Positions 1 to 64,000 of a stretch of DNA of 64,000 nt are shown here, one piece after another; position 1 is the first letter of the stretch; every line of letters starts with the position of its first letter. The position numbers were made by a program, and so were the translations under genes. The notes under the pieces were generated by a model. That model had not been told where the DNA came from and searched no databases. It saw nothing but the letters and a program-made list of their open reading frames with translations. The stretch lies in contig CACVQR010000008.1 of NCBI GenBank assembly GCA_902756345.1, forward strand, positions 1-64,000, read 5' to 3'. Source of the stretch: Fibrobacter succinogenes. GTDB lineage: Bacteria > Fibrobacterota > Fibrobacteria > Fibrobacterales > Fibrobacteraceae.

Positions 1-531
1 TTCGGCGATAAGGCCGGTAAGGCCGTTGTGCGATTCCAGAATACGGACAATCGGCTTTGCCGCAATCAGGCGACGCAGCGAAGAAAGCCTCGCCTGCGGC
101 GTGGTGCCCAGGCTGTCCATTTCCTTCTTGAGACCGGTCGAAGTGATGCCCTTCGTGTAAGGAATCTCAATCACCTTACCGCCCTGGGATTCCATGACCT
201 TGAAAACTTCGTCGCGAATGTACTTGTCCGGGCCGTAAAGCCAGTCATCGCCGTGAATGATGTAGTCCGGCTTGTACTTCTTCAGGTTTTCGACGTAGCT
301 CCATTCGTCCTGCGGAACCACCTTGGAAACCCCGCGGATGTTCTCGATGACATTCTTGCGCTGTTCGTAGTTCAAGTATGGAAGGCGCTTATGCGTCGCA
401 ATCGCCTTGTCCGTAAAAAGCCCAATCATCACGTCGCCGTACTTGGTTCCCTCATTAATGATGTTGATGAGACCGGGATGCATAACCCACCATACGTTTT
501 CGCCAAATATAAAAAGAAACTCATCAAACAT
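1..531 (-). CDS. aepX: Phosphoenolpyruvate mutase with N-terminal nucleotidyltransferase domain (partial)
   Basis: The first 177 residues are visible; the rest lies beyond the left edge. Residues about 5-140 resemble the cytidylyltransferase-like domain fused to some PEP mutases (HPGLINII, LFTDKAIA, KRLPYL, YIIHGDDW, PYTKGITST). From about residue 155 the PEP mutase domain begins (RILESHNGLTGLIAE). PEP mutase makes the C-P bond of phosphonates such as 2-aminoethylphosphonate by isomerising PEP to phosphonopyruvate. The start at 531 is chosen because it keeps the first beta strand (FLFIFGENVWW) and has GAGG 8 bases upstream; an internal ATG at 483 is the alternative. The usual HxGH nucleotide-binding motif reads HPGL, so that domain may be altered. 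It heads a surface-glycan locus with two LicD genes, which suggests phosphonate decoration of a glycan (inference). Confidence 0.8.
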   Translation of the reverse strand, partial: MFDEFLFIFGENVWWVMHPGLINIINEGTKYGDVMIGLFTDKAIATHKRLPYLNYEQRKNVIENIRGVSKVVPQDEWSYVENLKKYKPDYIIHGDDWLYGPDKYIRDEVFKVMESQGGKVIEIPYTKGITSTGLKKEMDSLGTTPQARLSSLRRLIAAKPIVRILESHNGLTGLIAE

Positions 532-723
532 CTTTCGTTCCTCATCCTTACGGCTATCCTACACTATTCCATTTCACAATCCTCCAGCCCTTTTCACACC
601 ATCAAGGACCTCATTTCCACATATAGATATATTTTTCCGAAGGCCGCACCAATAAATGTCAGATCGAACGGCAACGTCCTCAAAGATTAGCAAACAGCCG
701 AAAGTCGATAGCATGTAAAGGTA

Positions 724-752
724 TTGACTGAAAAAGGCGAAAAAAGTATATT
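724..752 (+). promoter_or_regulatory. Sigma70-like promoter for the glycosyltransferase operon
   Basis: TTGACT (724-729) and TATATT (747-752) are separated by exactly 17 bases and lie about 70 bases before the first possible start codon at 820. The rest of 532-819 shows no gene; it is AT-rich intergenic DNA between divergent transcription units. Confidence 0.7.
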
Positions 753-819
753 TTCGTCATTCCAAATTATTTTTGGGACACTCCAAATTTCATAGAATTT
801 TGGAGGAACGCAGTTTACC

Positions 820-864
820 ATGAGCCGGCTTAACAAGTTCCGACTAAACAAAAAACGATCCTGA
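820..864 (+). CDS. Possible 14-residue upstream ORF
   Basis: ATG at 820 follows a strong TGGAGG ribosome-binding site (spacing about 10) and reads 14 codons (MSRLNKFRLNKKRS) to a TGA whose last base is two bases before the ATG of the glycosyltransferase at 867. The downstream gene has no good Shine-Dalgarno sequence of its own, so translation may be coupled. The peptide is strongly basic. It may be a chance ORF. Confidence 0.35.
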   Translation: MSRLNKFRLNKKRS

Positions 865-866
865 CA

Positions 867-1871
867 ATGCTGAACAAAACACAAGACGAAATTACAGCCA
901 AATGGAAAAGTTTCGATACCGAACACCCCTTGGTATCCATAAAATGCTTGGCATACAACCACAAAAAATACATCGCTCAGACTTTGGAAGGATTCCTGAT
1001 CCAGGAAACCGATTTTCCCTTTGAGGTTATTGTTAACGACGACGCATCCCCGGACAATACTGCAGACGTCATCCGTGAATACGAAAAGAAATATCCTCTT
1101 ATCATAAAGCCGCTTTACCAAGCCGAAAACCTATACTCCAAACAAGACGGTTCCCTCGACAAGGTTGTAGACTCCCATCTAAAAGGCAAGTATGTCGCCA
1201 TGTGCGAAGGCGATGACTTTTGGACAGCCCCCAACAAGCTTCAAATGCAAGCCGATTTTCTTGAAAACCATGACGACTATTTCGCAATCGGACACAGCGT
1301 ACGAATTGTAGACGACAATGGTAATACCATGACACCGGATAACCCTATATGGCGAAAGTGGTTCAACACATACGCCTATATGGAAGACAGGGACTACACC
1401 CTTCAAGATCTAGAAAAAGGAATAATGTACGGTCATACTTGCACTCGCATGTATAGGAATTTCATCCAAAACATGCCAGAAAGCTTAAGGCAAAAATGCG
1501 CTTCCATGGAACATGCCAATGGAGATGTCAGAATGTCCCTTTTGTGTTTCTGCAAAGGCAAAGTACGCTGTTCATCATTTGTAGCCGCAAGTCATCGCAA
1601 GTCTGCATCCAACGACAGTTGGACCTCCAGGACGTTCCAAAAAAACATGACCCGCTGGGACATCATGTCCCTATTTGAACAAGAAGCCGTCGCCAACAGC
1701 TTCGGAGTCTATCCCGATTTTACGGAACAGCAATATCGACACGTACGCAGATCCTTTCTTCGTTTCAAAGAAACCAAGAGCTGGAACGATTTCATCATAT
1801 TCCTCGGTAATTTACGAATCATTAAACATAAACTGAAATTTCTAAAGAGACTTTTCAGGCTCGTCAAGTAG
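867..1871 (+). CDS. Glycosyltransferase family 2
   Basis: The 334-residue protein starts with a GT-A fold of family 2: LVSIKCLAYNHKKYIAQTL near residue 25, the nucleotide-binding acidic motif VNDDASPDN near 57, and a DxD-like EGDDFW near 117. Such enzymes move a sugar from a nucleotide sugar to a growing glycan at the cytoplasmic face of the membrane. No transmembrane segment is obvious; the C-terminus is basic and hydrophobic (LRIIKHKLKFLKRLFRLVK), which could make it membrane-associated. It is the first gene of a tightly packed plus-strand group with the GT8-like gene, the phosphatase-fold gene and the polymerase/ligase-like gene. Donor and acceptor sugars cannot be told from sequence. Confidence 0.85.
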   Translation: MLNKTQDEITAKWKSFDTEHPLVSIKCLAYNHKKYIAQTLEGFLIQETDFPFEVIVNDDASPDNTADVIREYEKKYPLIIKPLYQAENLYSKQDGSLDKVVDSHLKGKYVAMCEGDDFWTAPNKLQMQADFLENHDDYFAIGHSVRIVDDNGNTMTPDNPIWRKWFNTYAYMEDRDYTLQDLEKGIMYGHTCTRMYRNFIQNMPESLRQKCASMEHANGDVRMSLLCFCKGKVRCSSFVAASHRKSASNDSWTSRTFQKNMTRWDIMSLFEQEAVANSFGVYPDFTEQQYRHVRRSFLRFKETKSWNDFIIFLGNLRIIKHKLKFLKRLFRLVK

Positions 1872-1892
1872 CCCTTTCGAAAGAGGTTTCCC

Positions 1893-2849
1893 ATGACGTT
1901 CGTCTACGTTCTCGTCAGCAATGAAAAAGACACTTATTATGAACAGACCATGATAAGCGCGTCTAGCCTGCTTGCGCACAATAAAGACGCGGAGGTCGTG
2001 ATTATCGTTGACCAGGGCACGGCGGCAACATTTACTGGCAAAAGGAAATTCCACGAAAAGCTCGGTGTTGAAATTCGCGAAATTCAGGTTCCTGAAAGTT
2101 ACAACAACCGAGACCGTTCCCGGTTCTTGAAGACCACGATGTACCACTACATCGACGAAGACTTTCTCTTTATCGATGGCGACACTCTTGTATGCGAAGA
2201 GTTGAAACCCGACTTCAGCGAAGACATGTCTATCGGGATGGTGCTTGACCGCCACCAGAAAATTTCTGAAGGCAGCTACCAGAATTTCTACGAGAAACGC
2301 TCCAAGCCTTTGCACTGGAGCGCCGGATACCAGGACTTGCATTTCAACAGCGGAGTCATCTGGGTCAAAAAATCGCCCGAGGCCCAAAAGTTCTTTGACG
2401 AATGGCACTCGCTCTGGAAAGAGACTCTTGAAAAATACGCCGTCGTTTACGACCAGACGGCACTCAACGAAGTCAACGCCCGCCTGGGCGGCATCGTGAA
2501 AGAAATGAGCGGCATCTGGAATTGCCAGGCAACGCGAAGATCGTCGTTCCTCAAGTACCTTTGCAACGCAAAAATCATGCATTACTATGCAAGCTTCGGC
2601 CTCACTTGCTTTGATCTCGCAAACAAGGATGTCCAGAGAAGCGTCCTCGAAAAGACTCACGAAAAACTGGACGCCATCTTGGCAAATCCCAAAATCGCAT
2701 TCAGTTCCGTGCAAGACGTAAACGCAGACCTCGTCTCTGTAAAAGTCCAGAGGACGGCTTTCTACAGGGCGATCGTGTTCATGTACAAACGCCTGAAACC
2801 GGTTTATCGAGTCATTGACAAAATCTGCGGGCTGTTCATCCACAAATGA
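1893..2849 (+). CDS. GT8-like glycosyltransferase
   Basis: The 318-residue protein has a GT-A nucleotide-sugar transferase layout like family 8: an N-terminal strand FVYVLVSNEKDTYYEQT, a FLFIDGDTLV segment near residue 90 that holds the DxD metal-binding motif, an HFNSGVIWVK segment near 150 and YDQTALNEV near 190. It likely adds a hexose to a surface glycan. It lies 21 bases after the GT2 gene and its stop overlaps the next gene by 4 bases (ATGA), so the genes are almost certainly co-transcribed. The exact linkage is unknown. Confidence 0.8.
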   Translation: MTFVYVLVSNEKDTYYEQTMISASSLLAHNKDAEVVIIVDQGTAATFTGKRKFHEKLGVEIREIQVPESYNNRDRSRFLKTTMYHYIDEDFLFIDGDTLVCEELKPDFSEDMSIGMVLDRHQKISEGSYQNFYEKRSKPLHWSAGYQDLHFNSGVIWVKKSPEAQKFFDEWHSLWKETLEKYAVVYDQTALNEVNARLGGIVKEMSGIWNCQATRRSSFLKYLCNAKIMHYYASFGLTCFDLANKDVQRSVLEKTHEKLDAILANPKIAFSSVQDVNADLVSVKVQRTAFYRAIVFMYKRLKPVYRVIDKICGLFIHK

Positions 2850-3685
2850 CAAGACTCCTCGCCATTCTTCTTGTCTTTTTGCCGTGTTTCCATTCCCTTT
2901 CTTTCGGAGAGGAATTGCGTTACGCAACATGGAACATTCGCTGGGAAGACCCCAAGGACGTAGAAAAAGGCGACGCCTGGGAAAAGCGCAAGGGACCAAT
3001 CGCAGACGTGATCCATTCTCACCAATTCGACATCGTAGGCCTTCAGGAAGGAAGCCCCTATCGCCTGAAGCAGTTGATGGAACTTTTGCCCGAATACGAA
3101 ATCATCCTTTCGGACACCATGGAGTACAACCCCATCGTCGTACGCAAGGGAATGTTCACCGTCGCCGACTTCGGGCGATTCTACTTGTCGAAGACTCCCG
3201 AAAAGAAAAGCAAGAGCTGGGATTCCAAGCACGCCCGCTACTGCACTTGGGCAAAACTCAAATTCAATCAAGATTCCCTGTATATTTTCAACGTCCACTT
3301 TGACTACCACGGCAAAGACGCCCAGACCGAAAGCGCAAAGCTCATGAACCGGAAAATTTTTTCCATGGCCGGGAATACCGCCTTCATTTTTGCCGGCGAC
3401 CTGAATTTTACCGCAGGCTCCAAGTCCTACCAGAATTTGGATATGCGTGTCATGAAAGATTCCAGAAACGCCGCCGATTCCGCAAGCGCCCCGAACGGCA
3501 GCTTCAACTACTTTGACCCGCAAAGGTCAAGCAGCTGGACTTTCGACCATATTTTTGTATCTCCGCCCATCAAAGTTTACCGTTACGAGATTCTGAACGA
3601 GACCTATCGCGACGGCGAAAAACTTCGTTACCCCTCCGACCACTCCCCAGTCACCATTCGAATTGAACTGGGTAGCAAGAATTAG
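2846..3685 (+). CDS. Secreted endonuclease/exonuclease/phosphatase-family protein
   Basis: The 279-residue protein begins with a clear signal peptide (MTRLLAILLVFLPCFHSLSFGEE). The mature part carries the DNase I/EEP fold signatures in order: YATWNIRWE, DIVGLQEG (metal-binding Glu), NVHFDYHG (catalytic His region), FIFAGDLNF (GDxN), TFDHIFVS and a terminal SDHSPV. The family hydrolyses phosphodiesters or phosphomonoesters in nucleic acids, inositol phosphates or sphingomyelin-type lipids. All key motifs look intact, so an active metal-dependent enzyme outside the cytoplasm is expected. It overlaps the glycosyltransferase before it by 4 bases, so it belongs to the glycan operon; a role on a phosphodiester-linked surface decoration is possible but is inference. 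Confidence 0.85.
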   Translation: MTRLLAILLVFLPCFHSLSFGEELRYATWNIRWEDPKDVEKGDAWEKRKGPIADVIHSHQFDIVGLQEGSPYRLKQLMELLPEYEIILSDTMEYNPIVVRKGMFTVADFGRFYLSKTPEKKSKSWDSKHARYCTWAKLKFNQDSLYIFNVHFDYHGKDAQTESAKLMNRKIFSMAGNTAFIFAGDLNFTAGSKSYQNLDMRVMKDSRNAADSASAPNGSFNYFDPQRSSSWTFDHIFVSPPIKVYRYEILNETYRDGEKLRYPSDHSPVTIRIELGSKN

Positions 3686-3698
3686 TATATTTGAAAAA

Positions 3699-5069
3699 AT
3701 GAGCATTGTTGTCCTGTTATTCTTCTTTGGGCTCCTGGCCTACATGTTCTTGACGGACACCCAAGGCAGATTCGTGACGTTGGTCATGGGAACGGTCTTG
3801 TTCCCGACAACAGCTCTCTTTATTAAAAATCCCTCCATTTCGCCGCAGCATATTTTCTTATATGCGTTCTTCTTCATTGAATTTTTCAAGGACAGGGAAA
3901 ATTTCAACAAGAGCCTCTTCAGCGGAGCCCTGCTTGTTCCGATTGGCATCAGCATCATAAGCTACGTCTTCACCGCCATATACAATTCCGGCATCGCCTC
4001 CAAGGACATGTATTACGGCATACGCGATGTCATCGACGGTTTTGGCTACATTTACGCCGCCTACATTTGCGGCCGCAAGGAAAGCGTTTATGCGCTCGCC
4101 CAGAAACTGATTCCCTTCGTCATTATCATCTGCCTTTTTGGAATCGCCGAAATTCTTTTGGGCGACAACTACCCATACAAAATCGTCAATTCCGCCTTCC
4201 CCTACTACGAAGGCAGCCGCAATCTCGACGCTACGGTCAGTTTCACCGAAAGTTGGCGTTTCAGGTCGTGCTTTACCACAAAGCACCCCACGGCTTTTGG
4301 CACGTTACTCATGAGTCTGTTCCTGTTCTATGCGCCCTATTTCAAGAAAGAGGGCCCGGAACACAAAAAGATCGTCCTTGTACTCGCCCTGCTTGCATTG
4401 AACCTGTTCCTTTGCGGTTCCAGAACGGCAATGCTGTGCACCGCCCTTGGCGTCGGCCTTTACATCTATTTCAAGTTCAATCCGTTCCTGAAAATTTTAA
4501 TCGCAGGTTTTACCCTTTTTGCATCGACAGCCATTCTCGCGATTTTCCTCCAGAATTTCCAGACCAATACGGAACACGGCGGATCTTCGCTTGATTTCAG
4601 AGAAAGACAGCTACTATACTCCGTCGCCGCCATCTACAACTCACCGATTTTCGGTAACGGAAACAAGTATACCTCCCACGTCATCTTCGCCGAAGAAACT
4701 CGCGCCTCCGACAGCAGCGGCCGAGATTTGGGAGGTCTGGAATCCATCATATTCTCGTTGCTCATCGACAGAGGATTTTTCGGCCTGGTCTCCTACTACC
4801 TTCTGCTGTTATGGATGTGCGTACTGCTGTTCCGCTACAGAGAAAAACTTCAGCAAATTAGCGGCGGATTCGCCCTCATGACAAGCGGGACCCTATTTCT
4901 CACGCTCTCGGGCACCATCGGGAACAGCTCTTCGTTCATATTCCTGTTTACAGGCCTGCAATTGGGCTACATCGCCCAGTACAAGCAAATCGCCTACGAC
5001 AACGACACCGAAGTCAGCGACGAAGACGAAACGGAAGAAGAAAACGACCAGGACGCCGAAAAAGCCTAG
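3699..5069 (+). CDS. O-antigen ligase / polymerase-like membrane protein
   Basis: The 456-residue protein has about ten or more hydrophobic segments and the low-similarity character of the Wzy/WaaL family, with a large periplasmic loop (about residues 165-215 with FRSCFTTKHPTAFG) and a second one holding GNGNKYTSHV near 325. SRTAML near 245 resembles the R-rich motif seen in O-antigen ligases. The C-terminus is a charged cytoplasmic tail rich in Asp and Glu. The ATG at 3699 is preferred over an upstream TTG at 3663, which would overlap the previous gene by 23 bases; a TATATTTG box sits just before it. Its stop overlaps the convergent GT2 gene by 4 bases. Ligase and polymerase cannot be separated by eye. 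Confidence 0.75.
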   Translation: MSIVVLLFFFGLLAYMFLTDTQGRFVTLVMGTVLFPTTALFIKNPSISPQHIFLYAFFFIEFFKDRENFNKSLFSGALLVPIGISIISYVFTAIYNSGIASKDMYYGIRDVIDGFGYIYAAYICGRKESVYALAQKLIPFVIIICLFGIAEILLGDNYPYKIVNSAFPYYEGSRNLDATVSFTESWRFRSCFTTKHPTAFGTLLMSLFLFYAPYFKKEGPEHKKIVLVLALLALNLFLCGSRTAMLCTALGVGLYIYFKFNPFLKILIAGFTLFASTAILAIFLQNFQTNTEHGGSSLDFRERQLLYSVAAIYNSPIFGNGNKYTSHVIFAEETRASDSSGRDLGGLESIIFSLLIDRGFFGLVSYYLLLLWMCVLLFRYREKLQQISGGFALMTSGTLFLTLSGTIGNSSSFIFLFTGLQLGYIAQYKQIAYDNDTEVSDEDETEEENDQDAEKA

Positions 5070-6118
5070 CGACGGATTCTAGTCCGCAATTCATACATCA
5101 AGGCAGTTGCAAGGAACAGTCCTCGGCCAACCAATTTACCGTAGGTTCTTTCGTTACCGCAGAGTTTCAACCTGGCGGTATTCTTTACGGCAGTGCAATA
5201 CGGTTCCGCGGCCAAAACTTCCTTGAAGGCCTTGTAGCGGCCAAGGAACGAACCTTCCGCCCCCTTGCAGAAGAAACTGCGCAAAGCCATTTTCTTCGTC
5301 AAGAAAAGAACGCGGGCCATAAAGGCGTCACGCAAAGCCACATCATTTCCGCTCGCGCAAATAAAGGTCTCGATTTCGCGAATAATATTGGCGCAATCCA
5401 TTACAAGCCTCTGTTCGTTGACATGGCAAAGCGAATCGTTCAAAATGCGGTAATGGTAAACGGGCACCTGCTTATAGGCAACCGTTTTGGCATGCTCAAA
5501 AACCTGCAAGGCCACCAAGCCGTCTTCGTACAGCTTTAACGCACCCGAAAAACGGATTCCGTTATCGACAAGCAGCGTTCGACGAATCAGCTTAGACCAC
5601 AGCGCCGAAAACATATAGCTACAACTTGGCGAAGGGAACGGCGAATAGCCTTTGTACAAGACCATGCGCTGCACATCCCGAATCAGGTCCGCAGAATCTG
5701 TCGAGAATTCCTTTGCAAAAAAGCGATGCACGCTTTCGAAACCCTTCTCTTTCCAAATCCAGTGGTCGGCAATGGCGACGTCCACCGCACCGTCCGAGGT
5801 CGCCTCGAACAGCACCTGCAGAGCATCTGCGTTCAACCAGTCGTCTGAATCTACGAACAGCACGTATTCGCCGCAAGCCGCGGCAAGGCCGTCGTTGCGG
5901 GCCGCCGACACGCCGCCGTTCGCTTTGTGAATCACCTTGATGCGGGAATCTTTCGCTGCATATTCATCGAGAATTGCAGGGGAATTATCCGGGCTTCCGT
6001 CATCGACGGCGACAACTTCCCAATCCGAAAAAGACTGAGCAAGCACGCTATCGATACATTCACGCAAATATTTTGCGGAATTATAGACCGGAATGACAAT
6101 ACTGACTTTAGGCGTCAT
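5066..6118 (-). CDS. Glycosyltransferase family 2
   Basis: A 350-residue typical GT2 enzyme: VSIVIPVYNSAKYLRECIDS at the N-terminus, VAVDDGSPDNSP near 38, NGGVSAARNDGL near 68 and the DxD motif LFVDSDDWL near 88. It transfers a sugar from a nucleotide sugar onto a lipid-linked or protein-linked glycan. It is the last gene of the minus-strand group ugd-licD-licD-GT2, overlaps the upstream LicD gene by 11 bases, and converges on the polymerase-like gene with a 4-base overlap. The acceptor is unknown. Confidence 0.88.
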   Translation of the reverse strand: MTPKVSIVIPVYNSAKYLRECIDSVLAQSFSDWEVVAVDDGSPDNSPAILDEYAAKDSRIKVIHKANGGVSAARNDGLAAACGEYVLFVDSDDWLNADALQVLFEATSDGAVDVAIADHWIWKEKGFESVHRFFAKEFSTDSADLIRDVQRMVLYKGYSPFPSPSCSYMFSALWSKLIRRTLLVDNGIRFSGALKLYEDGLVALQVFEHAKTVAYKQVPVYHYRILNDSLCHVNEQRLVMDCANIIREIETFICASGNDVALRDAFMARVLFLTKKMALRSFFCKGAEGSFLGRYKAFKEVLAAEPYCTAVKNTARLKLCGNERTYGKLVGRGLFLATALMYELRTRIRR

Positions 6119-6938
6119 CGCTTACCGTCTGCAGAGCGTGATGATTGCGGTCATCAACCTTCGGCGGCGTCATGTAGTCGCCATAAAGTTGCGTACAGAC
6201 AAAGTCATAATCTTCGGGGCCACAAATTTCGGTATCCTCGAACGGATACATTTTGCCCTTGCCGTAATACTTCTTATGGAACATCTCGCGGAACTTGTAG
6301 GCGCCCATGGCATTCACCAGATAATCCGACTTTTCGTACGGAGTCGCCGTCAGTGCGCGTTCCAAGCGGGCAAGGCATTTCTTGGTATCAAATAATTTCT
6401 GGATCGGCGTATGCAGACCAATCCACACTAAAATTCGTTCGTGCAGCGGGCGCCCTTTCTTGTTCACATCGACTAGGCGGTCAAAGCAAGAAAAACGATA
6501 CATGGCTCGCAACAGCAGGACCTGATAAACTTTCAGCTTACGCAACAAACCGTTGTTCGGCATGGCGTCCAGCGGGAACAAGTCTATCCAGGCGAAAGTT
6601 TCTTCCGCCTTCAGTTTGTCATGACGTACAACCTTGAAGGTCGTATCTTCAATATGTCCAAAATAACGGATGCAGTCTTCGGAATTCTTGTACGAGCGGA
6701 ACTTGATATTGCTCGATTCCGGCAGGCCTTCCAAAATCTTGCAAAGGCGTTCGTAATCCGGGCGCGGAATACCGACATCGATATCGTCATCCCAAGGAAT
6801 AAAGCCCTTATGGCGAACCGCACCAAGCAATGTCCCGCCCAAGGCATAGTATTCAATATGATTATCTTTGCAAACTTGCTGGAAATATTTCAGCAAGTCA
6901 AGTTCCTTCAGTTGCAATGCGCGCAGGGACTCGTCCAT
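6108..6938 (-). CDS. licD: LicD-family phosphotransferase (second copy)
   Basis: The 276-residue protein carries the LicD signature [20 protein letters not shown] near residue 32, followed by the metal-binding DDDIDVGIPRPDYERL. LicD proteins are nucleotidyltransferase-fold enzymes that transfer phosphocholine or similar phospho-alcohols (and ribitol/glycerol phosphate in relatives) from CDP carriers to surface glycans. The ATG at 6938 overlaps the TGA of the upstream LicD gene (TGATG). The two LicD proteins share motifs but differ clearly elsewhere, so this is an old duplication. It sits in one operon with ugd and a GT2 gene, and shares the locus with a PEP mutase gene. The transferred group is unknown. 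Confidence 0.88.
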   Translation of the reverse strand: MDESLRALQLKELDLLKYFQQVCKDNHIEYYALGGTLLGAVRHKGFIPWDDDIDVGIPRPDYERLCKILEGLPESSNIKFRSYKNSEDCIRYFGHIEDTTFKVVRHDKLKAEETFAWIDLFPLDAMPNNGLLRKLKVYQVLLLRAMYRFSCFDRLVDVNKKGRPLHERILVWIGLHTPIQKLFDTKKCLARLERALTATPYEKSDYLVNAMGAYKFREMFHKKYYGKGKMYPFEDTEICGPEDYDFVCTQLYGDYMTPPKVDDRNHHALQTVSDDA

Positions 6939-7789
6939 CAATACGCCTGTTGCTCAACAAGTTGAGCGTCATGCACGTTCTTGTCGCAGTCTTCCGGTTC
7001 CTTCATGTAGTCACCGTACATTTGCGTAAGAACCTTGTCGGCATCTTCGGGGCCCATCAGTTGCATGTCTTCGAACTGATAAAGCTTGCCCTTGCCGTAG
7101 TAGGACTTCGGGAACATTTCCTTGAACTTGTACTGCCCCATAAAGTTCACGATCCAGTTCGAATCCTGCACCTTATAGCGGCGAAGCACTAAATCCAACT
7201 TGATTAACCACTTCTTGTAGTTCTTATGGCCGCTAACGCCCAAATCCTTGACAAGTGCGATCACGATTCGTTCGGACAACGGTCGGTTCGGGCGGTTCAG
7301 GTTGACCTTGTCAAAGCAGGCGACATGGTAACGCAGGCGCAACCACAACAGTTTCAGCATGTGGATCTTGCGCACAAACCAATTGTTCGGCATGCCATCC
7401 AGCGGGAAAATGTCGACCCAGAGGTTTTCCTTTCTCGAGACCAGGCTCCCGTTACGGTTCATCTCGTAGCGGGTATCCACAATTCTCGAGAAATAATAAT
7501 GGTGGTCGGACTTGTCGCGATAAGAGCGCAATTCCAGATGTTTCGGAAGAATCTTCGGAACAAGTCTCAAAAAACGTTCGTAATCTTCTCGGACGATACC
7601 GATATCGATATCGTCATCCCAAGGAATAAAGCCCTTATGACGGACAGCGCCAAGCAAGGTCCCGCCCAACAGATAATATGGTATAGAATTTGCCTCGAGA
7701 ACCGGCTTTATTTCCTTAAAGATTTTCAAAATAGGCACCTGCGCCTTCGAAAGAGGCACTGGTTGCCCAGTTTTTGAATCGAGTCCCAT
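6938..7789 (-). CDS. licD: LicD-family phosphotransferase (first copy)
   Basis: A 283-residue LicD-domain protein with [20 protein letters not shown] near residue 42 and [14 protein letters not shown] directly after it; conserved aromatic and basic segments ([23 protein letters not shown]) follow. It likely transfers a phospho-alcohol from a CDP-activated donor to a glycan at the cytoplasmic side. It starts 5 bases after the end of ugd and overlaps the next LicD gene at TGATG. Two non-identical LicD copies in tandem suggest two different acceptor positions or donors (inference). Confidence 0.88.
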
Positions 7790-7794
7790 TTTCT

Positions 7795-9165
7795 TTACTC
7801 CGCTTTCCCCTTACCAATGCTAGACACTTCGAAACCGATCTTACGGAGCGCTTCGGCATCCAAGATATTGCGGCCGTCGAATACGAAGGCAGGCTTGGCC
7901 ATACCCTTGTAAATGCGGTTCCAGTCGAGTTCTGCAAAGCACTTCCATTCCGTGCAGACTACCACAGCGTGAGCGCCTTCGGCGGCCTTGTACGGATCCT
8001 CCTCGAACTGTACCTGGTCAAGCACGTCCTTCAAATCGCGCTTGGCATCAGGGATAGCCTTCGGATCGGTAACGACCGGCAGTGCATGTTCGGCGAGCAA
8101 GTCGCGCACAACAAGGTTTGCAGGGCTTTCGCGAGTGTCGCCGGTATTTGCCTTGAAGGCGAAACCGAACACGGCAATTTTCTTGCTTGCAATCGTGTTG
8201 AACATGGTCTCGAGCATGCGGTCCACCACACGGTGGGTCTGCCATTCATTGATTTTCACCACCGATTCCCAGTAGGCAGCCACTTCGGGCAGTCCATAGT
8301 AGCCGCACAGGTACACGAGGTTCAAAATATCTTTCTTGAAGCAAGAACCGCCAAAGCCGATAGAGGCCTTCAGGAACTTGGGACCGATACGGCGGTCCTT
8401 ACCCATCACGTAGGCAACTTCGTCCACGTCGGCGCCGGTCTTTTCGCAAAGGGCGCTAATCGAGTTAATAGAGCTGATACGCTGTGCCAAGAAGGCATTA
8501 GCGGTCAATTTCGTGAGTTCGGAACTCCAAAGATTCGTCGTGAGGATTCGATCGCGCGGCACCCAGTGGGCATAAACGTCTACCAGCTTCTGGCAGGCGG
8601 CAAGGCCCGATTCCGTCTGGTGGCTACCGATCAGCACGCGGTCCGGTTCAAAAAGGTCGTTAATGGCGGTACCTTCGGCCAGGAATTCCGGGTTGCTGAG
8701 CACTTCAAAGTGCAGGCCCTTGTCGTTAGAGTTCAAGATTCGTTCCATGGCGGCAGCGGTACGCACCGGGAGCGTGGACTTTTCCACGATAATCTTGCCT
8801 TCATCGGCAATTTCCAGGATGTTGCGAGCCGTCTTTTCCCAGTACTGCAAGTCAGAAGCCTTGCCGGCACCATGGCCAAACGTCTTGGTCGGGGTATTCA
8901 CAGAGACAAAGATAATGTCCGCTTCCTTGATAGCAGAGGGGATATCGGTGCTAAAGAAGAGGTTACGGCCACGGGCACGCTTCACCACGTCATCAAGGCC
9001 GGGTTCAAAAATCGGGAGATTGTCGCTATTCCAGGCATCAATACGGGCCTGGTTGATATCGACCACAGTCACTTTCACATCGGGGCACTTGTCGGCGATA
9101 ACAGTCATAGTGGGGCCACCGACATAGCCCGCGCCAATGCAAAGAATCTTGGTATTGTAACTCAT
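7795..9165 (-). CDS. ugd: UDP-glucose 6-dehydrogenase
   Basis: A 456-residue enzyme that oxidises UDP-glucose to UDP-glucuronate with two NAD+. The N-terminal Rossmann motif is [14 protein letters not shown], followed by VTVVDIN, the VSVNTPTKT segment and [10 protein letters not shown]; the catalytic cysteine lies in [10 protein letters not shown] near residue 268. The C-terminal UDP-binding domain begins at [18 protein letters not shown]. The [17 protein letters not shown] segment resembles the animal/Bacteroidetes type of enzyme more than the E. coli Ugd type (impression, not measured). It heads the minus-strand group and supplies UDP-GlcA to the glycan enzymes. A TAAATTTG box (minus-strand -10 at 9176-9181) lies 10 bases before the ATG. 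Confidence 0.93.
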
Positions 9166-9320
9166 AATGTGCCCAAATTTAGAAAATTACGCAATTCCTG
9201 ACCTTGATTATAACTAAAGAAGGCACCGTTATGCACATTCGTAAGATATAAGGAACAACTTTTCGTTCACGGGGTGTTCGCTATAATACGAGGTGCTTGT
9301 TGCTCACACAGACCGCAACT

Positions 9321-12134
9321 TTACTTAAATACCGCGGTCAGGGCATCGATTTCACCCGGATTGACCGAACGCACCTGCTCCATTACACCATCGTTCCAGC
9401 CCGCCCAAACGCCACCGACGGTTGGCTCGGCTTCGAGTGTCACGGGGAGTCCTTCAAAGAAATTGACCGCCAGCGGGTACAAATCTATTTTCAGTCCATG
9501 GACTTTTATGATACCCGGTCCGCTTACCGAAAGTGACAACGCAATCGGGCGACCCAGTTCAAAGTATTCGCGCAGTTCATCGTACATGACTTCCGGGCGA
9601 TCCTTCGCAAAGCTCTTGATATCTTCAAGCTCTCGGTCCATTCTCGAAGCATTCAAACGCCAGCGTTCCTGATCGCGCGGAATTTCCGATTCGATTTCGG
9701 ACATCATGCTTTCGATACGGGCCAGTACGCGCGCGCTCGAGAAATTCATATTCAACAGCACCGCCATGCGGTTTACGAACGCCGTACGGAACCCGGGATT
9801 TTCAAGCAGGCTCCGGAACAGGAACGTATACTCGGGGCCGTTTGGCCAAGAAGGTCCGTCTTCTGCCGCGGCGAATTCAAAGATATTGTTCGTGTATTCG
9901 CTATAGCCGTTGCCCATTCCGAAATCCATGTCGTACAGGAACCATTTCCATTTCGTTTTCGGATTGCCGCTGCGCCATTTTTTCAGATTGTTGCCGGGCC
10001 AGTCGCGGTTATTCGCATACATTTCGGTCTGCATGTAATTCATGAAATTGTCAACGTCTATTTGCGACGATATATACGCATAATTCGTTTCGTTTTCGAG
10101 GCTGTTCAATTCAAGCCACTCCATCAGCGCCACGTAATCGACGGCGGAGCCTGCCGACACGGAATTGTCCGCCTTGAGCAGGTCGATATTGTCCGGATTC
10201 AACCCGTAATGCGTTTCAAAATAGTATTCCGTCGAGCGTTCGCGAATGCTATGGATGCCATAGTATTCACCGTTATAGTACACCACCGCAAATCGCCCGC
10301 GCTGGTAATCCACACCCAGGCCTTCGCTAATCGAACTTGCCAGGCGGTCGCGAATGTAATCGTTACCGAAATTGCTTCCGTTATTACGCAAAATGAAAAC
10401 CTTGAACTTGTCCAGCTCCGGAAATTCCGGGAACAGGCAATAACGCAAGCGCTTGTCGCCATACTTTTCGCGGAAGGTGATCGCGACCGATTTCTTGTCG
10501 TTCTGGCGGCTGTAATTTCCAAAAATCTTGAGACCCGCACGTTTCACGAACGCCGGCGCATTCACGCCCGGTTCCAAGAATTCCACCGTCACGGGGATTT
10601 CCTTGTCGAGCCAGTAATTCGCACCATAATGCGGAGCCTTGCTCTGCGCGAAATTTCCTTCCATGTAGATTCCCGAATCCGGATCAAAAAGCGAATTCGG
10701 ATCCGCTGTCAAGAGCACCACCGGCAAGGAATGTCTTTCGCCCAAGACATAAGTGCGCACCATTTCTTCGCCAGGGAGTTTTCCCGCCTCAAAAGAGGCA
10801 CAGCGAATCGTCGTCGATGAATCCACCGCCAGCGAAACCGTCTCCGGAGAATCTGCCGTAGGCGCAAGGCCGCCCTTTTCGCAACGCACATTCGCGCCCT
10901 CAGGCAAGGCAATCACAAAAGGCTCCGCATAAAAACCTGATGACGGAATTTCTGTCAAAGTATCGACCGCCGGCGAACGCGACTGCACCACCGGTTGCGC
11001 CGCAAGGCCATAGGGCGAAGCGTCGCCAAAGCCAAAGCCCATCGTGCCGTCAGCAAGTGTGCCAAAGTTCCAAGTTTTCCCTACAGACATTTCTGGGTAT
11101 GCAATAGAATCTACAATCGCCGTATCCGCATTCAGCAAATACAGGCGCCCACCCGACTCAGAAATCTTGAAGCCCGCATGCGGTTCATGCCCACGGTTAC
11201 GGGCAATGTAGCTGAAAACCTTGACAGTCACTTCTTGAGACTCGTTCGCCTCGGGGCTCATGCGCGTGCCGTAAATATTCTTGAGGTCCGGGAACGTTGT
11301 CCCTGTCGGGAGTGGCATACGGTAAACCGTCGAAGAATCACCGGTTCCCGTAAGCACCATTTCATAGCCCTTCCAGTCATCGATATCGGGCTGCGTGAGC
11401 CTGAAAGACACCTTGCGATTCTTGGTAATGTAAGCCTGCATCAGGATTTCATTCGCCGCCGAAATGTCGAGCACATCGTCCTTGTCGGAACTTCCAGTGC
11501 CCACGAATACTGCAATCGAAGACCAGCCAAGCTCCTCGTTCTCGCCCAATCGCATCACGGCTCCAAAACGACTTTCACCATTTTCCTTAAAGCAGTTCTT
11601 TTTCTGACCAGGCAAGGGATCCGCATAGCTATAACCCGGCGGGTCGCTTTGGGAATCGGTCCATGTCCAGCAACCAGGTCCAATCATGTCAAGCGAATCA
11701 TGCGGCAATACGTAATCAGGGTAATTCTTGCCCGACATGAACACCAGCAGAAACGCATTTGGTGCCATTTTCACATTCCCGAATTTCCACTTGAACGGTT
11801 CCGTTTTCGAATCGGTCAAATACAGGCCTGACAAATCTACCGTATCGGCCGAGGTATTGAAAAGTTCTACCCAGCCGGCATCACCACCCTCGTGGTCCTC
11901 ATAAACGATATTGATCGGGTCAATCTCGGTAAACATGACCGGGCCACCCACAAACCGGAGCGTTACACTATCGGCAGCCGTAGAATCATTTGCTGGAACA
12001 TCCTGTTCAGACTTGGAAGAACTCGACGAATCATCGGAACATGCCGAGAACACCAAAAACGACAGCAACAATATGCCAGAGAACGACCCTCCGGCCTTAC
12101 GAACTAAAGACGAGAAAAAACGCCAACACACCAT
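9321..12134 (-). CDS. CotH-like lipoprotein with lamin-tail domain
   Basis: The 937-residue protein has a lipoprotein signal (LVFSAC, Cys 32) and a serine-rich spacer (SDDSSSSSKSE). Then follow a lamin-tail-like domain (VMFTEIDPINIVYEDHE to about 170), a chitobiase C-terminal-like module (SGFYAEPFVIALPEGANVRC near 400) and a CotH kinase-like domain: RNNGSNFGNDYIRDRLASS, YYGIHSIRERS, NRDWPGNNLKKWR and the metal-binding YDMDFGMGNG near 745. A final repeat domain ends in LTAVFK. Some spore CotH proteins are protein kinases; in Fibrobacter-like organisms the role is unknown. A second protein of the same design lies at 55073-57613. TATATT ends 6 bases before the ATG. No terminator is obvious in 9166-9320. 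Confidence 0.85.
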   Translation of the reverse strand: MVCWRFFSSLVRKAGGSFSGILLLSFLVFSACSDDSSSSSKSEQDVPANDSTAADSVTLRFVGGPVMFTEIDPINIVYEDHEGGDAGWVELFNTSADTVDLSGLYLTDSKTEPFKWKFGNVKMAPNAFLLVFMSGKNYPDYVLPHDSLDMIGPGCWTWTDSQSDPPGYSYADPLPGQKKNCFKENGESRFGAVMRLGENEELGWSSIAVFVGTGSSDKDDVLDISAANEILMQAYITKNRKVSFRLTQPDIDDWKGYEMVLTGTGDSSTVYRMPLPTGTTFPDLKNIYGTRMSPEANESQEVTVKVFSYIARNRGHEPHAGFKISESGGRLYLLNADTAIVDSIAYPEMSVGKTWNFGTLADGTMGFGFGDASPYGLAAQPVVQSRSPAVDTLTEIPSSGFYAEPFVIALPEGANVRCEKGGLAPTADSPETVSLAVDSSTTIRCASFEAGKLPGEEMVRTYVLGERHSLPVVLLTADPNSLFDPDSGIYMEGNFAQSKAPHYGANYWLDKEIPVTVEFLEPGVNAPAFVKRAGLKIFGNYSRQNDKKSVAITFREKYGDKRLRYCLFPEFPELDKFKVFILRNNGSNFGNDYIRDRLASSISEGLGVDYQRGRFAVVYYNGEYYGIHSIRERSTEYYFETHYGLNPDNIDLLKADNSVSAGSAVDYVALMEWLELNSLENETNYAYISSQIDVDNFMNYMQTEMYANNRDWPGNNLKKWRSGNPKTKWKWFLYDMDFGMGNGYSEYTNNIFEFAAAEDGPSWPNGPEYTFLFRSLLENPGFRTAFVNRMAVLLNMNFSSARVLARIESMMSEIESEIPRDQERWRLNASRMDRELEDIKSFAKDRPEVMYDELREYFELGRPIALSLSVSGPGIIKVHGLKIDLYPLAVNFFEGLPVTLEAEPTVGGVWAGWNDGVMEQVRSVNPGEIDALTAVFK

Positions 12135-12184
12135 GTATTGAATATATATTAAATCGCCTACAATCGGCGAATAGTAAGATATTC

Positions 12185-13030
12185 TTAAAGTTGTTGTTTA
12201 TTCTTTCTTCTAGGGCGGCGCACAATGAACAGGCATGCACCAATCAACACAAGGGTCACCGAAATCACCTTGCCCATCGGGAACGTTTCCGAAAATACGA
12301 GCACGCCGGCCAAAGTCGGCACCGCAGCGCCAACGGCCGCGCTGAACGGAATAATGAACAGCGCGCGACCGCGGGAGAACGATACCTGCGAATACAAGAA
12401 GGCTATGCCATACGTCGCAATGTAGCCGAGCGTCCTAAAATCCAAAAGCAAGTTCGCAATCGAAGAAAGTTCGATATGGTCCAAGTCAAAATCCATCGCG
12501 AGACTCTTATAGAATGCTGCCGAAAGTCCAAAACCCACACCCATAATCAAGGAGTCGACCATTTCGCGGTCCTTGACCCACAAATGCGCCAGCAACGTCA
12601 CGGCACTCAGCCCGCCGGCGTATGCCCACAGCATTCCGACATTCTGGACCGCCGTCGATCCGCCCAGGTTTTCGACAGAGTACAACAGGCCAGCCACCAC
12701 AAAACAAATCGCGATCACAATGCGCTTGGTCAAAGCCTCTTTCAAAATGCAAAATCCCATGAGGGCGGTAAGCACCGGATTCAAGACCATCATGGGCTGC
12801 ACCTGGCTCAAGTCATAGCGGGCCATGGCAATGTAGTAGCCGAGCGTGGCAAGGCCAGAACAGCAAATACCTAGCCACCAGAACTTGTTGGTGACAACAC
12901 CCTTGAAAAATTCCCAAGGTTTCGAAGTACCGCCCGTGCGCTTGCCCACCGCAGACACGCCCGATTTTTCGAGAATGTTCCCGCAAGCAAAAAGAAACGC
13001 CGGTCCGATAGTAAGGAGAAGAAAGAGCAT
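12185..13030 (-). CDS. DMT-superfamily (EamA-like) transporter
   Basis: A 281-residue membrane protein with about ten predicted helices in two repeats of five, the design of drug/metabolite transporters: LFLLLTIGPAFLFACGNILEK at the N-terminus, LSQVQPMMVLNPVLTALMG near 82 and the second half ending IPFSAAVGAAVPTLAGVLVF. The C-terminal tail is basic (RRPRRKNKQQ). Substrate is unknown. The start codon is only 15 bases after the stop of the four-helix-bundle gene and 4 bases from the end of that repeat element, so its upstream control region seems to have been supplied or disrupted by the element. Confidence 0.8.
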   Translation of the reverse strand: MLFLLLTIGPAFLFACGNILEKSGVSAVGKRTGGTSKPWEFFKGVVTNKFWWLGICCSGLATLGYYIAMARYDLSQVQPMMVLNPVLTALMGFCILKEALTKRIVIAICFVVAGLLYSVENLGGSTAVQNVGMLWAYAGGLSAVTLLAHLWVKDREMVDSLIMGVGFGLSAAFYKSLAMDFDLDHIELSSIANLLLDFRTLGYIATYGIAFLYSQVSFSRGRALFIIPFSAAVGAAVPTLAGVLVFSETFPMGKVISVTLVLIGACLFIVRRPRRKNKQQL

Positions 13031-13033
13031 AGC

Positions 13034-13478
13034 AGTTGGTAGAACTTAGTTGGTAGAACTTAGAAATTTTCTAGAAGTAGGTTTTTCTAATCCATGCAAC
13101 ATCTTAATAATTTCATTTAAAGCTACTATAGAGGTTTGAACATCTTCATCATTTAAATAACCAAGATTTTTACAAATCAAAAGTTGAGTTTCCAACTCTG
13201 TTGCTGAACCTCTGGCAACTCTCATGAAAAAAGATTTTTCATTTTGATTATAACGACCACAGCCTTCAGCAATATTAGACGGTATAGAAACAACAGCCCG
13301 CCTCATCTGATCTGACAATGCGTAATTTTCTTCCCTAGGCAATTTTTTTACAAGGCCATAAACATTCGTAGTCAAAGACATAGCCTTTTGCCAAACAATC
13401 AATTTCTTATAATTCGATTCCATACGTATATAGAACGGTTGTTCTAAAATCTAAGTTCTAAGCTCTAAGTTCTATAAC
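13034..13478. mobile_element. Heptamer-arm element carrying a four-helix-bundle gene
   Basis: Left arm: two exact copies of GTTGGTAGAACTTA (13035-13062), i.e. four 7-bp units. Right arm: 7-bp units CTAAGTT, CTAAGCT, CTAAGTT, CTATAAC at 13451-13478. The arms are inverted relative to each other (AGAACTTAG versus CTAAGTTCT) and enclose one ORF. The ORF's stop codon (TAA) lies inside the left arm, so its last residues are encoded by the repeat; the stop codon of the upstream slt gene (TAG, 13472-13474) lies inside the right arm. Related arrays without the ORF occur at 39313 and 51660. No transposase is present. Confidence 0.65.
13046..13423 (-). CDS. Four-helix-bundle protein (S23 / IVP-like)
   Basis: A 125-residue all-helical protein of the family first seen in the intervening sequences of 23S rRNA genes; Avd of diversity-generating retroelements has a similar fold. 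Signatures: YKKLIVWQKAMSL, VYGLVKKLPREENYALSDQM, RRAVVSIPSNIAEGCGR, and the final helix. The molecular role is not established. Here it stands outside rRNA, bracketed by inverted arrays of 7-bp units, and its last codons (LSSTN and stop) come from the repeat arm. TATATA lies just before the ATG (minus strand). The gene is much more AT-rich than slt and the DMT gene on either side, a sign of separate origin. Confidence 0.85.
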   Translation of the reverse strand: MESNYKKLIVWQKAMSLTTNVYGLVKKLPREENYALSDQMRRAVVSIPSNIAEGCGRYNQNEKSFFMRVARGSATELETQLLICKNLGYLNDEDVQTSIVALNEIIKMLHGLEKPTSRKFLSSTN

Positions 13479-15799
13479 CCATCATAGATTTCCTGGTAGA
13501 TCCAATAATTCCCCATGACGCGCTTTACGTAGTCGCGGGTTTCCCAATAGCTAATGTCTTCGGCGCGCACATCCCAGGACTTGCCTTCGCCAGCCGCCTG
13601 CCAGCGCTTGGTGGGCTTGGGGCCTGCATTGTAATTGCCCAGCACGTACATGTAGTCGTCATTATATTCGGTCTTCAAGTCAACCAGGTAGCGGATTCCC
13701 AGACGAATGTTCATGTAGGCATTAAACAGCTGACGCGGCTCGAAATTCGGGATGCTTTCTTTTTCGGCAAGCATTTTGCCCGTTGCAGGCATAATCTGCA
13801 AGAGTCCGCAGGCACCAGCCGGCGACATGATTTCAAAATTGAAAATCGATTCCTGGCGCATCACGCTGTATACAAAGAACGGATCGATGCGGTCACCCGA
13901 ATGGAACTTGACCTGGTCCATGTACGGAACAGGGAACAGGTAATGCAGCACGTCGATGGGCGGCGCCATCAGGCGGCGTCGATCGATATTGTTCTGGAAC
14001 TGGCGAGCGAGGCGATACCCGGCAGCGGTTTCGCCCATTTCGTAGAAGAGTTTGCCGTATTCGTACAAGAAATCCAGACGTTTCGCGTTCTTCTTGCGGG
14101 CTTCGTCGTAAAGGGCAAAGGCCTGATCGCTAAAGCCGTACTGGAACAGCGTGCGAATGCGGTTGTAACGTTCCGGATTGTAAGTCGTATCGGGCTTGCC
14201 CACCTTCTGCGAGGCACGCACCCAGGCAAGCGTCTGTTCCGGAGCCATGCGCACGCCGTGTGCATACGGTACATCCTTTTCAGCCATCAGCTTGTATTCC
14301 ACCAACTTCATGCGGCTGCGGTGAGCATAGTAGGCCAGCGGGAAATCGCGAATACAGTCGAGGTAAGCTTCACGGGCCAAGGAGTCCTTTCCGATCTTCA
14401 TGTAGGCATCGCCCAGGAACATGCGGGCGCCGCTTCCGCTCCACAGGAACGGCTCCTTGGTTGCCTCAATCAGCGCCGGAATCGCTTCATTCCACTTTTC
14501 CTGTTTGAAGTACACAAAGCCAATACGGAACTTGGCCCACTGGCGCTTGATATTATTCTTAAAGCGTTTGTGCGAAAGAGTCCTGTAGCAAACAATGGCG
14601 CTATCGTACTGTTCCTTCTGTTCGTATTCGAAACCCTTCACCCACAAGTTGTTGGCGTTTTCCTTGCTGAACTGGTTTGCATCTTGCAAGGCGGCATCCA
14701 TCTTGCGGATTTCCTTTTCGTAACGGGCGGCGTTATTGCGGTACAGGCGCAGAATCGACTGCATCCACAAGGGGCGCGCTTCTACAGAATCCAGCAGGAA
14801 CTTGAACTGCTTAATGGATTCATCATCGCGCTTGAGCGTGCGCAATGTCACTGCGCGCTTTTCCCACAAGGCAATACGGGTTCCCATATCCAAGGAGCTC
14901 GGCGCAAGCTTTTTCTGCAGCGAATCTTCGGGCGGCGGGAGCGCCGCCTCCGGCGAAAGCGAGACAAGCACCGAATCCAGAATGCGAATGGAATCCAACA
15001 GAGTCAGGCATTCGTTGGCATTATCTTTGGCGCAAGCCATCCTGGCATAAGCCACCTTTTCTTCCAAAGTCTCGGGAGCGCCACGCACCTTGCGCAGCCT
15101 ACGGATGGCAGCGAAAGCGGAATCCTTGTAGTTAGAGGCACTCGTCAGGAGCCTCAGGTAAATTCGCTTCGCCTCTTTCATCTGCTTGAACTGTTCCAGA
15201 TACTGGGCATAGCGATAACGCAAAGCCGCCGCATCGTCGGACTTCGGGTACTTTTCCACGAAAACCTTCAACGAATCCGCATGGGCGCGGTCACTCAACG
15301 TAGAGTCAGCCATCGCCGCCTCAATGCGTAACCTGGATGCAACGCGGTCAAAAGAAGCATCCTGGTCCAGATTCTTGTACAGTCCCAGCACCACGCGCAT
15401 ATTCTTGTAGTCACGCAGCTTGAACAGGCACTTGGCCATTCTCAAAATCACGGAGCCATCCAACAGGGCATCGCGACCACGCAGGGAATCGTAGGCGAAG
15501 TAGGCGCTGTCCCACCATTCCTTGTAAAAGAACTGGGCCGCACGTGCAAAGTCGCGGACGTTCTTGGGCTGTGCCTTGTCTTCGCTCAAAGCCTTCAGGC
15601 GGTCGTAGCGCACCACCACATCCTGGAACTGCGAGGGCGGAATCTGTTCCAGGGACTCGTACGGATTCGGGGGCGTAAACGGCATCGACGCAATCAAGCT
15701 ATCAGTCGCTTGCGATGGTAGCGGACTCGGCGCCACAGACGTAGAGCCTGCGAACACGCACACGCCTAAAAACACAACCAACAAAACAATCCTACACAT
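13472..15799 (-). CDS. slt: Soluble lytic murein transglycosylase, Slt70-like
   Basis: The 775-residue precursor has a signal peptide (MCRIVLLVVFLGVCVFAGS), a long helical TPR-like superhelix, and a C-terminal SLT domain: FFVYSVMRQESIFN (catalytic Glu near residue 647), SPAGACGLLQIMPATG and YVLGNYNAGP. It cleaves peptidoglycan to 1,6-anhydromuropeptides in the periplasm. The start at 15799 is chosen for the signal peptide and the TAGGAG site before it; a longer frame to 15964 is not supported. A small hairpin (AAGGACC/GGTCCTT, 15822-15838) lies in the 88-base gap after ptsI. The stop codon is inside a repeat arm, so the original C-terminus may have been slightly changed. Confidence 0.92.
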   Translation of the reverse strand: MCRIVLLVVFLGVCVFAGSTSVAPSPLPSQATDSLIASMPFTPPNPYESLEQIPPSQFQDVVVRYDRLKALSEDKAQPKNVRDFARAAQFFYKEWWDSAYFAYDSLRGRDALLDGSVILRMAKCLFKLRDYKNMRVVLGLYKNLDQDASFDRVASRLRIEAAMADSTLSDRAHADSLKVFVEKYPKSDDAAALRYRYAQYLEQFKQMKEAKRIYLRLLTSASNYKDSAFAAIRRLRKVRGAPETLEEKVAYARMACAKDNANECLTLLDSIRILDSVLVSLSPEAALPPPEDSLQKKLAPSSLDMGTRIALWEKRAVTLRTLKRDDESIKQFKFLLDSVEARPLWMQSILRLYRNNAARYEKEIRKMDAALQDANQFSKENANNLWVKGFEYEQKEQYDSAIVCYRTLSHKRFKNNIKRQWAKFRIGFVYFKQEKWNEAIPALIEATKEPFLWSGSGARMFLGDAYMKIGKDSLAREAYLDCIRDFPLAYYAHRSRMKLVEYKLMAEKDVPYAHGVRMAPEQTLAWVRASQKVGKPDTTYNPERYNRIRTLFQYGFSDQAFALYDEARKKNAKRLDFLYEYGKLFYEMGETAAGYRLARQFQNNIDRRRLMAPPIDVLHYLFPVPYMDQVKFHSGDRIDPFFVYSVMRQESIFNFEIMSPAGACGLLQIMPATGKMLAEKESIPNFEPRQLFNAYMNIRLGIRYLVDLKTEYNDDYMYVLGNYNAGPKPTKRWQAAGEGKSWDVRAEDISYWETRDYVKRVMGNYWIYQEIYDGL

Positions 15800-15887
15800 A
15801 TTTTCTCCTAAAGTCTGCCGCAAGGACCTTCGGTCCTTCAAGCAGGGAGCGTTACCGCAAACCGATTCTGCGATAGGCTCATTCCGT

Positions 15888-17708
15888 CTATTTCTTACTG
15901 CTGTCCACCTGACCCACAAAGCTGGAGATGCCCAAGTCGCGAATCGTCTGGGCATACTTGCCACGCATAAAGGAGTTCACGCTTTCCGCATCATCCATCT
16001 GCAACACCGTCAGCGCAGAATCGCGCACATCTTCGAAGTTAATCGAGCGAATAATCTTCTTTGTGGACATCACGCTCCACGGAGTCATCGAGAGTTCGTC
16101 AACTCCAAGGCCAACCAGCAGCAGCACGCTCAACGGGTCCGCACTCATTTCACCACAAACCGCCACAGGGATTCCTTCACGGTGTGCCGCCTGAACCGTC
16201 TGGTAAATCATGCTGAGCACTGCCGGATGGTGAGGCTGGAACATGTCCGTAATCAATTCGTTCGTACGGTCCACGGCAAGCGTAAATTGTACAAGGTCGT
16301 TCGTACCGATGCTAAAGAAGTCCACTTCTTTGGCGAGCTTGTCGACAATCATCACGGCAGCAGGCACTTCAATCATCACGCCGATTTTCACCTTCGCGAC
16401 TTTCTTGCCGGCCGCTTCCAGTTCCTTTCGGCACTTGACAATGCATGCCTTGGCGCGACGGAATTCTCCCATGCCAGAAATCATGGGTAACAACAGCCGC
16501 AAGTTTTCCTTGGTGTTGGCAAGGAGCAAGGCCTTGAGTTGCGTACAGAAAATATCTTCGCGGTCCAAGCACACGCGAATGGAACGCCAACCCATAAACG
16601 GGTTCGATTCGTTCACTGCCGTAATGCCACTCACCAGCTTGTCGCCGCCGGCATCCAGAGTACGGATCGTCACCGGGCAGGGGTACATGGTTTCAAGAAT
16701 GTAGCGGTACGCGTCGCGCTGTTCATCCTGAGTGGGAGCGTCGTTTCGCAAGAACAAAAATTCAGAACGGTACAGGCCGATTCCCGTCGCACCGAAGTCG
16801 GTCACCTTTTCCGATTCCGACGGAAGTTCAATGTTGGCGTGCAGGGTAATGTACTTGCCGTCGCGGGTCATCGGCTCCAGCTGGCGCATCGTGAACAATT
16901 CACGGCGCTGCCTTTCGAAGACTTCTTGCCTTTCGTGGAAATCCTTGACGTCATCCTGGTTCGGATTGATAATGACCTGGCCGCTTGAGCCGTCGACAAT
17001 CACCGTGTCGCCGGTCTTGACTTGGGCCGCAAAATTTCTAAGGCCAGACACCAACGGTATCTGGAGCGAGCGAGCCAAAATGGCCACGTGGCTCGTGCGG
17101 CCACCGGTATCCATCGCAAGCCCCGCCACCTGGCCGGGCTTGATCGACATCAAAAGGCTCGGTAAAAGTTCGTGCCCGACAAGCACCACTCCGTCTTCGG
17201 TAGCCACATCCTCGAGCACCGGTCCGGAATCTTCCATGGCCGCCATCAAGCGGTTGTACACGTCCCTCAGGTCGGCCGCCTTGTCGCGCATGGCCGGCGA
17301 GTCAATCTGTTCGAACTTGTCGATGTAGGCACCCAAGACCACATGCACCGACCAGCGGGCATTCTTGTGTTCCTTGCGGACCTTGTCGATTACCCCGTTG
17401 ATCAAAGTGGGGTCCTGTAAAATCATCAGGTGAGTCGCAAAGATTAGGCTGTCCTTCATCCCGGTGCGACTTTCGGAAAGTTCCTTGATCTGTGAAACTT
17501 CCTTGACCGTCTTGTGGACCGCCTTCAAGAAAAGCTGTTCTTCGTCCGCAAGTCGGCTCTCGGGGAGAGTCTCCTCCACCACCGAAATCTTCCGGTTCGT
17601 GACCGGAAAAATACATCCCATGGCAAAGCCCGGGGATGCAGGAACGCCCGTCATAACAGTACGGACGTGTTCCGGCTTCTTAACAGGGTTCTTCGTTGAA
17701 GTGGTCAT
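15888..17708 (-). CDS. ptsI: Phosphoenolpyruvate-protein phosphotransferase (enzyme I)
   Basis: A 606-residue enzyme I that autophosphorylates from PEP and passes phosphate to HPr. The phospho-histidine motif GGRTSHVAILARS places His 207; the PEP-binding half has LYRSEFLFL, TLDAGGDK, NPFMGWRSIR, GVMIEVPAAV, FFSIGTNDLVQFTLAVDR and the catalytic Cys of VAVCGEMSAD. The start at 17708 overlaps the end of ptsH by 29 bases, so the pair is co-translated. No sugar-specific EII gene is present in this window; a regulatory rather than transport role is possible. Confidence 0.95.
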   Translation of the reverse strand: MTTSTKNPVKKPEHVRTVMTGVPASPGFAMGCIFPVTNRKISVVEETLPESRLADEEQLFLKAVHKTVKEVSQIKELSESRTGMKDSLIFATHLMILQDPTLINGVIDKVRKEHKNARWSVHVVLGAYIDKFEQIDSPAMRDKAADLRDVYNRLMAAMEDSGPVLEDVATEDGVVLVGHELLPSLLMSIKPGQVAGLAMDTGGRTSHVAILARSLQIPLVSGLRNFAAQVKTGDTVIVDGSSGQVIINPNQDDVKDFHERQEVFERQRRELFTMRQLEPMTRDGKYITLHANIELPSESEKVTDFGATGIGLYRSEFLFLRNDAPTQDEQRDAYRYILETMYPCPVTIRTLDAGGDKLVSGITAVNESNPFMGWRSIRVCLDREDIFCTQLKALLLANTKENLRLLLPMISGMGEFRRAKACIVKCRKELEAAGKKVAKVKIGVMIEVPAAVMIVDKLAKEVDFFSIGTNDLVQFTLAVDRTNELITDMFQPHHPAVLSMIYQTVQAAHREGIPVAVCGEMSADPLSVLLLVGLGVDELSMTPWSVMSTKKIIRSINFEDVRDSALTVLQMDDAESVNSFMRGKYAQTIRDLGISSFVGQVDSSKK

Positions 17709-17952
17709 TAAACAGACTTTCCAACTGAGACGCGACCTGTTCTTCGTCTTCGCCATCAATTTCGAATTTGACTTCGGAACCTGCAGGAATAGCAAGCATC
17801 ATCACATTCAAGATGCTCTTGGCATTCGCCTTCGATCCCTCGAACACGATGGATATATCGCTCTTGGCTTGGCCGGTGATATCGACTATCATTCCGGCGG
17901 GCCTTGCGTGTATCCCCAACTTGTTTGTTACCACCAATGCTTTTTCGATCAT
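17680..17952 (-). CDS. ptsH: HPr phosphocarrier protein
   Basis: A 90-residue HPr, the normal family length. GIHARPAG contains the phosphorylated His 15, and KSILNVMMLA contains Ser 46, the position phosphorylated by HPr kinase in many bacteria. It relays phosphate from enzyme I. It lies 8 bases after the MCE gene and overlaps ptsI by 29 bases. The acidic C-terminus ends in EEPC, slightly longer than usual. Confidence 0.95.
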   Translation of the reverse strand: MIEKALVVTNKLGIHARPAGMIVDITGQAKSDISIVFEGSKANAKSILNVMMLAIPAGSEVKFEIDGEDEEQVASQLESLFNDHFNEEPC

Positions 17953-17960
17953 TGTTTTCC

Positions 17961-18881
17961 TCAGAAAAAATCCACGTTGATGTCTAGACCATCTTGTAAA
18001 ATAATGCGAACCAAGCTATCCGCCGAATGAACGGTCTTGACCAGGTCGTCATGCAGGGTGCGGTCGTTCAGCAAGATACCCACCGTGTTGTCCTTGGATT
18101 CAATCTTCTTCTGGACCTTCACGACGAGTTCATCCAAATGAGTTGTCACTTTTTCCAGTTCGCCCAGCAACTTGTCGGCGTTGCCCATCACCTTTTCGGT
18201 GTTCGCGAACATGTTGTCGATCGGCGGTTTCACGCCATCAATCAAGTTATTCACCTTGACCGTCACCTGGTTCAAGCCTTCAAGGCTCTTCCTAAGCTGC
18301 GGGTCAGCCGTATTCAGCATCACAAGCACGCGGTCTTCCAGCTTTTCTGCCTTCACGAGCAAAGTCTTGAAGCGTTCCTGGAATTCCGGGTTCACAATCG
18401 TCTGGTTCAAAGCCTGCTTGACCGATTCCAGCAGCACCTTCGTCGAGTCGCAGACCTCACCCACAAGACCAAGAGCTTCGGCGATACCGGCATCGAACTG
18501 GCCCGTAATGGTATCGCCCGGGGCAAAGTAGCTCGTCGAATCACCCAGAATCATACCAATCTGGCGTTCGCCCATGATACCGATATTCTGCACGCGAATT
18601 TCGGAATCCTTGGGGATTTTCACGTCGGTGCGGAGTCTAATGGTCACCACCACGCGGTGGCCGGCCAAATCGATCGATTCCACCTTACCGAGCTTCACAC
18701 CGTTTACCTTGACGGGGTCATCGAGCACCAGGGTACTCACCTGGGTAAACCGCAGATAATAGGTGTTAAAGGTTTCGCGAGGGTCCTTCTCGTTTAAGAA
18801 GAATATTCCAAAAACAAGAATAATCAGGGCTAGGATGACCACCAAGCCTACTGAAAAATAAAGAGCCGAATACTTTTTCAT
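17961..18881 (-). CDS. MCE/MlaD-family lipid-transport protein
   Basis: A 306-residue protein with one N-terminal transmembrane anchor (LYFSVGLVVILALIILVFGI) followed by an MCE domain (YYLRFTQVSTLVLDDPVKVNG, GVKLGKVESIDL, VQNIGIMGERQIGM) and a long helical tail (about residues 140-290) as in MlaD-type substrate-binding subunits. Such proteins form hexamers that carry phospholipids between membranes together with an MlaEF ABC transporter; those subunits are not in this window. It starts the run MCE-ptsH-ptsI-slt, with only 8 bases to ptsH. Confidence 0.88.
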   Translation of the reverse strand: MKKYSALYFSVGLVVILALIILVFGIFFLNEKDPRETFNTYYLRFTQVSTLVLDDPVKVNGVKLGKVESIDLAGHRVVVTIRLRTDVKIPKDSEIRVQNIGIMGERQIGMILGDSTSYFAPGDTITGQFDAGIAEALGLVGEVCDSTKVLLESVKQALNQTIVNPEFQERFKTLLVKAEKLEDRVLVMLNTADPQLRKSLEGLNQVTVKVNNLIDGVKPPIDNMFANTEKVMGNADKLLGELEKVTTHLDELVVKVQKKIESKDNTVGILLNDRTLHDDLVKTVHSADSLVRIILQDGLDINVDFF

Positions 18882-18919
18882 TTGGGTTTTAATCTAGCAT
18901 TTTTTGTATGCTATACAGA

Positions 18920-18944
18920 AAAAGCTCTCCGAAAGAGAGCTTTT
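18920..18944 (-). terminator. Rho-independent terminator after trmH
   Basis: A 10-bp perfect stem AAAAGCTCTC/GAGAGCTTTT with a 5-base loop lies 20 bases downstream of the trmH stop; on the minus strand it ends in a T run. It separates trmH from the MCE operon. Confidence 0.85.
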
Positions 18945-18963
18945 AAAACCGGATTTATGGGGG

Positions 18964-19617
18964 CTATTCGTCAATTCGAACAATCGGACTGTTGTTCTCG
19001 ATGCCATTCACATGGCGATCCAGCCAGTCCAAAAGCAAGGCATCGCGTTCTTCCTTCGGGAGCAAGAACTTTTCGCGGCCCACCTTCTGCATATAAACGT
19101 CCAAATACGTCATCAAGACGCCACCTGCCACCGACACGTTCATAGATTCGGTAATGCCGTACTGGGGCAGTTTGAATTCGTAGTCTGCATGGGCGAGCGT
19201 ATCGGGGTGATTTCCATGGAATTCACTACCCAGGTAAAAGGCGGTGGGCTGGCTCAAGTCCAGATCCAGAACAGAATTCGTGGTATTCGTGCTGGCCACG
19301 GCAATCTTGTAACCCTTGGCGCGCAATTTTTCCATGCACAGCATGCGCTTCTTGTAAAGGTACAGGCTCATCCACTTGTAGCTACCTTTCAGAATGGACT
19401 TGTTCACGCTATAGGCGTTGTCTTCTTCGATAATGTGGACATCCTGCAAGCCGAACACTTCGGCCGTACGGATCACGGCAGAAATATTGTGCGGGTCGAA
19501 CAAATCTTCGAGCACCATGCAAAAATGTCTCGTACGGCGGTCCACCACAGACGTCAAAAGTTCACGACGGCGTTCCGTCACGCGTTCCAAAAGGGATTCC
19601 AAAGTTTCGTTCGTCAT
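18964..19617 (-). CDS. trmH: tRNA (guanosine-2'-O)-methyltransferase
   Basis: A 217-residue SPOUT methyltransferase. The three SpoU motifs are present: NISAVIRTAEVFGL near residue 44, the middle FYLGSEFHGN near 131 and ESMNVSVAGGVLM near 157. The N-terminal helix (ERVTERRRELLTSVVDRRTR) fits TrmH, which methylates G18 of the tRNA D-loop. It overlaps the stop of the exported unknown by 4 bases and is followed by a strong terminator. Confidence 0.9.
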   Translation of the reverse strand: MTNETLESLLERVTERRRELLTSVVDRRTRHFCMVLEDLFDPHNISAVIRTAEVFGLQDVHIIEEDNAYSVNKSILKGSYKWMSLYLYKKRMLCMEKLRAKGYKIAVASTNTTNSVLDLDLSQPTAFYLGSEFHGNHPDTLAHADYEFKLPQYGITESMNVSVAGGVLMTYLDVYMQKVGREKFLLPKEERDALLLDWLDRHVNGIENNSPIVRIDE

Positions 19618-20681
19618 TTCTTTTCCTTAATAACCTGAAGGTCCTTTACCATAATAGGCACCGCCTGCATATCCTGTTCCCGCTTTTGCTTGCGTGCTTT
19701 CTGCAAGCGTTCAAAATCGCCAAGTTCCCAATGAGCGCCGTTTACGACTTCTTCGAAATCCAAAACGTACTGCACGTTTTCATCGGACTTGAGAGCAGCA
19801 CTCTTGAGCATGGGTTCCTTATTGCCGCTAAAGTACATTCCCGACGCTTTCTTGATATCGTTCACAATCTGCTCGATTTTCGTGTTCACGACACTTCTGA
19901 ACACCTTCATCTGCATAATGGAATTGAGCACCGAATTGCCCGGGAACACGATTGCAGTTAACTTGTACTTAATAATCTTGCCCGGCATCGGGTCCATGTC
20001 CAAGTAGGCGATTGCCGTTCCGTGGAGAGCCCACTTCAAAATTTTTGCATGACCGTACCCAAAGAACAAGTCGCGCATGCCAAGCTTTTGACCGGCGCTG
20101 TCCTGCAAGGCCCAGTAGAATTCGCCCGAAAGGCTACGGCCATTGCTACCGTTAAAGAACCGTCTGTTCGGGTGCGTGTATTCAAGCACGTAGTTTTCGT
20201 CGAGATAGGCGTTTATCAGCTGCGCCGTAAACGGCATGTTGTCGAACAAGTACTTGATAACGTTTTCATCAAGCGGAAGCGTTCCCGCATAAGTGTATTC
20301 CACGCGGTACTGGCGTCCGAGTCTCGCATAAATTTCAGGAACCATCGGGGCCTTGGGGTCGGCCTTGTATCCGCGACTTGCCAGTTCCTTGTAAGGCTTG
20401 CAGAATTCGTCGTCGTACTTGACCTTGGGCCAGGGTTTCATGTCATCTTCAAAACAGCCTTCGAACACCTGGTTCATGCAAATCTTGAGCCCAGAGCAAA
20501 GCGAGCGCAAATCATCGTTGCTGCCCAGCTTCTTGCGCAGGTTATCATGCATGCGCACCTTCACCATGGGGTCTACCGATACGGCATAGTTCGCCGCAGG
20601 ATTGTCACCAGCAAAAGAAACCGAAATGCTCAAAAGCATTCCCGCAAGCACACCCCCTGCAATACGGCTTAGCCACGACAT
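19614..20681 (-). CDS. Exported protein of unknown function
   Basis: A 355-residue protein with a signal peptide (GGVLAGMLLSISVSFAGD). No family was recognised. Visible features: four cysteines between residues about 60 and 95 (SLCSGLKICMNQVFEGCFED, then EFCKPY), an aromatic-rich middle (EYTHPNRRFFNGSNG, FFGYGHAKILKW) and a basic, helical C-terminus (LQKARKQKREQD). It follows the M16-like lipoprotein by 2 bases and overlaps trmH by 4 bases, so the three are co-transcribed. Most likely periplasmic or outer-membrane associated. Confidence 0.7.
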   Translation of the reverse strand: MSWLSRIAGGVLAGMLLSISVSFAGDNPAANYAVSVDPMVKVRMHDNLRKKLGSNDDLRSLCSGLKICMNQVFEGCFEDDMKPWPKVKYDDEFCKPYKELASRGYKADPKAPMVPEIYARLGRQYRVEYTYAGTLPLDENVIKYLFDNMPFTAQLINAYLDENYVLEYTHPNRRFFNGSNGRSLSGEFYWALQDSAGQKLGMRDLFFGYGHAKILKWALHGTAIAYLDMDPMPGKIIKYKLTAIVFPGNSVLNSIMQMKVFRSVVNTKIEQIVNDIKKASGMYFSGNKEPMLKSAALKSDENVQYVLDFEEVVNGAHWELGDFERLQKARKQKREQDMQAVPIMVKDLQVIKEKK

Positions 20682-20683
20682 AA

Positions 20684-22237
20684 TTATCTAAACTCCAGAC
20701 TGTCCTGAGGTATAACGGTGAAGGGTTTAATCGATTCCAATTTCGAAACGGGAGCAACAATCGAGGTGGTCATTTTATCCATGTCAAAATATTTCTTGAC
20801 CATCGCCTTCACTTGGTCGGCAGTCACGGCATTGATTTCTTTCACGTATTCCAGGTAGTGGTCGTAAGACTTGCCCAACAATTCGCCCTTTGCAAAAATC
20901 ACGGCAGTCGCCTCAGGGCTGTCGAACAGGCTCGGCAGGCTTTCGATCAGGGATTTCTTAGCCTGTGCAAGTTCTTCTTCAGTGGGCCCCTGTTCGGCAA
21001 ATTCGTTCACCACTTCGCGAATCAGCTTCAAGGCGAATTCCACCGATTCCACCTTGGTCTGCAGCGCAATGGTCACCATGGCCGTGTCGCGGTAGTCGTT
21101 ACCCACCGAGCTGTACACGCTGTAGGCAAGGCCTTCATCACTACGCACACGGTTCATCAGGCGGCTCGTAAAGCTGCCGCCGCCCAGAATAAAGTTCGCC
21201 ACCGCCGCCGGATAGTAATCCGCATGGGGCCTACGTACAAAGGGCTGGTTCATCGAAATGTTGGCCTGCGTGATATCCTTATCGACCACATAGATTCCGG
21301 GCTTTCTTACAAACGTAAGCGGAGTCGGTTCCTGCACCACAGGCTTTGCCCCCATCTTCACGGTCTTGGCAACCGCGGCATTCCAGCCTTCAAAGAATTC
21401 CTTGAGCATGGTCACCGCGGAATCCTTGTCGATATCGCCCGAAAGGGCGAACATGATTCGGGAATCCGCATACACGCCCTGGGCCAGGCGCTTCAAGTCG
21501 GCAATCGTCACCTTCTTGTAGTCGGCGGCATTGGCATCCCAAAGTCTCGGGTTCGGAGCGTAATTCACTTTGGAGCGGAGCGCCGAAAGCACCTTTGCCG
21601 GAGTATCGTAGCGGCGGTCATAGGCGGTCAGGTAATTCGCACGCAGAATTTCGAACTGTTCCTTATCGAAAGCCGGCGCCGTCAGCACCTGCTTCGAAAG
21701 CGAAAGCATGTTCGCGAAATCCTTGGACAGACAGTCGATATCGAAAGTCGAGGTAAACGTTCCGACCGACGACGTGATTCCGGCACTGATAAATTCCAGG
21801 GAATCGTCCAGCGCCTTGGCCGAAATGCCACCACCGCCACCGCGGCGAAGCATACTACCCACCATCGACGAGGCCGCCTCGTCTTTAAGAGCAAGCGGCA
21901 CACGAGGCTGTTCAAAGTAAACCGTAAAGTTCACCAGCGGCAGGCTCCTGTCGCTCACGATATAGCCCGAAATGCCCGGAGCAATTTCTACGCGATAATC
22001 CTTCGGATAGGGAGCCACATACTTGTACTCCGGAAACTGGATATCCTTGTAACTTGCGGGAATAGCGGGCTCAGCCTTTTTTTCAACGGCGGGAGTCGCC
22101 ACCGAATCCGCCTGCGCGACAGCCGGAGCCGGCTCCGTCTGCGGTTCCGGCGAACTAGAACAAGCCCACAAAGCAAACGCAGTCGCTACCGACGCAACCA
22201 TCGAAAAGAAAACTTTCAAATCAAACTTCATCATCAT
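20684..22237 (-). CDS. M16-family peptidase-like lipoprotein lacking HxxEH
   Basis: A 517-residue lipoprotein (signal ending FALWACSSS) with the two-domain M16B architecture. In the first half, where active enzymes have HxxEH, the sequence reads LKDEAASSMVGSMLRRGGGG, so the zinc ligands appear to be missing. The R/Y motif of the second half is intact (GGSFTSRLMNRVRSDEGLAY). M16B proteins often work as pairs of one catalytic and one non-catalytic subunit; this looks like the non-catalytic kind, and no partner is in the window. Three consecutive ATGs (22237, 22234, 22231) follow a TATCTTTC box by 2 bases, suggesting a leaderless transcript. Confidence 0.82.
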   Translation of the reverse strand: MMMKFDLKVFFSMVASVATAFALWACSSSPEPQTEPAPAVAQADSVATPAVEKKAEPAIPASYKDIQFPEYKYVAPYPKDYRVEIAPGISGYIVSDRSLPLVNFTVYFEQPRVPLALKDEAASSMVGSMLRRGGGGGISAKALDDSLEFISAGITSSVGTFTSTFDIDCLSKDFANMLSLSKQVLTAPAFDKEQFEILRANYLTAYDRRYDTPAKVLSALRSKVNYAPNPRLWDANAADYKKVTIADLKRLAQGVYADSRIMFALSGDIDKDSAVTMLKEFFEGWNAAVAKTVKMGAKPVVQEPTPLTFVRKPGIYVVDKDITQANISMNQPFVRRPHADYYPAAVANFILGGGSFTSRLMNRVRSDEGLAYSVYSSVGNDYRDTAMVTIALQTKVESVEFALKLIREVVNEFAEQGPTEEELAQAKKSLIESLPSLFDSPEATAVIFAKGELLGKSYDHYLEYVKEINAVTADQVKAMVKKYFDMDKMTTSIVAPVSKLESIKPFTVIPQDSLEFR

Positions 22238-22263
22238 GAAAGATAGTAAATCGGCATATAAAA

Positions 22264-22546
22264 CCACACGGATTCAAAATGCCCAACGGCATTTCTGATA
22301 AAAAATAAAAATTCAACCAATTAAAACTTGATTTCACACTAAAAATCTATGAAAAACAAGAAAACGCGTTAGCGTTTTCCAATAAATGCGCAAGGCGAGT
22401 GTTGCAGGACTGCTTGCAGGCCTATAACCGAGCCGAGCATTTAACGCCGTTGGCGTTCGTGGCTACGGTTATGCCATAACAGAAAACAAGTTTTCTGCTG
22501 CGTCATAACCTTGCACACTTTTAGTACTTTAGTACAATCCGTGTGG
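22264..22546. repeat. 283-bp structured intergenic element with 11-bp terminal inverted repeats
   Basis: CCACACGGATT (22264-22274) and AATCCGTGTGG (22536-22546) are perfect inverted repeats. Between them lie stem-loops: GAAAACGC/GCGTTTTC (22360-22379); a nested structure ATAACCG+AGCC (22424-22434) pairing with GGCT+CGGTTAT (22461-22472), enclosing AACGCC/GGCGTT (22443-22457); and CAGAAAAC/GTTTTCTG (22480-22497). No ORF is plausible. It fills the gap between two divergent genes whose promoter boxes lie outside it. It could be a MITE-like element or a structured RNA. Confidence 0.6.
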
Positions 22547-22593
22547 CTCTAAAAAAAGCTCTTGACGCGTAATTCTTTTCTATCTTTCGCCAC

Positions 22594-23538
22594 ATGCCAG
22601 GCATCATCCGTTTTGCACCGAGCCCTACGGGCTTTCTACACGAAGGGCACCTGCTTTCCGCCCTTTACGTGTACGCCGCCGCAAAAAAATGGGACCTCAA
22701 AATCCACCTGCGCATCGAGGACCACGATCAAGGCCGTGCCCGCAAGGAATATATCGAAGGCATCCGCGAAGATCTCGCCTGGTTCGGCTTCAAGTACGAC
22801 AGCGAAAGCATCCAGAGTTCGCATTTTGACTTTTTCCAGAAAGTTCTCGACAAGCTCACCGCCAATGGCCTCGTTTACCCCTGCACCTGCAGCCGCAAGC
22901 AATTGCAATCCGAAAACCCCGTAAGCGAAACCGGCGAAGTCATTTACCAAGGCAAGTGCTATAACGAATTCAGAATTCGGAATTCAGATTTCGGAGTAAA
23001 AAATTCTAAAGTGCGAACTCCAAACTCCGAATTACCGCATAGCCTGCGCATCGTAATTCCAGACAAAGTAATCAACTGGCACGACGAACGCCTCGGCGAC
23101 TTCGCCGAAAATCCGAAAAAGCAATGCGGCGACTTCCCTATCCGCGACCGCGAAGGCTTTTGGACCTACCAATTCGCCGTCTGCATCGACGACCTCACCG
23201 AAGGCATTACCCACATCGTCCGCGGCGAAGACATCCGCAATTCCACCGCCCGCCAGATTGCGCTTTCCCAGCTGATTGCCGACACCTGCCAGGGCGACCA
23301 GGCCCTTGCTATCCCCCCGTACACGCGAGCACTGTATTTGCACCACCCCCTTATTGTGGATTCCGGCGGCAAAAAGCTTTCCAAGCGCGAACACGCCTAT
23401 AGCCTCCGCCAAGACAAGGACAGGGGTAAAACGCCCCAGGAACTCCTTGGGCAAATCCTCTACAAAGCGGGATTTTTGTCCAACAATACCCCGACAACGT
23501 TGGAACAGGCGATAGCGACCGTCGCAGAGCGTCTATAA
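22594..23538 (+). CDS. gluQ: Glutamyl-Q tRNA(Asp) synthetase
   Basis: A 314-residue truncated class I synthetase that glutamylates queuosine in the anticodon of tRNA-Asp and lacks the anticodon-binding domain. HIGH-type motif in FAPSPTGFLHEGHLLSAL (residues 6-23), RIEDHDQGRA, the Cys region YPCTCSRKQL near 89, and the KMSKS-type motif KKLSKREH near 262. Residues 125-147 (EFRIRNSDF to TPNSEL) are encoded by a 69-bp repeat insertion that keeps the frame, placed after the YQGKCYN segment, a usually variable loop. TATCTT at 22581-22586 lies 7 bases before the ATG. Confidence 0.9.
   Translation: MPGIIRFAPSPTGFLHEGHLLSALYVYAAAKKWDLKIHLRIEDHDQGRARKEYIEGIREDLAWFGFKYDSESIQSSHFDFFQKVLDKLTANGLVYPCTCSRKQLQSENPVSETGEVIYQGKCYNEFRIRNSDFGVKNSKVRTPNSELPHSLRIVIPDKVINWHDERLGDFAENPKKQCGDFPIRDREGFWTYQFAVCIDDLTEGITHIVRGEDIRNSTARQIALSQLIADTCQGDQALAIPPYTRALYLHHPLIVDSGGKKLSKREHAYSLRQDKDRGKTPQELLGQILYKAGFLSNNTPTTLEQAIATVAERL
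22966..23034. repeat. Heptamer-array insertion inside gluQ
   Basis: 7-bp units GAATTCA, GAATTCG, GAATTCA, GATTTCG (22966-22993) form one arm and CGAACTC, CAAACTC, CGAATTA (23014-23034) an inverted, imperfect second arm, with a short AT-rich centre. Length 69 bp = 23 codons, starting exactly at codon 125, so the frame is kept. Confidence 0.75.
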
Positions 23539-23607
23539 GCACGCCTTTTTTGCCCCTTTTTAATCACCTAATTCCCCAACCAGCAATAAATTAGGTATAT
23601 TCAAGGT

Positions 23608-26600
23608 ATGTCTTCACCTTCTGCTATTGTCGCCAAAATTCGGCAAGAAGCCGCCCTCTTTGACTCCAAAGACCGTTTACTCAGTTTTTCGACCAAGAAC
23701 GACTTTCAGTCTCCCCTGATTACCGAAGCCGGAGACCTCTTCTACGAAAAATGGGTACAGGCTCAAGGGCCGCTTCCCCTGGAATCCTTTTTCCAGGTTT
23801 CCCAGAATTTTTCGGCGCAGCAAAAGATTACCGCCCTCGACACGATTTCGGCGGTACTCCGCCAAAAACTCGACGATCTCGGTGAGACAGACCTTTACCT
23901 GCTTCTCGGCTTTTTAAAGTGGGACGGCAACGCCCTTGCCCCGAGCCTCCTGGTTCCGCTCGACTACGACGCCACCAAGGGCACGGTTACCATTTCCAAG
24001 CGTACCCCCATCGAAAATATCGTTTTGCGCGAGCGCCTCAAAGACTCCATCGCGCTCCCCACCGCCGAAGACGCAATCATCAACGGCAAGTTCAGCCTGC
24101 TTCTGTACTTTTCACAATTTGAAAAAGCCATAGCATGCGAACGCAACTGGCGATTCACCCGCCACGGGCTTTGCCTCGGTTTTTTCAATACCAACCTGCT
24201 CGCCCTCAAGAAACGGTTCAGCAAGGGCTTTTCCGACAAGTCTATCGACGGAAACCCCATCCTGGCATCCCTCCTTCGCAACGAAGGCTTCCAGACCCAG
24301 GAATCCCTTTTCGAAGAGCAGGATTTCGACAATGTCTTCTCGCCCGCCGACCACCATTTCCTTTACACCACTGATTCGCATACGAATAAAGTGACGGTGG
24401 ATGCCGAAAACGAGAACGCCTGTGCATACGCAATCCAGACGCTCCCCGGCACCGAAAAAATAAAGGTGGCCGCAAACATTGTCGCCGACGAAATCGCCCA
24501 AGGTAAAAAAGTCCTAGTTGTCCACAAGCGCGCCGTTACCAAGCGTGCCTTCCAGAACGCCTGGCGACCGCCCTTCCGCAGTTTCCCGAACAGCGACAGA
24601 AGTGCACTCGAACAGAAAGTCCGCGCCATGCGCAACGGTTTTCTGGAATACTACAACGCAGTCAACAAGCCCATTCCGCCCACCAACGTGGTGCTTTCGG
24701 ACTTGCTACGCGAATTCAAGGACGTAAGACCGCCCAAGAAGAAGTTCCCCGACCGCATTTTCCGCGGTATCGCCCAACTGGACTTTGACGGCTACCAGGA
24801 ACTCAAGAAAGATCTCCAGATTCTGTCGGAGCTCTATTTCGACAAGAAGGGAGTCGAAGCCCGCAAGGCCTTCCGCGGCGTAAAGATTTCAAGCCTTTCG
24901 CCCGAACAGCAGCAAGCACTTTCCGAAGATCTACGCTGCGCTGCAGAAAGCGCCCAGAAACTCGCCCCGATTATCCAGAAAATGGAATCGACCGGACTCT
25001 TCCCCACCGGCATATTCCTGTCGGGCATGATCGACATCCTCGAACTGCTGCGCGACAACTTTGACGAAAAAACGCCTACGTTCGAAGACTGGCAACTGCG
25101 CAGCCACAACTGGACCGCCTACAGGGACACCCTCATGCACCTCCCCGAAGCGGGCGACCAATGGGTGCGGTACCGCAGGCAGACCTCAGACATTTACACC
25201 GACAACGCCGTCGACGAAAACATCCAGAACGCGCGCGACGACTTCGCCGAATGCCAGAACATTTCTCTCAAGGGTCTTTCGGAACGCTACCGCACTTCGC
25301 GCAAGCGCCTCATGCAGGTCATCCGCAAGCCCAAGACCGTCGACTCCGACGCCAAGCTCCTGGACTTGATCGACACACTCCTCGAACTGCAGGCAAACAA
25401 GAAAACTTACAAGGAAAGCGCCGTACTCGGCAACCACTTGCTCGGACGCGACTGGCACTTCGAAGGTTCCAACTGGGTCGAACTCAACCAGAAGATTCAG
25501 TACATCTACAACTTCCGCGACCAGCACCAAGACGACCCCAGGTTCGACCTGTTGTTGCAGCTGCTGGAACAGTGGCACAACTTCAAGGACTTGCAGCCGG
25601 AACTTTCGAACCTCTGGAATTCCGTCATCGAGCTCCAGACATCGATCAAGCAAATCAACAAGGACCTGGATCTCGAGACTCCGCTCGAAAGCCTGAGCAT
25701 CGAAAAATGGCTCGGCCAGATCCAGGTATGGAACGACAACTGGAGCCACCTCGACATCCACCTGCAGCTGACAGCCCATCTCAAGAAGATGGAAGGCTAC
25801 TGCAACACGGCCCTCATCGAATACCTCAAGGATCCCGAAAACGCAGACGCCGACTTCAGCAGTGCACTCGCCCATTACTGGACCGGCGCCCAAATCCAGG
25901 CTGCCACCAAGGAATGTCCCGTGCTCTTCTCGGAATCGCCAAAGACCAAGGCGCAAAAGAGCAAGGAATACCGCTCGCTCCTAGACCAGTTCTGCAGCGC
26001 AAACTTCAGGGAACTGCACAGCGCCGTCGATGCCGACCCAAGCGTTCTTGTTGTCGAAGAACTTTCCGACGCCCTCAGCATCCCCGAAAAGCAGACCTTC
26101 GACATTTCGATTATTCTTGACGCCGACGCCATCTCGCTGGTCGAAGCCTTGCCGATCCTGCTTGCCGCACCCAAGACCATTCTCATTGGCGACCCGCACA
26201 ACCCGAGTCACGACTACCTGCCGATCGACGCCTTCCACGAAGAAGCAGTCACGCGCAGTGCCTTCTTCCAAGAAAGCATTCTGACAGCGGCTCTACGCCA
26301 GGGCGCACCGACTAGGGAACTCTGGTTCACCTCGCAGTACGGCGACCCGGCAATCGTCACGTTCGCCAACGAACGCATCTACAATCACGGAATCAAGCAG
26401 TTTCCGCCCCCGAACAACGAAATTTTCAAGGGGATTTCGATCAAGGAAGTTTCCGACAAAATCGAAACGATCGCGCTTACGGCTATCCGCCACGCAGAGC
26501 GCCATCCCGAAAAGACTCTTGGTATCATCGCATTCCACCAGTCTACCTGTCAAGAAATCGAAGACGCTATTCGGGCCAGACTTGTTGCAGGCACCCCTGC

Positions 26601-27705
26601 AGCCGCCTTCTTTACAAGGCCGAACGCAGACATCCGCTATTACGTCAAGACGCCCGAACGCGCCGTGGACCAGTTCCGCGACACCATTCTCCTTTGCATG
26701 GAAGCCGAAGGCGCCGGTGGTCTCGACCACAAGATTGCAGTCTGTTCGACACTTGCCAAGCGCGAACTCCGCGCCTTCATTACCGAAGCCGACCTTGCTA
26801 AAATCGCATCGCAAAAGAATTCGCTCTTCCGCGAATGGCTCAACTTCTTGCAGTCCAGACAATACGACCCCGTGGTCGACATCGAACCTGCAGACTCCCC
26901 GCTCCGCAGCGAAGTCATCGAAGCCCTGAAGAACGAAAACATCCTGGTGCAGGAATATTCTTCAAAGGGAGGCATTCCCGTGGGCCCGGTCGTTATCGAC
27001 GCAAACAACCCCACGCATTTCCTGGCGCTTATCGAAGACGATTGCACCACGGAACGATTCCGCGATTCTATCGAAGACCGCGACTACGTGCGCCCGCAGA
27101 TTCTCAAGCAGCTCGGCTGGAAGGTCATGAACCTTTGGCTGCCGTTCTGGTACATGGCCAACAAGGACGAAGTCGGACACCTTCTCGCAACGCTCGCTAT
27201 CGAACAGAGTGTGGCACCCCCGCCCACTGTCGAAACCGACGAAGACGACGGTTCCGAAGTGTTTGACGCCGCCTCGAAACCCATGACAGAACCATACGTG
27301 GTCCAGCATCCGAAAATCGAAGGCACGGCCCACGACAAGCCCATCGCAGAACTCCCGACTGCAGCAATCATTACGCAGCTCAAGTTCTATGTTGATTCGG
27401 AAGCCCCGATCCACGAAGAAATCTTGAAACAGCGCGTTCTGGAACTGCATCATGTCGACAGGGCAGGCCCCGTGCTCCAGAAGGCGCTCACCGAAGCAAT
27501 CCTCCAGGGGTTGCAGAAAAAACGCTTTATCAAGACCGGGCCGTTCTACTACTCGCTCAAGGCCAAGGATCTGGTGGCACGCAACCGCGCAAACCGTCCG
27601 GACTTTGAACGCAAGCTCGCCTACGTGGCGCCCGAAGAACGCGCCCTCATGCCACAGAGCATGGACGAACACGCCATCAAGCAGGCTATGGGACTGTTAG
27701 AATAA
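23608..27705 (+). CDS. Large degenerate SF1-helicase / nuclease-like protein
   Basis: A 1365-residue uninterrupted frame. Its order resembles DUF4011-type SF1 helicases with a C-terminal Vsr/MTES_1575-like nuclease and DUF3320: an N-terminal region (residues 1-270), a Walker A position at TLPGTEKI (278-285, expected GPPGTGKS), a Walker B position at ISIILDADAI (about 833, expected DEAS), GDPHNPS (expected GDPKQ), a nuclease-like part at 1110-1200 (GIPVGPVVID, LIEDD, RPQILKQLGWKVMNLW) and a winged-helix-like end from about 1255 (APIHEEILKQRVLEL). Most catalytic positions look altered, so it may be a non-enzymatic scaffold. Family is inferred by eye. Relatives occur in defence loci; the neighbours here (gluQ, SPOR) are not defence genes. 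Confidence 0.6.
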   Translation: MSSPSAIVAKIRQEAALFDSKDRLLSFSTKNDFQSPLITEAGDLFYEKWVQAQGPLPLESFFQVSQNFSAQQKITALDTISAVLRQKLDDLGETDLYLLLGFLKWDGNALAPSLLVPLDYDATKGTVTISKRTPIENIVLRERLKDSIALPTAEDAIINGKFSLLLYFSQFEKAIACERNWRFTRHGLCLGFFNTNLLALKKRFSKGFSDKSIDGNPILASLLRNEGFQTQESLFEEQDFDNVFSPADHHFLYTTDSHTNKVTVDAENENACAYAIQTLPGTEKIKVAANIVADEIAQGKKVLVVHKRAVTKRAFQNAWRPPFRSFPNSDRSALEQKVRAMRNGFLEYYNAVNKPIPPTNVVLSDLLREFKDVRPPKKKFPDRIFRGIAQLDFDGYQELKKDLQILSELYFDKKGVEARKAFRGVKISSLSPEQQQALSEDLRCAAESAQKLAPIIQKMESTGLFPTGIFLSGMIDILELLRDNFDEKTPTFEDWQLRSHNWTAYRDTLMHLPEAGDQWVRYRRQTSDIYTDNAVDENIQNARDDFAECQNISLKGLSERYRTSRKRLMQVIRKPKTVDSDAKLLDLIDTLLELQANKKTYKESAVLGNHLLGRDWHFEGSNWVELNQKIQYIYNFRDQHQDDPRFDLLLQLLEQWHNFKDLQPELSNLWNSVIELQTSIKQINKDLDLETPLESLSIEKWLGQIQVWNDNWSHLDIHLQLTAHLKKMEGYCNTALIEYLKDPENADADFSSALAHYWTGAQIQAATKECPVLFSESPKTKAQKSKEYRSLLDQFCSANFRELHSAVDADPSVLVVEELSDALSIPEKQTFDISIILDADAISLVEALPILLAAPKTILIGDPHNPSHDYLPIDAFHEEAVTRSAFFQESILTAALRQGAPTRELWFTSQYGDPAIVTFANERIYNHGIKQFPPPNNEIFKGISIKEVSDKIETIALTAIRHAERHPEKTLGIIAFHQSTCQEIEDAIRARLVAGTPAAAFFTRPNADIRYYVKTPERAVDQFRDTILLCMEAEGAGGLDHKIAVCSTLAKRELRAFITEADLAKIASQKNSLFREWLNFLQSRQYDPVVDIEPADSPLRSEVIEALKNENILVQEYSSKGGIPVGPVVIDANNPTHFLALIEDDCTTERFRDSIEDRDYVRPQILKQLGWKVMNLWLPFWYMANKDEVGHLLATLAIEQSVAPPPTVETDEDDGSEVFDAASKPMTEPYVVQHPKIEGTAHDKPIAELPTAAIITQLKFYVDSEAPIHEEILKQRVLELHHVDRAGPVLQKALTEAILQGLQKKRFIKTGPFYYSLKAKDLVARNRANRPDFERKLAYVAPEERALMPQSMDEHAIKQAMGLLE

Positions 27706-27710
27706 TTTGT

Positions 27711-27821
27711 AATGCGGAATGTGATGTGTGCGTGCGGCTTCGCCGCAATGCGCAAAGCGCGATGTGGAATGACAAATGTGGAATGAATAATTTCACATTC
27801 CACATCTCACACTACACATTC
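27711..27821. repeat. Heptamer array with inverted arms and hairpins
   Basis: Units AATGCGG, AATGTGA at 27711-27724 and GATGTGG, AATGACA, AATGTGG, AATGAAT at 27761-27788, then four clean inverted units CACATTC, CACATCT, CACACTA, CACATTC at 27794-27821. ATGTGGAATG/CATTCCACAT forms a 10-bp stem (27776-27805). Two more hairpins lie inside: GCGGC/GCCGC near 27734-27746 and GCGC/GCGC near 27751-27761. It fills the gap between two convergent genes and touches the stop codon of the SPOR gene; it may also act as a terminator. Confidence 0.7.
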
Positions 27822-28226
27822 TTACTTCACTTTTACTACGAAAGCTGTAATGTTGTAGGCGGACAGTTCGCGAGCCTTGTCTTCGGCGGCCTTCTTGTTA
27901 CCCCAGCCACCGCCACGGAGCTTGTAGAACGGGGCGTCGAACACCACCTGGACCGCATAGCCGGTGCTTGCAGAAAGCTGGGCGCGGCGACGCTGGGCGG
28001 CATCGAAATCAGCCACCGATTCAAACTGGAGCATGTAGTAGCCGTCAGACTTGGAAGCCTTGGCAGCGGCCTTCGGCATAGCATCGTTCTTGGTGCTAGC
28101 GCTATCGCGCAGGGAGGCGTTCAAAACAGGTTTGTATTCCTTGCCGCGGAAAAGGGAATCCAAATCGGTCGGTTCAGCGGCAAAGGCCAAAGCGCAAAAA
28201 CTAATAACAGCTAAAATCTTTCGCAT
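27822..28226 (-). CDS. SPOR-domain exported protein
   Basis: A 134-residue protein with a signal peptide (MRKILAVISFCALAFAAEP), a low-complexity linker (KAAAKASKS) and a C-terminal SPOR-like domain (GYYMLQFESVADFDAAQRRR, VQVVFDAPFYKLRGG, AYNITAFVVKVK). SPOR domains bind peptidoglycan lacking stem peptides, typically at division or remodelling sites. The ATG lies a few bases after a TATATTT box, itself next to the terminator of the fibro-slime gene. Confidence 0.8.
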   Translation of the reverse strand: MRKILAVISFCALAFAAEPTDLDSLFRGKEYKPVLNASLRDSASTKNDAMPKAAAKASKSDGYYMLQFESVADFDAAQRRRAQLSASTGYAVQVVFDAPFYKLRGGGWGNKKAAEDKARELSAYNITAFVVKVK

Positions 28227-28237
28227 GTCATAAATAT

Positions 28238-28270
28238 AAAAAAAGGAACGGAATTTATCCGTTCCCTTTT
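28238..28270 (-). terminator. Rho-independent terminator after the first fibro-slime gene
   Basis: GGAACGGA/TCCGTTCC (28245-28252 and 28258-28265) with flanking A/T runs; on the minus strand the stem is followed by a run of seven T. It ends the gene at 28291 and lies just before the SPOR gene promoter. Confidence 0.88.
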
Positions 28271-28290
28271 CAAATCTGTCCGTCAGATTC

Positions 28291-31200
28291 CTAGTTGCTA
28301 GAAGCCTTCAGGTAATCCGTCACAGGCTTCGGCGAGCGCTTGATGCCCCAGACAGATGTGCTTTCCTGCTTAGCTTCCTTACCGGCAGAACCGAGCTTCA
28401 CGTAGGAATTGAGCTTCACGATGTAAGCACCGGTACCCACCATACGGCCCTTGTCGGAACGCATGTTCCAGCCGATGAAGAAGTTACGGTCGTTGCCAGC
28501 ATCGGTGCAAAGTCCACCGTTGAAGTACTTTTCAGAGTTCTTGCTGTCATCGCAGTAAATCTTCTCGCTCTTGCTAGCCACGAAGCCACCGAGGTTCGTG
28601 TAGTACTGGACTTCGTAGTAGAAGAAGATGTCACCAGGTTCAATTTTCTTGCGTTCTTCTTCGTCAAGACCATTGAACAGAGCGTACATGTCAGCCTTGA
28701 CAAAGTGACCCGGCTTACCGCCTTCAGCAGCCATGACTTCGTTCTTGGTCATAGTTGTACGGTAGGCGTTCACAGTCACTGCAGGCACCTTGTCGCCAGA
28801 CGGACCGTTAGCCGTAGAAGCGAACTTGTTTTCGATCACGGCGATTTCAGCGTCACCCGTGACCGGCACCCACATAGACGGGAGTCTCTTCGTTTCGTTG
28901 TAACTCGTCGGAGAGTTCCAGTAGTAAGCCGCATCGGAAACAGCACGGAGCGTGTCACCACCCAGGTTCGTCAAGTCAGTCGTATCGGACCAGAAGATGT
29001 TGGACAGGTCACCGCCCAAGCGAACGTAGTCACCCACGTGCGGAGAAACACTACCGCGCAGGTACATGTACTTGATACGGCCTTCGCCCTTGGCGGCACC
29101 CAAGGCAGGTTCGTTCTGGGCAGTCACCTTGGCAGAGGTATTGCCCAAAGCAGACACGAAGCGGTTGGATTCCGGCAGGTCGATTGCAGAATTCAAGTAG
29201 AAGTCCAGAGCGTCCTTCCTGTTAGAGGTCGTAACAAGCTTAACCGGTTCAGACATGATAATCACGAGGCTATCGTAGTCAGTCAGGTCATCACCATTCT
29301 TGATGGTACGCACTTCGGCACGCAGCGGCACAGGAGCCATACGGTCGGTCAAGGCACCGGCAAAGCCCTGCTTCACTTTCTTACCCTTGTCTTCGAAGAT
29401 TGCGTAAGAATGGACCTTACCCACGCCAGCCGTCTTGACGGCTTCGGAGAGCGTGAGGCCACCGATCGTAATCAGGTTGGTGCAGTAGCCAGCCGTTCCA
29501 TTGTATTCGACCGGGCTAGAGCAATCGATGTTGGACGAAGACACTTCCACCAACTGGTTGCAGGTAATGGCGGTATCCTTCGAAATGTTAGAATAGCCTT
29601 CCTTATACGGGTTATGATTTTCTGCCGAAGCGGAATCCCACATCACGCATAGCTTGGTCGGCAAGGAGTCCTTGTGGATCGGACGGTCATAGTAAATCGC
29701 AATGGAGTCGCCGATACCATCGAGGTATTCCTGAGACATGCTGAAGTACGGGTCCGGAATCTTGAGTTCCAGAGAGGGAGTCTTTCCCTTCACGTCGAAC
29801 ACGTCAGCCAAGACCGGATACGGAACCGGAGGATCGCGGAAGTAGATCGGGTTGTAAACGGCCTGCACAAAGTCGTTGTATTCGGCAACGATCGTTGCGG
29901 GGCTGTGGATAGAAGGATCCGTATCCCAACGATACTTGGTCAGCGCACGCACAGAAATCGTGGCATAGCCACCTTCAAAGGTGTAAACACTGTCGATGAA
30001 CTGAATCTTCGGAGAGGTCTGAGACCCCATGTGGATCGCGAGGCCATCGCATTCAGTCAAGCAAGCACTATAGCTACCGTCTTCATTGGGCTTGAGCACG
30101 GCGAGGTACAGGTCGTACACAGAGCCGACCCAGTATTCATCATAAGAACCGTCGGAATTCGGAGTCTGGCCCTTGACGGACTTGGCGCTTGCGCCTTCTT
30201 CCGGAATCTGTTCAATGAACGTGATCTGCGGCAGATAGAAGCTGATCGACACGGTGTTTTCACGGCCCGTTACACCCACCTTGAAGGACTGGATGGAATT
30301 GGTCATGTTGTCCATGTCAATCGTCGCATAGAGAGTATCGACACCGGATTCACCGATAACACGCTTCTGGCCAGAGGCGAGCTTTACGCGAGCCGTAGAG
30401 CCATCGGCCAAGGTAGAATCGTAGTAGAGTTCCAGCACCTTGTCGTAGGAGAGCGTGTATTCGACACCGGCAGCATCCTGCGGGAAGATTTCGACACCCT
30501 TCGTATTGCCTTCGCCAGGAGCCACAGAAGACACATAGACCGGAATATATTCGCCAGCCATAGCGGTGGTCTGCAGGTTGTACTTGCCACCCGGAATATC
30601 GACACCGTTCGTATCCTTGGCGACACCGTTAGCATAAATCACGTCCACTTCGCCACTCATACGGAAGGTAGCCACCTTCTTGGACTTGCCGTCAATGTTC
30701 ACGAACAACGTGTAACGGCCGCCACCCAGGCACATTTTATCCTTGTCCACCTTCGGGGCAGTAATAGAGGTCAAATCGACACCGCACTTGTACACACCCG
30801 GAGTAGTGACATTTTCAAAGCCCGGCACCGGTTCAGAAGAAGCAAGGTTTCCGTTCACGAGGGTGTAAGAGATATTCAAGCCGGCATTCTTAATTTGATC
30901 ACCGCAATAGGTTTCTTCCTTGTCGTCACCCGTCATGGCAGCGGCGCAAGAACCGTCACCCGACTTGGTATAGCAGATGTCGTAAGAGGTTTCAGCAGGA
31001 TTCTGCTTGTTCTTGGTACCCTTCACGTCAATAGCAGTCTTCTGCTGGATGTACATGTTCGTGGTAATACGAACGTTACTCATAGTCGTACGGCGGTCGC
31101 AGAAGAAGATATCCAAATCGTACTGTTCGCCGACCTTCAATTTGTTGCCTTGAGCATCGGTAACAAGATCCAGGTTCACGTATGCCGGGGCGGCCATATG

Positions 31201-33015
31201 GGTACCACCCAAGTCCACAGCCAGCTTGCCGCCGATGAAGACCCAAATATCATCGTCACCACGGAAGTTGAAGCGGAGACCTTCCTTATAGGTAAACTGA
31301 GCATGGGATTCGAAGCAGAAATGCTGGTTACGGCCCAAAGTGCCAGTAGCATCACCAGAAGAGTAATTACCGGAAGCCCATCTCGGGTCAGCATCCTTAG
31401 TCGTTCTGGCGACTTCCTTTTCAGTATCCTTCGTATATGTAGGCCAATCTGTCGGAGTTTCACTTAAGCAGTAATTACCCCAGCACCAGACATTCTTTTC
31501 ATCCTTACCAATGGTGGATCCATAGAAAATTTCGCCATTCAAGTCATCGCCACCGCTGAAATGGCCGTCGCAATCAAGGCCGCCGGTCCAACCCGGGCCA
31601 TTACACATCAGGTCGAAAATAGGCATGTTTTCAACGGGATCCTTCACACGGAGCCAGCTATACAAGGAGGCAGGGCCCTGTGCAGCATGTCTGGTTCTAG
31701 CAGCCGGAAGCGGATGGCCACCATCGCTAGTCACCTTTGCGTTAATTTCAGCTTCGGTCATGGCAGTGCCATCAGACTTCTTATATTCAAGCGGAGCGAA
31801 ACCACCCTGGGTTTCACCAGGACTCTTACCATCGTAGTCAGAGTCAAATTCCCAACGACCATCGGCAGAACGCTTGAAGGGCATGTCATAGCAGGACATT
31901 TCGTTCACGCCCTGCGTTTCGTTAAACATCTGGTTAAAGAGTGTTTCGTTCTGGAAGCAATCCGTACCCTTACCCGACTTCAGCCTGGGCTTTTTATCAG
32001 GTCCCAAGGTTTCTTCAATCATTCCCTGAGTAACACCTAAGCATTTCTGAAGGGCAGCCCTAGCAGTCGGATCAGTCTGGCAGTCGGCATTAAAGTTGTT
32101 GACGCCCTGACCACCATCGACAAAGCAAGAGAATGCCGGATGCAAGGACGGGTCCGTGTCGTAAAGCACAGCAGCCAACGTGTAGGAGCAGGTACCATCA
32201 ATGCCTTCCACGTCTGCAGCACTATAATAGTAACCATCTTCATTGGTCTTCTGTTCTGCATCGGGAACAAAGAACAGGGTATCGACACCCATACCGAAAA
32301 TCATACCCAAGGCAATGGGCTGGGCCGTGGCAGCGGTTTCCCAGTTACCGTTCACGCCAATCATGTCTTCGCGTTCGGGGTCATCGTCACGGAAAAGAAC
32401 GGCATTGTCAGAAATTTCTTCGTTAAAGAACACATAAGAATACCAACCGCACATGTCGGCCACAGCCTTCATGGGCTTACCAGTCACGCCACCATCCATA
32501 CTGAGCATGGGCACAGCGGACATCCATTGATCCATGTCGGGAGGAATCATGACAAAGAAATACTTGGCATTGGGAGGATTCGGGCTAACAATCGTCTTTC
32601 CCTTTTCTGCAGGATTTTCATAGACGTACAGTTCAGCACCTTCACCCGGACACGTAATGGTACCGTTACGAGCACTCATCACAGTGTCGTAGCCACGTGT
32701 ATCTACAGTATTGGGCAGCGGATAGTCGACCTGTTCCGAATTCGTGAACGAAAATGAGCTGTCCTGCGTACCGGCTTTCAACCCCAAAGAGGTCAAATTG
32801 ACCGTAACAAACTCACCAGCCTTAGCATTCTTAACAGGAGTAGCCTCATTCGCGAAATAAACATAAACACTTCCCCAATTCTTGGCAGGGACTTGAAAAT
32901 GAACTGTTCCTGAGCAGTTCGCAATAGCGTTTTGCACTCCCAAGAAGAGCAGACAGGCTCCCAAGGTCCACTTCCACAGAGATTGTTTTGTTTTTCTCAT
33001 CATTTTAGTTTCCAT
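28291..33015 (-). CDS. Fibro-slime domain surface protein (first long copy)
   Basis: A 1574-residue secreted protein: signal sequence (LWKWTLGACLLFLGVQNAIA), a region with FFVMIPPDMDQWMSAVPMLS near 175, a fibro-slime (PA14-like) domain near residues 575-650 (FNFRGDDDIWVFIGGKLAVD, FCDRRTTMSNVRI), then a series of beta-rich repeats and a C-terminal module with FFIGWNMRSDKGRM and GTGAYIVKLNSYV. Fibro-slime proteins of F. succinogenes are associated with the outer membrane and adhesion to cellulose (family knowledge). Start at 33015 (METKMM) has GGAAGGA upstream. The promoter is at 33085-33113. A paralogue of nearly the same layout is next to it. Confidence 0.9.
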   Translation of the reverse strand: METKMMRKTKQSLWKWTLGACLLFLGVQNAIANCSGTVHFQVPAKNWGSVYVYFANEATPVKNAKAGEFVTVNLTSLGLKAGTQDSSFSFTNSEQVDYPLPNTVDTRGYDTVMSARNGTITCPGEGAELYVYENPAEKGKTIVSPNPPNAKYFFVMIPPDMDQWMSAVPMLSMDGGVTGKPMKAVADMCGWYSYVFFNEEISDNAVLFRDDDPEREDMIGVNGNWETAATAQPIALGMIFGMGVDTLFFVPDAEQKTNEDGYYYSAADVEGIDGTCSYTLAAVLYDTDPSLHPAFSCFVDGGQGVNNFNADCQTDPTARAALQKCLGVTQGMIEETLGPDKKPRLKSGKGTDCFQNETLFNQMFNETQGVNEMSCYDMPFKRSADGRWEFDSDYDGKSPGETQGGFAPLEYKKSDGTAMTEAEINAKVTSDGGHPLPAARTRHAAQGPASLYSWLRVKDPVENMPIFDLMCNGPGWTGGLDCDGHFSGGDDLNGEIFYGSTIGKDEKNVWCWGNYCLSETPTDWPTYTKDTEKEVARTTKDADPRWASGNYSSGDATGTLGRNQHFCFESHAQFTYKEGLRFNFRGDDDIWVFIGGKLAVDLGGTHMAAPAYVNLDLVTDAQGNKLKVGEQYDLDIFFCDRRTTMSNVRITTNMYIQQKTAIDVKGTKNKQNPAETSYDICYTKSGDGSCAAAMTGDDKEETYCGDQIKNAGLNISYTLVNGNLASSEPVPGFENVTTPGVYKCGVDLTSITAPKVDKDKMCLGGGRYTLFVNIDGKSKKVATFRMSGEVDVIYANGVAKDTNGVDIPGGKYNLQTTAMAGEYIPVYVSSVAPGEGNTKGVEIFPQDAAGVEYTLSYDKVLELYYDSTLADGSTARVKLASGQKRVIGESGVDTLYATIDMDNMTNSIQSFKVGVTGRENTVSISFYLPQITFIEQIPEEGASAKSVKGQTPNSDGSYDEYWVGSVYDLYLAVLKPNEDGSYSACLTECDGLAIHMGSQTSPKIQFIDSVYTFEGGYATISVRALTKYRWDTDPSIHSPATIVAEYNDFVQAVYNPIYFRDPPVPYPVLADVFDVKGKTPSLELKIPDPYFSMSQEYLDGIGDSIAIYYDRPIHKDSLPTKLCVMWDSASAENHNPYKEGYSNISKDTAITCNQLVEVSSSNIDCSSPVEYNGTAGYCTNLITIGGLTLSEAVKTAGVGKVHSYAIFEDKGKKVKQGFAGALTDRMAPVPLRAEVRTIKNGDDLTDYDSLVIIMSEPVKLVTTSNRKDALDFYLNSAIDLPESNRFVSALGNTSAKVTAQNEPALGAAKGEGRIKYMYLRGSVSPHVGDYVRLGGDLSNIFWSDTTDLTNLGGDTLRAVSDAAYYWNSPTSYNETKRLPSMWVPVTGDAEIAVIENKFASTANGPSGDKVPAVTVNAYRTTMTKNEVMAAEGGKPGHFVKADMYALFNGLDEEERKKIEPGDIFFYYEVQYYTNLGGFVASKSEKIYCDDSKNSEKYFNGGLCTDAGNDRNFFIGWNMRSDKGRMVGTGAYIVKLNSYVKLGSAGKEAKQESTSVWGIKRSPKPVTDYLKASSN

Positions 33016-33044
33016 CGATGGTATTCCTTCCAACAGGGCATAAC

Positions 33045-33061
33045 AAAAGGTCAGACCTTTT
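33045..33061 (-). promoter_or_regulatory. Leader hairpin of first fibro-slime gene
   Basis: AAAAGGTCAGACCTTTT, a 7-bp stem with 3-base loop, lies in the roughly 60-base leader between promoter and start codon. The second fibro-slime gene has a similar hairpin in its leader (38129-38144). Confidence 0.5.
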
Positions 33062-33084
33062 CGATATCCCATAGACCGCCCTCA

Positions 33085-33113
33085 AATTTACTCTTTTTTG
33101 CGGAAAAAGCCAA
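33085..33113 (-). promoter_or_regulatory. Promoter of first fibro-slime gene
   Basis: On the minus strand TTGGCT (33108-33113) and TAAATT (33085-33090) are spaced by 17 bases; the box extends to TAAATTTG. It lies about 70 bases before the chosen start. Confidence 0.6.
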
Positions 33114-33259
33114 TTTATTTTTTTCGATTTTTTGTGAATTTTTAGTTCCTTTTGTGTACAAAAACTTATAAAAACGAAACTTCGTGAGTTTTGTCACAAG
33201 AAAAACAGCTAGTGTAAAATTATGTTTTCAACGTAAGGGTATCAAGCCTGATCCATATA

Positions 33260-33288
33260 AAAAGGAATGGATTGATTCCATTCCTTTT
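33260..33288 (-). terminator. Rho-independent terminator after the second fibro-slime gene
   Basis: AAAAGGAATGGA (33260-33271) and TCCATTCCTTTT (33277-33288) form a 12-bp perfect stem, 22 bases beyond the stop codon, with a minus-strand T run. Confidence 0.9.
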
Positions 33289-33310
33289 CATTAGCCATAA
33301 GTCGATTAAT

Positions 33311-36300
33311 TTATTCGGCAACAGCCTTCATGTATCCCGTATCGGGTTTCGGCGAACGTCTGACGCCCCACACGGAGGTACTTTCTTGCTTAGCACGCTT
33401 ACCGGCAGAACCGAGTCTCACGTAAGACTTGAGCTTCACGATGTAAGCACCCGTACCCACCTGGCGACCATTGTCAGAACGCATGTTCCAACCAATGTAG
33501 AAGTTACGGTCGTTACCGGCATCGGTACAAAGTCCGCCACCGAAGTACTGGATACGTTCACCCGTTTCCGGATTGATTTCGGTATTCTTATTGTCATCGC
33601 AGTAGATCTTCGCGGTCTTGCTTGCTACAAAGTTACCCAGGTTGGTATAGTACTGGACTTCAAAGTAGAAGAACACATCCTGCGGCAAGATCGAGGCACG
33701 TTCTTCCGGAGTAAGGCCATTGTACAAGGCATACATATCGGCCTTGACCAAGTGACCGGGCCTACCACCTTCTTCAGCCCAAATTTCAGCCTTGGTCTTG
33801 GTCGTGCGGTAAACGTTCACAGACACGGCCGGAGTCTTTTCGGTGCTCGGGACGTTTGCCGTAGAAGCATACTTGATTTCGTCCACGGCGATTTCGGCAT
33901 CGCCAACCACCGGCACCCACATCGAGGGCACGCGCTTGGTTTCGTTATATGCCGTCGGAGAATTCCAATGGTATCCAGCATCATCGGCAGAGCGCATCGA
34001 AGCGGCATCGGCGGCAAGCGCGTTGATGTCAGTCGTATCGGACCAGAACACATTCGACATATCACCGGCCAGGCGCACATAGTCACCCACATGCGGAGAA
34101 ACGCTGCCACGCAGGTACATATACTTGATACGGCCTTCACCTGTCTTGGCATCGGAACCCAAAGCCGGATCGCTCTGGGCCGTCACCACAGAAGAGCCGC
34201 CGCCTAGGGCAGATACATAGCGGTTCGATTCGGCCAGTTCAATGGCAGAATTCAAGTAGAAGTCCAAAGCCTGCTTCTTGTTGGAAGACGTTACCAACTT
34301 AACCGGTTCAGACATCACCACCACAAGGCTATCGTAGTCGGTCAAGTCGTCACCGTTCTTAAGGGTACGTACCTCGGCACGCAACGGCACAGGCGCCATA
34401 CGGTCCGTAAGTTTACCGCTAAAGCCCTGCTTAACCGACTTACCCTTGTCTTCGAACGCGGCAAAGGAATGGACCATGCCAACGCCAGACGTCTTCACCT
34501 TTTCGGACAGGGTCAAGCCGCCCACCATAATAATATTGGTGCAGTAACCGCTATCAGACGGTGCAGAACAGTCAATGTTGCTTGCATCGAGCGACACGAG
34601 TGCGTTACAGGTAATAGCGGAATCCTTCGGCATCGTCGAAATCTTTTCTTGGTACGGGTTATGGAATTCAGCCGTAGTGGAATCCCACATCACGCAAATC
34701 TTGGACGGCAAGGAGTCCTTGTGAATACGGCGGTCGTAGTAAATGGCCACGGAGTCGCCGATACCATCCAGGTATTCCTGCTGCATGCTAAAGTACGGAG
34801 ACGGAATAGCATGTTCCAAGGTCGGCAACGAACCGCGGGCATCGAACACGTCTGCCAAGACCGGGAACGGTACCGGCGGATCGCGGAAGTACATCGGGCT
34901 ATACACGGCCTTCACGAAGTCATTGTATTCAGCCACGATCGATGCCGGGCTGTGGATCGACGGATCCGTATCCCAGCGGTACTTGGTCACCGAGCGAATC
35001 GATATCTTTGTATAACCATTTACAAAGTATGCTTCAGTCACATTCGGATCTTCCCACACAAAGTCAATCTTCGGAGAAGTCTCGGAGCCCTTATGGATGG
35101 CGACACCGTTGCACTTTTCGGTACAAATGCTGTAGGTTCCATCCAAATCCGGGACCAGGATTGCCAAGTACATATCGTAAATGGTACCGACCCAGTTTTC
35201 ATCGTAGGAACCGTCAGCCTTCGGAGTCTGGCCCTTGACAGGGACAGCGACTTCGTCTTCGGTTTCCGGGATCTTTTCGATGAACGTAATCTGCGGCAGG
35301 TAGAAGTAGAGCGTCAGCGGCTTCGGTCTGCCAGAAACGCTGATTTCGAACGGCGTAATCGGTTGCTGCAGGTTTTCCATATCAACCGTCGCATAAAGCG
35401 TATCGATACCGGCAGGGCCAATCGTCTGCTTTTCGCCGGAATGGAGCTTCTGGTATGCTTCTGTACCCGTAGTCGGGTCGATAACCTTTCTATACACGGT
35501 CATCAGGTTGTTGTAGGCAAGCGTATATTCCATGCCGGCAGCGTCATCCGGGAAGATTTCGAGATCTTCGCTTTCGGTACCAGGAGCGACGTTCGACACA
35601 TAAATCGGAATCAGGTCGCCACCCATGGCAATGGTTTCCACGGTGTACTTACCCTTCTGAACGACATCGCCAGTTTCTTCATCCACAGAAATGGCGTTAC
35701 CGTTCTTGTAGAGCACATCCACTTCACCGGTGGTCTTGAAGCTCATGACCTTCTGGGACTTGCCATCGATAGTCACGAACAAGGTGTAATAGCCGCCCGG
35801 CAAGCAGGTGCTAGACTTGTCTACCTTAGGTTCGACAAGATTCGTCAAGTCGATACCGCACTTGTACACGCCCTGGACATTGATGCTTTCAAATCCGGGA
35901 ACCACGTTTTCGGTAATCTTCTTGCCGTTCACGAGCGTGTAAGCAGGGATTCTACCCGATTCCAGAATCTGGATACCGCAATAGGTGGCGCCTTCATCGG
36001 TACCCGTCATGGCAGCGGCGCAAGAACCGTCGCCTGTCACCGTGAAGCAAAGATGGTCGTAAATCGTTTCGGCGGGATTCGCCGGATTCTTTTTTCCCTT
36101 CACTTCGATAGCGGTCTTCTGCTGAATATACATGTTCGTCTTGATACGCACGTTACTCATGGTGGTACGACGGTCGCAGAAGAAGATATCCAAGTCATAG
36201 GTTTTGCCCACTTCCAGCAGCTGGCCATTATAGCCCTTGAAGCTGTCTAGGTCCACATAACCCGGAGCAGCCAAGTGAGTACCGCCCAAGTCCACAGCCA

Positions 36301-38101
36301 AGGTATTGTCAATAAACACCCAAATGTCATCGTCACCGCGGAAGTTGAACTTGAGGCCCGGCTTATGGGTGAACTTGGCATGGGATTCAAAGCAGAACTG
36401 CTGGTTACGGCCACCAGTACCGGCTAGATTTTCTACAGACTTCCAACGAGGTTCATTTGCATCACTTCTTGCAGCCGGAGTTTCTGTATCCTTCACAAAG
36501 AATGCCCAATCTTCAGGAGCATCTGCCTTGCAGCTCCAACCAAAAATACAAGAGCCGAATCTAGGCGAAAGAGCGGCATCCGTACCTTCACCATCTTTAA
36601 AAAGGCCATCACATTTCATGCCCTTGTCCCAACCGGGACCATTGCAAAGAATGTCGATTTCCGGCATCTGTTCGGCCGCGTTAATTTTACGAAGGGGCGA
36701 AGAATAGAACACCGGGCCTTCGGCCGTACGCTTGGTACGGGCCGCAGCAACAGGAGTTTGGGTCGGATCCGCCGCAAGAATTGTCTCATTGGTAGAAGCT
36801 TCTACCGGGTAGAAACCACCCGGCACGGTAAGGCCCGGGCTAGTGTAATAGTCGGAGTCGAATTCCCACTTACCATCCTTGGCGCGCTTGAACGGCATGT
36901 CAAAGCAGCTTTTTTCGTTTACGCCCGGAGTATAATTGAACAGCATGCCAAAATACGTTTCATCGATAAAGCAGTTCTTGCCCTTCGTGCTCAACTTGGG
37001 CTTTCTCTGCGACTGTGGAACCGTCGGATCAAGTTTGCTTTCAACAAGGCCCGGTGTCACACCAATACAGGCGTTCACAAGTTGCACTGCCGTCTGAGCC
37101 GGTATGCCCAAAGCGCCATTCTGGCAACCTTCGCCACCACCATCCTTGTAACAAGAGAAGGCCGGGTGCAAGCTGGCATCGGAATCGTAAATAATGGCTG
37201 CCATGGTGTAAGAGCAAGTACCTGCGATACCGTCGACTTCCGCCTTGCTATAGAAATAGCCATCCGGGCTTTCACCTTTCTGCTCTTCGTCCGGAACAAA
37301 GAACAGGGAGTCCACCATGTTCAAAAGGAATCCCAAAGGAATCGGCTGGGCCTGATCCTCTTGTTCCCAGTTGCCGTTCACGCCAATCATGTCGGCGCGT
37401 TCAAGGTCGTCATCGCGGTAAAGCACCACATTGTCAGAAATATCCTGACCCACAAACACATAGGAATACCAGCCGCACATATCGTTCACGGCAGTCATGG
37501 GAGAGCCGGTCAAGCCCCCATCGAAACTGATCATCGGAACAGCGGACATCCAGGCTTCCATTTCGGGCGGAATCATCACGAAGAAATACTTTGCACCGGG
37601 AGGATACTTTCCAGTAAACGTTTTCCCAGCTCTGTTAGGATCTTCGGTAACATATACGTGTTCGCCTTCGCCGGGGCAACGGAGGCTGGCCTCGTTGGTG
37701 GGCCAACTCGTATCGTTCGCATTTTTGGTCGGAACATTATAGCCGTTTGCCGTTACTAGCCTAAGGGTCGTAAAATCTACACGAGTGTTGTTGGCCTGGC
37801 TTCCAATGGTAAACATAACCTTCTGGTTATCCGTGATGCCCAGCTTTTCCAGGTCAAATTCATAGAAACCATCGGCGTTCAACTTCATCGCCTGAGTATT
37901 ATTGACGTTTTGACCACCAATAAATGCACCAGTCCAGTCATCCGGAGCCTTAAAGTACACTGTACCCTTACAGGTAACCGGATTCTGGTTCTGTTGTCCT
38001 TGAGCCCAAACTCCTTGCACCCCCGCAAAGAGCAGGCAACAGCCTAGGGCATACTTCCATAACGACATTTTCCACAAAGAAAATTGTGTATCTCTCTTCA
38101 T
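33311..38101 (-). CDS. Fibro-slime domain surface protein (second long copy)
   Basis: A 1596-residue paralogue of the neighbouring gene with the same order of parts: signal sequence (LWKYALGCCLLFAGVQGVWA), YFFVMIPPEMEAWMSAVP near 195, fibro-slime domain near 577-650 (FNFRGDDDIWVFIDNTLAVD, FCDRRTTMSNVRI), beta-rich middle and a C-terminus with YIGWNMRSDNGRQ and GTGAYIVKLKSYV. The last 600 residues are closely similar to the first copy, pointing to tandem duplication. AAGGAAG precedes the ATG. Likely outer-membrane or extracellular, in adhesion to plant fibre (inference from the family name). Confidence 0.9.
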   Translation of the reverse strand: MKRDTQFSLWKMSLWKYALGCCLLFAGVQGVWAQGQQNQNPVTCKGTVYFKAPDDWTGAFIGGQNVNNTQAMKLNADGFYEFDLEKLGITDNQKVMFTIGSQANNTRVDFTTLRLVTANGYNVPTKNANDTSWPTNEASLRCPGEGEHVYVTEDPNRAGKTFTGKYPPGAKYFFVMIPPEMEAWMSAVPMISFDGGLTGSPMTAVNDMCGWYSYVFVGQDISDNVVLYRDDDLERADMIGVNGNWEQEDQAQPIPLGFLLNMVDSLFFVPDEEQKGESPDGYFYSKAEVDGIAGTCSYTMAAIIYDSDASLHPAFSCYKDGGGEGCQNGALGIPAQTAVQLVNACIGVTPGLVESKLDPTVPQSQRKPKLSTKGKNCFIDETYFGMLFNYTPGVNEKSCFDMPFKRAKDGKWEFDSDYYTSPGLTVPGGFYPVEASTNETILAADPTQTPVAAARTKRTAEGPVFYSSPLRKINAAEQMPEIDILCNGPGWDKGMKCDGLFKDGEGTDAALSPRFGSCIFGWSCKADAPEDWAFFVKDTETPAARSDANEPRWKSVENLAGTGGRNQQFCFESHAKFTHKPGLKFNFRGDDDIWVFIDNTLAVDLGGTHLAAPGYVDLDSFKGYNGQLLEVGKTYDLDIFFCDRRTTMSNVRIKTNMYIQQKTAIEVKGKKNPANPAETIYDHLCFTVTGDGSCAAAMTGTDEGATYCGIQILESGRIPAYTLVNGKKITENVVPGFESINVQGVYKCGIDLTNLVEPKVDKSSTCLPGGYYTLFVTIDGKSQKVMSFKTTGEVDVLYKNGNAISVDEETGDVVQKGKYTVETIAMGGDLIPIYVSNVAPGTESEDLEIFPDDAAGMEYTLAYNNLMTVYRKVIDPTTGTEAYQKLHSGEKQTIGPAGIDTLYATVDMENLQQPITPFEISVSGRPKPLTLYFYLPQITFIEKIPETEDEVAVPVKGQTPKADGSYDENWVGTIYDMYLAILVPDLDGTYSICTEKCNGVAIHKGSETSPKIDFVWEDPNVTEAYFVNGYTKISIRSVTKYRWDTDPSIHSPASIVAEYNDFVKAVYSPMYFRDPPVPFPVLADVFDARGSLPTLEHAIPSPYFSMQQEYLDGIGDSVAIYYDRRIHKDSLPSKICVMWDSTTAEFHNPYQEKISTMPKDSAITCNALVSLDASNIDCSAPSDSGYCTNIIMVGGLTLSEKVKTSGVGMVHSFAAFEDKGKSVKQGFSGKLTDRMAPVPLRAEVRTLKNGDDLTDYDSLVVVMSEPVKLVTSSNKKQALDFYLNSAIELAESNRYVSALGGGSSVVTAQSDPALGSDAKTGEGRIKYMYLRGSVSPHVGDYVRLAGDMSNVFWSDTTDINALAADAASMRSADDAGYHWNSPTAYNETKRVPSMWVPVVGDAEIAVDEIKYASTANVPSTEKTPAVSVNVYRTTKTKAEIWAEEGGRPGHLVKADMYALYNGLTPEERASILPQDVFFYFEVQYYTNLGNFVASKTAKIYCDDNKNTEINPETGERIQYFGGGLCTDAGNDRNFYIGWNMRSDNGRQVGTGAYIVKLKSYVRLGSAGKRAKQESTSVWGVRRSPKPDTGYMKAVAE

Positions 38102-38128
38102 ATGACTTCCTTAACGCTGGGTACACCC

Positions 38129-38144
38129 AAAAGACCGGCCTTTT
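38129..38144 (-). promoter_or_regulatory. Leader hairpin of second fibro-slime gene
   Basis: AAAAGACCGGCCTTTT forms a short imperfect palindrome 28 bases before the ATG, resembling the hairpin in the leader of the first copy. Confidence 0.4.
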
Positions 38145-38363
38145 GAGGACACCACAACCTATGTAAAAATATCCTTTTCTTTACAAAAAAGCACATTTTT
38201 TACTTTTTTTTTCATTCCGCAGGTTGCGCTATTGTAGACAAGTGAAATATCGCCCTAAAACTAGAGAAAACCGCCAATTTTCGCAATCTTGTTTACGAAA
38301 GTTTACCAAAAGGAATCACCGAATCATGCAGAAAAAGCGATATGTAAATCACGCAAAATTGCA

Positions 38364-38386
38364 CAGGCTAGGCAAGCCTGTTTTTT
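38364..38386 (+). terminator. Terminator-like hairpin in the leader of the diguanylate cyclase gene
   Basis: CAGGCT/AGCCTG (38364-38369, 38375-38380) followed by six T. No plus-strand gene lies upstream, so it is placed as an attenuator in the 5' leader, 30 bases before the ATG at 38416. If translation starts at 38326 instead, it would be inside the coding sequence. The rest of 38102-38415 holds only the AT-rich divergent promoter region. Confidence 0.5.
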
Positions 38387-38415
38387 ATTACATTTTAGGT
38401 GAACACGGAGCGCTT

Positions 38416-39300
38416 ATGCAGGACATGGACCGAACAATTGCCAGTGGCAACACAATCAAGCTACCCGTCGCTCCCATGCGACCGCACCTGATCGTGCTGT
38501 ACCCGCAACACCTATTCAAGCAGATACCGCTGGAAAAAGGGACTGTGGTGCTGGGCCGTGGGCAAGATGCGGACATTCGCCTGGACGACGAACTGGTAAG
38601 CCGCAGGCACTGTGCCCTGACCTTTGACGGCCTTAACGTTACCGTCAAGGACCTGGGCAGCACCAACGGAACCTTTGTAGACGGTTCCCCGATTACAGAA
38701 TGCAAACTCGAAGACCACAATCGACTGCAAATCGGCAAGATGGTTCTGAAAATTGACTTCAAGGATGCGAGCGAAGAAGCCTTTGACCGCGAACTTTACG
38801 AAGCCGCGACCATGGACCCGCTGACCAAAATCAGCAACCGCCGTACCTTTATGGACAGGAGCCTCGGCGAACTCGCCCTCGCCCGCCGCAACAACTATTA
38901 TGTTCACGCCATCATGGTCGACGCCGACCACTTTAAGCGCGTGAACGACACCTGGGGTCACCAGTGCGGCGACATGGTGCTCAAAGAAATCGCCCGCATT
39001 CTCAAAGAAGAAAAGCGCGAATCCGACTTGCTCGCCCGTTACGGCGGCGAAGAATTCGTGCTGCTTTTGGGCGGCATCGGCCCCGAAGACGCCAAGAAGA
39101 GCGCCGAGCGCCTGCGCTCGGCAGTGGAAAGCCACCGTTTTTCGTGGAAAGACACGATTATCCCGGTAACGATTTCCTTGGGGCTCGCTAGCCGCCAGGG
39201 CGAAAACATCGGCAAAATCGAGGATTTGATTGCCGAATGCGACCGTCTACTTTACATCGCCAAAGAGAGCGGCCGTAACCAAGTTGCTTGCGAAGCATAG
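38416..39300 (+). CDS. FHA-GGDEF diguanylate cyclase
   Basis: A 294-residue cytoplasmic protein. An FHA domain comes first (GTVVLGRGQDADIRLDDELV, SRRHCALTF, DLGSTNGTFVDG), which binds phosphothreonine; then a GGDEF domain with DPLTKISNRRTF, DADHFKRVNDTWGHQCGD and the active-site RYGGEEFVLLL. The GGEEF form is a functional variant. It makes c-di-GMP from two GTP. The start at 38416 is chosen for GGAG 5 bases upstream; ATG 38326 and TTG 38224 are in-frame alternatives. Lying between fibro-slime genes, it may regulate adhesion, which is inference. Confidence 0.9.
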   Translation: MQDMDRTIASGNTIKLPVAPMRPHLIVLYPQHLFKQIPLEKGTVVLGRGQDADIRLDDELVSRRHCALTFDGLNVTVKDLGSTNGTFVDGSPITECKLEDHNRLQIGKMVLKIDFKDASEEAFDRELYEAATMDPLTKISNRRTFMDRSLGELALARRNNYYVHAIMVDADHFKRVNDTWGHQCGDMVLKEIARILKEEKRESDLLARYGGEEFVLLLGGIGPEDAKKSAERLRSAVESHRFSWKDTIIPVTISLGLASRQGENIGKIEDLIAECDRLLYIAKESGRNQVACEA

Positions 39301-39312
39301 CTTCGCTGCGCA

Positions 39313-39385
39313 GTTGGTAGAACTTAGTTGATAGAGCTTAGATATATAGAACTCTCTAAGTTCTAAGCTCTAAGATCTAAGTTCT
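39313..39385. repeat. Empty heptamer-arm element
   Basis: Units GTTGGTA, GAACTTA, GTTGATA, GAGCTTA (39313-39340) and inverted units CTAAGTT, CTAAGCT, CTAAGAT, CTAAGTT (39356-39383) with a 15-base centre. The arms match those around the four-helix-bundle gene at 13034-13478, but the ORF is absent. A GCGAAGC/GCTTCGC hairpin (39290-39306) overlaps the stop codon of the gene just before. It may double as a terminator and lies directly before the promoter of the MATE gene. Confidence 0.75.
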
Positions 39386-39406
39386 TTTTCTATCTTTGGC
39401 GCCGAA

Positions 39407-40792
39407 ATGTCAAGTTTGAATTCCGAGCGACTCAATTCCTTTGGTTCTGCAAGTATCCCGAAACTGGTCTTGCAGTTCTCGGTTCCCGCTATCATCAGCA
39501 TGCTGGTGAACGCCCTCTACAACGTAGTGGACCGTTTCTTTGTGGGCCAAGGCGTCGGCAGTCTCGGCATCGCAGGCATCACACTATGCTTTCCGATTTG
39601 CCTATTTATAATGGCAATGTCGATGATGGTAGGCGTGGGCGGCAACACGCTCTTTGCCATCCGCCTCGGTCAGAAGAAGTATATCCAGGCAAGCATCATC
39701 CTGAACAATTCCTTCTCGCTCCTGATTTTGATGGCGCTTGGAGCATTCACGCTGGGCGAAATCTTTATGGAGCCGCTCTTAAAGTTGTTCGGAGCAAGCG
39801 AGCAGACCCTGCCTGTCGCCAGCAGCTACATGCGCATCATTTTGTGTGGAGCCGCCTTCCAGACAATCGCCCCGGGCATGAACCATTTTATCCGTTCGAT
39901 GGGTCACCCCAAAACGGCCATGTTCCGCGAAATCGCGGGTGCTGTCACGAACATCATTCTCGACTACCTCTTCATCATGAAATTCCACTGGGGTATCGAA
40001 GGTGCCGCCTGGGCGACCATCGCATCGCAGCTGGTTGCTTCGGCGCTCATCACCCAGTTCTTTGTCAAGAAGTCTTCGCCTATCAAGATTCGCTGGCGCC
40101 ACATGAAGCTGCGCGCCGCCTACGTGCGTAAGATTTACATTTTAGGTTTGCCGCCTTCTGTAATGCAGATTTGCAACAGCCTGATGAACGCAATACTCGC
40201 CTGGAGCCTGACCACCTACGGAAACATGAGCGTGCAGGCGGTAGGCGCACTTTCGGGTGGCGACATGGCCATTTCTGCTTTCGGCATTACCAACAGCATC
40301 GTTTCGATTATCATTCTGCCGCTCCTCGGATTCATTCACGGCACGCAACCGATTATCGGCTACAACTACGGTGCGCGCCTCAACGCCCGCGTCAAGGAAA
40401 CGCTCAAGTTCACCTTTATTTATGCGGGCAGTTTCATGTTTGTCACCTGGGCAATCCTCATGTGGCAAGCCGAAACATTCGTGGCACCGTTTGCACCGAA
40501 CGATCCGGAGCTCATCAAGCTTTCGGCCTGGGCCATGCGCATTTTTGCAGCCGCCTTCTTTATGATTCCCTTCGGCATGGTTTCGGGGAACTTTTTCCAG
40601 GGTACAGGAAAGGCATTCAGGGCCATGTTCCTGAATGCCTGCCGTCAAGTGATTTTACTGATTCCGTTCTTGCTGATTCTGCCCCACTTCTTTGAACTCA
40701 AGGGAGTGTTCATGGCGCAGCCCATTGCCGACACAGGTGCGGCTATTATCGGGCTTGCCATGCTCTGGCATGAGTTAAAGAAGCTGCACTAA
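39407..40792 (+). CDS. MATE-family efflux transporter
   Basis: A 461-residue membrane protein with twelve predicted helices in two halves. N-terminal half: IPKLVLQFSVPAIISMLVNA, NVVDRFFVGQGVG; second half: SVMQICNSLMNAILAWSLTT, FGITNSIVSIIILPLLGFI, GTQPIIGYNYGAR. These are typical of MATE exporters, which use proton or sodium gradients to expel organic cations. TATCTTTGG (39391-39399) lies just before the ATG. Its stop overlaps the convergent fibro-slime gene by 4 bases. Confidence 0.9.
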   Translation: MSSLNSERLNSFGSASIPKLVLQFSVPAIISMLVNALYNVVDRFFVGQGVGSLGIAGITLCFPICLFIMAMSMMVGVGGNTLFAIRLGQKKYIQASIILNNSFSLLILMALGAFTLGEIFMEPLLKLFGASEQTLPVASSYMRIILCGAAFQTIAPGMNHFIRSMGHPKTAMFREIAGAVTNIILDYLFIMKFHWGIEGAAWATIASQLVASALITQFFVKKSSPIKIRWRHMKLRAAYVRKIYILGLPPSVMQICNSLMNAILAWSLTTYGNMSVQAVGALSGGDMAISAFGITNSIVSIIILPLLGFIHGTQPIIGYNYGARLNARVKETLKFTFIYAGSFMFVTWAILMWQAETFVAPFAPNDPELIKLSAWAMRIFAAAFFMIPFGMVSGNFFQGTGKAFRAMFLNACRQVILLIPFLLILPHFFELKGVFMAQPIADTGAAIIGLAMLWHELKKLH

Positions 40793-42960
40793 CGAACGTT
40801 CACGCGGCGGGTTTCGCGGGCAACCTTCACGATGTAGGAACCAGGTTTGAGGTTCGGCACCACCGTTTCAGCACCAGCGATTGCACCCTGGCGCACCACA
40901 CGTCCCTGCAAATCCATCACAGCATACTTAGCAGCAGAATTCGTTACAGTAATCGTAAGGGCCTGCGGCAGACTGTTCTTCACGATAAAGCTTGCGCCAG
41001 CAATACGGGCAACAGGCTTGATGGAGCTGTCATCTTCGGTTCCCACACGGAAAGTCATAACCTTTGCCGATTTGCCTTCAATATTGACAAACAAGGTGTA
41101 GCGACCTGCAGGCAGATTAATCTTGGATTTATCTATCGTGGGCATGGAAAGATTCGTGAGGTCAAAGCCTCCTTTGTACACGCCCGGAGTAGAAATCTTT
41201 TCAAAGCCTTCTACAACAGAATCCGTTACAGAATGTCCCTTGACCAGCGTATAAGATATAATCGACGGAGCAATCGAATCGCAAATAGTTACAGGTTCAG
41301 CACCAATTCCACAAGTACCAGCAGACATTGTTGTATAGCAAATGCCATACAACGTTGCAGACGGCTGTTCCGACATTTTTGCACCCTTTACGGTAATAGC
41401 AGACTGAGGCAGTTGTGCCAAGAACATATTCGTACTGATTTCGAAATTGCTCATGGTCGTGCGACGGTCACAGGCGAAGATATCTACATCGTACTGCTGG
41501 CCGACTTCAAGTTTGCCGCTAGCGCCTTCAAAGGCATCAAGATCTACATAGCCCGGAGCATCCAGGTGGACACCGCCCAAATCAATGGCGAGTTTGTTGT
41601 CGATGAACGCCCAAATGTCATCGCCACCGCGAAGAGCTAAGCGAAGACCCGGCTTATAGGTAAACTTGGCATGTGTTTCATAACAGAAGTGATGGTTGCG
41701 TCCACCGGTTCCATCTTCTTTGACCAGGGATGTCCAACGGTATTCTGAGCCGTTCGTCCCTTTCCTCACAAGGGAGTCGGTTCCATATTTAAAGAACGGC
41801 CAACCTTCAGGAGCAGCGTCGGGGCAAGACCAGCCTAACACACAATTATCAGGATATGTGCTCGGCATATTAAGAGCGGTCTGAATAAACTCTTCAGCAG
41901 TTGAACCATCAGCAAAAATGCCCTCACAATTATGTCCCTTGCTCCAACCCGGGCCATTGCACACCAAATCAAATACAGGAACACCTTCCAAAGAATCGAG
42001 CTTTCTAAGAGACGGACCGTAGAACACCGGGCCCTCGGCATCACGCTTGGTGCGAGCCGCCGCAAGCGGAGTCTGATCCGGGTTTGCAAGTTTCACAGAA
42101 GCATCATCCGTTTGTTCTACCGGGAAGAATCCTCCAACAGCAGAGGTTCCTAACGGCATATAGTAATCGGAGCTGAATTCCCACCAACCGCCACGTTCCA
42201 TGTGCGGAACCGGCATGTCATAGCAGCTCATTTCGTTTACGCCTTCAGTGTAATTGAACAGTTGGTTAAAGTACTTTTCATCAATAAAGCACTTCTTTCC
42301 GGCAGTAGTCAGCCTGGGCTTTTTCGTTGTAGGATCAAGAGTCGTTTCTACAAGTCCCGAAGTCACACCGATACAATCATTCACCGCTTTGAGAGCCGTT
42401 TCAAGGTCAACTCCTTGAGCACCGGCCTGGCAACCTTCGCCCCCCTGAGCGTAGCAAGAGAACGCTGGGTGCAACTTAGCATCGGAATCGTAGACAATCC
42501 ACGGAATGTTTATCGTACAATTACCCTGGGGCACATCCGCTTCGGCATAGCTAAAAAGCCAGCCGTCTTCATTGAGCTTTTGACTCTCGTCCGCGACAAA
42601 GAACAAACTGTCGTGCCCCATGTCAAAAATCGTTTTCAAGGGAATCGGAACCGCCGAGTCTCCCGTTTCCCAGTTGCCGTTCATGCCGAGCATATCTTCG
42701 CGGGCTGCGTCGTCGTCACGGTAGATTAACACGTTATCGGTAATTTCATCTTCGGCAAAGGCGTACTTATACCAGCCGCACATGAAACCATCCATTACCA
42801 TCGGCTTGCCAGTTTTGCCACCATCAGTACTGATCATCGGCGCAGATGATACCCAATCTGCACTCCCAGGCAACAGTACAAGGAATTGTTTTGTAGAACC
42901 AGCCCAAGCCGCAGAACAAGCAAGGGCTGCACCAGCCATAACACATAAACATCTTTTCAT
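40789..42960 (-). CDS. Fibro-slime domain protein (short copy) with C-terminal sorting-like domain
   Basis: A 723-residue paralogue: signal peptide (MAGAALACSAAWAGS), FLVLLPGSADWVSSAPMIST near 30, fibro-slime domain near 433-505 (GGDDIWAFIDNKLAIDLGG, ACDRRTTMSNFEI). It lacks the long beta-rich second half of the other two. The last 70 residues (KYAVMDLQGRVVRQGAIAG, LKPGSYIVKVARETRRV) look like the C-terminal sorting domains of type IX secretion substrates and resemble the end of the GH5 cellulase nearby. Start has GGAGG upstream, preceded by a second similar AGGAG. Confidence 0.88.
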   Translation of the reverse strand: MKRCLCVMAGAALACSAAWAGSTKQFLVLLPGSADWVSSAPMISTDGGKTGKPMVMDGFMCGWYKYAFAEDEITDNVLIYRDDDAAREDMLGMNGNWETGDSAVPIPLKTIFDMGHDSLFFVADESQKLNEDGWLFSYAEADVPQGNCTINIPWIVYDSDAKLHPAFSCYAQGGEGCQAGAQGVDLETALKAVNDCIGVTSGLVETTLDPTTKKPRLTTAGKKCFIDEKYFNQLFNYTEGVNEMSCYDMPVPHMERGGWWEFSSDYYMPLGTSAVGGFFPVEQTDDASVKLANPDQTPLAAARTKRDAEGPVFYGPSLRKLDSLEGVPVFDLVCNGPGWSKGHNCEGIFADGSTAEEFIQTALNMPSTYPDNCVLGWSCPDAAPEGWPFFKYGTDSLVRKGTNGSEYRWTSLVKEDGTGGRNHHFCYETHAKFTYKPGLRLALRGGDDIWAFIDNKLAIDLGGVHLDAPGYVDLDAFEGASGKLEVGQQYDVDIFACDRRTTMSNFEISTNMFLAQLPQSAITVKGAKMSEQPSATLYGICYTTMSAGTCGIGAEPVTICDSIAPSIISYTLVKGHSVTDSVVEGFEKISTPGVYKGGFDLTNLSMPTIDKSKINLPAGRYTLFVNIEGKSAKVMTFRVGTEDDSSIKPVARIAGASFIVKNSLPQALTITVTNSAAKYAVMDLQGRVVRQGAIAGAETVVPNLKPGSYIVKVARETRRVNVR

Positions 42961-43005
42961 TCGGACCTCCTAATTACTCCTAATTATTCCATAATGAACA
43001 AGCAA

Positions 43006-43034
43006 AATATATAAGAAAAACTTACTTTGCGCAA
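43006..43034 (-). promoter_or_regulatory. Promoter of the short fibro-slime gene
   Basis: Minus-strand TTGCGC (43029-43034), 17-base spacer, TATATT (43006-43011), about 46 bases before the ATG. Confidence 0.65.
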
Positions 43035-43065
43035 GCGATTTTTTACAAACGATTTTGAAAAAGCA

Positions 43066-43093
43066 AAAAGATGTAACGTGTGTTACATCTTTT
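43066..43093 (-). terminator. Terminator after the lipoprotein gene at 43120
   Basis: AAAAGATGTAAC/GTTACATCTTTT, a 12-bp perfect stem with loop GTGT, 26 bases beyond the stop codon. The symmetrical A/T ends could make it work in both directions. Confidence 0.8.
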
Positions 43094-43119
43094 ACTGCAC
43101 AAAGAATAACAGGATTCAG

Positions 43120-43605
43120 CTAGTAAAGCTTCTTCATGTCGGTCAGTTCACCGCCCTTTTCGTGGAAGAGCACCAGCGAGCCACCATCCATCTTCTTGAA
43201 TATGGCCGAAAGTTTTGCAACGGCATCGGCTTCTTCGAAACCGATTTCGTTGTAGGCGGTTTCGCCAATGACAAGTCCGATGTTCATCATGTCGGGAGCC
43301 TTGCGGCGCAAGTAGTTCAACAGGTCTTCGTCGCTATTGATGATGTCGGTCGCGGTCGGTTTTTCGAGTTCCGACGGGTCGCGCGTGCTTACCAGCAGCG
43401 GGTACATGTTGTCGGCAACAGCCTGCTTGGAGTTCAAGTAGAAGACATTGCCCACGAACAAGCTAATGGAGTCGTTCAGCACCTGGCGCACTTCGAACAT
43501 AATGTCGCTCTGAGACGAAGCTTCCTGGATTTCGAGCTTGGAAGGTCCGCAGGCCATAAAGGCAAGCGAAAACGAGACAAGGGCCATAAGGGCAAGTTTC
43601 TTCAT
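43120..43605 (-). CDS. Small lipoprotein of unknown function
   Basis: A 161-residue protein with a lipoprotein signal (LVSFSLAFMACGPSK, Cys 19). The mature part is acidic and mostly helical (DIMFEVRQVLNDSISLFVG, EDLLNYLRRKAPDMMNIGL); no family was recognised. It has its own terminator and an AGGAG-like site upstream of the ATG, so it is probably a single-gene unit. Likely anchored in the inner leaflet of the outer membrane. Confidence 0.7.
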   Translation of the reverse strand: MKKLALMALVSFSLAFMACGPSKLEIQEASSQSDIMFEVRQVLNDSISLFVGNVFYLNSKQAVADNMYPLLVSTRDPSELEKPTATDIINSDEDLLNYLRRKAPDMMNIGLVIGETAYNEIGFEEADAVAKLSAIFKKMDGGSLVLFHEKGGELTDMKKLY

Positions 43606-43663
43606 GTTTCTCCTTTCGGCATTGCAAGGGGCAACGCCAGTATTCCGCCCTTTAATATATAAT

Positions 43664-44479
43664 TTATTTCTGTAAAATACTTATTGCACGCTCTATAAGC
43701 TCGGGTTTTAGATCAAAAACGCGGCTCAAGGTTTCGACACGTGCCGATTCCTCGATTTTTTCGATACGGGAACCATTCGCATCGCGGGTCACGAGATTAC
43801 CCTTCTGGTAATAGTACTGCACGCCACGCTCGCGGTCCAGGCGGTTGAGCACCGGGTAAGTCATCATTTCGCGGTAAAAACTTTCGTTCCAGTGCTGCTT
43901 GAATTCTTCGACGGAGACTCCCTCGACAGGGTATTCGAAGCGGAGTTTCATCGGGGCTCCCGCACCGCCCGTCCACAAGGCCATGCTGTCCATTGTAGGG
44001 CGGTCCAGCCTTACCGTATTCGGAACCAGCGGGAAAAAGGCTGAGCCCGTTCCTGACGGGGGCGGGAGCGGAATCGGGAGCGGATCGAAAATCAAATAGC
44101 CCGGATCGAAGAGGTATTCAGTAGGATGTAGGAAGTTAGAAGTAGGAAGAATGTTTGAAGTAGAAAAGGTGTTGCTGGATTCAGAATCGGGAAGGATTAA
44201 GGCGCAGTGGATATTCTTTTCCTTGCGCTTGTGGCCCATGACAAGGCGCGGGTTTAGCCCCATGTCCCTGAACACCTGGTACAGGTGCCAAGTCATGCTA
44301 AAGCAGGTTCCGCCGCCCATCCAGGCGTCTACATCGTTCTGAAAACTGTCGTCCAATTTTTGCGCGGCAGTAGAACTCCCCGTGGATTCCAGACGAATAA
44401 TTTTCGTCAGGTTCTCGTAGGTAACTTTGGACAACTTATCGCAGACGTCCTGGATTCTTTTCCATTGTTCGGGGAGCAT
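43664..44479 (-). CDS. Arylamine N-acetyltransferase/transglutaminase-like protein
   Basis: A 271-residue protein with a Cys-His-Asp arrangement like arylamine N-acetyltransferases: GGGTCFSMTWHLYQVFRDMG (Cys near residue 77), KNIHCALILPD (His near 95-102) and YLFDPGYLIFDP (Asp near 124). NATs use the Cys to move acetyl or other acyl groups; related transglutaminase-like folds hydrolyse amides. Residues about 104-120 (NTFSTSNILPTSNFLHPTE) are encoded by an in-frame heptamer array between the His and Asp motifs. Start at 44479 follows a TATCTTTG box by 6 bases; a longer frame to 44620 is not supported. Activity is uncertain. Confidence 0.65.
   Translation of the reverse strand: MLPEQWKRIQDVCDKLSKVTYENLTKIIRLESTGSSTAAQKLDDSFQNDVDAWMGGGTCFSMTWHLYQVFRDMGLNPRLVMGHKRKEKNIHCALILPDSESSNTFSTSNILPTSNFLHPTEYLFDPGYLIFDPLPIPLPPPSGTGSAFFPLVPNTVRLDRPTMDSMALWTGGAGAPMKLRFEYPVEGVSVEEFKQHWNESFYREMMTYPVLNRLDRERGVQYYYQKGNLVTRDANGSRIEKIEESARVETLSRVFDLKPELIERAISILQK
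44121..44168. repeat. Heptamer-array insertion inside the NAT-like gene
   Basis: Seven units of 7 bp: GTAGGAT, GTAGGAA, GTTAGAA, GTAGGAA, GAATGTT, TGAAGTA, GAAAAGG. The frame is kept and the encoded residues are Ser/Thr/Asn-rich, unlike the rest of the protein. Confidence 0.6.
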
Positions 44480-44505
44480 GCGGCAAAGATAGAAAATGAT
44501 GCTGA

Positions 44506-44823
44506 CTAGAGCAGCATCGAGATGCCGTCGACACCGAGGACAGTCACGCAAGCGACCACGGCAACGCCCACCAGGCCAAGGCCAAAAAGCGAGGCGACAA
44601 CGGCCGCCACCAGGGCACACGCGCCCGAAAGCTTGCTGTCGGTCGAATAGAGAATCGCAGGCACGGTCATGGCGGCAAGCACCGTGTACGGCACATACGC
44701 GAGGAACGAACGCCAGAAACGGCTCTTGATTTTACCCTTCAAGAGTACGAAAGGCACCGCACGCAGCAAGTAGGTAACGCCCGCCATTACAAGCAGGAAC
44801 AAGAAGTAATCTCTTAAGTGCAT
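44506..44823 (-). CDS. azlD: Branched-chain amino acid exporter subunit AzlD
   Basis: A 105-residue membrane protein with four helices and the AzlD pattern (MAGVTYLLRAVPFVLLKGKI, FLAYVPYTVLAAMTVPAIL, VAAVVASLFGLGLVGVAVV). It pairs with AzlC to export branched-chain amino acids or analogues. It overlaps azlC by 10 bases. Confidence 0.9.
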   Translation of the reverse strand: MHLRDYFLFLLVMAGVTYLLRAVPFVLLKGKIKSRFWRSFLAYVPYTVLAAMTVPAILYSTDSKLSGACALVAAVVASLFGLGLVGVAVVACVTVLGVDGISMLL

Positions 44824-45518
44824 GATTCCTCCTCGTCTTTAACCGGGAAAAATGCCGCCCCCAAGAGCGAAGCTACGAGCGCACAGATAATAATCGCAAA
44901 GCCGACCGTCACATCGCTCAGCGCAGGAACATACTTGAACGCAAGGCTGCAAGCAATTGCAATCAGCACGGCAACCAAAGTCGGGCGGTGAGCCTTCATT
45001 TGCGGCACCACGATGGCAATAAACATTCCGTACAAAGCAACGCCCAAAGCATTCGTCACGACCGCAGGCAAGATTTCGCCACAAACGGCACCGCACAATG
45101 TACCCGAAGACCAACCGATATACGGGAGCACCATGAGGCCTGCAAAGTAACGTGCCGTCACAGGCTCGCTCTGGCTTACGGCCAAGGCGTAAATTTCATC
45201 GGTGATTCCCGTAGCAAGCATCAGGCGCTTGAAAGTGCCAAACGAGGGTGCCACCTTTTGCGACAAGGAAATCGCCATCAGGCTATAACGCAAATTGATA
45301 AAGAACGTGGCAATTGCCATCTCGATAAATGTACCGGCAGCATCGGACATAATCTGAAGCCCCGCAAACTGCCCCGCCGAGGTAAGATTCGTCATCGAAA
45401 TAAAGGTGACCAGCGGCCAAGAAATCAACTTGGAGCCGGCAATTCCGAACGAGAAAGACACGGCAAAGTAGCCGAGCCCGATCGGAAGTCCGTCTTTTAC
45501 ACCATTTGAAAATTTCAT
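44814..45518 (-). CDS. azlC: Branched-chain amino acid exporter subunit AzlC
   Basis: A 234-residue membrane protein of the AzlC family: DGLPIGLGYFAVSFSFGIAG, SMTNLTSAGQFAG, FFINLRYSLMAISLSQK (the conserved NLRY/SLS region) and TDEIYALA. It forms the large subunit of an amino acid exporter with AzlD. ATG at 45518 follows a TATATTTG box (minus strand, 45526-45531) by 7 bases, with no room for a ribosome-binding site, so a leaderless mRNA is likely. Confidence 0.92.
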   Translation of the reverse strand: MKFSNGVKDGLPIGLGYFAVSFSFGIAGSKLISWPLVTFISMTNLTSAGQFAGLQIMSDAAGTFIEMAIATFFINLRYSLMAISLSQKVAPSFGTFKRLMLATGITDEIYALAVSQSEPVTARYFAGLMVLPYIGWSSGTLCGAVCGEILPAVVTNALGVALYGMFIAIVVPQMKAHRPTLVAVLIAIACSLAFKYVPALSDVTVGFAIIICALVASLLGAAFFPVKDEEESCT

Positions 45519-45582
45519 GGGCACAAATATAGAAAAACTTTATAGCAAAACTATGCAGATATATAAATTTATGCATAAAAAT

Positions 45583-45610
45583 CCCGTCTCGAATTATCCT
45601 TCGAGGCGGG
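45583..45610 (-). terminator. Terminator after the GH5 gene
   Basis: CCCGTCTCGAA (45583-45593) and TTCGAGGCGGG (45600-45610) form an 11-bp stem with one G-T pair and a 6-base loop, followed on the minus strand by five T. Confidence 0.88.
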
Positions 45611-45637
45611 ACTCATTACACGCTGTCAGACAGACGA

Positions 45638-47872
45638 CTACTTGATCGAAATTTGGCGAGTCAGGCTATTGGAGCCCGAACGCACGCGCACAACGTAATT
45701 GCCCTGGCGGAGCATGTCGAGAGCGACAGAACCGCTCACCCGCTTAAAGCCTACAACCGGGCGCCCCTGCATATCGAACACGTCGACATTGGCCCAAGCA
45801 GCACCGCCCACATGGAGCAAGCGACCTTCGACAGAAAGCAAGATTGAATTCGACACAGGCGCCATCACGACGGTGGTATTTTCAACCGTGAGCTTGATTT
45901 CGAACTTTTCGCCATTGAGTTCAATGGCTTCGCTGTAGGAACCGGGCTGGATATAGCTCGGAATAGAACCCGTAACCGTCACCTGGTTACCCGACTGTTC
46001 CATCTTCAAGAAATGGAGATTCCAACTTTTGCGGACATAGGAGACTACGTCATTAAACGTAATCGTTTCAAAATCACCGCCCTGCACAATCGTCTGAATC
46101 AACTCGCCCACCACAGTGACTGCAGGTGCTGCAGACGAGCTGCTCGGCGCCACTTCGCTGCTACTGGATTCTTCGGAACTGCTGCTAGATTCTACAGAGC
46201 TGCTGCTCACGACAGACGATGCGCTAGAGCTAGACTCCACCGGTTCTTCGGAACTGGAGCTGGATTCAGCGCTAGAGCTAGATTCCTCGACACTGCTACT
46301 GGACGATTCTTCGGAGCTTGAAGAGACTATTTCGGAACTTGAAGAAGCGAGCACCTCGGAGCTGGAAGATTCGACACTGGAAGAACTTTCCACAACTACT
46401 TCGCTGCTGCTAGATTCCACGGAGCTGGAAGACTGAACAGAACTGCTAGAAGTTTCGCTCGAAGACGAGATTGAGCTAGAGGAAAAATGCGAGCTGCTCG
46501 AAGACGAGATTGAGCTAGAGGAAATATGCGAGCTGCTCGAAGACGAGATTGAGCTAGAGGAAATATGCGAGCTGCTCGAAGACGAGATTGAGCTTGAGGA
46601 ACGAGCCCAGGAACTGGAGGATCGCACAACCGAGCTACTAGACGCCACCGAGCTAGAGGACTTTGCAGAACTGGACGAAGCGATAGAGCTGGAAGACTGA
46701 ACAGAGCTGGAAGACACAACGCTAGAAGAAGAAACTACGTTGGAGCTCGATGACGCAGGCGTTGCCGCGCAGGCGGTGTATACCTTATTACGAATCGGAG
46801 CAAAAACATTCTCGTTTACCCATTTACCGCTTTCCGAATAATTCCAGGCGCCACCACTAAAATAAGACGCCGTTTCATTTTTATTCGACACGGACCAGTT
46901 TGCGCCCGACAACTGATTCCTAGTCATCCACTGATACCAAACACTGCTATAATCTTTGTTAAAGCCACCATTTCCGCTCGGCGCAGAATTGCCCCATTCA
47001 GTCACGAAGACAGAAAGACCGCCTTGCATCGCCTTTTCGGCTCTATCACCCTGGTCATCCGTCTTGTGACGATACGGGTCCTCGCCCGCGTAGTAGTGGA
47101 ACGAATACGCCACGTTAGCATCATTGAGCGGTTCAGCAAGAGCCGCATTGGTATACTGGTCAAAATATGGAGTTCCTACCACGATCAGGTTGTCGGAATA
47201 GGTACGAATTGTCTTGATAATCGTTCTTGCGTAAGGGGCAATTTTTTCTTTCCAGTAGTTTTGCGCTCCGCTCAAGTCAAACCAGCCGTCAGAACAATTG
47301 TTCTTGGGCTCATTGTAGATTTCAAAAATCACATTGTCGTAGCCGCCCCATTTTTGAGCCATATAGCTAAAGAACGACTGTGCATCACTCGTAATCTGTT
47401 CTGCGCAATGACTATGGAAATCGATAATCACATAGATGTCGTTTTTAATGGCAGCCGTTACCACCGAATCCATCAAGTTCCTATGGAAATCCGTATTCGT
47501 AAAATAGTTCCCGTTCCCATTTTTCCAGTCGCCATCAACACCGACAGGACCACGAATCAATTGGATGTTTTGTTTTTCTACAAGTCCTGAGATCGTTTTT
47601 CCGTTCCAATAATCCGGTCCTTCGTCACCTTTAGCCATACTCCAGAAAAGGCTCATGCCCTGCACGGCAACCTCGTTTCCGGCGGTCACCCCCTTGCAGC
47701 TGCCATAAATGCGGCCATAGTTTTGAGAGTTTTTGCCGGCCTGTAACTGGCCGTACTGACTCACCGGCCCCACGCGGGTGGGAGTGATATCCGTAGCGCC
47801 AAACGCCGTAGAAACTAAACCGAAAGCGAGAACGCCCAAGCCAAGCATCTTTGCACTAAATCTGAATGCCAT
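45638..47872 (-). CDS. Secreted GH5 endoglucanase with poly-Ser linker and sorting-like C-terminus
   Basis: A 744-residue cellulase. Signal peptide (KMLGLGVLAFGLVSTAFG), then a GH5 barrel (about 30-385): LIRGPVGVDGDW, IYVIIDFHSHCAEQ, the acid/base Glu 188 in FEIYNEPKN, SFHYYAGEDPYRH and the nucleophile Glu 292 in VFVTEWGNS. It hydrolyses beta-1,4-glucan. A roughly 220-residue linker of serine clusters follows, including a 39-bp tandem repeat. The last 75 residues (ANVDVFDMQGRPVVGFKRV, LRQGNYVVRVRSG) match the C-terminal sorting style of type IX secretion and of the short fibro-slime protein. The start at 47872 has GAGG 5 bases upstream. No carbohydrate-binding module is seen. Confidence 0.93.
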   Translation of the reverse strand: MAFRFSAKMLGLGVLAFGLVSTAFGATDITPTRVGPVSQYGQLQAGKNSQNYGRIYGSCKGVTAGNEVAVQGMSLFWSMAKGDEGPDYWNGKTISGLVEKQNIQLIRGPVGVDGDWKNGNGNYFTNTDFHRNLMDSVVTAAIKNDIYVIIDFHSHCAEQITSDAQSFFSYMAQKWGGYDNVIFEIYNEPKNNCSDGWFDLSGAQNYWKEKIAPYARTIIKTIRTYSDNLIVVGTPYFDQYTNAALAEPLNDANVAYSFHYYAGEDPYRHKTDDQGDRAEKAMQGGLSVFVTEWGNSAPSGNGGFNKDYSSVWYQWMTRNQLSGANWSVSNKNETASYFSGGAWNYSESGKWVNENVFAPIRNKVYTACAATPASSSSNVVSSSSVVSSSSVQSSSSIASSSSAKSSSSVASSSSVVRSSSSWARSSSSISSSSSSHISSSSISSSSSSHISSSSISSSSSSHFSSSSISSSSETSSSSVQSSSSVESSSSEVVVESSSSVESSSSEVLASSSSEIVSSSSEESSSSSVEESSSSAESSSSSEEPVESSSSASSVVSSSSVESSSSSEESSSSEVAPSSSSAAPAVTVVGELIQTIVQGGDFETITFNDVVSYVRKSWNLHFLKMEQSGNQVTVTGSIPSYIQPGSYSEAIELNGEKFEIKLTVENTTVVMAPVSNSILLSVEGRLLHVGGAAWANVDVFDMQGRPVVGFKRVSGSVALDMLRQGNYVVRVRSGSNSLTRQISIK
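46457..46600. repeat. 39-bp tandem repeat in the cellulase linker
   Basis: Three full copies (46457-46495, 46496-46534, 46535-46573) and a partial fourth, nearly identical, each coding for 13 residues (HISSSSISSSSSS on the minus strand). The repeat length is a multiple of three, so copy-number changes keep the frame. Confidence 0.9.
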
Positions 47873-47999
47873 AGATCCTCTGATACACCAATTTTCGCAA
47901 CCAAATTTAGAATATAAGGCCCATTTTTCCACGTGATTTCAAACACATAAGTTATTGATAATGTTTACACGAGTAGACGAATTTTTGGCCGGGGATGAC

Positions 48000-48029
48000 A
48001 AAAAAAGAAGCCCGGCTTTTAGGCCAGGC
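48000..48029 (-). terminator. Terminator after the small exported protein gene
   Basis: GCCCGGC/GCCAGGC (48010-48016, 48023-48029), one mismatch, followed on the minus strand by TTCTTTTTTT. The rest of 47873-48058 carries only the upstream region of the GH5 gene (a TATATT at 47911-47916, minus). Confidence 0.75.
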
Positions 48030-48058
48030 AACTAAACTGCGAGATGTCGCGAAACGAA

Positions 48059-48496
48059 TTAGTTTTCGTTGTTGTGCATTTCCATCTGTTCGCGGTCCAT
48101 CGTGTGCTGCAAGTATTCCTTGAAGTCACGGTCGATGTTCACACCGTCGAGGTCGAGGTCGTCGTTTTCCAACACGAACACGGCACTCGGGTTATCGAGC
48201 CAGCCGACCACGTCCACCTGATCGAGTTTCATGGACTTGTCGCCTGCAGCCTGAGCAACGTATTCAATCTTGGACTTCTGAACCCAACCCTGTCCGCAAG
48301 GACCCTTCACGAGCACTTCCGTTTCGCCGTCCTTAAGGATCGTCAGTTCGTCATTGAAGCCTGCGGTACAAACGACAGAACCGCCATCTTTCTCCTTGGT
48401 CAGGTCCACGTCACCCAGCTTAGATTTAACCTTCTTGCCCGCAGCGAAAGAAACGCTAACCATGAGAGCAAGAGCAATTAAGAGCACCTTTTTCAT
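48059..48496 (-). CDS. Small exported protein, SH3-like
   Basis: A 145-residue protein with a signal peptide (MKKVLLIALALMVSVSFAAG). The middle (VVCTAGFNDELTILKDGETE, VLVKGPCGQGWVQKSKIEYV) has the pattern of a bacterial SH3-like domain with two cysteines; the C-terminus is acidic (VLENDDLDLDGVNIDRDF). Such domains often bind cell-wall peptides, but no partner is visible. GAGGAAAG precedes the ATG at 48496; a longer frame to 48535 is less likely. Confidence 0.7.
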   Translation of the reverse strand: MKKVLLIALALMVSVSFAAGKKVKSKLGDVDLTKEKDGGSVVCTAGFNDELTILKDGETEVLVKGPCGQGWVQKSKIEYVAQAAGDKSMKLDQVDVVGWLDNPSAVFVLENDDLDLDGVNIDRDFKEYLQHTMDREQMEMHNNEN

Positions 48497-48556
48497 ATCT
48501 TTCCTCAGAAACAGGTTAAAAACTTGACAATGCAAGTACGAATATACCTTTTATTT

Positions 48557-48585
48557 TTGACTTTCGTCAGATTTTCTTTTAAATT
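48557..48585 (+). promoter_or_regulatory. Promoter of mltG
   Basis: TTGACT (48557-48562), 17-base spacer, TAAATT (48580-48585). The ATG is at 48594, 8 bases after the -10 box, so transcription would begin at or next to the start codon. Confidence 0.7.
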
Positions 48586-48593
48586 TTTGCGAT

Positions 48594-49601
48594 ATGAAGA
48601 AGATTTTACTTATTTTGGCCATCATTTTGGCACTTTTGGGCACTTTTTTGACCCTAAACCTCAAGTCCAGGATGGGAGCACAGGCCCAAAACGGCCAAAC
48701 CGTGCTCATCGAGGTCCCCAAAGGGAGCTCTCCCTCCAAAGTTTTCCAGATCCTAAAACAGAATGGAATTTGGAGCGACGACCTCGCCTTCCGGTTGACC
48801 ATGAAAAGGTTAAACCCGAGTCTCAAGGCCGGCTGGTTTGAAATTCCCGGCGGGCTCACATTGCCGCAGGTGCTCGACATTATCGCAAGTGGAAAAGTCG
48901 CCGTACGCCGTGTAACCATTCCTGAAGGCCGCGCCTCTTGGGAAATCCCGGCCTACCTGCAAAAGGCGTTCCCGGACCTGAGCGAGGCTCGCTGGAACAA
49001 GCTCGTCCAAGACCCGAAGTTCGCCCGCAGTCTCGGAGTCGAGGCCAACTCCCTGGAAGGCTACCTGCTCCCCGACACCTACCCCTTCCCGATTGACGCC
49101 GACGAAGAGACAATCCTCAAGCACATGGTAGCAGCAAACCTCAAGGTCCGCGACGAAATGGAAAAGCGCCCGGGCTCCATGTGGAAGACTCTCGGCAACT
49201 GGCACAAGGTGCTCACGCTTGCAAGCGTGGTCGAAGAAGAAACCGGCATTCCCGAAGAACGCCCGCTGATTGCAGGCGTATTCCATAACAGGCTCCGCAT
49301 AGGCATGCCGCTCGGGGCAGACCCCACGGTGCGGTTCATTTTCAAGAACTTGACCGGCCCTATTTACAAGAGCCAGTTGAACAGCAACAGCCCCTACAAC
49401 ACCCGCAAATTCAAGGGACTCATGCCGGGCCCGATTTCGAACCCGGGCCGCAAGGCTATTGAGGCGGCCCTGTTCCCGGCGACGACCGATGCCCTTTACT
49501 TTGTTGCAAAAGACGACGGTTCCATGACGCATTTTTTCAGCTCGAACCTGGCCGACCACAACAAGTACAAAGACGTTGCCGCAAGGAACAGGGGGGAGTG
49601 A
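48594..49601 (+). CDS. mltG: Endolytic murein transglycosylase MltG
   Basis: A 335-residue protein with one N-terminal membrane anchor (ILLILAIILALLGTFLTLNL), a LysM-like part (VLIEVPKGSSPSKVFQILKQ) and the YceG domain: TIPEGRASWEI, LEGYLLPDTY, the catalytic Glu in LASVVEEETGIP near 212-218, NRLRIGMPLGADPT and the final YNTRKFKGLMPGPISNPG. It cuts nascent glycan strands and sets their length. No ribosome-binding site is visible, in line with a leaderless mRNA. Confidence 0.95.
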   Translation: MKKILLILAIILALLGTFLTLNLKSRMGAQAQNGQTVLIEVPKGSSPSKVFQILKQNGIWSDDLAFRLTMKRLNPSLKAGWFEIPGGLTLPQVLDIIASGKVAVRRVTIPEGRASWEIPAYLQKAFPDLSEARWNKLVQDPKFARSLGVEANSLEGYLLPDTYPFPIDADEETILKHMVAANLKVRDEMEKRPGSMWKTLGNWHKVLTLASVVEEETGIPEERPLIAGVFHNRLRIGMPLGADPTVRFIFKNLTGPIYKSQLNSNSPYNTRKFKGLMPGPISNPGRKAIEAALFPATTDALYFVAKDDGSMTHFFSSNLADHNKYKDVAARNRGE

Positions 49602-49603
49602 CA

Positions 49604-49631
49604 ACTCGGACTTCGGAGTTCAGAATTAATA
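49604..49631. repeat. Single-arm heptamer array
   Basis: Units ACTCGGA, CTTCGGA, GTTCAGA, ATTAATA start 2 bases after the stop codon of mltG. The units resemble those inserted in gluQ. Confidence 0.6.
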
Positions 49632-49639
49632 AAGAAAAA

Positions 49640-49718
49640 CGTCATTGCGAGGAGCGTACGCGACAAAGCAATCCATCACATTTTTCTTGGATTGCTTCGC
49701 CTTCGGCTCGCAATGACG
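49640..49718. repeat. 79-bp palindromic repeat
   Basis: CGTCATTGCGAG (49640-49651) and CTCGCAATGACG (49707-49718) are perfect inverted 12-mers; inside, AAGCAATCCA and TGGATTGCTT pair as well. The GTCATTGCGAG...GCAATCC motif recalls dispersed palindromes found in several unrelated bacteria (memory, not searched). No ORF. Confidence 0.8.
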
Positions 49719-49801
49719 AGTTTAAAGTGAATACTTCTGTATACAGATAATTCTTAAATAACCTAGCCTTACAGCCGGGGCATTTCTAAAATTGGCTCCG
49801 T

Positions 49802-51133
49802 ATGCAAGTGCAAGTGAAGGATCGTTCCCTTTTAAGCCTTTCGTGGCCGTTGTTCATTACCTTCGGCATCGCCACGTGCCAGCCCATGATGGACAGCTGG
49901 TTCCTGTCGCGTACGTCGGAATCGGCGGCGGCGGGCGTGGGGGCATTAATGCCCGTGCTGGGCGCGCTCTTTATGGCCATCAACGCATTCGCCCAGGCAG
50001 GGGCGAGCATCGCCTCGCAGTTCATTGGGGCAGAACGCCCCAAGCAAGCAGGCACCACCCAGACTATGGTGTTGTTGGGCAGCCTCTTGTTAGGTATTGC
50101 AATCACGCTGGTTATTATCCCCCTAAACAACCAGATTGTAAGCTGGATGGGGCTTACCGGCGATGCCGCCCACCACGCCCGAGACTTCCTGCATATCGTC
50201 TCTATCGGCTTTGCGTTCCGCGCCCTGCAATCTTCCCTCACGTCTTTGATCGCGACCCACGGTCTTACCGTCTGGAACCTGCTCGGGAACTTCATTACGA
50301 TTGTTTCGAACGCCATCATGAACGTGATCTTTTTGAACGGATACCTCGGGTTCCCGCAGATGGGTGTGAAGGGCGTAGCGCTTGCCACCATGCTTTCGTG
50401 GCTGATTGCCGCGAGCATTCTGTTTGTCATCTTGCACGTCAAGGTCCACCACAAGATCCGCCGTACCGACTTCAAGCGTTCCCGCGTGATTCTGCCGGAC
50501 TGGATCCGCATCGGATTTCCCGCTGCCGTAGAGCCCGTAAGTTTCCAGATTTTCCAGGTGGTGCTGACCGCCATCGTGGTGCACTTGGGCATTATCGCCA
50601 TGACCGCCCGAATCTTTAGCGCAAACTTCGCCATGCTCGCCGTCATTTTGAGCGTGGGCCTGAGCAGCGGGAACCAGATTCTCGTCGCCCACCTTGTAGG
50701 CGCCCACGACTTTGACAAGGCGAACCGCCGACTGCACCAGAGCTTGATTGCCGGAAGCGCTAGCGGACTCATTGTGGCAGTTATCGTTGCACTTTTTGGC
50801 ACCCAGCTGCTTTCGTTCTACACCAGCGACCCCGAAGTTATCCGCCTCGGCAAGCTCTGCCTTTGGTGCGACGTGATTCTGCAGCCCTTCAAGGCCGCGA
50901 ACATGGTCATCACTTCGGCGCTCCGTGCTTCGGGCGATTCCAAGTTCCCCGCCATCGTGGGGTCTACCATGATGTGGACCTGCGGGCTCGGCACCGCCCT
51001 CCTGCTCGCCTTCGGCCTCGATATGGGCCTCGTGGGAATCTGGCTCGGCATGGCCGCCGACGAATTCTACCGTTCTATTGTGAATTATATCCGCTGGCGC
51101 GGCGGCAAATGGAAACAATACGGCGTGGTTTGA
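49802..51133 (+). CDS. MATE-family efflux transporter
   Basis: A 443-residue twelve-helix protein of the MATE family: SLLSLSWPLFITFGIATCQP, DSWFLSRTS, GASIASQFIGAERPKQA, and in the second half FPAAVEPVSFQIFQVVLTAI and SSGNQILVAHLVGAHDFDKA. It differs clearly from the MATE protein at 39407, so the two are not a recent duplication. TAAAATTG (49787-49794) lies just before the ATG. Substrate unknown. Confidence 0.88.
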   Translation: MQVQVKDRSLLSLSWPLFITFGIATCQPMMDSWFLSRTSESAAAGVGALMPVLGALFMAINAFAQAGASIASQFIGAERPKQAGTTQTMVLLGSLLLGIAITLVIIPLNNQIVSWMGLTGDAAHHARDFLHIVSIGFAFRALQSSLTSLIATHGLTVWNLLGNFITIVSNAIMNVIFLNGYLGFPQMGVKGVALATMLSWLIAASILFVILHVKVHHKIRRTDFKRSRVILPDWIRIGFPAAVEPVSFQIFQVVLTAIVVHLGIIAMTARIFSANFAMLAVILSVGLSSGNQILVAHLVGAHDFDKANRRLHQSLIAGSASGLIVAVIVALFGTQLLSFYTSDPEVIRLGKLCLWCDVILQPFKAANMVITSALRASGDSKFPAIVGSTMMWTCGLGTALLLAFGLDMGLVGIWLGMAADEFYRSIVNYIRWRGGKWKQYGVV

Positions 51134-51228
51134 GTCCTGGCGCCACAAATTCAGGTTTTAAGCCCCTTTTTATCACGCTTTTTTGCCCGCCCCTTTTATT
51201 TGGGGCGTTTTCATTGTATATTGTAGCT

Positions 51229-51654
51229 ATGATTTTGTCGTTCAAGCATAAGGTTATGTTCTTGCTGTGCGCAGCTGCTTTCAGCTGGTCGCAGGATTTG
51301 GACAAACCCGTGAACGACGTAGAAGTGTTCCGCCCCGAAAAGCGCGACACCAAGGTGCAGCTAGTCGACTCGACCAAGAGCAACTCCGTCACCTTGAACG
51401 TGGACATCTTTGCCGACGGCATCGTCGGGTCGTACTACATCCTGTGGGACGACATAGACCTCTCCGAAGACATCAAGAAGCAGATGACCACCCGCGACTT
51501 CGCCCGCGACGAATTCTTTATGCAGAACATCGACCGCGAACAGTTCGAACAGGAACGTTTGCTGCAACTCTTCGAAGACAAGAAGAAGCAATACTTCGCC
51601 ATCTTCCCCGAAGAAGCCTTGAAGATGATCGAAGACCAGGCGAAAGACCAGTAA
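51229..51654 (+). CDS. Exported protein of unknown function
   Basis: A 141-residue protein with a probable signal sequence (KVMFLLCAAAFSWSQ). The mature part is very acidic and helical towards the end (LDKPVNDVEVFRPEKRDTKV, FDREQFEQERLLQLFEDKKK-like heptads) and was not recognised. A TATATTG box at 51217-51223 lies 5 bases before the ATG. A heptamer array follows its stop codon by 6 bases. Confidence 0.65.
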   Translation: MILSFKHKVMFLLCAAAFSWSQDLDKPVNDVEVFRPEKRDTKVQLVDSTKSNSVTLNVDIFADGIVGSYYILWDDIDLSEDIKKQMTTRDFARDEFFMQNIDREQFEQERLLQLFEDKKKQYFAIFPEEALKMIEDQAKDQ

Positions 51655-51659
51655 AACCA

Positions 51660-51687
51660 GTCGGCAGAACTTAGAGCTTAGAAATAG
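51660..51687. repeat. Single-arm heptamer array
   Basis: Units GTCGGCA, GAACTTA, GAGCTTA, GAAATAG; same sequence family as the arms at 13034 and 39313. It lies between the unknown gene and birA, 6 bases after the stop codon. Confidence 0.6.
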
Positions 51688-51692
51688 CAAGA

Positions 51693-52577
51693 ATGTTTTC
51701 AAGCGAACGAAATTTTGCCGATTGGCAACTTTGCGGATTTAGCGGAGCTCCTGCGCAACTTTTCCAGGAAATCGAAAGTACTCACAGCCTAATGAAGGCC
51801 CGCGCTACTGCAGGCGAAATTCAACCGGGCACCTTGTACGTGGCAGACACGCAAACAGCCGGGCGTGGCCGTCATGAACGCACCTGGGCCTCCCCCGCCG
51901 GGCAAAACCTTTACTTTAACATTCTGATTCCGCTTGAAGGAATCCCGCTCGCATCGGCTCCGCAAGTCACGCAAGTCGCAGCCCTCACCTTCGCCGAAGT
52001 GTTCAAGAGTCTGCAAGACGAATCCAACGCGCATGGACTCGGAAACCAAAGCGTCGGAAAAGTCACCGTCAAGTGGCCAAACGACATTCTTTGCGGCAAA
52101 AGCAAGTTCTGCGGGATTTTGGCCGAGGTTGTGTACGTCAACCAAGTTCAGCATGACTCAAGCGGCCAAGTTCATCCTGCAATCAGCATGGGCGTGGGCA
52201 TCAACGTGAACAGCAGCCCGTTCGATTACGCCCACTTGGGCCGCGCCGTCACCACGCTCAAGGACATTTGCGGTCAAAAGATCAACCGCGAAAAACTATT
52301 GCAAATGCTTATAGCGAATTTGGAACGTGCCATCGGGCAGTTCCGCGCCTTCGGAATTCGTCCGTGGGTTGCAGCCTGGAAGCGCATGGACCAGTTCATT
52401 GGCGCACGCGGTACTATCGTAGTCAACAACCGCTGCACCGACCAGAACCGCGAAAGCGGCGACGGTGCCATCAAAAAAAATGGCACCATCCTCGACATGC
52501 AAGAAGACGGAAGCCTACTCTTCAAATGCGACGACGGAACGATCGAAACCGTGTATTCCGCCGACTTGGAAATTTAA
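51693..52577 (+). CDS. birA: Biotin--[acetyl-CoA carboxylase] ligase
   Basis: A 294-residue monofunctional biotin protein ligase without the N-terminal repressor HTH. Motifs: EIESTHSLMK, the biotinyl-AMP loop TAGRGRHERTWASP near 55-70, VKWPNDILCG near 127 and KFCGILAEVV, followed by GVGINVNSSPF. The small C-terminal domain ends ILDMQEDGSLLFKCDDG. It activates biotin with ATP and attaches it to carrier proteins. It follows directly on a repeat array; its stop is one base from the convergent small membrane protein. Confidence 0.93.
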   Translation: MFSSERNFADWQLCGFSGAPAQLFQEIESTHSLMKARATAGEIQPGTLYVADTQTAGRGRHERTWASPAGQNLYFNILIPLEGIPLASAPQVTQVAALTFAEVFKSLQDESNAHGLGNQSVGKVTVKWPNDILCGKSKFCGILAEVVYVNQVQHDSSGQVHPAISMGVGINVNSSPFDYAHLGRAVTTLKDICGQKINREKLLQMLIANLERAIGQFRAFGIRPWVAAWKRMDQFIGARGTIVVNNRCTDQNRESGDGAIKKNGTILDMQEDGSLLFKCDDGTIETVYSADLEI

Positions 52578-52578
52578 G

Positions 52579-52818
52579 TTACTTTCTTTTGGTCTTATAG
52601 AAAAGACTGCCGGCGAGCGAAACGGCAAGTACCACGATCATCGCGGTAAGCCCCATATCGGCGAGGTTCTTGTACTCCCCCACATGTCCCGATTCAATCA
52701 GCATAATAATGACCAGCGCAATCACGGCAGCGGTAGCGCCCATGCGGTCGAACATCTTGATTTTGTCTTCGATAGAGAATGGTTTCTTGAAGGGGCCGTT
52801 AGTAAAGGGCATCGACAT
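52579..52818 (-). CDS. Small two-helix membrane protein
   Basis: A 79-residue protein with two transmembrane helices (TAAVIALVIIMLIESGHVG and MGLTAMIVVLAVSLAGSLFY) and basic ends (SLFYKTKRK). It overlaps the end of ubiA by 20 bases and so is the last gene of the quinone operon. No family was recognised; it may be a helper of the quinone enzymes or unrelated. Confidence 0.65.
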   Translation of the reverse strand: MSMPFTNGPFKKPFSIEDKIKMFDRMGATAAVIALVIIMLIESGHVGEYKNLADMGLTAMIVVLAVSLAGSLFYKTKRK

Positions 52819-53692
52819 CGCCTCCCATGCAAATCCATACGATAAGCCCTGCCATCACGAGTACGCTGATGGCGACATTCGCCAAGAAAAAGTCACGGTT
52901 CATGGTGTCCAGGTCATCGGATTTGCGGAATAAATGGATGTAGAGGATTGCAGCAGTCATGAGTCCAGTAACCACCCACCAAGGGATTCCCATGTCCCAG
53001 AACACGCCGAAGACCACACACAAGGCAAGCATGGCCACATGGCTCCAGAAAGCGATTTGCAAGGCACGCTTACGGCCAAAACGGGCCGGCACCGAATGCA
53101 GTCCCATGGCGCGGTCGATTTCTTCGTCCTGTGTCGCGTAGATGATATCAAAGCCGCCCATCCAGAGCATCAGAATCACGAGCAAGAATATCGGGAATAC
53201 AGCGAATTCGCCGCGAATGGCGATCCAGGCACCAAGCGGGCTCATGCCAATCGCAAAACCCAAGAACCAGTGGCAAAGCCAGCTAAAGCGTTTCCAGTAG
53301 GAATAAGAAAGCAACAGGAGCCATACGGGCAATGCAAGCAAGCCGGCGAGCGGTTGTAACAGCGCGGCAAACAGCACGAAAAGCACTCCGTTTATAGCAA
53401 GGAAGGCGATTACCGACGCCTTGCTCAGGCGCCCCGCAGGCAGGTGGCGCTTTGCAGTACGCGGGTTTTTGGCATCGATATCGGCGTCGGCAATGCGGTT
53501 AAAGCTCATGGCGCTGTTACGGGCGGTCACCATACAGCCCACAATAAGCGCAATCATCTTGACCGCCTCCGCGGCAGCCATGCCGCGGAAACCATCAGCC
53601 GCCACCCACATGGAGCCAATCGCAAAAGGCATCGCGAAAAGCGAATGGCTAAAGCGCACCATGTGGCCGAATTCAAGAACCTTTTTAAGCAT
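52799..53692 (-). CDS. ubiA: UbiA-family prenyltransferase
   Basis: A 297-residue membrane enzyme with about eight helices and both Asp-rich motifs of the family: NRIADADIDAKNPRTAKR near residue 65 and YATQDEEIDRAMGLHS near 185, which bind prenyl diphosphate through magnesium. It attaches the polyprenyl chain to an aromatic ring. With UbiX and MenG/UbiE beside it, a menaquinone role fits, either classical or as MqnP of the futalosine route; the ring substrate is not decided by sequence. It starts 2 bases before the end of ubiX's operon neighbour. Confidence 0.9.
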   Translation of the reverse strand: MLKKVLEFGHMVRFSHSLFAMPFAIGSMWVAADGFRGMAAAEAVKMIALIVGCMVTARNSAMSFNRIADADIDAKNPRTAKRHLPAGRLSKASVIAFLAINGVLFVLFAALLQPLAGLLALPVWLLLLSYSYWKRFSWLCHWFLGFAIGMSPLGAWIAIRGEFAVFPIFLLVILMLWMGGFDIIYATQDEEIDRAMGLHSVPARFGRKRALQIAFWSHVAMLALCVVFGVFWDMGIPWWVVTGLMTAAILYIHLFRKSDDLDTMNRDFFLANVAISVLVMAGLIVWICMGGDVDALY

Positions 53693-53694
53693 AG

Positions 53695-54324
53695 TTATTT
53701 CTTTTTCGCTCTCACCTTGGCCAAGTGTTTCACAGAAGGAGTCTTCTGCTTGGCAGCCTTAGGAATCGAAATTCCCTTCCAAGGCTTTACAATATCGGCA
53801 GCATCCCTCATCGCGCCCAAGTGCATCAGGATTTTTGCAACTACGGTATCCACCAATTCTTCAATCGTCTTCGGGTGGTCATAAAAATGCGGCGAAGCCG
53901 GAATCACAATCCCGCCTTGACGAGTCAAACGGGTCATGTTATCCAAGTGGATCAAGTTGTAAGGAGTCTCGCGCGGCACCACAATCAAGGGGCGGCGTTC
54001 CTTGAGGCAGACATCGGCGGCACGGATCAACAAGTTATCCGACGTTCCGCCGGCAATGCGGCCAATCGTACCCATGGAGCAGGGAACCACAACCATGCCG
54101 GCATAGTCGGCAGATCCGCTGGCGCATTCGGCAAAGAAGTTTTTCACGTCGGGAGCTTCGTCCACGTAATCGAACAATTCGTCCTGGCCCTCGTAGGCTA
54201 CCACGCCCCTGCCCGGCGGCGTCACCAAGGCGGTCACATGGTGCCCCAGGCGTTTTAAATGCATCGCGGTTCTTGTCGCGTAAATGGCGCCACTCGCGCC
54301 GGTCACCCCCAAAATGAACCTCAT
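53695..54324 (-). CDS. ubiX: Flavin prenyltransferase UbiX
   Basis: A 209-residue enzyme that makes prenylated FMN, the cofactor of UbiD-type decarboxylases. Motifs: GVTGASGAIYATR at the N-terminus, VVVPCSMGTIGRIAGGTSDN near 85, RETPYNLIHLDNM near 128 and the final SPHFYDHPKTIEEL. The start at 54324 has GAGGAG upstream and overlaps the end of menG by 4 bases. A UbiD partner is not in this window. The basic C-terminal tail (RAKKK) is longer than usual. Confidence 0.93.
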   Translation of the reverse strand: MRFILGVTGASGAIYATRTAMHLKRLGHHVTALVTPPGRGVVAYEGQDELFDYVDEAPDVKNFFAECASGSADYAGMVVVPCSMGTIGRIAGGTSDNLLIRAADVCLKERRPLIVVPRETPYNLIHLDNMTRLTRQGGIVIPASPHFYDHPKTIEELVDTVVAKILMHLGAMRDAADIVKPWKGISIPKAAKQKTPSVKHLAKVRAKKK

Positions 54325-55001
54325 GTCCGTCTCCTCAGTAATATGCGATAAGCTACACCGAAAAAGCAAGGTTTCACATGCACCAGTTCAAAGCCGTTCG
54401 ACTCCGCCAACTTGACAAAGTCTGCAACCGGCAAAAAACGAAGCACCGAATTCACCAAATATTCGTAAGCTTCCCGCTTGCTAAAAAAGGCACCCAGCAC
54501 CGGAATAAAGAGCGGTGCAAGTCTCTTGTAGAAAAACTTGTTGAACGCGTTCCTCGGCGAAAAGAATTCCAGCACCTGCAAGTACCCCCCATTCGAGAGC
54601 ACGCGGGCAGATTCCTTCAAGCCGCCTTCGGCATCGGGTAAGTTACGCATTCCAAATCCGTTCAGAATCACATCGAACGAGGCGTCGCCAAAAGGCATTT
54701 TCATGGCATCCAGCTGCACAGGGATAGCCGTCATCGTCTTCCCTGCAGCGCCCTTCAGCATTCCATAAGAAAAATCGCCCAAAACGGCGATATCGGGCTT
54801 GCCATTGAATTTTTCGTAAGTGACCGCAAAATCGCCCGTGCCTCCGCACAAATCCAAGAGACGTTTGCCGGGCTTTACCCTTTTCAGTTCGCGACAGCAA
54901 CTGCGGCGCCACAAAATGTCCTGAAAGCAACTGAGCGTATGATTTAAAAAATCATAGCGACTGGCAATCTCGTCGAACATCTTGCGCACAGGGCTTATCA
55001 T
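54321..55001 (-). CDS. menG: Demethylmenaquinone/ubiquinone C-methyltransferase
   Basis: A 226-residue SAM-dependent methyltransferase of the UbiE/MenG family: MFDEIASRYDFLNHTLS near residue 8, the SAM motif LLDLCGGTGDFA near 48, NGFGMRNLPD near 114 and VLEFFSPRN. It methylates the quinone ring at the last step. First gene of the operon menG-ubiX-ubiA-small membrane protein. TATATTTGG (minus -10 at 55009-55014) lies 7 bases before the ATG and overlaps the terminator tail of the CotH gene upstream. Confidence 0.92.
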   Translation of the reverse strand: MISPVRKMFDEIASRYDFLNHTLSCFQDILWRRSCCRELKRVKPGKRLLDLCGGTGDFAVTYEKFNGKPDIAVLGDFSYGMLKGAAGKTMTAIPVQLDAMKMPFGDASFDVILNGFGMRNLPDAEGGLKESARVLSNGGYLQVLEFFSPRNAFNKFFYKRLAPLFIPVLGAFFSKREAYEYLVNSVLRFLPVADFVKLAESNGFELVHVKPCFFGVAYRILLRRRT

Positions 55002-55020
55002 GGCGCCAAATATAGAAAAA

Positions 55021-55048
55021 GGAGCCTAGGCTTCAAGCCACAGGCTCC
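55021..55048 (-). terminator. Terminator after the second CotH-like gene
   Basis: GGAGCCT/AGGCTCC (55021-55027, 55042-55048) with an inner GGCT/AGCC stem; on the minus strand followed by TTTTTC, which runs straight into the TATATTTGG promoter box of menG. Confidence 0.85.
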
Positions 55049-55072
55049 TTTCCAAATGCTTACAAATTGCAA

Positions 55073-57613
55073 CTACTTGAAGGATGCCGTAATAGACAGG
55101 CCTTCTGCAACCGTCGCGACACACGTTTCCGGCGTGCCGGCCACAGGTTCGCAACCCGTCCATCCACCGAATATGGAACCGGCTTCGGGAACGGCCGTCA
55201 GCACCATTGCGTTTCCGGCAAAGAACTTGGCCTTATAATTTGCACTCGGCAGCGTCATGCCATCCATAACGATGGAGCCCTTGCCGTTGGCGGTAATCGA
55301 GACCGAAGTCATGCTTCCGACACCAAATTCTTCCTGAATTTCAGACAGGAACTTGCCATCGCGTTCTTCTGCCCAGGGGCCGAGCCTTTCGCCATTCGCA
55401 TCGAAGCCATGTGGATACGTTCCTCTTCTTTCCTTATAGGCTTCTACATCCATATCCCTAGCAACGTCTTCGGAATTCAGCATGCCGGCAAGGAACTTTG
55501 CCTTTGCCCTGACATTTTCTGCATTCAGGTAAGATTGAAGCATCACGGCAGCATGGTTCAGGAAGAGTCGCTTGAAGTTGGGATTTTCAATCAACTTCGT
55601 GTACAGAACATGGAAGCAATGGGCCTTATCGCCAGTAAAGGCCTTATTGCTGCTCGTGTAACAAGAGCCATTGTCACGTCCACCCTGCTTAACCCACTTG
55701 AACATATTCGTGCCATCGCTAAAGCCAGACACGCCCCATTCCCAGTCAAAGCCATGGTCAAGGTCATAGATCATGAACTTCCAGAGCGGAGATTCCGGGG
55801 ACTTCCAGACGCGCACGTTATTGTTCGGCCAGTCACCGTTATGAACGTACATTTCGGCAAGCATGTAATTGGCAAAGTTGCCCATATCCATAAGCTGCGT
55901 CATGTAGGTATAAGCATCATTGTCCGTAGCAAAATCGTGTGCAGCGGCATATTCCAGCATGGCAAGGTATTCGTCAGGAGTACCATTGCTTGCTTCGACT
56001 TTTATCCCCAAATGTTTGAGGAACGTGACCGACGAGGCATCGTATCCATAATTCGTTTCGACAAAGTTCTTGTTGAAACGTTCACGCATATCGTGAATGC
56101 CGTAGTACTTTCCATTGTAGAACACCACCACCTGGCGGCTACGCTGGTAATCCACGCCACTACCTTCAAGAATGGCGCCACCTACGGCATCGGCAAAGTA
56201 GTCGCTCACAAAACGGTTACCGTTGTTACGCAGGTTGAATCCCTTGTACTTGTCGTTCACGCCCTTGCGGGTTTCAAACAAAGGATACTTCAACCAGGTT
56301 CCGCCATACTCTTCGCGCATCACGATAGCGACAGACTTCTTGCGTTCCATGCGGCTCCAGCCACCCATCAAAGAAATGCCGCCATCGGCTTCCCAGGCCT
56401 TACCCTTGCTGCTCCTGCCCTTTTCGTAGTATTCCACGTGAACCGGAAGTTCACCAGAATCATTCGGATAAGACTCATTCGGAGCATACATCTGGTCATG
56501 ATCCATATCGGGTTCACCACCATTCGTCTTCTTGTAATACTTTTCAAAGAAGCTCGGATCCACGCTCACGGCCACCACGGGCATGTTGGCCGTTTCATCG
56601 ATGAAGTAGGTATTGGTCGTCACGTCCTTAGTAAGGAGGCCGTCCTTGAATGCGGCGCAGCGAAGAACCGTGGTCGATTCAATCTTCATGTCCGATTCGA
56701 ACTTTTCGGAATTCTTTGTGGGAACAGAACCGTCCTTCGTGCAACGTACAGTCACACCTTCCGGAACGTTCGGCTTGTTCAAGGTCACAGAGCCATTATA
56801 GAATCCGCCGCCATGTTCACCAAAGCTGATTGTAGGCGTTACACCTTCATAACTTTCAGTCGCATTGTTCGGCTGTTCGGGAGTCGGCTTTTCAAAGAAC
56901 TTCCAGGCACCGCCATCGATAATGCCCCAGCTCATACCCGCGCTAAGAGCCGGATACTTGACCGAGTCGCGGATAGAATAATACTGGTCAATCAGGTAGA
57001 CCGTTCCACCATCCTTATTCAATTTCCAGTTGGTATGGGTACGTGATTTATATTTGGACGTATCTGCAGAGGGTGCCACGGCGTTCACATCATTCTTGTC
57101 GCAGAACACGGTGCGGAACGATTTTGGAGCAAGCAGTTCATCGCCAAAAATCCACTTGCGCGGCTTTTCCAAATTTTCAACAAGCGAATAACCCTTGAGG
57201 TTAGCAGCGACATCACCGGCATTGTAGATTTCAATCCAACCCGGATCGTCTCCGTTTTCATCGAGCCAGTCCAAGTTTACGGGGCTAATTTCGGTAATCA
57301 CCAAAGAAGAATTACCCACCCAGTGAACGGTCGTGTCGGCCGGGACATAAATGATTCTATCTACATACTGCGTATCGCCCGTAACCGGGTCAATCGTACG
57401 GACAGTATCCCTCGTCGCAGGAGTTTCCTTAATTTCCGTAACAGTATCACCGGTAACCGGATCAACCTTTTTCACCGTATCAATCTTTACAGGAGGATCG
57501 TCATTTGCACGGCTATGCGATGCAGAGTCATCGTTACAGGCAACCAGACCCGAGAAAACCAAACTCAGTCCGCCCATCAAAGCCAGACTATTTACTTTGT
57601 TGAATATGTACAC
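55073..57613 (-). CDS. CotH-like lipoprotein with lamin-tail domain
   Basis: An 846-residue lipoprotein (LVFSGLVACNDD, Cys 26) built like the protein at 9321: an N-terminal spacer with two DPVTGDT repeats, a lamin-tail-like domain (LVITEISPVNLDWLDENGDD), a chitobiase C-terminal-like module (SFGEHGGGFYNGSVTLNKP, VRCTKDGSVPT), a CotH-like domain (FNLRNNGNRFVSDYFADAVG, YYGIHDMRERFN, HNGDWPNNNVRVWKSP, the metal-binding YDLDHGFDWEW) and a C-terminal beta repeat (FGGWTGCEPV, SITASFK). GTG at 57613 is the start, with AGGA upstream. If the kinase-like site is active its target is probably extracellular; unknown. Confidence 0.85.
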   Translation of the reverse strand: MYIFNKVNSLALMGGLSLVFSGLVACNDDSASHSRANDDPPVKIDTVKKVDPVTGDTVTEIKETPATRDTVRTIDPVTGDTQYVDRIIYVPADTTVHWVGNSSLVITEISPVNLDWLDENGDDPGWIEIYNAGDVAANLKGYSLVENLEKPRKWIFGDELLAPKSFRTVFCDKNDVNAVAPSADTSKYKSRTHTNWKLNKDGGTVYLIDQYYSIRDSVKYPALSAGMSWGIIDGGAWKFFEKPTPEQPNNATESYEGVTPTISFGEHGGGFYNGSVTLNKPNVPEGVTVRCTKDGSVPTKNSEKFESDMKIESTTVLRCAAFKDGLLTKDVTTNTYFIDETANMPVVAVSVDPSFFEKYYKKTNGGEPDMDHDQMYAPNESYPNDSGELPVHVEYYEKGRSSKGKAWEADGGISLMGGWSRMERKKSVAIVMREEYGGTWLKYPLFETRKGVNDKYKGFNLRNNGNRFVSDYFADAVGGAILEGSGVDYQRSRQVVVFYNGKYYGIHDMRERFNKNFVETNYGYDASSVTFLKHLGIKVEASNGTPDEYLAMLEYAAAHDFATDNDAYTYMTQLMDMGNFANYMLAEMYVHNGDWPNNNVRVWKSPESPLWKFMIYDLDHGFDWEWGVSGFSDGTNMFKWVKQGGRDNGSCYTSSNKAFTGDKAHCFHVLYTKLIENPNFKRLFLNHAAVMLQSYLNAENVRAKAKFLAGMLNSEDVARDMDVEAYKERRGTYPHGFDANGERLGPWAEERDGKFLSEIQEEFGVGSMTSVSITANGKGSIVMDGMTLPSANYKAKFFAGNAMVLTAVPEAGSIFGGWTGCEPVAGTPETCVATVAEGLSITASFK

Positions 57614-57743
57614 ACTGCTATCCTATTAAAAACGTTTCCCGGGAAATCCCACTTTCCAAGGCCATATTCTTTAGCACCCAGATACTAAATTTAGAAGATT
57701 ATTCAAAAAAAAGGGAAAATTATCAGTAATATTCTATTTACCC

Positions 57744-57772
57744 TTGACAAGTATCACAGAGTGTTCTATATT
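57744..57772 (+). promoter_or_regulatory. Promoter of tRNA-Phe
   Basis: TTGACA (57744-57749), 17-base spacer, TATATT (57767-57772) extended to TATATTTGG, 14 bases before the tRNA. This perfect promoter is a useful reference for the boxes seen before the protein genes. Confidence 0.88.
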
Positions 57773-57786
57773 TGGCCTACCAAGTC

Positions 57787-57859
<73 letters not shown>

Positions 57860-57867
57860 CGAAAAAG

Positions 57868-57893
57868 AGACCTCGAAATTCGAGGTCTTTTTT
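57868..57893 (+). terminator. Terminator of tRNA-Phe
   Basis: AGACCTCG/CGAGGTCT with loop AAATT, then a T run. Confidence 0.9.
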
Positions 57894-57941
57894 AATTTTT
57901 GTTTTCAAAAATTCTAAAAAGCGCTAAGTGTTTAGAAAATT

Positions 57942-59078
57942 TTAATCGAAATTGCGTCGGTAAAGGCAGTAAATTTCGTCCCAGTGTTCCATCAACACGT
58001 CCACAAGCTCCGGCTGGAACTGTGCGCCACGCTGTTTCAGGAATTCTTCCTTGACCTTTTCTTCGGGCCAGGGCTGCTTATAGCAACGCGGGCTAGAAAG
58101 TGCATCCAGGACGTCGGCAACAGAGCAAATGCGGCCAGCCAAGGGGATTTCTTCGCCGGAAATTCCCTTCGGGTAGCCTCGGCCATCCCAGCGTTCATGG
58201 TGAGAACGGGCAATTTCAGCAGCAAAGCGAAGCAACTGGCGCTTGGAATTGTGGAGCATGTTGTAGCCGATTTCGGAATGCGTCTTCATGATGGTGTATT
58301 CGTCGTCCGTAAAGCGGCCCGGCTTGTTCAAAATGGCGTCGGGGATGCCGACCTTGCCCAAATCGTGCATCGGGGCGGCCAAGCGAATACGTTCCACCTC
58401 GTTTTCCGGGAGCCCCAGGAACTTCGCCAGCATGCTAGAAATCTCGGCGACACGTTGAATATGGTCGCCAGTTTCCTCGCTACGGTATTCCGAAACCTCA
58501 CCCAGAATATGGATGATTTCACGCTGGGTCGCTTCCAGTTCCATATTCAACATGGCAGATTCGACAGTCTTTGCAGAATAGACAGCCGTAAGGCTCAGGC
58601 GTTCCAAGTCCTGTATCGAGAATACGGCAGCTTCGCCCTGTTCGTTAGTTCCCCGCTTGTTGATCGCCTGGAACACACCCATCACGTTGCCGGCCGAATT
58701 CATGAGCGGAACGGTCATTACAGACGTTGTTCGATAATGCGTCTTTTCGTCTGATCGACGATCGAACCTCGGGTCTTGGTAGGCATCCTTGATCAAGAGT
58801 GGTTCACCCGTCCTGACGGAATAGCCCACGAAGCCCGCGTCATGCGGAATGCGAAGTTCGCTTACGCCGTGCGCAACCTTGGTCCATAATTCGCCACGAT
58901 CGTTATCGACAAGCCACAGGGAGCAGCGGTCCGCCACCACAATGGAGCGTCCCAAATCGGCCATCAGAATCAGCAAGCCATCCATCTTTCGCTCTGCCGC
59001 AATTTTCGGCATGTAAGCGAACAACAGCTCCAGTATCCTTTGGGATTCTACAACCTGCTTGTCGTCCAAATCCGTCAT
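57942..59078 (-). CDS. GAF-HD-GYP c-di-GMP phosphodiesterase
   Basis: A 378-residue cytoplasmic protein: a GAF sensor domain (about 30-180; IVVADRCSLWLVDND, GFVGYSVRTGEPLLI, MTVPLMNSAGNVMGVFQAIN) and an HD-GYP domain (about 195-360) with GDHIQRVAEISSMLA, APMHDLGKVGIPD, THSEIGYNML, RSHHERWDGRGYPKG and ICSVADVLDALSS. All metal ligands of the HD-GYP motif look present, so it should hydrolyse c-di-GMP. It may oppose the diguanylate cyclase at 38416 (inference). The ligand of the GAF domain is unknown. Confidence 0.92.
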   Translation of the reverse strand: MTDLDDKQVVESQRILELLFAYMPKIAAERKMDGLLILMADLGRSIVVADRCSLWLVDNDRGELWTKVAHGVSELRIPHDAGFVGYSVRTGEPLLIKDAYQDPRFDRRSDEKTHYRTTSVMTVPLMNSAGNVMGVFQAINKRGTNEQGEAAVFSIQDLERLSLTAVYSAKTVESAMLNMELEATQREIIHILGEVSEYRSEETGDHIQRVAEISSMLAKFLGLPENEVERIRLAAPMHDLGKVGIPDAILNKPGRFTDDEYTIMKTHSEIGYNMLHNSKRQLLRFAAEIARSHHERWDGRGYPKGISGEEIPLAGRICSVADVLDALSSPRCYKQPWPEEKVKEEFLKQRGAQFQPELVDVLMEHWDEIYCLYRRNFD

Positions 59079-59122
59079 ACTATGTAAAATTTAGATAAAC
59101 TTTGCATTATTCTCAACTACGC

Positions 59123-59152
59123 TTGACAGAATTAGGCGAAATTTTCTATCCT
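59123..59152 (+). promoter_or_regulatory. Promoter of tRNA-Ser
   Basis: TTGACA (59123-59128), 18-base spacer, TATCCT (59147-59152), 11 bases before the tRNA. Confidence 0.8.
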
Positions 59153-59163
59153 TGGGAAACCTT

Positions 59164-59244
59164 GGAGGAATAGGCTAATTGGTAAGTCAGCGGTCTTGAA
59201 AACCGCCGCCGTAAGGCTTGGGGGTTCGAGTCCCTCTTCCTCCG
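59164..59244 (+). tRNA. tRNA-Ser (TGA)
   Basis: An 81-base class II tRNA: acceptor GGAGGAA/TTCCTCC, anticodon stem GCGGT/ACCGC with loop CTTGAAA (TGA), long variable arm GCC-GTAA-GGC, T-loop TTCGAGT, discriminator G. CCA is not encoded. Confidence 0.93.
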
Positions 59245-59250
59245 CGAACA

Positions 59251-59273
59251 AGCTCCCGTCCGGGAGCTTTTTT
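59251..59273 (+). terminator. Terminator of tRNA-Ser
   Basis: AGCTCCCG/CGGGAGCT with a 2-base loop, followed by six T. Confidence 0.9.
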
Positions 59274-59306
59274 GCATTCCCCATTCCCCCATCTCACATC
59301 TAATTG
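59274..59306. repeat. Heptamer array at the end of comF
   Basis: Units GCATTCC, CCATTCC, CCCATCT, CACATCT (59274-59301), of the same kind as the array at 27711-27821. The stop codon of the comF gene (minus TAG, 59300-59302) lies at its edge. Confidence 0.5.
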
Positions 59307-60013
59307 ATTTCCCATTCCATCTGGTTGTCGGCGACAAAATCGGCAACAGCCGAGGCAGGCTCGTCATAAAGTAGCGTGCATACCTTGACCGGGAGCGGGA
59401 AATCCCGTCCGAAAGCCGCCAGGCATGCCGAGGTGGTCGCCCCCGTCGTAAAGACATCGTCCACGACGACAACCGTCCCCGATAAAGGAGGCTTTTTTAG
59501 CACGCAGCCAAATGCAAATGCCACATTGCGCTCCCGTTCTTCCTTGGAAAGCTTCGTCTGCGAAACAACAAAAGTCTTTCGCTTCAGCCAACGGCAGACT
59601 TTACCGCCCAGAGCAAGCGAAAGCGCCGCGGCTATCTTTTCGGCCTGATTGTAGCCGCGTTCCCTATACCTGGCCCTATGGAGCGGAACAGGAACAAAGT
59701 AAAGCGGTTTCGGGAACATGGACATTTCCTCGCGCAAAAGCCCGCACCGAACCGATGCCGAATGTTTGACCAGATACGTCGCCATTCCCGAAATCCCCCT
59801 ATACTTGAGCGCATGCACCAAGCGCCGTGTCAAGGGCCGCATGGGGTACAAACTATAGGTATCCGGCCCGGGAGCCACATCTATAGTCGATTCGCGTTCC
59901 AGTTCCTTGACACACTCCGGGCACAGCCAAGGGTCCAAGGCCCCCGAAGGGCTCCCGCATCCTAGGCATTCGGCTCCAAAAACAAAGCGTTCCACATTTT
60001 CTATCCAGCGCAT
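59300..60013 (-). CDS. comFC: ComF-family phosphoribosyltransferase-like protein
   Basis: A 237-residue protein with an N-terminal zinc-finger-like part (ECLGCGSPSG, LCPECVKEL) and a PRTase-like domain (YFVPVPLHRARYRERGYNQA near 120 and VVVVDDVFTTGATTSAC near 190). ComF proteins are needed for DNA uptake in naturally competent bacteria; the exact reaction is unknown. ATG at 60013 has GAGGAG upstream. It follows rodA by 91 bases at the end of the shape operon. Confidence 0.88.
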   Translation of the reverse strand: MRWIENVERFVFGAECLGCGSPSGALDPWLCPECVKELERESTIDVAPGPDTYSLYPMRPLTRRLVHALKYRGISGMATYLVKHSASVRCGLLREEMSMFPKPLYFVPVPLHRARYRERGYNQAEKIAAALSLALGGKVCRWLKRKTFVVSQTKLSKEERERNVAFAFGCVLKKPPLSGTVVVVDDVFTTGATTSACLAAFGRDFPLPVKVCTLLYDEPASAVADFVADNQMEWEIN

Positions 60014-60104
60014 ATGAACTCCTCGGAACCCAGGCAACGGGTCCCTCTTTATCTATACGCCAAATTTCTGAAAAGTGGGAAAAATGATCCCCGGCAACTT
60101 TTGA

Positions 60105-61358
60105 CTAGCGGCGACGAGCCTGGAAGTGCAAGCAAAGCAAAAAGCCGACCAGCACCATGCACGTCAATGCGAACGAGCCGCCATAAGACAGGAACGGCAA
60201 AGGCAAACCCGTTACCGGCATAAGGCCTACCGTCATCGCGATATTCACCATAATATGGAACAAGAAAATCGTCGAAGCCCCCATGACCATGAGCGTCACG
60301 AACGGGTCCGAAGACAACCTGCAAATCGATGTAGCACGCCACAGGAACAGGGCATAAAGAACCAGCACAAAGGCGCATCCCAAAAAGCCGAACTGTTCAC
60401 CGAGCACGCTAAAGATAAAGTCCGTATGTTCTTCGGGCAAAAAGGAAAGGTTTGTCTGCGAACCGTTTCCAAAACCTTTTCCGGCAAGGCCGCCCGAACC
60501 GATTGCTGTCAGCGACTGTAACACCTGATAGCCATCGCCCAAGGGGTCGCTCATCGGGTCCAAGAAGGTGTTCACGCGTTTTTGCTGGTGCGGTTCGAGC
60601 ATGTTCCACGCCATGGAACTTGCATAGCCCGCAAAAATATTCGCCATCAGGATCAAAGCCGTCAACACCTTCGGAAGTTTCCTGCGGAACAGGGCAAACA
60701 CCACCACGCAAATCAAAAGTCCCCAAAGGATTTCAAATAAAAGCGCCTGCGAATGCGAGAAAAGCACCGAAAGCACCGGGCTCACGATCAGGAACATATC
60801 GGTCAGGGTAAGGCCCGCAAAAAAGAACCCCACCATGGTCACGGCGATAAACACGAGAGCCGTGCTCAAGTCCGGCTGCTTAAGCACCAAGGCGAAAGGC
60901 ACAATGAACAAGAAAAAAGGAACCACGAAAGATTTCAGCTTGTACAAGCTAACCGGATGTTTCGAGAGCCAGTAAGAAATAATCAGCAAGTAAGCAATCT
61001 TTGCAAATTCCGAAGGCTGCAACTTGAAAACGCCCAAGTCGATCCAGCGCCCAGCACCCTTCACCACGTCACCGGCAAAGAACAACACCACCACAAGCAA
61101 CACGAGCGCAAGCACATACAGCGGAATTGCCGCTCGCTTCAACCAGTCAATACGCACAAAAATCAAAGCTACGGCAATGACGCTACCGAAAACGAAGTAA
61201 ACGATCTGCTTGAACCAGAACAATTCCACCACAGAAGTATCTTCAGCAATCGTAGCCGAATACACAAGGGCAACACCCACGCTCATCAAGGCAAGCGTAA
61301 GAGCAATGAACATCCAGTCAAACCGGAGCGAACGGCTAAGGAGTCGATTGGGCTTCAT
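60105..61358 (-). CDS. rodA: Rod-shape glycosyltransferase RodA
   Basis: A 417-residue SEDS protein with about ten helices. It polymerises lipid II into glycan strands together with PBP2. Visible signatures: YSATIAEDTSVVELFWFKQI, WIDLGVFKLQPSEFAKIAYL (the conserved W-LQPSE region near 107), LKQPDLSTALVFIAVTMVG, ANIFAGYASSMAWNMLEPHQ, SLTAIGSGGLAGKGFGNGSQ and GLPLPFLSYGGS near the end. ATG at 61358 overlaps mrdA by 23 bases and is preceded by AAGGAGG; a frame to 61388 is less likely. Confidence 0.94.
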   Translation of the reverse strand: MKPNRLLSRSLRFDWMFIALTLALMSVGVALVYSATIAEDTSVVELFWFKQIVYFVFGSVIAVALIFVRIDWLKRAAIPLYVLALVLLVVVLFFAGDVVKGAGRWIDLGVFKLQPSEFAKIAYLLIISYWLSKHPVSLYKLKSFVVPFFLFIVPFALVLKQPDLSTALVFIAVTMVGFFFAGLTLTDMFLIVSPVLSVLFSHSQALLFEILWGLLICVVVFALFRRKLPKVLTALILMANIFAGYASSMAWNMLEPHQQKRVNTFLDPMSDPLGDGYQVLQSLTAIGSGGLAGKGFGNGSQTNLSFLPEEHTDFIFSVLGEQFGFLGCAFVLVLYALFLWRATSICRLSSDPFVTLMVMGASTIFLFHIMVNIAMTVGLMPVTGLPLPFLSYGGSFALTCMVLVGFLLCLHFQARRR

Positions 61359-63210
61359 TTTTTCCCGCCTCCTTTTCCTTATTTTCAAAATAGGCTTCCA
61401 TCACCTTCTTGGCGATCGGGCCCGAAACAGCACCGCCGCCACCCGCAGCTTCCATAATCACGGCCACGGCAATTTCCGGGTCGTAAAGCGGCGCCACCGC
61501 GGCATACCAGGCGTGAGTCTTTTCGCCCTTCTTCCATTCACCGGAACCGGTCTTTGCCCCCACCCGAATTCCAGGGAGGGCGCCACGCTTACCAGTGCCC
61601 CCTGGATGGTTCACCACGGAATCCATGGCGGCAAGCAAAATACGGTGCGTATACGGTTTCATGTTGCCCGGGCGAACAATTTCGGGCTCGTAACGGCGGA
61701 CGACATTCCCGTCGATATCGCGGAGTTCCTTCATAAAGTGCGGCCTGTAAACGCCACGCCCCGTCGCCAAGGAACCAATCAGGGTCGCCTGTTGCAAAGG
61801 CGTTACAATCTGTCCCTGGCCAATCGAAAGGTTCAGAATCAAGCCGCGAGCCCAGCGCCAGCCCAAGCGCTTGTTTTTCTGGTTAAACGACGCCGAATCC
61901 GGAAGCCAGCCACCCTTTTCGCCAGGAATGTCAATTCCAAGCGGTTTTTCGCCCAAGCCAAAACGACGGCCGAATTCATTAATGCGGGCCATGTCAATAT
62001 CGAGACCGGCCTGGTAAAAGAACACGTCACAGCTCAGGCGAATCGCGTTCACCACATTCAAGCTGCCGTGCGTGCCCCAGCATTTCTGGTAGCGCGCCCC
62101 GTACTGGTAGCCACCCGTACAGGGCTTGGAATAATACTTGTTCTCGGTCAAAATTCCGCTTTCAAGGCCAGCGCCCGCCGTCACCAGTTTAAAAACAGAT
62201 GCCGGCGGATACGTACCCGAAATGGCGCGGTTCGTAAGCGGTCTCATGGAATCAAGCGCTACATGCGCCCAGCCCTTGTTACGCTCGCGCTTTTTCAGGG
62301 AGAATATATTCGGGTCCAGTCGCGGCGAAGAAACCATCGCCAGAATTTCACCATTGCGCGGATCAATCGCCACAAGCGCCCCCTTCGCCGAATCGGGAAT
62401 CGCTTCTTCGGCAACCTTCTGCAGGCGCAAATCAATCGTCGACACCAGGCGAAGCCCCGGCACGGGTTCCGTGCCCTCGACGCCGTCAAGCGAGCCCACT
62501 TCGCGTCCAGAAGCGTTCACTTCCACAAGCTTCATGCCGTTAACGCCACGGAACTCCTTGTCGTAAAACTGTTCCAGCCCCTTTTGCCCGATTCGGTCCC
62601 CCTGCGTATAGCCTTCGTATTCCGGCAACTTGAGTTGCTCTTCCGAAATTTCGCTAGTGTAACCCAGCGCATGCGAGGCCAGCGTGCCGTAAGGGTATTC
62701 GCGACGAGATTCAATCACCGTCATGATACCGGGCAATTCTTCGGAACGTTCTTCAATAATGGCAACCTGTTCGGCGGTTGCATCTTCCAGCAGGCGAATC
62801 GGCCTATTCTTGATCCAGCGGGAACGTTGGAACGCCGTATCCAGCGAAAGGGAATCAAACAGGCGTTCGCCCGAAGCATCCTTGATGCCGAGCAACTTCA
62901 TGAACAGGGAATCTCGATCCACTTTCTTGCGGGGCATGTTGATTGCAGTCAATGCAATCTGATAAGAAGGACGGTTACGCACCAGCACTTCGCCATTGCG
63001 GTCATAAATATATCCGCGCTCGGCAACAAGAACCACTTTGCGCAGGCGGTTGTTTTCGGAACGTTGCAGGTTTTCGTCGTAATGGGTAAACTGCAGCGAA
63101 AACAGGCGCAAAATGAGAACGAAGAACATGACCACGACACCTGTCATGTAAACAAGCACATTCCAGTTCCTGTTTTGCAGGGTCTCGTTTTCGGACATTC
63201 CCTTAAGCAT
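61336..63210 (-). CDS. mrdA: Penicillin-binding protein 2
   Basis: A 624-residue class B PBP: one N-terminal anchor (VLVYMTGVVVMFFVLILRLF), a pedestal domain (ERGYIYDRNGEVLVRNRPSY) and a transpeptidase domain with SVFK (YPPASVFKLVTAG, Ser near 335), SCD (AIRLSCDVFFYQAG) and KTG (RVGAKTGSGEW). It cross-links peptidoglycan during elongation with RodA. The start MLKGM at 63210 overlaps mreD by 8 bases; MSENE at 63198 is the alternative. Confidence 0.94.
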   Translation of the reverse strand: MLKGMSENETLQNRNWNVLVYMTGVVVMFFVLILRLFSLQFTHYDENLQRSENNRLRKVVLVAERGYIYDRNGEVLVRNRPSYQIALTAINMPRKKVDRDSLFMKLLGIKDASGERLFDSLSLDTAFQRSRWIKNRPIRLLEDATAEQVAIIEERSEELPGIMTVIESRREYPYGTLASHALGYTSEISEEQLKLPEYEGYTQGDRIGQKGLEQFYDKEFRGVNGMKLVEVNASGREVGSLDGVEGTEPVPGLRLVSTIDLRLQKVAEEAIPDSAKGALVAIDPRNGEILAMVSSPRLDPNIFSLKKRERNKGWAHVALDSMRPLTNRAISGTYPPASVFKLVTAGAGLESGILTENKYYSKPCTGGYQYGARYQKCWGTHGSLNVVNAIRLSCDVFFYQAGLDIDMARINEFGRRFGLGEKPLGIDIPGEKGGWLPDSASFNQKNKRLGWRWARGLILNLSIGQGQIVTPLQQATLIGSLATGRGVYRPHFMKELRDIDGNVVRRYEPEIVRPGNMKPYTHRILLAAMDSVVNHPGGTGKRGALPGIRVGAKTGSGEWKKGEKTHAWYAAVAPLYDPEIAVAVIMEAAGGGGAVSGPIAKKVMEAYFENKEKEAGKNEAQSTP

Positions 63211-63694
63211 GCTTCTTCTTTTTGCTGCCCAAATCCAGGTAGAAGAATATGCCGCCAATCAGCATCGTGTAAATGCATTCGGGCAGCGATTTCGTAAGGA
63301 ACAAATTCGTGACAACGTCTTTAGAAAGGCCCGTAATCGCAAAGTAAATCATGTCGCTCACAAAAAAGCCAAGGCCAAGCACGCCGACTTTAGCGGGCAA
63401 ATTGAGCGAAAGGAATCGTTCTTCAAGCTGCCCCACCGCATAGCCTACCACAGTCATGGCAATCGTATTTGCCCCGAGCCACTCCACAGGCGCATACACG
63501 TCTTGCGTAAAGCCCGCAATAAAGCCCCAAAAACATCCGGCCGTAGGCCCTCTTCTAATGGCCATCGCCACAATGAAGATCATTACGAAATCGGGCGCCA
63601 CGTCAAAGAAACTGAGCCAATCGGCAACCGTCATTTGCAAAGCAAATACGATTACAAACAAAACAAGCGATTTCAGCCACCCCAAGTTATTCAT
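63203..63694 (-). CDS. mreD: Rod shape-determining protein MreD
   Basis: A 163-residue inner-membrane protein with about five helices (LKSLVLFVIVFALQMTVADW, FVMIFIVAMAIRRGPTAGCF, GFIAGFTQDVYAPVEWLGAN, the last being the conserved segment of MreD). Part of the elongasome with MreC, PBP2 and RodA. Overlaps mreC by 8 bases and mrdA by 8 bases. Confidence 0.92.
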   Translation of the reverse strand: MNNLGWLKSLVLFVIVFALQMTVADWLSFFDVAPDFVMIFIVAMAIRRGPTAGCFWGFIAGFTQDVYAPVEWLGANTIAMTVVGYAVGQLEERFLSLNLPAKVGVLGLGFFVSDMIYFAITGLSKDVVTNLFLTKSLPECIYTMLIGGIFFYLDLGSKKKKHA

Positions 63695-64000
63695 CGAGCA
63701 GCTCCTTGATTATCCAGTCCGGTTCCTTTTCCATCACGAACACTTCTTCAAGAATCGAAAAATCCTGGAACGGACTTACTTCCATCTGGCGCATCACATC
63801 GAGATCGGACTTGCGGACTTCCTTTACAGTGCCCACGGGAATGCCCTTCGGGAAAATGCCTCCCAGGCCAGAAGTCACAAGCGTATCGCCCGCATGCACT
63901 CCCGCATGGGTCGGAACAAGCGCCGTCAAGCGGACGCCATCCATCGATTCCAGGAATCCCACCACGCGAGTACGACGGTCCATTACAGACAACTTAAGAT
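63687..64000 (-). CDS. mreC: Cell shape protein MreC (C-terminal part)
   Basis: The last 104 codons before the stop; the gene continues past the right edge of the window. The fragment has the beta-rich periplasmic pattern of MreC: DRRTRVVGFLESMDGVRLTA, VHAGDTLVTSGLGGIFPKGI and PVGTVKEVRKSDLDVMRQME. MreC links MreB filaments to the wall enzymes. The frame is open to the edge, and its position before mreD is the normal order. Confidence 0.92.
   Translation of the reverse strand, partial: LKLSVMDRRTRVVGFLESMDGVRLTALVPTHAGVHAGDTLVTSGLGGIFPKGIPVGTVKEVRKSDLDVMRQMEVSPFQDFSILEEVFVMEKEPDWIIKELLDE

What the first reader, a model, noticed from the sequence alone, without database searches (positions are those of the whole stretch)
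13034..13478. Four-helix-bundle gene bracketed by inverted arrays of 7-bp units: a candidate mobile element
A small S23/IVP-like gene is enclosed by inverted arms built from degenerate heptamers (AGAACTT-type units). Its stop codon lies in one arm. Arms of the same sequence occur without the gene at 39313-39385 and as a single arm at 51660-51687, as expected of an element with full, empty and solo forms. Heptamer arrays of other sequence occur at 22966, 27711, 44121, 49604 and 59274. The ORF is AT-rich compared with its neighbours. No transposase is seen, so movement may depend on the four-helix-bundle protein, on a host enzyme or on RNA. The link between this protein family and heptamer arrays is, to my knowledge, not a standard annotation.
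Basis: partly seen in the sequence, partly recalled or inferred. Interest (0 to 1): 0.8.

Follow-up and report, generated by a model that had tools for sequence, protein, structure and literature searches.

The report
S23-gene mobile element with heptamer arms
A tiny bacterial gene of unknown function sits between mirror-image stretches of repeated 7-letter DNA, and comparison of many genomes indicates that it belongs to a widespread, apparently undescribed kind of mobile element whose protein drives the spread of matching DNA hairpins.

Summary
The S23/IVP four-helix-bundle gene (13046-13423, minus strand) lies between inverted arrays of 7-bp units. All three S23 genes of this Fibrobacter genome do, each with a different heptamer; 68 of 71 S23 genes in the genus, 67 of 80 from many phyla and 17 of 21 from viral contigs carry a 7-bp array on at least one side, and when both arms are clear they are usually inverted (52 of 55; 43 of 52). 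Arms and gene travel together: related S23 proteins have the same heptamer, unrelated ones at the same insertion site do not. Gene-less hairpins with the window element's own arms are scattered through the genome and are present or cleanly absent at orthologous sites in relatives. Genomes carrying one S23 lineage hold the eight highest counts (of 61) of that lineage's heptamer; 5 of 5 independent sister contrasts agree. No reverse transcriptase or Y1/RAYT transposase is found in the genome. Best reading: a minimal mobile element whose S23 (Avd-fold) protein mobilises cognate hairpins, in cis and in trans. Binding and chemistry are inferred, not shown. I found no paper linking S23 to heptamer arrays; preprints and most subscription journals could not be searched.

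The parts
13034..13474 (-). Whole S23 element (arms + gene), between a lytic transglycosylase gene (13472-15964, minus) and a DMT-type transporter gene (12185-13030, minus)
   Evidence: arms pair across the gene in the predicted fold of either strand
13046..13423 (-). S23/IVP four-helix-bundle gene, 125 aa, stop codon inside the left arm
   Evidence: PF05635 9e-39, TIGR02436 1e-35; AF2 pLDDT 93, best PDB match 2GSC, then 2RLD and Avd 4DWL
13034..13063 (+). Left arm: (TTGGTAG AACTTAG) x2
13441..13474 (-). Right arm: array of ARCTTAG-type units (read on the minus strand)
39312..39385 (.). Solo hairpin with the same asymmetric arms and no gene; absent at the orthologous site in G030, G003, G010 and G005
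51660..51687 (+). Single degenerate arm (AGAACTTAGAGCTTAG), downstream of a stop codon
22960..22998 (.). Array of GAATTCA/GAATTCG units, the heptamer type found with the second Fibrobacter S23 subfamily
   Evidence: heptamers of L123-L126
27711..27819 (.). Inverted pair of degenerate heptamer arrays (TGTGGAA-type), solo hairpin
   Evidence: 27744-27771 and 27790-27818
44120..44151 (.). Degenerate TAGGAAG array, the heptamer of the S23 element at G000:C3:175777
49605..49633 (.). Degenerate GAGTTCG/GAATTCG-type array
59273..59304 (.). Short CATTCCC array, weak

Best explanation
The S23 gene with its two arms is a minimal mobile element of about 440 bp. The arms are inverted arrays of a 7-bp unit (rarely 8) that fold into a hairpin. 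Each S23 lineage has its own heptamer. The S23 protein, a four-helix bundle of the Avd fold, most likely recognises hairpins with its cognate heptamer and promotes their insertion into short gaps between genes and into arms of older elements. It acts on its own element and, in trans, on gene-less hairpins, which therefore multiply in carrier genomes. SHOWN: arms, their inversion, co-inheritance of heptamer and S23 lineage, clean presence/absence at orthologous sites, reuse of single sites by unrelated elements, cognate copy number following the S23 lineage, purifying selection on S23. INFERRED: that S23 binds the heptamers, that it is the mobilising factor and not merely linked to it, and the chemistry, perhaps with host replication or repair enzymes supplying cutting and joining.
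For: Arrays at S23 genes: in Fibrobacter lag-7 matches average 15.4 and 17.5 of 21 on the two sides, other lags 9-10, control windows 9.2; across phyla 15.5 and 15.6 against 9.7; viral contigs 17 of 21 with an array on at least one side. Inversion: heptamer mismatch between left arm and reverse-complemented right arm 1.3, against 3.1-3.2 for permuted pairs. Lineage: protein distance against heptamer distance rho 0.38, permuted maximum 0.10; at the lysS|lolE site, S23 pairs 0.02-0.2 apart differ at 0.34 positions, pairs over 0.45 apart at 3.23, i.e. random. Empty/occupied sites for S23 and for solos; one site is empty in three relatives and holds three unrelated heptamer hairpins in others. Trans effect: GTAGRMRG arrays, the 8 carriers of the cognate S23 have 113-311 hits and the best of 53 non-carriers 89, p=2e-6; 5/5 phylogenetically independent pairs agree; GAGACGA p=6e-5, TAGAACT p=9e-4. 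dN/dS mostly 0.04-0.18.
Against: No nuclease or recombinase motif is recognised in S23. No clear target-site duplication was seen. Arrays persist in genomes without any S23 found (G014, G003, G047), and G051, without the cognate S23, has 94 TAGAACT-type hits, so copy number is not strictly tied to a present gene. Five independent pairs cannot give p under 0.05 alone (0.0625). Across all phyla the protein-heptamer correlation is not significant (rho 0.055), as expected when most proteins are too distant, but still not positive evidence. Seven of 52 cross-phylum loci have direct rather than inverted arms.
Confidence: 0.72

Rival explanations
1. S23 is a passenger or accessory. The heptamer hairpins are moved by another, unlinked enzyme, and S23 is kept for some other role (for example protecting or processing the hairpin RNA).
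For: S23 shows no known catalytic motif; arrays occur without S23 in some genomes; solos outnumber S23 elements greatly.
Against: Heptamer copy number follows the specific S23 lineage, not just any S23; S23 and heptamer are co-inherited at distance under 0.35. The two enzyme classes tested, reverse transcriptase PF00078 and Y1/RAYT PF01797, are absent from G000.
Confidence: 0.15
2. The hairpins are regulatory or terminator elements and S23 is their RNA- or DNA-binding regulator; spread is by ordinary slippage, gene conversion and horizontal transfer.
For: Strong RNA hairpins, some followed by T runs; in two sites relatives have an intrinsic-terminator-like hairpin where G000 has the heptamer hairpin (seg1, seg4).
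Against: Solos sit in all contexts (21 co-directional, 8 convergent, 7 divergent); the empty L039 site, between two co-directional genes, has no hairpin at all (seg2); heptamer identity changes at a fixed site between close relatives.
Confidence: 0.08
3. Retro-mobility: the S23 element moves through RNA with a reverse transcriptase, as Avd acts in diversity-generating retroelements.
For: S23 has the Avd fold (4DWL and DGR RNP chains among the top PDB matches, TM 0.72-0.73) and weak similarity to Avd profiles.
Against: No PF00078 domain in G000 and in most S23 genomes of the genus.
Confidence: 0.04
4. The arrays arise by polymerase slippage, for which 7 nt happens to be favoured (the published guess), and the S23 association is incidental.
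For: Heptamers are the commonest long simple repeats in many prokaryotes (reported in PMC4679880 and PMC4692102); array length varies between copies (3 to about 17 units).
Against: Both arms of a locus carry the same unit in inverted order, empty sites are clean, control windows lack arrays, and copy number follows the cognate S23.
Confidence: 0.01

Closest known systems
23S rRNA intervening sequences (IVS) with an S23/IVP ORF (Leptospira, Coxiella, Brucella; PMC4990558)
   Same: Same protein family; gene enclosed by complementary ends that form a long stem; long suspected to be mobile. The Coxiella IVS even has tandem heptamers (GACAGAT) upstream of the ORF, varying in number between strains (PMC4990558).
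   Different: IVSs lie in rRNA helices and are cut out of rRNA by RNase III; the elements here lie between protein genes, have dozens of gene-less relatives and lineage-specific heptamers. The heptamers were not linked to the protein family.
REP/REPIN hairpins with RAYT transposase
   Same: Architecture (from general knowledge of that system): one or few chromosomal copies of a gene flanked by inverted hairpin units, plus many dispersed gene-less hairpins in the same genome, in short intergenic gaps.
   Different: RAYT is a Y1 HUH transposase; S23 is an unrelated four-helix bundle, and G000 has no Y1 transposase. Units here are 7-bp tandem arrays of variable sequence.
Avd of diversity-generating retroelements
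   Same: Fold and distant sequence similarity; homology also noted in PMC10053308.
   Different: No reverse transcriptase in the genome; stand-alone gene between heptamer arms.
Heptamer repeats: TAACTGA of Beggiatoaceae (PMC4679880), GGGAATC of Xanthomonas and GGGGATT of Nostoc (PMC4692102), cyanobacterial STRR
   Same: Intergenic tandem 7-mers, in Xanthomonas often as inverted pairs (70 pairs in X. campestris), sequence specific to lineage, origin unexplained.
   Different: Neither paper mentions S23. X. campestris, whose GGGAATC arrays were described, also encodes the S23 protein of PDB 2GSC; whether the two are adjacent could not be tested here.
MITEs
   Same: Short, gene-less, inverted-repeat, presence/absence polymorphic.
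   Different: No parent transposase known, no target-site duplication found, arms are tandem arrays.

Membership tests
PF05635 / TIGR02436 (S23, 23S rRNA IVP) protein family | Profile score above curated cut-off; four-helix-bundle fold | tested here: met
   132.4 vs 33.8 bits; 122.2 vs 24 bits; AF2 model, 2GSC top hit TM 0.85
23S rRNA IVS | Located inside a 23S rRNA gene | tested here: not met
   Lies between two protein genes; only tRNAs found by Rfam in the window
23S rRNA IVS | Complementary ends forming a stem around an S23 ORF | tested here: met
   25-nt arms, 84% complementary; they pair across the gene in both strands' folds
23S rRNA IVS | Excision from RNA by RNase III | not testable with these tools
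   Needs RNA-seq or in vitro cleavage
REPIN-RAYT system | Y1 (HUH) transposase, PF01797 | tested here: not met
   No match in G000
REPIN-RAYT system | Gene flanked by hairpin units that are also dispersed without the gene | tested here: met
   Solo hairpins with the window element's arm types
Diversity-generating retroelement | Reverse transcriptase | tested here: not met
   No PF00078 in G000
Diversity-generating retroelement | Avd-type accessory protein | tested here: inconclusive
   Same fold, but Avd profile scores below cut-off: 32.3 vs 40 and 32.2 vs 80 bits
MITE / insertion-sequence derivative | Target-site duplication | tested here: inconclusive
   No consistent duplication at seven sites with counterparts in relatives; TAG at some junctions
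MITE / insertion-sequence derivative | Parent transposase with the same ends | tested here: inconclusive
   S23 is the only gene seen between such arms, but only loci chosen for S23 or for one heptamer were read; no transposase inside the element
Prokaryotic heptamer simple-sequence repeats | Tandem 7-nt units, intergenic, above chance | tested here: met

The most novel reading that the evidence does not exclude
S23/IVP proteins are a new class of mobilising protein, unrelated to any known transposase, recombinase or reverse transcriptase, each recognising its own heptamer. The long-noted excess of 7-nt tandem repeats in bacterial genomes (TAACTGA, GGGAATC, STRR and others) is largely the footprint of such elements, and rRNA intervening sequences are members that landed in rRNA helices.
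Probability: 0.55. Interest if true: 0.95.

Novelty: categorically new. Interest (0 to 1): 0.88.

Why it matters
It offers a testable function for a common family of unknown bacterial proteins, solved structurally in 2006 and still annotated 'four helix bundle protein'. It offers a cause for the unexplained abundance of 7-nt repeats in bacteria, so far put down to polymerase slippage. It would join rRNA intervening sequences, scattered heptamer hairpins and cyanobacterial repeats into one family of mobile elements. If the protein does mobilise hairpins, it does so without any known catalytic fold, which would be new chemistry or a new way to recruit host enzymes.

Tried and rejected
Reverse transcriptase as partner: none in G000 and most S23 genomes. 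RAYT: none in G000. Rfam family for the hairpin: none. S23 in annotated phage records: none; 24 hits in 2.9 million viral contigs, so not mainly viral. Terminator reading: placement in divergent and tight co-directional gaps speaks against it as the general role. 'Portable stop codon' idea (7 mod 3 = 1, so three TAG units stop all frames): holds in Fibrobacter (0.50 of arms read inward, 0.16 outward) but not across phyla (0.37 vs 0.40). TAG itself is enriched inward in both sets (48 vs 25 expected; 47 vs 20). Target-site duplication: none consistent. The flank of X. campestris XCC0516 could not be fetched.

Full report
WHAT IS IN THE WINDOW. The S23/IVP gene at 13046-13423 (minus) is a clear member of PF05635 and TIGR02436. 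It lies in the gap between a lytic transglycosylase gene and a DMT-type transporter gene (those two names are my reading of the sequences). Its arms are (TTGGTAG AACTTAG)x2 on the left and an ARCTTAG array on the right, inverted to each other; the two ends pair across the gene in the predicted fold of both strands. The ORF is 33% GC between neighbours of 53-54%. The same arms without a gene are at 39312-39385 and a degenerate single arm is at about 51660. Lag-7 arrays exceed all other lags up to 13 and shuffled sequence in the window.

THE ASSOCIATION IS GENERAL. This genome (27 contigs, 3.36 Mb) has three PF05635 genes. All three are bracketed by heptamer arrays of three different sequences: TGAGTTT, TAGGAAG/TAGACAG and TAGAACT types. 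Of 61 Fibrobacter genomes, 40 carry the family. In 71 loci the best 21-position lag-7 score averages 15.4 upstream and 17.5 downstream, against 9-10 at the other lags from 4 to 12 and 9.2 in 685 control windows. Across phyla (80 loci: Bacteroidota, Clostridia, Planctomycetes, Acidobacteria, Verrucomicrobia, Gemmatimonadota, CPR and others) the values are 15.5 and 15.6 against 9.7. At least one arm scores 15 or more in 68/71 and 67/80; five more of the 80 have period 8. These 80 were the best matches to a Fibrobacter-led profile, and include a few Fibrobacter loci, so the sample is biased towards near relatives. Viral contigs, an independent set, give 17/21. Cyanobacterial and Gemmatimonadota plasmids show the same anatomy.

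ARMS ARE INVERTED AND BELONG TO THE GENE. Left-arm heptamer against reverse-complemented right-arm heptamer differs at 1.3 of 7 positions, permuted pairs at 3.1-3.2. Without using periodicity, 55 of 80 cross-phylum loci exceed the 95th percentile of permuted pairs for inverted similarity. Where both arms are clear, 52/55 and 43/52 are inverted; seven cross-phylum loci have direct arms. In Fibrobacter, heptamer distance follows S23 protein distance (Mantel rho 0.38, permutation maximum 0.10). At the single lysS|lolE site, similar S23 proteins have the same heptamer and dissimilar ones have unrelated heptamers. Three S23 lineages with three heptamers have thus reached the same gap. In some genomes the arms are nested: G057 has a TAGTGGT element inside leftover TAGACAG/TTCCTA outer units, and G038 and G051 have one inside leftover GAGACGA units, as if later elements entered arms of earlier ones.

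PRESENCE AND ABSENCE. The S23 element is present at slt|DMT in G000 and G057 and absent in, for example, G005 and G020, where only a few bases separate stop and start codon. The lolE site behaves alike. For gene-less hairpins I searched joined flanks of ten G000 hairpins in six relatives and aligned seven sites. The window hairpin at 39312 is absent in G030, G003, G010 and G005. One site (L039) is empty in G003, G010 and G049 (TTTAG|GATG), holds the TAGAACT hairpin in G000 and G005, a GAATTCG hairpin in G057 and a third type in G030. This is hard to explain by slippage and natural for insertion. No consistent target-site duplication is visible.

SOLOS SHARE THE WINDOW ELEMENT'S ARMS. In the regions read, more than 30 G000 hairpins fit TAGTTGGTAGARCTTAGTTGGTAGARCTTAGA-loop-TCTAAGTTCTAAGCTCTAAGTTCTA, with the same left/right asymmetry as the S23 element. 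They lie a median of 14 nt from ORFs on either side, in co-directional, convergent and divergent gaps.

DOES S23 DRIVE THEM? S23-positive genomes have more TAG/GAG-type arrays (median 27.7 vs 4.3 hits per Mb, p=1.3e-4). The sharper test is lineage-specific. The TAGGAAG-type S23 is carried by eight genomes; they have 113-311 hits to GTAGRMRG x3 and are exactly the top eight of 61, the best non-carrier having 89. The same genomes are not comparably enriched in other heptamers. On a lolE tree the carriers are scattered (7 changes); all five independent pairs on well-supported branches go the expected way at a threshold of 100 hits (with a threshold of 20 hits about three of five differ, all in the expected direction), the smallest possible sign-test p being 0.0625. 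Examples: G010 174 vs G005 16; G000/G030 247/229 vs G057 21; G031 191 vs its near twin G013 51. G013 carries the GAGACGA-type S23 at that site instead and has 49 GAGACGA hits against 11 in G031. GAGACGA and TAGAACT families show the same trend more weakly, with exceptions (G051, G018, G003), which can be loss of the gene, incomplete assembly or older copies. Hits are overlapping pattern matches, not elements.

THE PROTEIN. dN/dS is 0.04-0.18 in most pairs; one copy (L115) reads frameshifted near its end. Invariant residues Q39, S46, N50, E53, E76 and nearly invariant R42, R57, Q80 are polar. The model (pLDDT 93) matches 2GSC and 2RLD, then Avd 4DWL and the Avd chains of the DGR ribonucleoprotein. 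The 2GSC protein is a pentamer (PMC4990558 citing Lin et al. 2006). The fold is thus related to a protein that works with nucleic acid and a reverse transcriptase, but G000 lacks reverse transcriptase and Y1 transposase domains.

MECHANISM. Most likely an S23 oligomer binds the hairpin formed by the cognate arms, in single-stranded DNA at the fork or in a cruciform, and promotes its transfer into gaps or arms elsewhere, with host enzymes doing the cutting and joining. This last part is inference. TAG is enriched in units read inward (47 of 108 arms, 20 expected) and recurs at some junctions, so it may be the joining point; I have not shown that. In RNA the same stem would resemble an rRNA IVS and could be cut by RNase III, limiting damage to operons (inference from PMC4990558).

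WHAT IS KNOWN. Heptamer repeats are reported as the most abundant long simple repeats in many genomes, ascribed to polymerase slippage (PMC4679880, PMC4692102). TAACTGA arrays were suspected of horizontal transfer without a mechanism, and a repeat-binding protein as the mobile entity was raised as a possibility (PMC4679880). The Coxiella IVS has heptamers GACAGAT in variable number (PMC4990558). IVP ORFs occur in CPR rRNA insertions (PMC11270868). No paper found links S23 to heptamer arrays; preprints and most subscription journals were outside the search.

VERDICT. Observation confirmed; interpretation as a mobile element supported and extended to a class found across bacterial phyla, with lineage-specific heptamers.

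Noticed in passing
L121-L137 (Fibrobacter), e.g. L124, L131: A second, distant S23 subfamily (about 91-100 bits, motif SKQ..RSGTSIGANV.EA) also has inverted heptamer arms, of TGA/GAATTCG type; window arrays at 22960 and 49605 look like its solos.
   Followed up: partly
L215, L218, L258, L271 (Bacteroidota); L264, L269: From reading the flanking protein ends by eye, S23 elements with different heptamers sit in what looks like the sdhA|sdhB gap and a thiolase|acyl-CoA dehydrogenase gap in different species, suggesting recurrent targeting of tight operon junctions.
   Followed up: no
L319 (Pseudanabaena plasmid), L322 (Anabaena sp. 90 plasmid): S23 lies between cas6 and cas4 (in L322 next to type I-D cas1) on two cyanobacterial plasmids, with different heptamers; arms look direct in L319 and inverted in L322.
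   Followed up: partly
L345 and L346 (viral contigs): Near-identical S23 loci differ in the orientation of the outer part of the 5' arm (TTCAACG vs TTGAACG units), as if part of the arm had flipped.
   Followed up: no
L224, L261, L278, L340: A minority of S23 loci have 8-bp instead of 7-bp units.
   Followed up: partly
right ends of solos L045, L061, L067, L068 and window 39386-39395: The outer end often abuts a TAnnTTT motif resembling a Bacteroidetes-type -7 promoter box; insertion just upstream of promoters may be common.
   Followed up: no
L046, L056, L049: Several solos share a similar loop (AGAGAAGAGATTGTT-like), hinting that some solos are copied from one another.
   Followed up: partly
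L115 (G053): The S23 gene reads frameshifted at its C-terminus although the genome still holds many cognate arrays; a possible recently inactivated copy.
   Followed up: no
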